Part shown: piece by piece, positions 1-22,134 of the stretch
Numbering within the stretch: position 1 is the first letter of the stretch
How the letters are laid out: the number at the start of each line of letters is the position of its first letter
IMG/VR virus record: IMGVR_UViG_3300035145_003476
Span: 1-22,134 of that record
From: a virus
Strand: one strand, 5' to 3'
Length of the DNA: 22,134 bases
Position numbers and translations under genes: made by a program
The notes under the pieces: generated by a model
Database searches by the model: none
What the model was told of the DNA's origin: nothing
Seen by the model: the letters and a program-made list of their open reading frames with translations, nothing else

Positions 1-1
1 A

Positions 2-1918
2 TATCCTGGTCTAGTACGTTCTTTCAAATTGGGCTATAAAGAATTGTTTGACAAAAATTTCTTTGGAACAGAAAACCGAGAAATAGCTTCTTACTCTTTT
101 CCTGATCGAATTAATATTAAAGCAAAGCTTCGTAATTTGATTGATGTTCCTTTTACCAAAGAAGAACAACCTTATGTTGATATGATTTTTTCAGTTGAAA
201 CATGGGATGATGTACTAAAAGCTTGTCAAGCTTTGTATGATTTTATGAAAGAAAAGCAAGAGGAAATAAATGATTTCTCAAAAATGGACGCGCGCTCAAT
301 GGGCGCGGGAATGCCGAATGATGATGTTGAGGATTCGGAGCAAGATATATCTGATGCAGGCGAACCGAGCGATTTCCAAGATGGAGAAGAAACTTCAGAG
401 AGCTCATACCGGAATTCGGATAACCAGCAACTCCAAGACTCTGAACAAAATTCAGAAAATAAAGATTCTGCAGAAACTTCAGAAAATGATGAATCAGACG
501 AAAATTCAGAAGTAGATGAGTCTGTTCAAACTACCAGTGCTGGTGATGATGTTGATCGAATTGAAACTGATGAACAATTTCGAAAAAATGAAGGACAGCT
601 TGTAGAACAAGATTACGCAGGTAGACAACCTTTATATGTTCGCTCAATTACTGGACTACAATTTGCTCATATGTATTTTAGTTATTCGCATGTTCAAAGA
701 GCGCGTTTAGGAAATAATGAAGACACAGCTCATGCATGGCATAGAGCACATCCTGATCCTGCACTAGCTTCTAAATCAGAATATAAAGCTTTTGTTGAAG
801 AAACTAAAAGAACTACTGGATTGATGGCTAAAGAATTCGAAATGCGTAAAGCTGCATGGAGATCTTTACGAGCTCAAACTGCAAGAACCGGTTCACTTGA
901 TGTCAACAAACTTCATAGTTACAAATACAACGATGATATTTTTGCAAAAATGACTAACCTTGCAGATGCTAAATCTCATGGTATGTTAATGCTAATTGAT
1001 TATTCAGGATCTATGGATTACATTTTAGGTGATACCATTAAACAAACTTTGAACTTGGCAACTTTTTGTAAAAAGGTTGGAATTCCTTTTCAAATTCTTG
1101 GATTTACTTCTGGATATAATCCTAGACATCATAAAGCTGAAGGCGAAATTCGTGTGAATGCGGATGGTACTCCTATATGCATTGAACTTAATACCGGCGA
1201 TGTTGATTATCGCGATGTTCGCATTTTTGAACTTTTGTCTTCTTCTTTGAAAAAGAAAGATTATGAAGAAGGTTTTTATAAACTTTGGTGCCGTGCAGCT
1301 GACAGAAGCTTTGTTGCTTCTAGGCTTGAAGGATTGGGTGGAACACCACTTAACGAAGCTTTGATGGGAATGCATTGGGTTGTAAAGAATTTCAAAGCTA
1401 AATTTCCAGTTCAAAAAGTCAACTTTGTTCTTTTAACTGATGGCGAAGGTAGAAATGTTAGAATACAAAGCGGTGATCATTACAGCAATCAAATGATTAT
1501 TGATAATAATGGTGAATTGTCTGACCCAATTGATCGTCGCGGAATTGAGTGCACAACTCATCTTCTAGATGATTTTCGTCAAAAAGGTATTACCACTATT
1601 GGTTATCGTTTGTGCGATCGTACATACACCTTCAAAGGTGATGTGTGGAAAACATCTAAATCCTTTATTGATCAAAAAGAAATGAATGATATTCTAAAGC
1701 AATATAGAAATCAAAAATTCTATTCTGTAGACGATACAATTGGATATGATCGCTATTTCTTACTTAAAGCTGATAAGTCACTTGATACTGATATTGAAGA
1801 TTTGAATATTGATCCAAATGCTTCGAAGGCTCAAATTACTAAAGCTTTCAAACAACATACGGCTTCAAAGAAAGGAAATCGTGTTCTCGCTACTAAATTT
1901 GCTGAAATAGTAGCTTAA
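2..1918 (+). CDS. cobT: CobT-like von Willebrand factor A (VWA) protein, 5'-partial
   Basis: The reading frame is open to the left window edge (it reads in frame from base 2), so the true start lies outside; the first internal start-like codon is a TTG at 29 with no good ribosome site. The visible protein has an N-terminal helical region, a very acidic Ser/Glu/Asp-rich linker (about bases 330-570), and a C-terminal VWA domain. The VWA domain has the MIDAS motif DYSGSMDY (from base 998, DxSxS) and a later LLTDGEG strand. This is the architecture of CobT, the VWA partner of the AAA+ protein CobS in the cobaltochelatase CobNST. The CobS-like gene follows directly. No CobN is present, so a role in B12 synthesis is not shown; a general MoxR-VWA remodelling pair is equally possible. 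Family call firm, function uncertain. Confidence 0.85.
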   Translation, partial: YPGLVRSFKLGYKELFDKNFFGTENREIASYSFPDRINIKAKLRNLIDVPFTKEEQPYVDMIFSVETWDDVLKACQALYDFMKEKQEEINDFSKMDARSMGAGMPNDDVEDSEQDISDAGEPSDFQDGEETSESSYRNSDNQQLQDSEQNSENKDSAETSENDESDENSEVDESVQTTSAGDDVDRIETDEQFRKNEGQLVEQDYAGRQPLYVRSITGLQFAHMYFSYSHVQRARLGNNEDTAHAWHRAHPDPALASKSEYKAFVEETKRTTGLMAKEFEMRKAAWRSLRAQTARTGSLDVNKLHSYKYNDDIFAKMTNLADAKSHGMLMLIDYSGSMDYILGDTIKQTLNLATFCKKVGIPFQILGFTSGYNPRHHKAEGEIRVNADGTPICIELNTGDVDYRDVRIFELLSSSLKKKDYEEGFYKLWCRAADRSFVASRLEGLGGTPLNEALMGMHWVVKNFKAKFPVQKVNFVLLTDGEGRNVRIQSGDHYSNQMIIDNNGELSDPIDRRGIECTTHLLDDFRQKGITTIGYRLCDRTYTFKGDVWKTSKSFIDQKEMNDILKQYRNQKFYSVDDTIGYDRYFLLKADKSLDTDIEDLNIDPNASKAQITKAFKQHTASKKGNRVLATKFAEIVA

Positions 1919-1968
1919 GTGATTGATTCTATTACAAATAAAAAAATGCAAAAAAGTGAAAAAAACTG

Positions 1969-1997
1969 TTTACTTTTGCAGAGAGATGTGGTAGAAT
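1969..1997 (+). promoter_or_regulatory. Sigma70-like promoter of the cobS-like gene
   Basis: TTTACT (1969-1974) and TAGAAT (1992-1997) are separated by exactly 17 bases. This promoter shares its spacing and its CTGTTTAC -35 context with those upstream of the glycine-zipper gene and gene 43. It lies in the 113-base gap after the CobT-like gene. The predicted start of transcription is near 2004, about 28 bases before the next start codon. Confidence 0.75.
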
Positions 1998-2031
1998 ATT
2001 AATATATGATGATGATGATGGAGATTTTATT

Positions 2032-3162
2032 ATGATTAATACTCGTGAATTGGTTATGGAACTTATTCGTGTTTACCCTAACCGTACTGACTTCAAACCT
2101 CAAGAAGTTATTGATGTTGCTAAAACTCTTGGATTGAAAGCAAGTCCAGTGTATAAATATGTTACGTCAATGCCAAAAGTAAAGCGTGGAGTCTACAGCC
2201 TGACTGCTGAGATTGTCCCCTTTCAACAAAAAGAGAATAATGAAAAAATGACATCAGCGGTATCTTCAGTAATGAATGATGAAGTATTCATTCCAGCAAA
2301 AGAAGATACGTATGTCGCTTGGGGAAATTTCTCTGATGTTCAAAATATTATTGAATCGAGAATTTTCTATCCTACTTACATTACTGGTCTTTCTGGTAAT
2401 GGTAAAACCATGATGGTCGAGCAAGCTTGTGCTCGTGCTAATCGTGAATATGTCCGTGTTCAAATAACTCCTGAGACAGATGAAGATGATTTGATCGGTG
2501 GATTTCGCCTCGTCAACGGTGAGACTGTATTTAACAAAGGTCCCGTTATTAAAGCAATGGAACGAGGCGCCATTCTCCTCATCGATGAAATCGACCGTGG
2601 ATCAAATAAAATCATGTGTCTTCAAGGAGTGCTCGAGGGTAAACCCATCCTCATCAAGAAAACTGGTGAGGTAGTTTCTCCTTCATCAGGGTTTAATGTG
2701 ATTGCAACAGCTAACACTAAAGGTAAAGGTTCCGATGACGGTCGCTTCATTGCTGCTACTATTATCGATGAAGCTTTCCTTGAGCGCTTTACAATCACCC
2801 TCGAGCAACCTTATCCTAATGCTGCAACTGAAAAGAAAATTGTTGTAAAGCATATGCAAAAGTTCGATTGTGTAGACAAAGACTTTGCTCAGCTCCTTAC
2901 AGTTTGGAGTGAAACTATTCGTAAAACTTTTGAAGATGGTGGAGTCGATGAAATTGTTTCCACACGACGCTTGTGTCATATTGTTCAAAGTTTTTCGATT
3001 TTCAAAGATCGTCAAAAGGCGATTAAACTTTGTGTAAATCGTTTCGATGAAGATACAAAGGAAGCATTCTTTGATTTGTATTCACAAGTGGATGCTCAAC
3101 CTGAAGTTGAAACAAATGATTCTTCACTTAACGATATTTTAGAAGAGGCAGTTAATGATTAA
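2032..3162 (+). CDS. cobS: CobS/MoxR-like AAA+ ATPase
   Basis: 376 aa. Residues 1-58 look like a small winged-helix-type domain ending in KRGVYSL. An AAA+ domain follows with Walker A GLSGNGKT (119-126), Walker B ILLIDEID (181-188), a sensor-1 asparagine in VIATANT and an ERF arginine-finger-like motif. This is the CobS branch of the MoxR AAA+ family, whose ATPase ring works with a VWA partner, here encoded just upstream. cobS homologues are common in marine T4-like phages. The start ATG follows GGAG by 7 bases and sits behind its own promoter. A run of five in-frame ATG codons (2006-2020) precedes it and forms a nine-codon minicistron whose TGA overlaps this ATG. The AAA core (about 2470-2760) uses more C-ending codons than its surroundings. 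The family call is firm; the substrate is unknown. Confidence 0.9.
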   Translation: MINTRELVMELIRVYPNRTDFKPQEVIDVAKTLGLKASPVYKYVTSMPKVKRGVYSLTAEIVPFQQKENNEKMTSAVSSVMNDEVFIPAKEDTYVAWGNFSDVQNIIESRIFYPTYITGLSGNGKTMMVEQACARANREYVRVQITPETDEDDLIGGFRLVNGETVFNKGPVIKAMERGAILLIDEIDRGSNKIMCLQGVLEGKPILIKKTGEVVSPSSGFNVIATANTKGKGSDDGRFIAATIIDEAFLERFTITLEQPYPNAATEKKIVVKHMQKFDCVDKDFAQLLTVWSETIRKTFEDGGVDEIVSTRRLCHIVQSFSIFKDRQKAIKLCVNRFDEDTKEAFFDLYSQVDAQPEVETNDSSLNDILEEAVND

Positions 3163-3652
3163 TTATAAATTTAATGAAGGAGCTCTAATTAAAGAGCTCC
3201 AAAATTATGTTGATGACACATACAATGGTCACTATTCTAAAAATAATTTTCAGTCCACTGAATTTATTATTGATTGTGGTCATGGTATGGGTTTTGCTTT
3301 AGGTAATGTTCTAAAGTATGCGCAACGTTATGGTAAAAAAGACGGAAGTAATCGAAAAGATCTTATGAAAATTCTTCATTATGCATTGATTGCTTTACAT
3401 CAACATGATAAAGATGCAGTTGAAGATGAACCGATTGCTAGCAATTTTACAGCTATGGCAGATAATCTAACACTTACTTTTGATACAGATGCACATATTT
3501 CTAGTCCAGCTATGTACACTACAACGACTTTAGATTATAATAATTCTTATAGTGATGTGACAGTCACTGTAAATGGAACTAGTATCGATGATGCAACTCC
3601 TGAAGAATGGAATGAAGCATCAGCATACGCTTATGGGAAAACTAAAAAATGA
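3155..3652 (+). CDS. DUF3310 family protein
   Basis: 165 aa, overlapping the end of the CobS-like gene by 8 bases. Residues about 25-85 have the DUF3310 pattern: HYSK near the start, then a helical segment with GNVLKYAQRYGKKDG, followed by a helix with DLMKILHYALIAL. DUF3310 proteins are widespread in phages and include T7 gp1.7, which has been described as a nucleotide kinase; whether this one has that activity cannot be told from sequence. The C-terminal half, about 90-165, is acidic and Ser/Thr-rich, shows no motif I recognise and looks poorly conserved. A perfect 8-bp hairpin lies within codons 9-16 (3179-3200). The position between cobS and the clamp gene suggests early expression. Confidence 0.7.
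   Translation: MINYKFNEGALIKELQNYVDDTYNGHYSKNNFQSTEFIIDCGHGMGFALGNVLKYAQRYGKKDGSNRKDLMKILHYALIALHQHDKDAVEDEPIASNFTAMADNLTLTFDTDAHISSPAMYTTTTLDYNNSYSDVTVTVNGTSIDDATPEEWNEASAYAYGKTKK
3179..3200 (+). other. Perfect inverted repeat inside the DUF3310 gene
   Basis: GGAGCTCT (3179-3186) and AGAGCTCC (3193-3200) are exact reverse complements around the loop AATTAA, starting 24 bases after the start codon. No T-run follows, so it is not a standard terminator. It could slow translation or act as a processing site in the cobS message. The stem is visible in the sequence; the function is guesswork. Confidence 0.5.
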
Positions 3653-4329
3653 AACTAAGTAATGAAACTTTGTCCATTCTAAAAAACTTCGCTGGAATTA
3701 ATTCTAACGTGGTATTGAATCCAGGGCAAAATGTGAAAACAATGGCTGAATCAAAATCAATTATGGCTTCAGCTACTATCACTGAAGATATTCCAGCTCA
3801 GATTGGTATTTACGATTTGAATGAATTCCTTGGTGTTATTAATATGTTTGATGATCCAGATCTCGTATTTGATTCTGACTTCAAATCGGTTCGAGTGACT
3901 GAAGGTAATCGCGCAGTAAAGTATTTCTTTTCTGAACCTTCAATATTGACATCACCATCTAAAGATGTAGTGATGCCAGAGTGTCCCGTATCATTTACTA
4001 TTTCAGCAGATGAAATGGCCAACCTTCGTCGAGCAGCAAGTGCACTCGGGGTCACTGATGTTGTCGTAAGTTGTGTACCAGATATGGATCCACAACTTTC
4101 TGTTACTGATACAAAAGACTCAACATCAAATTCATATGAACTTAATTTGGATAAAACAGTTGGTCAAGGTGTTACCTGTAAATTTATTTTCAATATTAAT
4201 AACTTCAAATTTGTAAGTGATGATTACGATGTGTCAATTTCTGATAAATTGATTTCAAGTTTCAAAGCTAAAAATAATCCAATTGAGTATTGGGTTGCTC
4301 TTGAAAAAAATTCAACCTTTGGAGGCTAA
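3649..4329 (+). CDS. 45: Sliding clamp (DNA polymerase processivity factor), T4 gp45-like
   Basis: 226 aa, essentially the length of T4 gp45 (228 aa). It starts MKLSNETLSILKNFAGIN, the typical opening of gp45 clamps, and has the repeated beta-alpha-beta layout with the strand GIYDLNEFLGVINMF around residues 53-67. In T4 three copies form the ring that holds gp43 on DNA and also activates late transcription. Its loader subunits gp44 and gp62 are encoded 0.9 and 2 kb downstream, as expected for the T4 replication cluster. It overlaps the preceding gene by 4 bases (ATGA). The polymerase and the glycosyltransferase of this window share a C-terminal peptide that probably docks on this protein. Confidence 0.93.
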   Translation: MKLSNETLSILKNFAGINSNVVLNPGQNVKTMAESKSIMASATITEDIPAQIGIYDLNEFLGVINMFDDPDLVFDSDFKSVRVTEGNRAVKYFFSEPSILTSPSKDVVMPECPVSFTISADEMANLRRAASALGVTDVVVSCVPDMDPQLSVTDTKDSTSNSYELNLDKTVGQGVTCKFIFNINNFKFVSDDYDVSISDKLISSFKAKNNPIEYWVALEKNSTFGG

Positions 4330-4330
4330 T

Positions 4331-4543
4331 GTGGAAAATATGGAATTAGAGGTAGATGATCTAGTTAATGTTTTGAAGATTATTAATACTGCTACAGAAC
4401 GTGGTGTATTCAAAGCAAATGAACTTTCTTTCGTAGGACAAACATATGATAAATTTGCAACATTCGTTAGAGCCGCGCAGGCTGAGCAACAAGCAACTGC
4501 AGCAGAAAATGAAGATGGAGAAATTACTCAAGATGGTGATTAA
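4331..4543 (+). CDS. Small conserved-type protein downstream of the clamp gene (unknown)
   Basis: About 70 aa, beginning (V/M)ENMELEVDDLVNVLKII. I chose the GTG at 4331 because GGAGG (4321-4325) lies 5 bases upstream; an ATG at 4340 is the alternative. The N-terminal 50 residues look like two helices; the C-terminal 25 are Ala/Gln/Glu/Asp-rich and probably disordered. No enzyme motif, signal peptide or membrane segment is visible. It starts immediately after the gp45 stop and overlaps the next gene, so it belongs to the replication operon. I do not recognise a family with confidence. Codon use and ribosome site match the neighbours, so it is a real gene. Confidence 0.7.
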   Translation: MENMELEVDDLVNVLKIINTATERGVFKANELSFVGQTYDKFATFVRAAQAEQQATAAENEDGEITQDGD

Positions 4544-4781
4544 TAATCCTGAAAGTCGTAAAGTTGTATTAGATGCTTTGAAAGAATGGTCTAACTCGGC
4601 AACTCGAGCCGATGCAGAAAAAGATCTTCAAAAAAATATAATTGAAGATCTTTGTGATAAAGTCGATATTGAAAAAAAGTATTTGAATAAACTTGCTTCA
4701 ATGTATCACCGACAAAATTTTGCTCAATTTCAGCAAGAAAGGGAAGAGATTGAAGAGCTATATGAATCAGTAATCTCTTAA
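4533..4781 (+). CDS. Small helical charged protein (unknown; possible DNA-binding or late-transcription accessory protein)
   Basis: 82 aa from ATG 4533, overlapping the preceding stop by 11 bases; an upstream extension of the frame lies inside the previous gene and is not needed. The sequence is highly charged and almost certainly all-helical (NNPESRKVVLDALKEW at the start, EEIEELYES at the end). Size and composition resemble the small T4-type accessory proteins of DNA binding and late transcription (DsbA, gp33), but I cannot align a diagnostic motif, so this is only a suggestion. It lies in the clamp operon between the gp45 and thioredoxin-like genes. No signal peptide or membrane segment. 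Confidence 0.65.
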   Translation: MVINNPESRKVVLDALKEWSNSATRADAEKDLQKNIIEDLCDKVDIEKKYLNKLASMYHRQNFAQFQQEREEIEELYESVIS

Positions 4782-4786
4782 ATATT

Positions 4787-5158
4787 ATGGGTAGATATAA
4801 AACAGAAATAAGTGAACCTGGGAGCAATGATGGTTGCGGTCCAGGTTGTTCTCATGATGTACAACTAAATAAAGAAGAAGTTTTTGAAATCCCAACAGAT
4901 AGTTCTGTAATTCTTAAATTTGAAACAAATGATTGTCCTTATTGTAAGGAACTCGATGAGAATATAAATTCTTCTAGAGATCCAAAAGTTCCAATTATGC
5001 GTATTAATGTTAATGAACATCCAATGAATTTTTCATTAGCACAAGACAATGGAATTACCAAGATGCCTACTTTGGTTTTATTGGAAAATGGCGAAGAAAA
5101 ATCAAGAGTTGAAGGAGTTATATCTTCTGAAGAATTTTATCTTTTTGCAAAACAGTGA
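4787..5158 (+). CDS. Thioredoxin-fold protein with CPYC active site
   Basis: 123 aa. Residues about 40-123 form a thioredoxin fold with redox motif CPYC (50-53) after strand SSVILKFETNDC, and the cis-proline motif KMPTLVLL near residue 95. CPYC is the glutaredoxin-type dipeptide, although spacing and the cis-Pro context look like thioredoxin. A likely role is reducing a phage or host ribonucleotide reductase, by analogy with other T4-like phages. An unusual N-terminal extension holds a second Cys pair, CGPGC (17-21), followed by a His. There is no signal peptide, so the protein is cytoplasmic. No clear ribosome site precedes the ATG. It sits between the clamp and clamp-loader genes. Confidence 0.85.
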   Translation: MGRYKTEISEPGSNDGCGPGCSHDVQLNKEEVFEIPTDSSVILKFETNDCPYCKELDENINSSRDPKVPIMRINVNEHPMNFSLAQDNGITKMPTLVLLENGEEKSRVEGVISSEEFYLFAKQ

Positions 5159-5187
5159 TGTACATATCTTTCCAGATAGTGTATAAT
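5159..5187 (+). promoter_or_regulatory. Sigma70-like promoter of gene 44
   Basis: TGTACA (5159-5164) and TATAAT (5182-5187) with a 17-base spacer, in the 55-base gap before gene 44. The expected transcript start near 5194 leaves a 20-base leader containing ATGGAG (5203-5208), whose GGAG is the ribosome site for the ATG at 5214. Confidence 0.75.
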
Positions 5188-5213
5188 AAATTATATTTCG
5201 TTATGGAGCAAAC

Positions 5214-6149
5214 ATGTCAGATTTTTTATGGGTCGAAAAATATCGACCACGTACTATTGAACAAACAATCCTTCCTCGTTCCCTCAAGGAAACATTCGAG
5301 CAGATTGTAACTACAGGTGAATTGCCAAACATGCTATTCACCGGTACTGCTGGTGTAGGTAAGACCACCGTGGCTCGAGCTTTGTGCAATGAGCTTGACA
5401 TTGATTATATTCTAATCAACGGATCGGAAGAGGGAAATATCGATACCCTGCGCAACAAAGTGAAACAGTTCGCCTCTACTGTTTCATTGCAGGGTGGGAT
5501 CAAGGTAGTCATTCTTGACGAAGCTGATTATCTTAATCCTCAATCGACTCAGCCAGCCCTTCGCGGCTTTATTGAGGAATTTGCAAATAACTGTCGTTTC
5601 ATTTTAACATGTAACTTCAAAAATCGTATTATTGAACCATTACATTCTCGTTGTTCTGTTTACGACTTTGCAATTCCTAATAACAAAAAGCCCGAACTGG
5701 CTGGCACTTTTTTTAAGCGGGCAACTGATATTCTTCAATCTGAAGATGTTGAATTTGTACCAGACGTTGTTGCGCAATTAATTACCAAACACTTTCCCGA
5801 CTGGCGTAGAGTGTTAAATGAACTTCAACGATATTCTGTTTCTGGTAAAATTGATGCAGGTTTACTTGTAGATCTTGCAGATACTAATATTAAAACCTTA
5901 ATGCAAACCCTGAAAGAAAAAGACTTCAAAGGAATGCGTCAATGGGTTGTTAACAATATTGATACTGAACCTCAAGCCATTTTTCGTAAAATCTACGATT
6001 CGATGAATGAATATATAAACCCACAGTCAATTCCACAACTAGTTTTAATCTTAGCAGATTACCAATACAAAAATGCTTTTGTTGCTGATCATGAACTGAA
6101 TGTTGTTGCGTGTATGACTGAAGTAATGGCTAATGTGGAGTTCAAATAA
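5214..6149 (+). CDS. 44: Clamp-loader large subunit, T4 gp44-like
   Basis: 311 aa, close to T4 gp44 (319 aa). It is an AAA+ clamp-loader ATPase with Walker A GTAGVGKT (44-51), Walker B VVILDEAD (98-105) and the SRC arginine-finger motif (145-147). The opening WVEKYRPRTIEQ is the standard RFC/gp44 start. In T4, four gp44 subunits and one gp62 load the gp45 clamp on primer-template junctions. It has its own promoter and a GGAG ribosome site, and its stop overlaps the start of the glutaredoxin gene by one base. The conserved N-terminal third (about 5270-5580) is locally richer in C-ending codons than the rest. Confidence 0.95.
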   Translation: MSDFLWVEKYRPRTIEQTILPRSLKETFEQIVTTGELPNMLFTGTAGVGKTTVARALCNELDIDYILINGSEEGNIDTLRNKVKQFASTVSLQGGIKVVILDEADYLNPQSTQPALRGFIEEFANNCRFILTCNFKNRIIEPLHSRCSVYDFAIPNNKKPELAGTFFKRATDILQSEDVEFVPDVVAQLITKHFPDWRRVLNELQRYSVSGKIDAGLLVDLADTNIKTLMQTLKEKDFKGMRQWVVNNIDTEPQAIFRKIYDSMNEYINPQSIPQLVLILADYQYKNAFVADHELNVVACMTEVMANVEFK

Positions 6150-6382
6150 TGCTAACAGTTTATTCAAAAAATAATTGTGCTAATTGTGTAAAATTAAAAA
6201 AGCAACTAACTTTGTGGAATGTTGAATTTGATGAAGTGAATATTGAAGAAAACATGGATGCTCGTAATTGGCTTGTTGATCAAGGTCATCGATCAGCTCC
6301 CGTTTTATATTATGATATGCGGCACATTCCTCATACCGAGCTGACTCTAAATATCTTACAGCAAATTATTGGCGGCAGTTAG
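6149..6382 (+). CDS. Glutaredoxin / NrdH-like redoxin
   Basis: 77 aa, starting MLTVYSKNNCANC. The redox motif CANC is at residues 10-13 and the cis-proline is in SAPVLYY (about 49-55), the compact beta-alpha-beta layout of glutaredoxin or NrdH. The CANC dipeptide is not the usual CPYC or CVQC, so exact class and partner are uncertain. It probably donates electrons to ribonucleotide reductase, linking it to dNTP supply. The start overlaps the gene 44 stop (TAATG) and gene 62 begins 3 bases after it, so a redox gene is wedged between the two clamp-loader subunits and must be co-translated with them. Confidence 0.85.
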   Translation: MLTVYSKNNCANCVKLKKQLTLWNVEFDEVNIEENMDARNWLVDQGHRSAPVLYYDMRHIPHTELTLNILQQIIGGS

Positions 6383-6384
6383 AT

Positions 6385-6759
6385 ATGAATTTCTTTGATT
6401 ATTTAAGTTCAATTAATTATTCTAAGAAAGATATTATGGTTGATGATATATCAGAAGAACAATATAATCCTTTTCTGATCAACCGTGGTCTTTCTTATTT
6501 TCAAGATACTGTTCTATATGCAAATGAAATGAATAAGTATCATCACCTTGATAATCGTCTTCAATTCGATTTTCTTATAAATATAGTCAGGAAACGGAAA
6601 CGTTTTAGCAAATGGGCAAAAAATACTAACCCAGATGCATTAAGTGTAGTGAAAGAATATTATGGCTATAGTAATGAAAAGGCTCGCCAGGTTCTTTCTC
6701 TATTATCTGATGGGCAAATTGATGAATTGAAAAAGAGGATGTTCAAAGGTGGAAAATAA
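6385..6759 (+). CDS. 62: Clamp-loader small subunit, T4 gp62-like
   Basis: 124 aa, somewhat shorter than T4 gp62 (187 aa), as is usual in marine T4-like phages. It begins MNFFDYLSSINYSKKDIM and has the expected mostly helical, basic middle (RKRKRFSKWAK about 70-80). It has no ATPase motifs, consistent with gp62 being the non-catalytic subunit that joins gp44 to make the clamp loader. The call rests on gene order (44 - redoxin - 62 - regA) together with sequence character. The end overlaps the regA start by 11 bases. Confidence 0.85.
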   Translation: MNFFDYLSSINYSKKDIMVDDISEEQYNPFLINRGLSYFQDTVLYANEMNKYHHLDNRLQFDFLINIVRKRKRFSKWAKNTNPDALSVVKEYYGYSNEKARQVLSLLSDGQIDELKKRMFKGGK

Positions 6760-7168
6760 TAATAAAGAAATAGAAGATTGGTCTCCGGCTTCTATGCTGG
6801 AAATATCTCTAAACGAACCTGATGACTTTTTGAAAGTAAGAGAAACATTAACAAGAATTGGTGTAGCATCTAGAAAAGATCGTAAACTATATCAATCATG
6901 TCATATTTTACATAAACAAGGACGATATTTTATAGTACATTTCAAAGAATTATTTTTACTAGATTCGAAACCGTCAAATCTAACTGAAAATGATGTTCAA
7001 CGTCGTAATACTATTGCAACACTGCTTTCTGACTGGGGATTAATTTCTATTGTAAAACCAGAAGAAGCGGTTAATGTTGCGCCACTACGACAGATTAAAG
7101 TTATCTCGCATAGAGATAAAGGCGAATGGGAGTTGTGTCCAAAATATAACATTGGCAATAGCCAATAA
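6749..7168 (+). CDS. regA: Translational repressor RegA
   Basis: 139 aa from the GTG at 6749, which lies 11 bases after GAGG and overlaps gene 62. The RegA domain proper starts at an internal ATG (6794, MLEISLNEPDDFLKV). From there it follows T4 RegA closely, including RETLTRIGVAS, LYQSCHILHKQGRYFIVHFKE and the C-terminal PKYNIGN. T4 RegA binds ribosome sites of early mRNAs, including 44, 45 and rpbA, and represses their translation. If the GTG is the start, the protein has a 15-residue extension not found in T4; the internal ATG has no visible ribosome site, which is why I prefer the GTG. Confidence 0.93.
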   Translation: MENNNKEIEDWSPASMLEISLNEPDDFLKVRETLTRIGVASRKDRKLYQSCHILHKQGRYFIVHFKELFLLDSKPSNLTENDVQRRNTIATLLSDWGLISIVKPEEAVNVAPLRQIKVISHRDKGEWELCPKYNIGNSQ

Positions 7169-7178
7169 GGAAGAGACT

Positions 7179-7418
7179 ATGTTTGGTTTTTTAAGAAAAC
7201 TATTTGGTGTGGAAGAAGTACCTGCTACAGGTGAACGAGCTCGTAATAAAAAAGGACATTACGTTGCTGATGATCCATCTACACCTAATGTAAATGAAGC
7301 TTATGTAGATGGTAAAACACCACCTAAGAAAAAAGCTACTAGGAAAAAAGCTGCAACGAAAAAAGCAGCAACGAAAAAGAAAGCTACTACTAGAAAGAAA
7401 GCAGCAGCTAAGAAGTAA
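7179..7418 (+). CDS. Histone-H1-like protein with Lys/Ala-rich tail
   Basis: 79 aa from ATG 7179 after AGGAAGAG; the open frame extends upstream into regA but that part is not needed. The N-terminal half (MFGFLRKLFGVEE, then GHYVADDPSTP) is a short ordered or partly amphipathic segment. Residues 47-79 are a low-complexity KKAATKK-type tail like those of bacterial H1-like and AlgP proteins. Such tails bind nucleic acid non-specifically, so it may compact DNA or bind RNA. Its stop codon directly abuts the acceptor piece of the tmRNA, so the two are probably on the same transcript. Not a known T4 gene. Confidence 0.8.
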   Translation: MFGFLRKLFGVEEVPATGERARNKKGHYVADDPSTPNVNEAYVDGKTPPKKKATRKKAATKKAATKKKATTRKKAAAKK

Positions 7419-7744
7419 TTCGTTGAAGCGTGAGATAGGAAGTTTGGACTCGGGTGCGAATCCCGACACCTCCACCAAGAGCACATTCAAATTTCGCAAC
7501 TGTATAACATGTGGAAAAGAATTTAAGGTGATTATAGATCATCCAACAGTTGTTCATTGTTCTAAAGAGTGTGTTGTTGATGGGGGTGAATTAGGATCGA
7601 CAAGCGACTAAAGGCACGTGGAGAATCGTCAAGAAAGACGCAAAAATCATGAATAAATGCAAACGATAACTTTGCTCCATCTGAGCTCGCTCTAGCAGCG
7701 TAGCCACAGGGGGTGTCGGCTCGACCTAGCAACAGAAACGAGCC
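7419..7744 (+). ncRNA. ssrA: Circularly permuted two-piece tmRNA (SsrA RNA)
   Basis: tmRNA rescues stalled ribosomes and tags the nascent peptide for proteolysis. The acceptor piece comes first. Its T-stem TCGGG/CCCGA (7450-7454 / 7462-7466) closes a 7-base loop TGCGAAT, then CACCTCC (7467-7473), A, and an encoded CCA (7475-7477). A 104-base intervening segment (7478-7581) would be removed. The coding piece starts GGGGGTG (7582-7588), giving a 7-bp acceptor stem whose third pair is G:U, the alanine identity signal. The conserved GGATCGAC D-region (7594-7601) follows. P2 candidates are CTAAA/TTTGG and CACGT/GCGTG. The tag frame, resume codon GCA 7659, reads ANDNFAPSELALAA then TAG (7701-7703), ending in the ClpXP-type LAA. 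The permuted form and tag resemble alphaproteobacterial tmRNA. Outer ends are approximate. No promoter is visible; it is probably co-transcribed with regA. Confidence 0.92.
7444..7611 (+). other. Possible zinc-ribbon coding frame running through the tmRNA intervening segment
   Basis: One frame through the segment between the tmRNA pieces reads CITCGKEF, 13 residues, then CSKEC: a Cx2C...Cx3C zinc-ribbon pattern of the CxxCGKxF...CSxxC type. It ends in TAA at 7609-7611, inside the tmRNA coding piece. The only plausible start is TTG 7444, 3 bases after AGGA, which lies inside the acceptor piece, so translation and tmRNA maturation would conflict. It may be a remnant of a gene into which the tmRNA pieces were inserted, a translated small protein, or chance. 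Confidence 0.3.
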
Positions 7745-7750
7745 TTTTTT
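7718..7750 (+). terminator. Intrinsic terminator of the tmRNA
   Basis: GGCTCG (7718-7723) pairs with CGAGCC (7739-7744) around a 15-base loop, followed by six T (7745-7750). It lies 14 bases after the tag stop codon and 21 bases before the promoter of the next gene, so it ends the tmRNA transcript. Confidence 0.8.
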
Positions 7751-7771
7751 ATAAAAAAGTTAAAAAAACTG

Positions 7772-7800
7772 TTTACATTTTCGATTATATGTGATAGAAT
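7772..7800 (+). promoter_or_regulatory. Sigma70-like promoter of the glycine-zipper gene
   Basis: TTTACA (7772-7777), 17 bases, TAGAAT (7795-7800), directly after the tmRNA terminator. The CTGTTTAC context and the -10 are nearly the same as in the cobS promoter. The transcript would start near 7807 with a leader of about 19 bases containing GGAG. Confidence 0.75.
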
Positions 7801-7825
7801 ATAATTAGAAATTGGAGAAATAGAT

Positions 7826-8383
7826 ATGAAAAATACGATTTTAGGATTTGTTTGGGGCGTTGTAATTACTATTGGGATTGGATATTCATCCACAGCTCAA
7901 GCACAAAGTATTGCTTATGGTACAGTTACATCTGTAATTGAAAATTGGACTTACGAAACCCGACGAGTTCCTTTTGAAAATTGTACAACGGTAAGAGTTC
8001 CTTTTACCGGATCTTATTATAATGGATATACTCGACTCAATCAACAATCAAACGCTGGAGATGTTCTTGGCGGTATGATTATTGGTGGATTAGTTGGTAA
8101 GGGAGCTACCGGAAACGATCGTGGCGCTGCTTTAGGCGCGGTGATTGGTGGTTTGATTGGTGCAGATCGTAACAATCAGCGTGTTGTACGAAATGGTTAT
8201 CCTGGTGGATATACTAATCAAGTTCGTTGTGTTACAGATTACGATTATATTAATGAATCTGTACAAGCAGGATACGTTGTACAATATATGTACGAAGGTT
8301 ACATGTATCAATTTCAAACTTTCAAAAATTATAATATTGGTGATAAAATTAGGTTGAATTTGCAAGTTCATCCTATAAACTGA
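7826..8383 (+). CDS. Exported glycine-zipper protein
   Basis: 185 aa. Residues 1-27 are a signal peptide with a hydrophobic core and an AQA cleavage site. Residues about 78-113 are a glycine zipper (GGMIIGGLVGKG ... GAALGAVIGGLIGAD) of the 17-kDa antigen/SlyB-type 2TM families, which insert in or associate with the outer membrane. The flanks are Tyr-rich and carry Cys at about 53 and 134 that could form a disulfide in the periplasm. No lipobox Cys follows the signal peptide. Possible roles are envelope modification, superinfection exclusion or help in lysis; none can be chosen from sequence. It has its own early-type promoter and is followed by a late promoter for hsp20. Confidence 0.8.
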   Translation: MKNTILGFVWGVVITIGIGYSSTAQAQSIAYGTVTSVIENWTYETRRVPFENCTTVRVPFTGSYYNGYTRLNQQSNAGDVLGGMIIGGLVGKGATGNDRGAALGAVIGGLIGADRNNQRVVRNGYPGGYTNQVRCVTDYDYINESVQAGYVVQYMYEGYMYQFQTFKNYNIGDKIRLNLQVHPIN

Positions 8384-8391
8384 TATAAATA
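8384..8391 (+). promoter_or_regulatory. T4-type late promoter upstream of hsp20
   Basis: TATAAATA is an exact match to the T4 late promoter -10 recognised by gp55-RNA polymerase with the gp45 clamp. It lies just after the glycine-zipper stop codon and 66 bases before the hsp20 ATG. Other TATAAATA copies in the window lie inside genes and are expected by chance at this base composition, so this call depends on position. Confidence 0.5.
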
Positions 8392-8395
8392 AAAC

Positions 8396-8420
8396 TGAGA
8401 TGCGGAATTAGCCGGTCTCA
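8396..8420 (+). other. Hairpin at the 5' end of the predicted hsp20 late transcript
   Basis: TGAGA (8396-8400) pairs with TCTCA (8416-8420), and CGG (8403-8405) with CCG (8412-8414) across a small internal loop. There is no T-run, so it is not a standard terminator. With a late start near 8397 it would form a 5'-terminal stem-loop on the transcript. Confidence 0.45.
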
Positions 8421-8456
8421 TACTATAACCTTGCTTAAATTTATAAGGAGGTACCC

Positions 8457-8933
8457 ATGACAGGCGTACAACAACTTTTCCCTCGTTCTTCTTTCGTTGG
8501 CTTTGACCATTTATTTAATGAATTAGATCATGCCGTGCGACATGCGAACGATCATTATCCCCCTCATAATATTATTAAAACTGGTGAAAACGATTATCTC
8601 ATTGAGTTAGCCGTTGCTGGTTTTTCACGTGAAGAATTGCAAATCGAAGTAAAAGATCGAACTTTGCGAGTTAGTGGTGCTCATGTTTCAAGAGGAAGGG
8701 AATTTATTCACCGTGGAATTTCAACTAAAAAATTCCAAAGGACATTTAGGCTGTCTGAATACGTACAAGTATCTGGAGCAGATCTAGTGGATGGCATTCT
8801 TGCGATAGAATTGAAGGTTGTTATCCCAGAAGAAATGCGTCCTCGTAAAATTGAAATTGGAAATTTTAACGAGGTCGAAAATGACACAACACATACTGAC
8901 AATAAACAATTACTTACTGAATCCAGTAAGTGA
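8457..8933 (+). CDS. hsp20: Small heat shock protein Hsp20
   Basis: 158 aa alpha-crystallin protein. The N-terminal arm contains SSFVGFDHLFNELD. The alpha-crystallin domain is about residues 37-125 (DYLIELAVAGFSREELQIEV ... LRVSG ... the conserved GILAIEL strand), and the C-terminal tail carries the I-x-I motif IEI (132-134) used for oligomer assembly. It binds unfolding proteins without ATP. Hsp20 genes are a standard part of marine T4-like phages, probably supporting capsid or replication protein folding. A strong AAGGAGGT ribosome site lies 6 bases before the ATG, and a late promoter is visible upstream. The stop overlaps the DUF1127 gene, which starts 53 bases earlier. Confidence 0.94.
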   Translation: MTGVQQLFPRSSFVGFDHLFNELDHAVRHANDHYPPHNIIKTGENDYLIELAVAGFSREELQIEVKDRTLRVSGAHVSRGREFIHRGISTKKFQRTFRLSEYVQVSGADLVDGILAIELKVVIPEEMRPRKIEIGNFNEVENDTTHTDNKQLLTESSK

Positions 8934-9153
8934 ATTTCTTGTTAACCTAAGTTCTTTACCAACTAAAATAGCTAACTCATATTCTAATCATCGAATTGCT
9001 CGAAGAACTATTAAAGAGTTAGAAGCTTTAACGGATAAAGAATTGAATGACATAGGTATTGGGCGATGTGATATTTATTATATCGCGCATAATCTAAAAG
9101 ATAATGAAGTTTGTGATTCATCCACTAATGAAAATCTAAAGGGGTGGGTCTAA
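8881..9153 (+). CDS. DUF1127 (YjiS-like) small arginine-rich protein
   Basis: 90 aa from ATG 8881, preceded by GAGG and overlapping hsp20 by 53 bases; an upstream in-frame methionine at 8818 lies deep in hsp20 and is less likely. Residues about 37-66 match the DUF1127 signature: Arg-rich helix, then L..LTDKEL.DIGI.R.DI (here LEALTDKELNDIGIGRCDI). DUF1127 proteins are abundant in alphaproteobacteria, where small members have been linked to RNA turnover and phosphate uptake. I do not know them as standard phage genes. The role here may be to redirect host RNA metabolism, but that is inference. The stop overlaps the next start by one base (TAATG). Confidence 0.8.
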   Translation: MTQHILTINNYLLNPVSEFLVNLSSLPTKIANSYSNHRIARRTIKELEALTDKELNDIGIGRCDIYYIAHNLKDNEVCDSSTNENLKGWV

Positions 9154-9329
9154 TGATGGGTTCAACAATATCTTATTTATTCTCACCCTTATCGGGATTG
9201 TGGTCCTCAATCGAACGGCATTCGCAGATTCTCGGGCATTCGAGAGCGGCAGCGGAGCTCGCCAGGCAGGGTTTTCACGAAGAGAGTAAAAAATGTATGA
9301 TGGAACTTAAGAAACTAAAAGATTCATAA
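9153..9329 (+). CDS. GC-rich 58-aa protein (unknown)
   Basis: 58 aa from the ATG that overlaps the DUF1127 stop. The N-terminal 20 residues are moderately hydrophobic. The rest is a helical segment (HSRAAAELARQGFHEESKK, then MMELKKLKDS) that looks like a companion helix seen near DUF1127 proteins, though I cannot name a family. The middle of the gene (about 9190-9290) is well over half G+C by eye and uses CGG, GCG and CTC codons that are rare elsewhere here. This suggests recent capture from a bacterial genome. It is followed directly by a hairpin. Confidence 0.65.
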   Translation: MMGSTISYLFSPLSGLWSSIERHSQILGHSRAAAELARQGFHEESKKCMMELKKLKDS

Positions 9330-9338
9330 TCTTTTCTA

Positions 9339-9362
9339 TTAAGGGCTCGCAAGGGCCCTTAA
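9339..9362 (+). terminator. Perfect 8-bp hairpin after the GC-rich gene (weak terminator)
   Basis: TTAAGGGC (9339-9346) pairs exactly with GCCCTTAA (9355-9362) around an 8-base loop, followed by only TTTG. It may end the hsp20-DUF1127 message partially or protect its 3' end, allowing read-through into the oxidase gene, which has no promoter that I can see. Confidence 0.55.
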
Positions 9363-9378
9363 TTTGTCAAGGAGCAAG

Positions 9379-9984
9379 ATGAGACAACCAAAGGATTGGC
9401 AGGACAAAGCTGCTTATTTTTTTACAATGACTTTTCGTTGGTTTGCAGATACTTTCTTTGCAAAACGTTATGGTCATAGAGCAGTTGTACTAGAAACTGT
9501 GGCCGGCGTTCCAGGAATGGTAGCTGGGATGTGGAATCATTTACGTTCATTAAGAAAAATGCAACCAGACGATCGTGGTTGGATTAAAACGTTATTAGAA
9601 GAAGCAGAAAACGAGCGTATGCATCTTATGATTTTTATTCAGATTGCAAAACCAAATTGGTTTGAACGTGCATTAATATTAATTGCACAAGGAATTTTCT
9701 GGCACTTCTATTTATTTTTATACATATTTTTTCCACGTATAGCTCATCGAATGGTTGGTTATTTCGAAGATCAAGCAGTAATTAGCTATACACAATATTT
9801 GAACAGAATTGAACGTGGTGACATTGAAAATATCGATGCTCCACAAATCGCAATTGATTATTATAATTTGAAATCAAATGCAAAATTAGTTGACGTTGTT
9901 AAAGCAGTCCGCGCAGATGAACAAGGCCATGCCGATGTTAATCATGAAATGGCTGATGAACTTAAGGGAGACAAGGATGTCTAA
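9379..9984 (+). CDS. aox: Alternative oxidase (di-iron ubiquinol oxidase)
   Basis: 201 aa. It oxidises ubiquinol and reduces oxygen to water without pumping protons. All six di-iron ligands are in place: Glu39 (LETVA), Glu79 and His82 (NERMH), Glu130 (FEDQA), Glu181 and His184 (RADEQGHADVNH). Conserved AOX segments VPGMVAGM and SYTQYL are also present. The region about 95-125 is strongly hydrophobic, matching the membrane-bound face of this monotopic inner-membrane enzyme. The short N-terminus lacks a targeting sequence, as in bacterial forms. Start ATG 9379 follows AAGGAG. Phage relatives known to me are the plastoquinol terminal oxidases (PTOX) of cyanophages; the motifs here read as ordinary bacterial AOX. 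The end overlaps the cytochrome gene by 8 bases, suggesting coupled expression. Confidence 0.92.
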   Translation: MRQPKDWQDKAAYFFTMTFRWFADTFFAKRYGHRAVVLETVAGVPGMVAGMWNHLRSLRKMQPDDRGWIKTLLEEAENERMHLMIFIQIAKPNWFERALILIAQGIFWHFYLFLYIFFPRIAHRMVGYFEDQAVISYTQYLNRIERGDIENIDAPQIAIDYYNLKSNAKLVDVVKAVRADEQGHADVNHEMADELKGDKDV

Positions 9985-10348
9985 AGCTATATTAACTACA
10001 ATATCATTACTATTAGCTTCTGCAGCTTTTGCAGATGATAAAGCATTTAATAAATGTAAATCATGTCATAGCATCGAAAAAGATGGTAAAAATATGACAG
10101 GACCTAATTTATGGAATATTATGAATCGAGGTGTTGGAGTATCAGAAAACTATAAATATTCTAAAGCCTTTTCGAAATGGGCTAAAGAAAATCCAGAATG
10201 GACACCCGAATTAATGGATCAATGGTTAACTAATTCCAAAAAGTTAGTCAAAGGTACTAAAATGGCATTTAGAGAAAAGAAGGAAGATAAGCGTGCAAAA
10301 ATTATTGAGTATCTTCAATCTATGGTTGAAGTTACCTCCACAGAGTAG
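9977..10348 (+). CDS. Exported class I c-type cytochrome
   Basis: 123 aa. Residues 1-19 form a Sec signal peptide (AILTTISLLLASAAFA, cleavage before Asp20). The heme-binding site is CKSCH (27-31) and the axial methionine is Met96 in KGTKMAF, typical of cytochrome c2/c552-type proteins. GPNLW (42-46) and the C-terminal helix around IIEYLQSM match the class I fold. The mature protein is about 104 aa and should be a soluble periplasmic electron carrier between the bc1 complex and a terminal oxidase. Maturation needs host Sec and cytochrome c assembly proteins. The ATG has GGGAG upstream and overlaps the oxidase gene by 8 bases. c-type cytochromes are not part of the known T4-like core. Confidence 0.92.
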   Translation: MSKAILTTISLLLASAAFADDKAFNKCKSCHSIEKDGKNMTGPNLWNIMNRGVGVSENYKYSKAFSKWAKENPEWTPELMDQWLTNSKKLVKGTKMAFREKKEDKRAKIIEYLQSMVEVTSTE

Positions 10349-10421
10349 CGATAAGAGTAAGCATAGAGCTCATAGCGCGAAATACGAAGATCTATGCATG
10401 TAACACACAGGAGACACACAC

Positions 10422-10646
10422 ATGGCAGATAATAAGAATCCCTTTGAGATTCGTTCAGAAATTTTACAATTGTCAAAAGAGTATTTAGATAAACAGCGTG
10501 AAATGCATGTTGAATATACTCAAAAACTAATTGATGCTGGACAAGCTCAAATGAACGAAATGGTAGCTGCATGCAAGCCATATACCTTTGATGATTTAAT
10601 GGAAAAGACCAGAGAATTCTATTCCTTTGTTTCAGAAAAGAAATAA
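10422..10646 (+). CDS. Small helical protein upstream of gene 43 (unknown)
   Basis: 74 aa. The start follows a good ribosome site (CAGGAG) after a 73-base gap from the cytochrome gene in which I see no promoter. The protein begins MADNKNPFEIRSEILQLSKEY and is probably one long helix followed by a shorter one (DDLMEKTREFYSFVSEK). It has no Cys pair beyond a single CKP, no signal peptide and no membrane segment. The look is that of a conserved short phage protein, and a coiled-coil or phasin-like role is possible, but I do not recognise it. It is the last gene before a strong intrinsic terminator and the gene 43 promoter. Confidence 0.75.
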   Translation: MADNKNPFEIRSEILQLSKEYLDKQREMHVEYTQKLIDAGQAQMNEMVAACKPYTFDDLMEKTREFYSFVSEKK

Positions 10647-10649
10647 TAT

Positions 10650-10672
10650 AGAGGGCTTTTGCCCTCTTTTTT
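10650..10672 (+). terminator. Intrinsic terminator before gene 43
   Basis: GAGGGC (10651-10656), loop TTTT, GCCCTC (10661-10666), followed by TTTTTT (10667-10672). This is a textbook rho-independent terminator closing the accessory block. Confidence 0.9.
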
Positions 10673-10683
10673 ACATTATGCTG

Positions 10684-10712
10684 TTTACTTTCTCTCATAA
10701 ATTTGATATAAT
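10684..10712 (+). promoter_or_regulatory. Sigma70-like promoter of gene 43
   Basis: TTTACT (10684-10689), 17 bases, TATAAT (10707-10712), between the terminator and gene 43. The CTGTTTACTT context matches the cobS promoter. The predicted transcript start is at or near 10719, where an overlapping short reading frame begins. Confidence 0.8.
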
Positions 10713-10737
10713 AATACTATGACGATGGAGATTGATT

Positions 10738-13269
10738 TTGGAATTCTACACTAACGTAACTCGATTTGGCAACAATCTTCTTTACCGTGGCTACAAAAAC
10801 GGTAAACGCTTTGAAGATCGAATAAAATTTGCCCCAACACTTTACGAAAAAAATCCTAACGGTACCGCGTATACACTAGATGGTGTACGTGTTTCTCCTC
10901 GTTTGTTTGATACAATGCGTGAAGTAAAAGATTATCAAACTATGTGGAATGATATTGGTGGATCTGATAGAACACTATATGGTCAAACAAACTTTATTTC
11001 TTCTTTCATTCAAGAAAAATTTCCTGATGATATTGAATTTGATCGCGATATAATTAATGTATCAACTATCGATATTGAAGTTGCTTCAGATGATGGATTT
11101 CCGACTCCTGAAGCTGCAGACTATCCAGTGATTTCAATCACCATTAAAAATAACATTGACAACATTTATTACGTATGGGGTTTATATGATTACGACTCTT
11201 CTTCTTGCGTTGTTGATAATTGTGATTCCAGCAATATTGTATACGTACAATGTATGGATGAACGAGAGCTCCTCCTTCGATTCTTGGCTCATTGGTCTTC
11301 TGACCGTCAGTGCCCTGATGTCGTTACTGGCTGGAATACTCGTTTCTTTGATATTCCGTACCTTGTTAATCGTATAACTAAATTCATTGGCGAAGACTTT
11401 GCTAAAAAGATGTCGCCTTGGGGTCTAATACAACAACGATCTGTAACAACAATGGGACGTGAGCAACAATATTATGATTTGACTGGTATTGCTCAACTTG
11501 ATTATCTAGAACTTTTCAAAAAATTTGGTTATTCATACGGCGCTCAAGAATCTTACAAACTTGATCATATTGGTCATGTTGTGCTTGGTGAACGTAAGCT
11601 TTCATTCGAAGAATTTTCATCTCTTCATACATTATACAAACATGATTTCCAAAGGTTTATTGACTATAACATCAAAGATGTTCAATTGGTTGATCGACTA
11701 GAAGACAAGATGGGATTGATTACACTTGCACTAACAATGGCATATCGTGGTGGTGTAAATTATACAGATACTCTTGGCACAACTGCGATATGGGATTCAA
11801 TTATCTTCCGTGATCTTTCAAAACGCGGTATTGTAATTCCAGAAAAACCAGCAGATCCTGCTAAATCAGAATATCCAGGTGGTTTCGTTAAATCGCCTCA
11901 AGTCGGTTTACATGAATGGGTTGTTTCGTTTGATTTGAATTCTCTTTATCCTAATATTATTGTTCAATGGAATATGTCACCTGAAACAATTGTCGAATCT
12001 AATAACAGATTGAATCCTGACATATGTCTTAATCGCGATATTGGTAATACTCATATTACTGATGGTTATTCACTTGCGGCAAATGGTGTTTACTTTCGAA
12101 AAGATAAGCAAGGTGTGTTACCAAAAATTATTACCGACTATTCGAACGAACGTAAAGCTATCAAAAAACAAATGCTGGCTGCTCAACAAGAACTAGAAAC
12201 AATTGACAAATCAAATGTCATTGAAAAATATCGAGTGGAACGCGATATTGCTAGATATGAAAATCAGCAAATGTCAATCAAAATTTTGTTGAATTCTCTT
12301 TATGGTGCCTTAGGTAATAAATGGTTTCGATACTTTGATTTACGTGTGGCTGAAGGTATCACCCTTACTGGTCAAACTGTGATTCGATGGGCTGAACGAT
12401 CAGTTAACGATTTCATGAATAAAATTGTTGGATCAGAAGATAAAGATTATGTTATTGCAATTGATACTGATTCTGTGTATGTAAACTTCGGTCCTCTTGT
12501 AGATAAATTTCTACATACAAACATCGTAGAAAATATCAACAAGATTTGTGTCGATCAATTTCAACCTATGCTTGAAAAATCTTACAAAGAACTTTTTGAC
12601 ACTTTTAATTGCTATACACCAAGAATGGTAATGGAACGTGAAGCTATTGCTGATCGTGGAATATGGACTGCTAAAAAGCGATATATACTAAATGTACATA
12701 ACAATGAAGGTGTTCAATACGCACAACCCAAACTAAAAATCATGGGTATCGAAGCTATCAAATCTTCAACGCCTTCTGTTTGCCGAGATGCTCTAAAAGA
12801 ACTTTTCAAAGTTATTGTAACTGGTAATGAAAATGAAACTCAAAAAGCTATACAACAATTCAAAAATTATTTTTCAACTCTTCCACCAGAGCAAGTATCG
12901 TTTCCACGTGGCGTAAATGAAGTTACAAAATGGAAAGATAGAAAAGCGCTTTACAAAAAAGGTACACCAATTCATGTTCGTGGTGCAATTCTTTATAATC
13001 ACCATATTGCAGATAAAAGTCTTAATAAAAAATATACAATGGTACAAAACGGAGAAAAAATTAAATTTTGTTATTTGAAAATGCCAAACCCAATAAGACA
13101 AAATGTAATTTCTTTTCCAGACTTTTTGCCTGAAGAATTGCAATTGCATAAATATATCGACTACGATACTCAATTTCAAAAAACATTTTTGGATCCGATT
13201 GAACCAATACTAGATGCAATTGGTTGGTCAACAGAAGAAAAAGTATCAATTGAAGATTTCTTTGGATAA
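10738..13269 (+). CDS. 43: DNA polymerase, family B, T4 gp43-like
   Basis: 843 aa (T4 gp43 is 898). It has a 3'-5' exonuclease domain with Exo I DIEVA (about residues 113-117) and polymerase motifs A DLNSLYPNI (about 400), B KILLNSLYGALGN and C IDTDSVY (about 575). The start is most likely TTG 10738, 7 bases after GGAG, because the product then begins (M)EFYTNVTRFGNN and lines up with T4 MKEFYISIETVGNN; a TTG at 10732 is too close to the ribosome site. The C-terminus, EEKVSIEDFFG, takes the place of the T4/RB69 clamp-binding tail and should dock on gp45. The gene is fed by its own promoter. The mRNA leader contains an overlapping 11-codon frame (10719-10754). Confidence 0.96.
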   Translation: MEFYTNVTRFGNNLLYRGYKNGKRFEDRIKFAPTLYEKNPNGTAYTLDGVRVSPRLFDTMREVKDYQTMWNDIGGSDRTLYGQTNFISSFIQEKFPDDIEFDRDIINVSTIDIEVASDDGFPTPEAADYPVISITIKNNIDNIYYVWGLYDYDSSSCVVDNCDSSNIVYVQCMDERELLLRFLAHWSSDRQCPDVVTGWNTRFFDIPYLVNRITKFIGEDFAKKMSPWGLIQQRSVTTMGREQQYYDLTGIAQLDYLELFKKFGYSYGAQESYKLDHIGHVVLGERKLSFEEFSSLHTLYKHDFQRFIDYNIKDVQLVDRLEDKMGLITLALTMAYRGGVNYTDTLGTTAIWDSIIFRDLSKRGIVIPEKPADPAKSEYPGGFVKSPQVGLHEWVVSFDLNSLYPNIIVQWNMSPETIVESNNRLNPDICLNRDIGNTHITDGYSLAANGVYFRKDKQGVLPKIITDYSNERKAIKKQMLAAQQELETIDKSNVIEKYRVERDIARYENQQMSIKILLNSLYGALGNKWFRYFDLRVAEGITLTGQTVIRWAERSVNDFMNKIVGSEDKDYVIAIDTDSVYVNFGPLVDKFLHTNIVENINKICVDQFQPMLEKSYKELFDTFNCYTPRMVMEREAIADRGIWTAKKRYILNVHNNEGVQYAQPKLKIMGIEAIKSSTPSVCRDALKELFKVIVTGNENETQKAIQQFKNYFSTLPPEQVSFPRGVNEVTKWKDRKALYKKGTPIHVRGAILYNHHIADKSLNKKYTMVQNGEKIKFCYLKMPNPIRQNVISFPDFLPEELQLHKYIDYDTQFQKTFLDPIEPILDAIGWSTEEKVSIEDFFG

Positions 13270-13279
13270 GGAGATACGT

Positions 13280-13459
13280 ATGCTTAGTAAAGAAAAGATT
13301 CAACATCGGATTAATACGTTGAAAAATAAGCATAGACAAATACATAAAACCGTAGAAGCTTTAGAAGCTGAAAAAGCTCCGACAATTTTTATAACAAAAA
13401 AGAAAAAAGAAAAGCTAGCAATTAAAGACGAAATAGAGGGACTGATTTCTCAGTTATAG
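13280..13459 (+). CDS. YdcH/DUF465-like small coiled-coil protein
   Basis: 59 aa from ATG 13280 after AAGGAG; upstream extension into gene 43 is not needed. It has the pattern of DUF465: a basic helix with RINTLKNKHRQIHKTVEALE, a short loop, then KKKKEKLAIKDEIEGLI, predicting a two-helix antiparallel hairpin. DUF465 proteins are common in alphaproteobacteria with no settled function. It sits between gene 43 and the phosphomannomutase-like gene with close spacing, so it is in the gene 43 operon. Confidence 0.65.
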   Translation: MLSKEKIQHRINTLKNKHRQIHKTVEALEAEKAPTIFITKKKKEKLAIKDEIEGLISQL

Positions 13460-13470
13460 AAAGATTTATT

Positions 13471-14166
13471 ATGAAATGGATATTTGATGTAGATGGTACA
13501 CTTACTCCTAGCAGGGGTAAAATGGATCCTGAATTTCGGGAGTACTTCATTTGGTTTGCAAAAACCCATCGATGTTATTTGGCAACTGGATCAGATTATC
13601 CAAAAACTTTAGAACAAGTTGGTGAAGATGTACTCAATGCAGTTCAAGCTAGTTTTAATTGCTCAGGAAATTCTGTTTGGATAAAAGGAAAAGAAGTTCA
13701 TCGCCTTGATTGGACATTAGATCCACTTCATAGAAAATTCTTCGAAAGTAAATTAGATGAAAGTAAATTTTTTATAAAAACTGGTAATCATATTGAAGAA
13801 AGACCAGGAATGATAAATTTTTCTATTGTTGGTAGAAATGCAAATTTAGAAGAAAGATTTCATTATAGACAATGGGATGAGCATAAAAAAGAAAGAAAAA
13901 CTATTGCTAAAGAATTTGAACAATTTTTTGGAACTCAAGTTGTTTGCCAAGTAGCCGGAGAAACTGGAATAGATGTATTTCCATTTGGATATGACAAATC
14001 ACAAATAGCAGCTCATATTAAAGGATCTGTAGTATTTTTTGGAGATAAAATGACGCCTGGAGGTAATGATTATACCTTGGCTAAAGAAATATTAAAAAGA
14101 AACGGAAGTAGAGCAATCGAAGTTACTGATTGGAAAGACACTTGGAAAAGGATGAAAATCGTATGA
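13471..14166 (+). CDS. HAD-superfamily phosphomannomutase-like enzyme
   Basis: 231 aa. HAD motif I DVDGTLT (6-12) gives the nucleophile Asp6 and acid/base Asp8. A C2-type cap in the middle includes ERPGMINFSIVGR. Motif IV is GDKMTPGGNDY (191-201), almost the signature of eukaryotic-type phosphomannomutase (PMM). PMM interconverts mannose 6- and 1-phosphate, so this could feed a nucleotide sugar. Alternatively it is a phosphatase of the same cap class. A glycosyltransferase and a nucleotidyltransferase lie downstream in the same operon, making a sugar-supply role attractive but unproven. The stop overlaps the next start by 4 bases (ATGA). Confidence 0.82.
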   Translation: MKWIFDVDGTLTPSRGKMDPEFREYFIWFAKTHRCYLATGSDYPKTLEQVGEDVLNAVQASFNCSGNSVWIKGKEVHRLDWTLDPLHRKFFESKLDESKFFIKTGNHIEERPGMINFSIVGRNANLEERFHYRQWDEHKKERKTIAKEFEQFFGTQVVCQVAGETGIDVFPFGYDKSQIAAHIKGSVVFFGDKMTPGGNDYTLAKEILKRNGSRAIEVTDWKDTWKRMKIV

Positions 14167-14339
14167 GTATACATTTTAGTCATTATAATGAAGCCACTCA
14201 AGAAACTATTGAATTTCAAATGGATATGAAAGATCCTACAACTAATGAAGTTTGTGAAATGTTTCAACGATTTTTGTTAGCTATGGGCTATGTACTATCT
14301 GAAAATAGTTGTGTACGAATCGTTGAAGATGATGTATAA
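14163..14339 (+). CDS. Small protein of unknown function
   Basis: 58 aa from the ATG overlapping the preceding stop. It begins MSIHFSHYNEATQETIEF and ends EDDV. It probably folds as a beta hairpin followed by an amphipathic helix (TTNEVCEMFQRFLLAMGY) and a final strand. No catalytic motif. Its stop codon TAA lies inside the -10 element of the promoter for the next gene. Family not recognised. Confidence 0.6.
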   Translation: MSIHFSHYNEATQETIEFQMDMKDPTTNEVCEMFQRFLLAMGYVLSENSCVRIVEDDV

Positions 14340-14340
14340 T
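14312..14340 (+). promoter_or_regulatory. Sigma70-like promoter overlapping a gene end
   Basis: TGTACG (14312-14317), 17 bases, TATAAT (14335-14340). The -10 contains the TAA stop (14337-14339) of the upstream small gene. It serves the MazG-like gene at 14361. The leader contains ATGGAGTAA, a two-codon minicistron that includes the GGAG ribosome site. Confidence 0.7.
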
Positions 14341-14360
14341 AGTAAAAAATGGAGTAAATT

Positions 14361-14795
14361 ATGTTACAAAAAAATATGTACTTAGCTTCAAGCTGGGTAA
14401 ATGATATTCAAAATATGCACCAAAAATTTGGTGTAAATGAATGGTTTGAAAAAAATAAACATAATAAAGATTTGATGAAAACATATCTTAATTTTCGTTT
14501 GAGTATGTGTGAAGAAGAACTTATGGAAACTCAAACTGCATTAAAAAATGGTGATGCTGAAGAAATTGTAGATGGATTAATTGATCTTTGTGTCTTTGCT
14601 ATTGGTACACTTGAAGTTTTTAATATTGATGCTGATGAAGCATGGGATAAAGTTCACGCTGCAAATATGGCGAAAGAACCAGGTGTTAAAAAAGGACGTC
14701 CTAATCCATTTGGACTACCCGATCTTCTAAAACCAGAAGGATGGACAGCACCAACTCATGTAGGCAATCATGGCGATCTCTCTAACGCTGTTTAA
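14361..14795 (+). CDS. MazG-like all-alpha nucleoside triphosphate pyrophosphohydrolase
   Basis: 144 aa. The MazG-type metal-binding pattern is ExxE (in MCEEELMET, about residues 50-58) followed after a loop by ExxD (EIVDGLIDL, about 71-79) and a further helix with DEAWDKVHAANMAK. The Pro/Gly-rich tail (GLPDLLKPEGW) is typical of the phosphoribosyl-ATP pyrophosphohydrolase-like proteins of marine T4-like phages. The substrate is unknown. Given the cytosine-modifying enzymes downstream, a dCTP-clearing role like that of T4 gp56 (dCTPase) is one option; the (p)ppGpp or dNTP housekeeping roles proposed for phage MazG are others. It has its own promoter. Its end overlaps the primase-like gene by 26 bases. 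Confidence 0.8.
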   Translation: MLQKNMYLASSWVNDIQNMHQKFGVNEWFEKNKHNKDLMKTYLNFRLSMCEEELMETQTALKNGDAEEIVDGLIDLCVFAIGTLEVFNIDADEAWDKVHAANMAKEPGVKKGRPNPFGLPDLLKPEGWTAPTHVGNHGDLSNAV

Positions 14796-15696
14796 TAGCA
14801 TATACGATAACAAAACTGATAAAAGCATGAATCTCTCAGATTGGCAACAATTTGAGAAATTGCTATATGATCTTTCTTCTATCAAAAAAGAAAGTAAGAA
14901 AGATGCGCAGCTTATTTCACCAGCAACTTATCAACCAAACACAACTCGTGCAAATGCAAACGTTATCAATTGGGCAGGTTGGGCCGCAGTCGATGTTGAT
15001 GATCATGTGTTTGAAGGAAATCTAAAAAATGAATTATATGCTAGGTATGGTAATCTTTATTATATCTGTTACTCAACTGCAAGCTCTACGGACGATCATC
15101 CGAAGTTCCGTCTTGTCTTCCCACTTAAATCATCGATTAGAAGAGATAAAATTAAGAAATTTTGGTTTGCACTCAACACGGAACTCGGATCCATCGGAGA
15201 TCGGCAGACTAAAGACTTATCAAGAATGTATTATATCCCAGCGCAATATGCTGGTGCTAACAACTTTATTTTTACTAATTCTGGAGTTTGGATTGATCCA
15301 GACGCTTTAATGGATAAACATCCATTGCCTGAAAAACAAGGTTCAACTTTTTTTGAAAGGTTGCCAGAAGAAATGCAAAAAACTATTATTCAGCATCGTA
15401 AAGATCAAATGGAAAATAGATCCATAAAATGGACATCGTATCATGATTGCCCATTCATAAATAAAAATCTTATTGCTGAATATAAAGCAACAAGCGGAAC
15501 CGGTTGGTATCATCTTATGTATCGTATTATGGTATCAATTGCCGGTAATGCTGTAAAACGTGAATATCCTATTACAGTTTCTGAAATAGTTCAACTATGT
15601 AAGGAATTGGATATTGAAACTGGACAATGGTATGACAATCGTCCTTTAGACAAAGAAGCTGAGAGGGCTATAGAGTTTGTCTATAGCAATGTATAA
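14770..15696 (+). CDS. Archaeo-eukaryotic-type primase-polymerase (PrimPol) domain protein
   Basis: 308 aa. The N-terminal half has the AEP catalytic layout: DVDDH (75-79) supplying the metal-binding aspartates, then the strand CYSTASS leading to DDHPKFRLVFPL with His110 (the SxH-like motif), and KDLSRMYYIPAQ, as in small phage and plasmid prim-pols. The C-terminal 130 residues are helical and could be a PriCT-like helper domain; no helicase motifs are present. It could make primers or extend damaged templates alongside gp43. T4 itself uses a DnaG-type primase (gp61), which is not in this window. The start is inside the MazG-like gene, and MAISLTLFNSIYDN looks like a true N-terminus. Confidence 0.75.
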   Translation: MAISLTLFNSIYDNKTDKSMNLSDWQQFEKLLYDLSSIKKESKKDAQLISPATYQPNTTRANANVINWAGWAAVDVDDHVFEGNLKNELYARYGNLYYICYSTASSTDDHPKFRLVFPLKSSIRRDKIKKFWFALNTELGSIGDRQTKDLSRMYYIPAQYAGANNFIFTNSGVWIDPDALMDKHPLPEKQGSTFFERLPEEMQKTIIQHRKDQMENRSIKWTSYHDCPFINKNLIAEYKATSGTGWYHLMYRIMVSIAGNAVKREYPITVSEIVQLCKELDIETGQWYDNRPLDKEAERAIEFVYSNV

Positions 15697-16148
15697 TGAA
15701 ACATATGCGCATAAAATTTAATGCAAAACGTGATTTAGATAGAGATGAATTATATTTAAGAGCTGAAAAAGAAGCTAAGTTAATTCATTCAAAACCTTCT
15801 ACTAGAAAAGGTAGAGATCTTGAATCGATAATTATGACAACATTGTATGGTCATGCATCTGAACTGTATTTAATAAAGCATCAAGGTTTTACAGATGATC
15901 TTAGAGAATATAAAGATGTAATTGCTCCCGATGGAGAACCAGTTGAAGTAAAAACAACCAAACATGAAAAGTGGGTACCATACGTTCTTCGAAGAGAAAA
16001 CGAAAGAGCTAAAGACGCATGGAGAAAATATCCAAACCTTTTGTATATTTTTGTTGGAGATGTATTTACTTTAGATTATTATTTACATTCAGTTTATGAG
16101 TGGAATGGTAAAGAATTTTGTTTACAATCTGATGAAGTTGTTGTATAA
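15696..16148 (+). CDS. PD-(D/E)XK-type nuclease (predicted)
   Basis: 150 aa, ATG overlapping the primase stop by one base. The core reads GRDLESIIMTTLYGHASELYL (helix with Glu), an Asp in YKDVIAPDG, then VEVKTTK with Glu84-x-Lys86, the arrangement of the PD-(D/E)XK nuclease fold. The basic N-terminus (KFNAKRD) fits nucleic-acid binding. It could be a recombination endonuclease or a host-DNA degrading enzyme. Similarity to a named T4 nuclease is not apparent. The stop codon TAA (16146-16148) lies within the -10 of the next promoter. Confidence 0.65.
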   Translation: MKHMRIKFNAKRDLDRDELYLRAEKEAKLIHSKPSTRKGRDLESIIMTTLYGHASELYLIKHQGFTDDLREYKDVIAPDGEPVEVKTTKHEKWVPYVLRRENERAKDAWRKYPNLLYIFVGDVFTLDYYLHSVYEWNGKEFCLQSDEVVV

Positions 16149-16149
16149 T
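16121..16149 (+). promoter_or_regulatory. Sigma70-like promoter overlapping a gene end
   Basis: TTTACA (16121-16126), 17 bases, TATAAT (16144-16149). Both elements lie in the last 30 bases of the nuclease gene and the -10 includes its stop. It drives the Nmad1-like gene and probably the whole modification operon to 20262. The leader has ATGGAG at 16162. Confidence 0.8.
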
Positions 16150-16174
16150 AGTATTAATAATATGGAGTATTTAC

Positions 16175-16528
16175 ATGAAAGAATCACTTAAAGTTTTGCA
16201 AGAATGCGCAGAACTACAAGCTGCAAAATCGAAAGATTACCAAAACGAAAATTCTAGAATTGTTCAAGCTGATTATTATCCACGCGGTGTTGCATCCATT
16301 ATGGATATTATTCATGCTAAAACACTTCGTTTATGGTCTGTGCTGGAAGCTATGGAAAATGATCCTAACTATCAGCCTAACTTTGAGTCTATTGAAGATT
16401 CATTCAAAGACTTAATTAATTATGCATCATTTGGTGTTGCATATACTCGCGGTAAAATTCCAGGTCAAAAGCCAAACCGCGATTTTTTGAATAGGGAAGT
16501 AAAAAATGAAGAACAAAGTATTAGTTAA
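16175..16528 (+). CDS. Nmad1/DUF1599-like protein
   Basis: 117 aa. The pattern is an N-terminal helix, the KSKDYQNENSR motif (about 19-29), a helix with SIMDIIHAKTLRLWSVLEAM, and ESIEDSFKDLINYASFGVAY (about 71-90). This resembles the DUF1599, or nucleotide modification associated domain 1 (Nmad1), family, named for its recurrence next to phage base-modification genes. Its biochemical activity is not settled. Here it heads an operon that contains a gp42-like enzyme, a dCMP deaminase, a glycosyltransferase and a cytosine methyltransferase, which fits the family association. The end overlaps the ribbon-helix-helix gene by 23 bases. Confidence 0.6.
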   Translation: MKESLKVLQECAELQAAKSKDYQNENSRIVQADYYPRGVASIMDIIHAKTLRLWSVLEAMENDPNYQPNFESIEDSFKDLINYASFGVAYTRGKIPGQKPNRDFLNREVKNEEQSIS

Positions 16529-16703
16529 TTTTAATATGCCAGTTCAAATGAAAGATGAACTGAACGAAATTTTGCGTATTAAAGGTTATACTAGAACATC
16601 TTTAATCTTACATCTACTAGATGATTGGATGAAAAGCGAACGTAAAGAAGTATTAATCCGCGAGCAAAGAGTGGATTCTCAAGTATATCAGGAACATGGA
16701 TGA
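16506..16703 (+). CDS. Ribbon-helix-helix (CopG/Arc-like) DNA-binding protein
   Basis: 65 aa. A short N-terminal strand KVLVNFNMP is followed by two helices (QMKDELNEILRIKGYTRTSLILHLLDDWM split by the GYTRTS turn), the layout of ribbon-helix-helix repressors that dimerise through the strand. The C-terminal 25 residues are basic and charged. It overlaps genes on both sides, so it is translated with the modification operon. It may regulate that operon or bind DNA during replication; no operator can be pointed to. Confidence 0.7.
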   Translation: MKNKVLVNFNMPVQMKDELNEILRIKGYTRTSLILHLLDDWMKSERKEVLIREQRVDSQVYQEHG

Positions 16704-17113
16704 TTATAGGTTTTACTGCGTCTACCTTTGATTTGCTTCATGCAGGTCATGTTGCTATGCTACGAGAAGCTAAATCGCAATGTGATTATCTTATCTGTGC
16801 ATTACAAGTAGATCCATCAATAGATCGACCAGAAAAAAATTCTCCAGTTCAAACAATTGTTGAAAGACATACTCAGCTTTCAGCTGTAAAATATGTAGAT
16901 GAAATCATTCCGTATTGTACAGAAGCTGATTTACTTGATATAATAAACATGTATCCAATCAATGTTCGCATTCTTGGTGACGAATATAAAGATAAGGATT
17001 TTACTGGAAAAGATGAATGCCGGCGTCGTGGTATTCAACTTTATTTTAATAAACGAGACCATAGGTTTTCATCTTCTGATCTAAGAAAGAGAGTTTGTAA
17101 TGAGACTACATAG
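16700..17113 (+). CDS. Cytidylyltransferase-like nucleotidyltransferase (TagD/RfaE type)
   Basis: 137 aa. The HIGH-type motif is in GFTASTFDLLHAGHVAML (4-21, HAGH about 14-17), and the C-terminal motif RFSSSDLRKRV corresponds to the SSS/T-R-x-R element. This is the compact fold that transfers CMP or AMP to glycerol 3-phosphate, sugar phosphates or similar acceptors. Its substrate is not deducible. In this operon it could activate the group added by the glycosyltransferase, which would couple it to the phosphomannomutase-like enzyme. It starts in an ATGA overlap with the ribbon-helix-helix gene and overlaps the gp42-like gene by 14 bases. Confidence 0.82.
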   Translation: MIIGFTASTFDLLHAGHVAMLREAKSQCDYLICALQVDPSIDRPEKNSPVQTIVERHTQLSAVKYVDEIIPYCTEADLLDIINMYPINVRILGDEYKDKDFTGKDECRRRGIQLYFNKRDHRFSSSDLRKRVCNETT

Positions 17114-17792
17114 TGTGAAAGATATTCGTGAACACTTTATTGGTGAACTTTACGATGGTGAATTTACTGTAGATAAGACGGGCCAAAAAACAATTGAATT
17201 ATTTGGTGCATCATTCCTTGCTACAGCCCCAGCTATTTTTGGTGAGCCAGTTAAAGATTATATTGATGCCGAAATAGCTTGGTATGAATCTCAATCTACA
17301 AACATTAATAAACTTGCTAAGATTTATGGTAAATCACCAGTTGCTTGGCAATATGCAGCAAATGACTATGGTGAAATCAATTCTAATTATGGTCATTTGA
17401 TTTATTCAGAAAAGTTTTACAGTCAATATCAAAATGTTCTTCAAGAATTACTTAAAAATCCAGATGGCCGTAGAGCTACAATGGTTTATAATCGACCATC
17501 AATTTGGAAGGAATATGACGAAGATGGAAAATCTGATTTTATTTGTACTAATGCCGTTAGTTATTATATTCGCGATGATATTTTACATGCTGTAGTTCAA
17601 ATGCGATCTAATGATGCAATATTTGGTTATAAAAATGATTATGCTTGGCAATTCCATCTTATGGAAAAACTTTGCTTCGATTATAATCATGAAGATCGAT
17701 ATGTAAATGGTAATACAATTGAACCTGGTATGATGATGTGGCAAGTTCAAAACTTGCATGTTTACGAAAGACATTTCCATTTAGTAAAGTAA
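17100..17792 (+). CDS. 42: Deoxycytidylate hydroxymethylase-like enzyme (thymidylate synthase fold, T4 gp42-like)
   Basis: 230 aa, thymidylate synthase superfamily. The catalytic Cys149 lies in DFICTNAVSYYIRDD, and QMRSNDAIFGYKNDYAWQ aligns with the thymidylate synthase nucleotide-binding segment. Where thymidylate synthase has the Asn that selects dUMP (E. coli N177), this protein has Asp180. T4 dCMP hydroxymethylase has Asp179 and Cys148 at the equivalent places. The likely reaction is therefore dCMP plus methylene-tetrahydrofolate to hydroxymethyl-dCMP. The C-terminal HVYERHFHLVK matches the family end. A dCMP deaminase follows. A pure thymidylate synthase role is the alternative but is disfavoured by Asp180. 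Confidence 0.85.
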   Translation: MRLHSVKDIREHFIGELYDGEFTVDKTGQKTIELFGASFLATAPAIFGEPVKDYIDAEIAWYESQSTNINKLAKIYGKSPVAWQYAANDYGEINSNYGHLIYSEKFYSQYQNVLQELLKNPDGRRATMVYNRPSIWKEYDEDGKSDFICTNAVSYYIRDDILHAVVQMRSNDAIFGYKNDYAWQFHLMEKLCFDYNHEDRYVNGNTIEPGMMMWQVQNLHVYERHFHLVK

Positions 17793-17802
17793 AGGATATA
17801 TA

Positions 17803-18261
17803 ATGCCAACTCTCAAAACAGAATGGCACGGCCGGTATTTAGAATTAGCTAGAACTGTAGGATCTTGGTCTAAAGATCCTTCTAGAAAAATAGGAGCTGT
17901 TGCAGTTGGCTCAAAAGGTCAAGTGTTAGCACAGGGATATAATGGATTTCCACGAGGAATTCGTCATTCTCCTCCGCGACTAAATAATCGCGAAGTTAAA
18001 TATAAGTATGTAGTTCATGCTGAAATGAATCTCATATATAATGCTGGATATAATGGTGCTTCTCTTGATGGATCTACTGTTTATGTTACTGGACTTCCAA
18101 CATGTTCAGAATGTGCAAAAGGTCTTATACAAGTAGGAGTACATCAAGTGGTAATGGCATCTGACGCATTCGATGACATGCCAGAAAAGTGGATTGAATC
18201 TTTTGAATTTACAAAAGAATTATTTGAGGAGGCAGGTGTAATCTGGCAAATACATGATTGA
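17803..18261 (+). CDS. cd: Deoxycytidylate deaminase
   Basis: 152 aa zinc enzyme converting dCMP to dUMP. The catalytic HAE is at residues 72-74 (HAEMN) and the zinc cysteines are in PTCSEC (Cys101, Cys104). The N-terminal segment SKDPSRKIGAVAVG and GYNGFPRGI are typical of dCMP deaminases. It controls the split of dCMP between dTMP synthesis and the gp42-like enzyme encoded just upstream. It ends in an 8-base overlap with the glycosyltransferase gene. The protein is shorter than T4 Cd (193 aa), lacking the longer insertion, but all catalytic residues are there. Confidence 0.93.
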   Translation: MPTLKTEWHGRYLELARTVGSWSKDPSRKIGAVAVGSKGQVLAQGYNGFPRGIRHSPPRLNNREVKYKYVVHAEMNLIYNAGYNGASLDGSTVYVTGLPTCSECAKGLIQVGVHQVVMASDAFDDMPEKWIESFEFTKELFEEAGVIWQIHD

Positions 18262-19069
18262 TCATATTATTATTCCAACTTTAGGTCGTATGGATAAACA
18301 ACATACATACAATAACTTACCTAAAAAATATCAAGATAAAGTAACCTTTGTAGTTCAAGCTCATGAGTTTGAAGAAATGCGAGAAAGATATGCTGAGTCT
18401 GTTGTTAGTCTTCCTGATAATATTACTCGAATCGCACCTACGCGCGAATGGATATTTAACACCTACCGAGAGCACCGTCATATGGTTTTTGATGATGATC
18501 TTGATTTTGTTGTAAAAGAGCCAAATCCTGGCGAAGGCACTAAATGGTTATCTCGTAGATTTACAGATCAAGACTTTGATGATGCATTTAACTTAATGAA
18601 TGATTGGATGAATGATGATATTGTATATGGTGGATTTCTTCCTGCTTGGGTAATCCCTGATGTAAACCAATGGCCCGTTCGCGAATGTCAGCGAATTATG
18701 ACTAATGTATTTTATGATGGACCGAAAGTTCCAACAGACATTGAATGGAATCGAGTTGCAGCTGCAGAAGATTTCGATGTAAATCTCCAATTACTTACTA
18801 AAGGATTTAAGAATCGTATTAGTGCAAAATACATGGTAACATGTTCTGAAACAAATGCAGAAGGTGGATGTTCTACTTGGCGCACCCTTGAAGTTCACAA
18901 CGAAGCTCAACGTAAACTTGCTGAGCTTTGGCCAGATTTTGTAAAAATTAGAGAAAAAGAAGTTCCTTCTGGGCCCTGGAAAGGTAAAATGAAATTAGCG
19001 ACTACAATTCAACATAAAAAAGCTTATGATTCTAGTCAACGAACATCAATTGAGGATTTCTTTGGATGA
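18254..19069 (+). CDS. GT-A-like glycosyltransferase with clamp-binding-type tail (predicted DNA glycosyltransferase)
   Basis: 271 aa. It opens with IIIPTLGRMDKQHTYNNLP, the nucleotide-sugar-binding strand and loop of GT-A enzymes. A strand ending in FDDDLDF (about 80-86) supplies a DxD-type metal motif. Later acidic segments (AAAEDFDVNLQLL about 173-185) may form the acceptor-side base. This resembles the predicted base-modifying glycosyltransferases of phages that carry hydroxymethylated pyrimidines. The last seven residues, SIEDFFG, are identical to the end of the DNA polymerase in this window. That implies binding to the sliding clamp, as reported for T4 alpha-glucosyltransferase and gp45. 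Donor sugar unknown. The start is in an overlap with the dCMP deaminase gene; the stop overlaps the methyltransferase gene. Confidence 0.72.
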   Translation: MIDHIIIPTLGRMDKQHTYNNLPKKYQDKVTFVVQAHEFEEMRERYAESVVSLPDNITRIAPTREWIFNTYREHRHMVFDDDLDFVVKEPNPGEGTKWLSRRFTDQDFDDAFNLMNDWMNDDIVYGGFLPAWVIPDVNQWPVRECQRIMTNVFYDGPKVPTDIEWNRVAAAEDFDVNLQLLTKGFKNRISAKYMVTCSETNAEGGCSTWRTLEVHNEAQRKLAELWPDFVKIREKEVPSGPWKGKMKLATTIQHKKAYDSSQRTSIEDFFG

Positions 19070-20262
19070 AATATGCAAGTATAGTTCCACTAATAGGTGG
19101 AGAAACATTAGCAATGGAAAATGTTTTCCAGAAAAAACCGGAGTATATTTTAAGTTATGAACCATTTGCAAGTAACGATAAACATATTGTTGAACACTAT
19201 AAAAACAATGTTCCATATTTTACTCTCAACGGTGCTGATGATCGTCGGGTTTTTGATAGTGTGGACATCATCAATACTGTTTGTCCTTGTGCCGGCCTCA
19301 GTTCTCTTTCTCCTTCAGCTAGTTCAAACAATTCTGCTAATGATTGGATGTTTATTACTTCTGAGTATGTCCTTGGTACTTTACGTCCTCGAGTTTTTTG
19401 GGGCGAGAATGCCCCACGCTTGGCTAGTAAAATGGGAAAACCTATCGTCGCACGTCTCAGGGAAATTGCAGAAACGCATGGATATACTTTTTCAATTTAC
19501 AAAACGAAATCAATCTTACACGGCCTTTCACAAGTAAGAGATAGAACATTTTATTTTTTCTGGAAAGGTGAAGAAATACCCTTTTTCCCATATATAAAGA
19601 GGCCGCACGAAAATATAGAAGATACAATTCGAAATGCATTTGTATCTGAAGACGATCCAATGAACGTGCTTACTAATACTAAGATTCCATCAGAGAATCC
19701 ATTTTATCGTTACGTTTTAGAAGAAATGGAAGGTGGAATTACACATCCTGAATTTGCACAAAAAATTGAAAAGACTACAAACCCATTAGATTATATTGAA
19801 GCAGCTGGTATTACTTACGATAGAGTAGGAGATTGGATGCTCATGAAAGGTTATATTCGTGAAGCTGCTAAATGCGATAGAATGTTTCATAAACTAAAAT
19901 CTGGTGGAAACATTATGCGGAAGAATACAGAAATTCCAAAGGGATCTATTGGTGCCTTTGTTGGTCATTTACCAACTTCACTTGCGCATCCCGACGAAGA
20001 TCGTTATATAACAATACGTGAAGCATTAGCTATTATGAAAATGCCAAATGATTTTCAGCTTCAAGGTGGACTAAAAAATCTAAATCATATATGCCAAAAT
20101 GTTCCAGTAACAACTGCACAAGATATGGCTCAATCGATTAAAGATTATCTTGATGGAAAATTAGATACTATAGTAACTTCTAATTTTATGGTACAAGATA
20201 ATAAAACAAAATCTTATGAAGTTGAAGTCTCTAGTGTACAGCTCGATCAATTTATGGTATAA
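19066..20262 (+). CDS. C5-cytosine DNA methyltransferase
   Basis: 398 aa. Motif I region VPLIGGETLAMEN, catalytic motif IV CPCAGLSS with Cys75, motif VI GENAPRL, motif VIII LSQVRDRTFYF (QxRxR), the REALAIMKMPNDF segment and a motif X-like QNVPVTTAQ are all present in order, so the enzyme looks complete. The target recognition region lies between about residues 190 and 320. It should act on cytosine in DNA. Its place beside a dCMP hydroxymethylase-like gene is puzzling, because hydroxymethylcytosine would block C5; it may methylate residual cytosine or have a changed reaction. The C-terminus VQLDQFMV resembles a clamp-binding peptide. The stop lies in the -10 of the uvsX promoter. Confidence 0.88.
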   Translation: MKYASIVPLIGGETLAMENVFQKKPEYILSYEPFASNDKHIVEHYKNNVPYFTLNGADDRRVFDSVDIINTVCPCAGLSSLSPSASSNNSANDWMFITSEYVLGTLRPRVFWGENAPRLASKMGKPIVARLREIAETHGYTFSIYKTKSILHGLSQVRDRTFYFFWKGEEIPFFPYIKRPHENIEDTIRNAFVSEDDPMNVLTNTKIPSENPFYRYVLEEMEGGITHPEFAQKIEKTTNPLDYIEAAGITYDRVGDWMLMKGYIREAAKCDRMFHKLKSGGNIMRKNTEIPKGSIGAFVGHLPTSLAHPDEDRYITIREALAIMKMPNDFQLQGGLKNLNHICQNVPVTTAQDMAQSIKDYLDGKLDTIVTSNFMVQDNKTKSYEVEVSSVQLDQFMV

Positions 20263-20263
20263 T
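20235..20263 (+). promoter_or_regulatory. Sigma70-like promoter of uvsX
   Basis: TGTACA (20235-20240), 17 bases, TATAAT (20258-20263), lying over the last codons of the methyltransferase gene with the TAA stop inside the -10. The start near 20270 gives a 26-base leader with AAGGTG before the uvsX ATG. Confidence 0.78.
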
Positions 20264-20295
20264 AGTATTGAATAATTCAAGAAAAGGTGACTTAT

Positions 20296-21366
20296 ATGTC
20301 TGTAATGGATAAACTAAAAAAGAACTCAAAGCTCGCAAATACTGAAGTTCTTTCTAAATCAAAATTTTTTACTGAAAAGGATATGGTGCCAACTGACGTA
20401 CCAATGGTAAACGTTGCATTGTCTGGCTCAGTTGATGGAGGTCTTTCACCAGGACTTACAGTTTTAGCTGGTCCATCAAAACATTTCAAAACTTCATTTG
20501 CACTACTTATGGCTGGTGCTTATATGCGAAAATATGAAGATTCTGTAATGTTATTTTATGATTCTGAATTTGGTTCACCACAATCATATTTTGAATCCTT
20601 TGACGTACCAATTGATCGTGTTTTACATACACCAATTACAAATGTCGAAGAACTAAAATTCGATCTTATCAATCAACTAGAAGCAATTGATCGTAACGAA
20701 AAAGTTATTGTTGTGATTGATTCAATTGGTAACCTTGCTTCTAAAAAAGAATTAGAAGATGCAATCAATGAAAAATCAGTTGCTGATATGTCTAGGGCAA
20801 AAGCTTTGAAAGGCTTATTTCGTATGACTACGCCGTATCTTACAATGAAAGATATTCCATTGCTTGCTGTAAATCATACTTACATGGAAATCGGTTTATT
20901 TCCAAAAGCAATTGTCGGCGGTGGCACTGGTATTTACTATTCAGCAGATAATATCTGGATTCTTGGTCGGCGTCAAAATAAAAAAGGAACAGAAGTTACT
21001 GGATATGATTTTGTAATTAATGTTGATAAGTCTCGTTATGTAAAAGAAAAATCTAAAATTCCAATTTCCGTTTCTTGGGAAGGTGGTGTTGAGCAATATT
21101 CTGGTTTACTTGAAGTTGCTTTGGCTGGTGGTTATGCACAAAAACCAAGTAATGGTTGGTATGAAACAATTGATCCTTCAACGGGTGAAGTTCTAAGTCC
21201 AAGTAAAGTACGAGAAGCTGAAACATTGACTGAAGCTTTTTGGAAACCAGTATTTGAAAAAACCAATTTCAAAGAATTCATAAAAGAACATTATACTATT
21301 GGCTACAAATCTCAAATTGATGAAGCAGCACTTGATGGTGTACTTGAAGGTGAAGATGATGTATAA
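20296..21366 (+). CDS. uvsX: UvsX recombinase (RecA-like)
   Basis: 356 aa. It forms filaments on single-stranded DNA for strand exchange and recombination-dependent replication. Walker A is GPSKHFKTS (59-67), close to the GPSKSFKS of T4 UvsX. Walker B is KVIVVIDSIGNL, and the L2-type region includes PLLAVNHTYMEIG and the GGGTGIYYSADNIWILGR segment. I chose ATG 20296, 8 bases after AAGG; a GTG nine bases upstream is in frame but overlaps the ribosome site. The C-terminus is acidic, as in T4. It has its own promoter and ends EDDV, overlapping the next gene. Confidence 0.95.
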   Translation: MSVMDKLKKNSKLANTEVLSKSKFFTEKDMVPTDVPMVNVALSGSVDGGLSPGLTVLAGPSKHFKTSFALLMAGAYMRKYEDSVMLFYDSEFGSPQSYFESFDVPIDRVLHTPITNVEELKFDLINQLEAIDRNEKVIVVIDSIGNLASKKELEDAINEKSVADMSRAKALKGLFRMTTPYLTMKDIPLLAVNHTYMEIGLFPKAIVGGGTGIYYSADNIWILGRRQNKKGTEVTGYDFVINVDKSRYVKEKSKIPISVSWEGGVEQYSGLLEVALAGGYAQKPSNGWYETIDPSTGEVLSPSKVREAETLTEAFWKPVFEKTNFKEFIKEHYTIGYKSQIDEAALDGVLEGEDDV

Positions 21367-21367
21367 T
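21339..21367 (+). promoter_or_regulatory. Possible sigma70-like promoter at the uvsX end
   Basis: TGTACT (21339-21344), 17 bases, TATAAT (21362-21367), with the uvsX stop inside the -10. It lies over the ATG of the next gene (21359), so it could only serve gp41 at 21672 or something further on. That makes it the weakest of the promoter set. Confidence 0.45.
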
Positions 21368-21721
21368 AAGATTAGTGAATTTGATTATGAAAGAATTGAA
21401 TATAGAAAAAATTCTAATCATGACTCTTTCAAAATCAAAACAGGCCAATGGACTGGAACAGTAATTACTTATGGTGAAGTAGTTATGCAAGAGCCTTTGG
21501 ATACAACACAACAAGCAAAAATGAAGTTTCAATATCAAATTGAAGAAACTCCATTAGATGCAAAAGTAATCGAAAAAGATCCCGACTTCAATAATTATGT
21601 TGGTGACATGTTACACCACATTATTGAAACCGCCCTAGAACTAAACAACTATAAAATTGGTGATATGCCTGATGGAACCGAATCTGCAAACGACAATATT
21701 GAGGAATTTAATCAACAATGA
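21359..21721 (+). CDS. Protein between uvsX and gene 41 (unknown; gene 40 position)
   Basis: 120 aa from ATG 21359, which overlaps the uvsX end by 8 bases; a longer upstream version would run inside uvsX. It begins MYNKISEFDYERIEYRKNSN. It probably has a beta-rich N-terminal half (FKIKTGQWTGTVITYGEVVM) and a helical second half (YVGDMLHHIIETALELNNY), with an acidic tail. T4 has gene 40 (114 aa) in this exact place between uvsX and 41, but I see no motif that proves homology. The gene 41 start lies inside its last 50 bases, implying translational coupling. Confidence 0.65.
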   Translation: MYNKISEFDYERIEYRKNSNHDSFKIKTGQWTGTVITYGEVVMQEPLDTTQQAKMKFQYQIEETPLDAKVIEKDPDFNNYVGDMLHHIIETALELNNYKIGDMPDGTESANDNIEEFNQQ

Positions 21722-22134
21722 AAGTTACACACGTAAAGTTATACCATTTCTAAGAAAAGAATATTTCGAGGGCGTTCAACGAGTTGTCTTCGATCAAATT
21801 ATTTCTTTTGTTGAAAAATATAATAAGCTACCTAGTGGTGAAGCTTTATCTATTGAAAGTTCCAATCAGTCAATAACTGATAGTGAATATACTGACGTAA
21901 TAAATGTCATAACAGAAATTTCTAAACCAGAAGAAATTAATTTTGAATGGTTAGTTGAAAATACAGAAAAATGGTGTCAAGATCGAGCTATTCATCTTGC
22001 AATACTAAAATCTATAAATATACTTGATGGAAAAGATTCCAAACTAACTAAAAATGCATTGCCAGAGCTTTTATCACAAGCTTTATCTGTAGCATTCGAT
22101 ACTAATATTGGTCATGATTATATAGATGATTTTC
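21672..22134 (+). CDS. 41: Replicative helicase, T4 gp41-like, 3'-partial
   Basis: The frame opens at ATG 21672 (MEPNLQTTILRNLINNESY), inside the preceding gene, and runs off the right window edge after 154 codons. The N-terminal domain shows RKVIPFLRKEYF, then VVFDQIISFVEKYNKLPSGEAL, the two-helix pattern of the DnaB-family N-terminus in T4-type gp41. WLVENTEKWCQDRAIHLAIL also fits. The ATPase domain lies beyond the window. The place after uvsX is that of T4 gene 41. A frame from the ATG at 21718 stops after 11 codons and is not used. Confidence 0.85.
   Translation, partial: MEPNLQTTILRNLINNESYTRKVIPFLRKEYFEGVQRVVFDQIISFVEKYNKLPSGEALSIESSNQSITDSEYTDVINVITEISKPEEINFEWLVENTEKWCQDRAIHLAILKSINILDGKDSKLTKNALPELLSQALSVAFDTNIGHDYIDDF

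Follow-up and report, generated by a model that had tools for sequence, protein, structure and literature searches.

A permuted tmRNA gene of a T4-like phage carries a protein-derived reading frame in its intervening segment, where related phages nest small protein genes

Circularly permuted, two-piece tmRNA is already known from phages and is not rare: 53 of 133 unique phage tmRNA structures had been reported as two-piece by 2022, and 50 of the 53 came from marine or aquatic phages (PMC9004378). Described permuted ssrA genes of marine phages that are likewise T4-like include those of Melnitz, a phage of OM43, of Pelagibacter phage Mosig (both PMC9004378) and of the isolated Pelagibacter phage HTVC008M (KC465899, 145161-145370). 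HTVC008M shares the GGGGGTG/CACCTCC acceptor strands and the complementary segment ends with the gene studied here, but differs in its tag (ANFNEYALAA) and its short segment, while the Melnitz gene is, unlike ours, linked to a glutamine riboswitch (PMC9004378); nested genes were not described for any of these phages. Alphaproteobacterial tmRNA (RF01849; merged RF04321) has in common with our gene the permuted order, the G:U third acceptor pair, the ANDN start of the tag and the 3' GCAACAGAAAC loop. Compared with the 77 cellular loci examined, however, the intervening segment of our gene is long (104 nt against a median of 28), its tag is longer than most and the segment holds a protein-derived frame. 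The accessible part of the 2025 tmRNA database paper (PMC11915505) describes a homing endonuclease gene in a group I intron of a tmRNA, likewise a case of a tmRNA gene that contains a protein gene, but located in a self-splicing T-loop intron rather than between CCA and the 5' acceptor strand as here, where most nested families are not endonucleases. The same accessible part describes a tRNA-Ala in the intervening sequence of a permuted tmRNA, a gene in the same slot but an RNA gene and a single case from a nominally archaeal bin, as well as a repeat in another permuted intervening sequence; it makes no mention of protein genes in permuted segments. A literature search, with subscription papers mostly outside its reach, returned no description of nested protein genes in permuted tmRNA. 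Such nesting in phage permuted tmRNAs appears to be new and is well supported in the relatives of the gene reported here, which is itself very probably a working permuted ssrA of a T4-like phage whose segment is a small-gene slot, holding in this instance a zinc-ribbon coding frame.

The window, i.e. the whole stretch of DNA analysed, is an entire viral record of 22,134 bases. Rfam covariance models matched it at positions 7418-7746 with RF04321 (permuted tmRNA; 107 bits, cut-off 47, E 2.5e-20) and with RF01849 (alpha tmRNA; 78 bits, cut-off 50, E 6.1e-20), the latter being the search that the sequence-only reading had proposed, and the strength of the match is far beyond chance. ARAGORN called a permuted tmRNA with the tag ANDNFAPSELALAA. 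The features of the locus are as follows.

6749-7168, + strand: RegA-type translational repressor (PF01818, 157 bits; phrog_242)
7179-7418, + strand: gene for a small lysine-rich histone-H1-like protein, directly 5' of the tmRNA gene
7418-7746, + strand: permuted tmRNA gene (RF04321)
7418-7477, + strand: acceptor piece (RF04321 match starts at 7418)
7428-7432 and 7442-7446, + strand: 5' part of P2, GCGTG and GTTTG (pairing)
7450-7466, + strand: T-arm TCGGG-TGCGAAT-CCCGA (pairing, RF04321)
7467-7473, + strand: 3' acceptor strand CACCTCC (pairing, covariation)
7474-7477, + strand: ACCA, the encoded CCA end
7478-7581, + strand: intervening segment of 104 nt, between CCA and the 5' acceptor strand
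7480-7488, + strand: 5' arm of the precursor helix, AGCACATTC (9 bp in the window)
7480-7611, + strand: open frame, zinc-ribbon-like STFKFRNCITCGKEFKVIIDHPTVVHCSKECVVD followed by GGELGSTSD and a stop (TAA, 7609-7611)
7567-7575, + strand: 3' arm of the precursor helix, GAGTGTGTT (9 bp in the window)
7582-7703, + strand: coding piece (RF04321, pairing)
7582-7588, + strand: 5' acceptor strand GGGGGTG
7594-7601, + strand: GGATCGAC in the coding piece
7601-7605 and 7615-7619, + strand: 3' part of P2, CAAGC and CACGT
7659-7703, + strand: tag reading frame ANDNFAPSELALAA with stop TAG (ARAGORN)
7718-7744, + strand: hairpin GGCTCG...CGAGCC with alpha-tmRNA-like loop GCAACAGAAAC, terminator-like, T run to 7751

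The order is permuted, with the T-arm and CCA 5' of the 5' acceptor strand, and the parts named by the sequence-only reading were recovered at the coordinates it gave: the T-arm with encoded CCA (7450-7477), the 104-base segment, and the GGGGGTG strand and GGATCGAC (7582-7601). Its acceptor stem was likewise found, as seven pairs (GGGGGTG/CACCTCC) with a G:U third pair, and this stem covaries across viral relatives; the tag it had called intact runs from the resume codon GCA to its stop, and the hairpin and T run agree with the proposed terminator. P2 pairs across the two pieces as GTTTG/CAAGC and GCGTG/CACGT. Folding of the two pieces using energy only missed P2, and the acceptor stem and T-arm were recovered when the full 3' end was added. 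With both models above cut-off and T4-like genes on both sides, the description of a phage-borne, circularly permuted, alphaproteobacterial-type tmRNA stands. The tag pattern ANDNFAPSE(L)ALA, searched as degenerate DNA, had no match in genome contigs. In nucleotide searches of annotated phages, the window tmRNA gave T-arm matches only, and L074 or a coding piece as query gave nothing useful.

Viral loci, i.e. permuted tmRNAs from other viral contigs, were gathered using exact DNA patterns and cut into pieces. As 105 of these loci were picked for full pairing, the method itself raises their percentage paired; they contain 16 distinct acceptor stems, each 7/7 paired, with variation on both sides of pairs 4, 5 and 6 and a G:U third pair in 105/105. 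Swapping strands between stems gave full pairing in only 18 of 240 combinations, and this rarity, together with the diversity of the stems, is better evidence than the percentage paired. At a threshold of 6/7 pairs, which gave 183 loci of all kinds, the stem was 7/7 in all but one. The first P2 pair was kept in 99/99 loci (as T-A, A-T, C-G or T-G), P2 pairing exceeded that of shuffles, and the tag ended in LAA in 100 of the 105 loci. The covariation of the acceptor stem in related viral loci therefore places the gene under selection as a tmRNA, and the varied but paired stems, the kept P2 pair and the LAA endings indicate that this phage group maintains a functional tmRNA. The tags of the viral permuted tmRNAs L064 and L069 are unusually long, at 24 residues (ANENFAPEAFTSLDMSMDRELLAA and ANENFAPEAFTSLDLSMDRELIAA).

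It is a sound inference from these parts that the window tmRNA would rescue stalled ribosomes and tag proteins. The ssrA gene would probably be transcribed together with, or near, the RegA and H1-like genes, giving a precursor in which the acceptor stem is closed and the intervening segment forms a further helix of its own. Host tRNA-processing enzymes would be expected to cut after CCA (7477) and before GGGGGTG (7582), and the segment 7478-7581, if processed like those of other permuted tmRNAs, would be dropped from the mature RNA, leaving two RNAs predicted to be joined by the acceptor stem and P2. Charging would be carried out by host AlaRS, given the G:U third pair; SmpB of the host would carry the tmRNA to stalled ribosomes, with ANDNFAPSELALAA added for ClpXP-type degradation. 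A search for SmpB (PF01668) in 29 viral records that carry tmRNA (62 to 251 kb, some perhaps incomplete) found none, and control genomes matched as expected. Host SmpB is therefore presumably used; as the window is a 22-kb record, an SmpB gene may lie elsewhere in this phage.

The tmRNA gene is flanked by genes for T4-type DNA polymerase, sliding clamp, clamp loader, RegA and UvsX, as assigned using Pfam and PHROG. The stop codon of the H1-like gene ends at 7418, abutting the acceptor piece, and a Pfam scan of its protein found no family. The stretch from RegA to DNA polymerase (7169-10731 in the window; RegA relatives L121-L200) is a variable accessory region in which Hsp20, DUF1127, alternative oxidase (AOX), cytochrome c, phasin-like, H1-like and tmRNA genes occur in varying combinations. 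In the window it includes AOX (PF01786, 272 bits; 9364-9984), followed by cytochrome c (9977-10345). AOX relatives are encoded in 89 viral contig stretches, most of those kept being 70-87% identical, the best cellular match among 385 alphaproteobacteria was 73%, and a brief literature search found no description of a phage AOX of this type. The AOX-bearing viral contigs L278, L280 and L386 have a different tmRNA tag type (ANDDIYQLAA, ANDDIYELAA). Only 1 of 65 records with close RegA relatives, many of them short fragments, contained a tmRNA above cut-off, and the window-type gene is accordingly sporadic. The host is probably an alphaproteobacterium. The claim that the tmRNA type identifies the host class was not supported as stated: Melnitz carries an alpha-type permuted tmRNA and infects OM43, placed in Gammaproteobacteria by PMC9004378, and permuted tmRNAs are also present in Stenotrophomonas phages, so that the host can be only weakly predicted from the tmRNA type.

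Two readings would deny the phage a working tmRNA. That the gene is host DNA within a mis-assembled or prophage contig is highly improbable, since, although host stretches may occur in a viral collection, T4-type clamp, clamp loader, RegA, DNA polymerase and UvsX genes lie on both sides, and a tree of short core sequences, unevenly sampled, has viral sequences as the nearest and needs only 2 changes to part viral from cellular labels, where shuffles need at least 45. A decoy or decaying gene, one that disturbs trans-translation in the host and does not carry it out, would fit the sporadic occurrence among close relatives and has a parallel in the tag-less tmRNA of mycobacteriophage DS6A, which is reported to inhibit the resident tmRNA on expression in E. 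coli (PMC11915505); it is nevertheless unlikely here, as none of the tag frame, its stop, CCA, the G:U pair or P2 is damaged, and relatives show covariation in the acceptor stem.

The intervening segment had a median length of 93 nt (26-327) in the viral loci and 28 nt (6-116) in the 77 cellular loci, the latter having been chosen as best-scoring or by pattern. Two extra scans aimed at long segments yielded 47 new viral loci. The segment ends pair, with a mean helix of 10.1 bp over unique viral segments compared with 5.5 in shuffles, and those of the window form a 9-bp helix. Segments of at least 214 nt mostly contain a single complete gene that starts with ATG and runs for 43 to 97 codons; it begins 12-23 nt past CCA, and its stop typically lies shortly ahead of the 3' arm or within it; two genes per segment were found in L507, L508 and L512 (388 nt) and in L539 and L541 (443 nt). 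That these nested frames are merely chance open frames in AT-rich spacers has next to no likelihood. Below 100 nt, frames were indeed no more frequent than in shuffles, but from 100 nt up the excess is strong: an ATG frame covered at least 75% of the segment in 9/27 segments of 100-150 nt (1.4 in shuffles) and in 29/41 unique segments of at least 150 nt (0.5 in shuffles), and among 95 unique segments unselected for length, 21 had a frame that was 30 or more codons long and spanned 70% of the segment (4.4 in shuffles). A Shine-Dalgarno-like site preceded 31 of 36 nested frames, compared with 21% at random positions, and known families and free-standing homologues elsewhere in phage contigs are further evidence against chance, which homology and dN/dS contradict; the latter was mostly 0.05-0.25 within families with enough divergence and higher in the short F9 family. 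In the relatives, the segment of phage permuted tmRNA is a slot for small protein genes between the helix arms, and the nested genes are under purifying selection. The segment, treated in the sequence-only reading as a mere spacer, is more than that: many relatives hold whole genes there, and the window segment has a phage-protein-like frame.

At least ten unrelated protein families are nested in this manner. Pfam assigned DUF6356 (46 bits, cut-off 24.4) and PGDYG (29.2, cut-off 27), with a DUF2061-like protein just under threshold, and an HNH endonuclease matched phrog_2255 (E 2e-25). A complete HNH endonuclease gene occupies the 327-nt segment of L095 and L110, outside any group I intron, and may be a mobile element of tmRNA genes. 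Of the viral relatives of family F1, 26 out of 34 sit inside tmRNA, and of those of DUF6356 10 out of 49, the remainder being mostly free-standing; one locus in these counts, L528, ends before its acceptor strand is fully checkable. Carriers of nested genes include contigs with UvsX 73-77% identical to that of the window. In L510, L511 and L513, which have no tmRNA, the F1 membrane protein gene comes directly after the gene which in other phages lies next to the tmRNA, and the 3' flank is similar (TAGTGTRATTA), an arrangement read as gain or loss of both tmRNA halves around a gene. The F1, F3 and DUF6356 nested proteins had no match in annotated phage records.

In the window, a single frame through 7478-7581 reads STFKFRNCITCGKEFKVIIDHPTVVHCSKECVVD and ends at 7611 inside the coding piece. 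Its translation is 63% identical over 30 aa to L202:4905-4994 (E 1.2e-9), a homologue just upstream of the clamp loader, 55% identical to L206-L209 (E 3e-7) and weakly similar to the gene directly after RegA in L146, the homology being established against viral loci gathered in the present analysis only; Pfam and PHROG gave sub-threshold zinc-finger or HNH matches. The cysteine pattern, which was noticed post hoc, occurred in 10 of 20,000 shuffles. Judged by this homology, the frame derives from a phage gene. The free-standing zinc-ribbon frames have a strong GC-rich hairpin in frame upstream (L202:4840-4905, L208:4560-4596), paralleling the T-arm 5' of the window frame.

The window frame may be a relic or a live gene with a cryptic start. 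Measured against a complete gene (Shine-Dalgarno site, start codon, stop), it falls short, and the window was not classed as an intact nested-gene case because there is no in-frame ATG in the segment, the only candidate starts being TTG codons inside the acceptor piece, and a ribosome starting there would have to read through the T-arm in competition with folding. That the frame is what is left of a dead gene once nested in the segment, so that only the helix and the length still matter, is a reasonably probable reading: besides the missing ATG, the 104 nt are shorter than most segments with complete genes, and the segments of L459 and L082 are not homologous to it although their T-arm and acceptor strands are identical to those of the window, so that segments are swapped or lost fast. 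Against a remnant, the frame is open with all four cysteines kept, comparison with L202 gave dN 0.25 and dS 1.76 (30 codons only), and the C-terminal reading into the coding piece (GGELGST...) also occurs in the second gene of L539. That the permuted ssrA is a nesting slot from which the zinc-ribbon gene is expressed in the window, its output tied to tmRNA maturation, is an unlikely reading, put forward only tentatively. Since its stop (7609-7611) lies beyond the processing site at 7582, a processed transcript would be stop-less and its ribosomes would need tmRNA, giving, by analogy, a feedback like the one described for ArfA.

The window contains a real tmRNA of a known kind, in which nesting is represented by a protein-derived frame without a standard start. 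What changes is the view of the segment, usually treated as a discarded spacer and here a site at which phages house small genes, precisely arranged as helix arm, Shine-Dalgarno site, gene, stop and helix arm. Two-piece tmRNA genes of viromes hide unannotated genes. The nesting suggests a testable link between tmRNA maturation and the expression of phage small proteins, and the slot offers one explanation of why phages might favour the permuted form.
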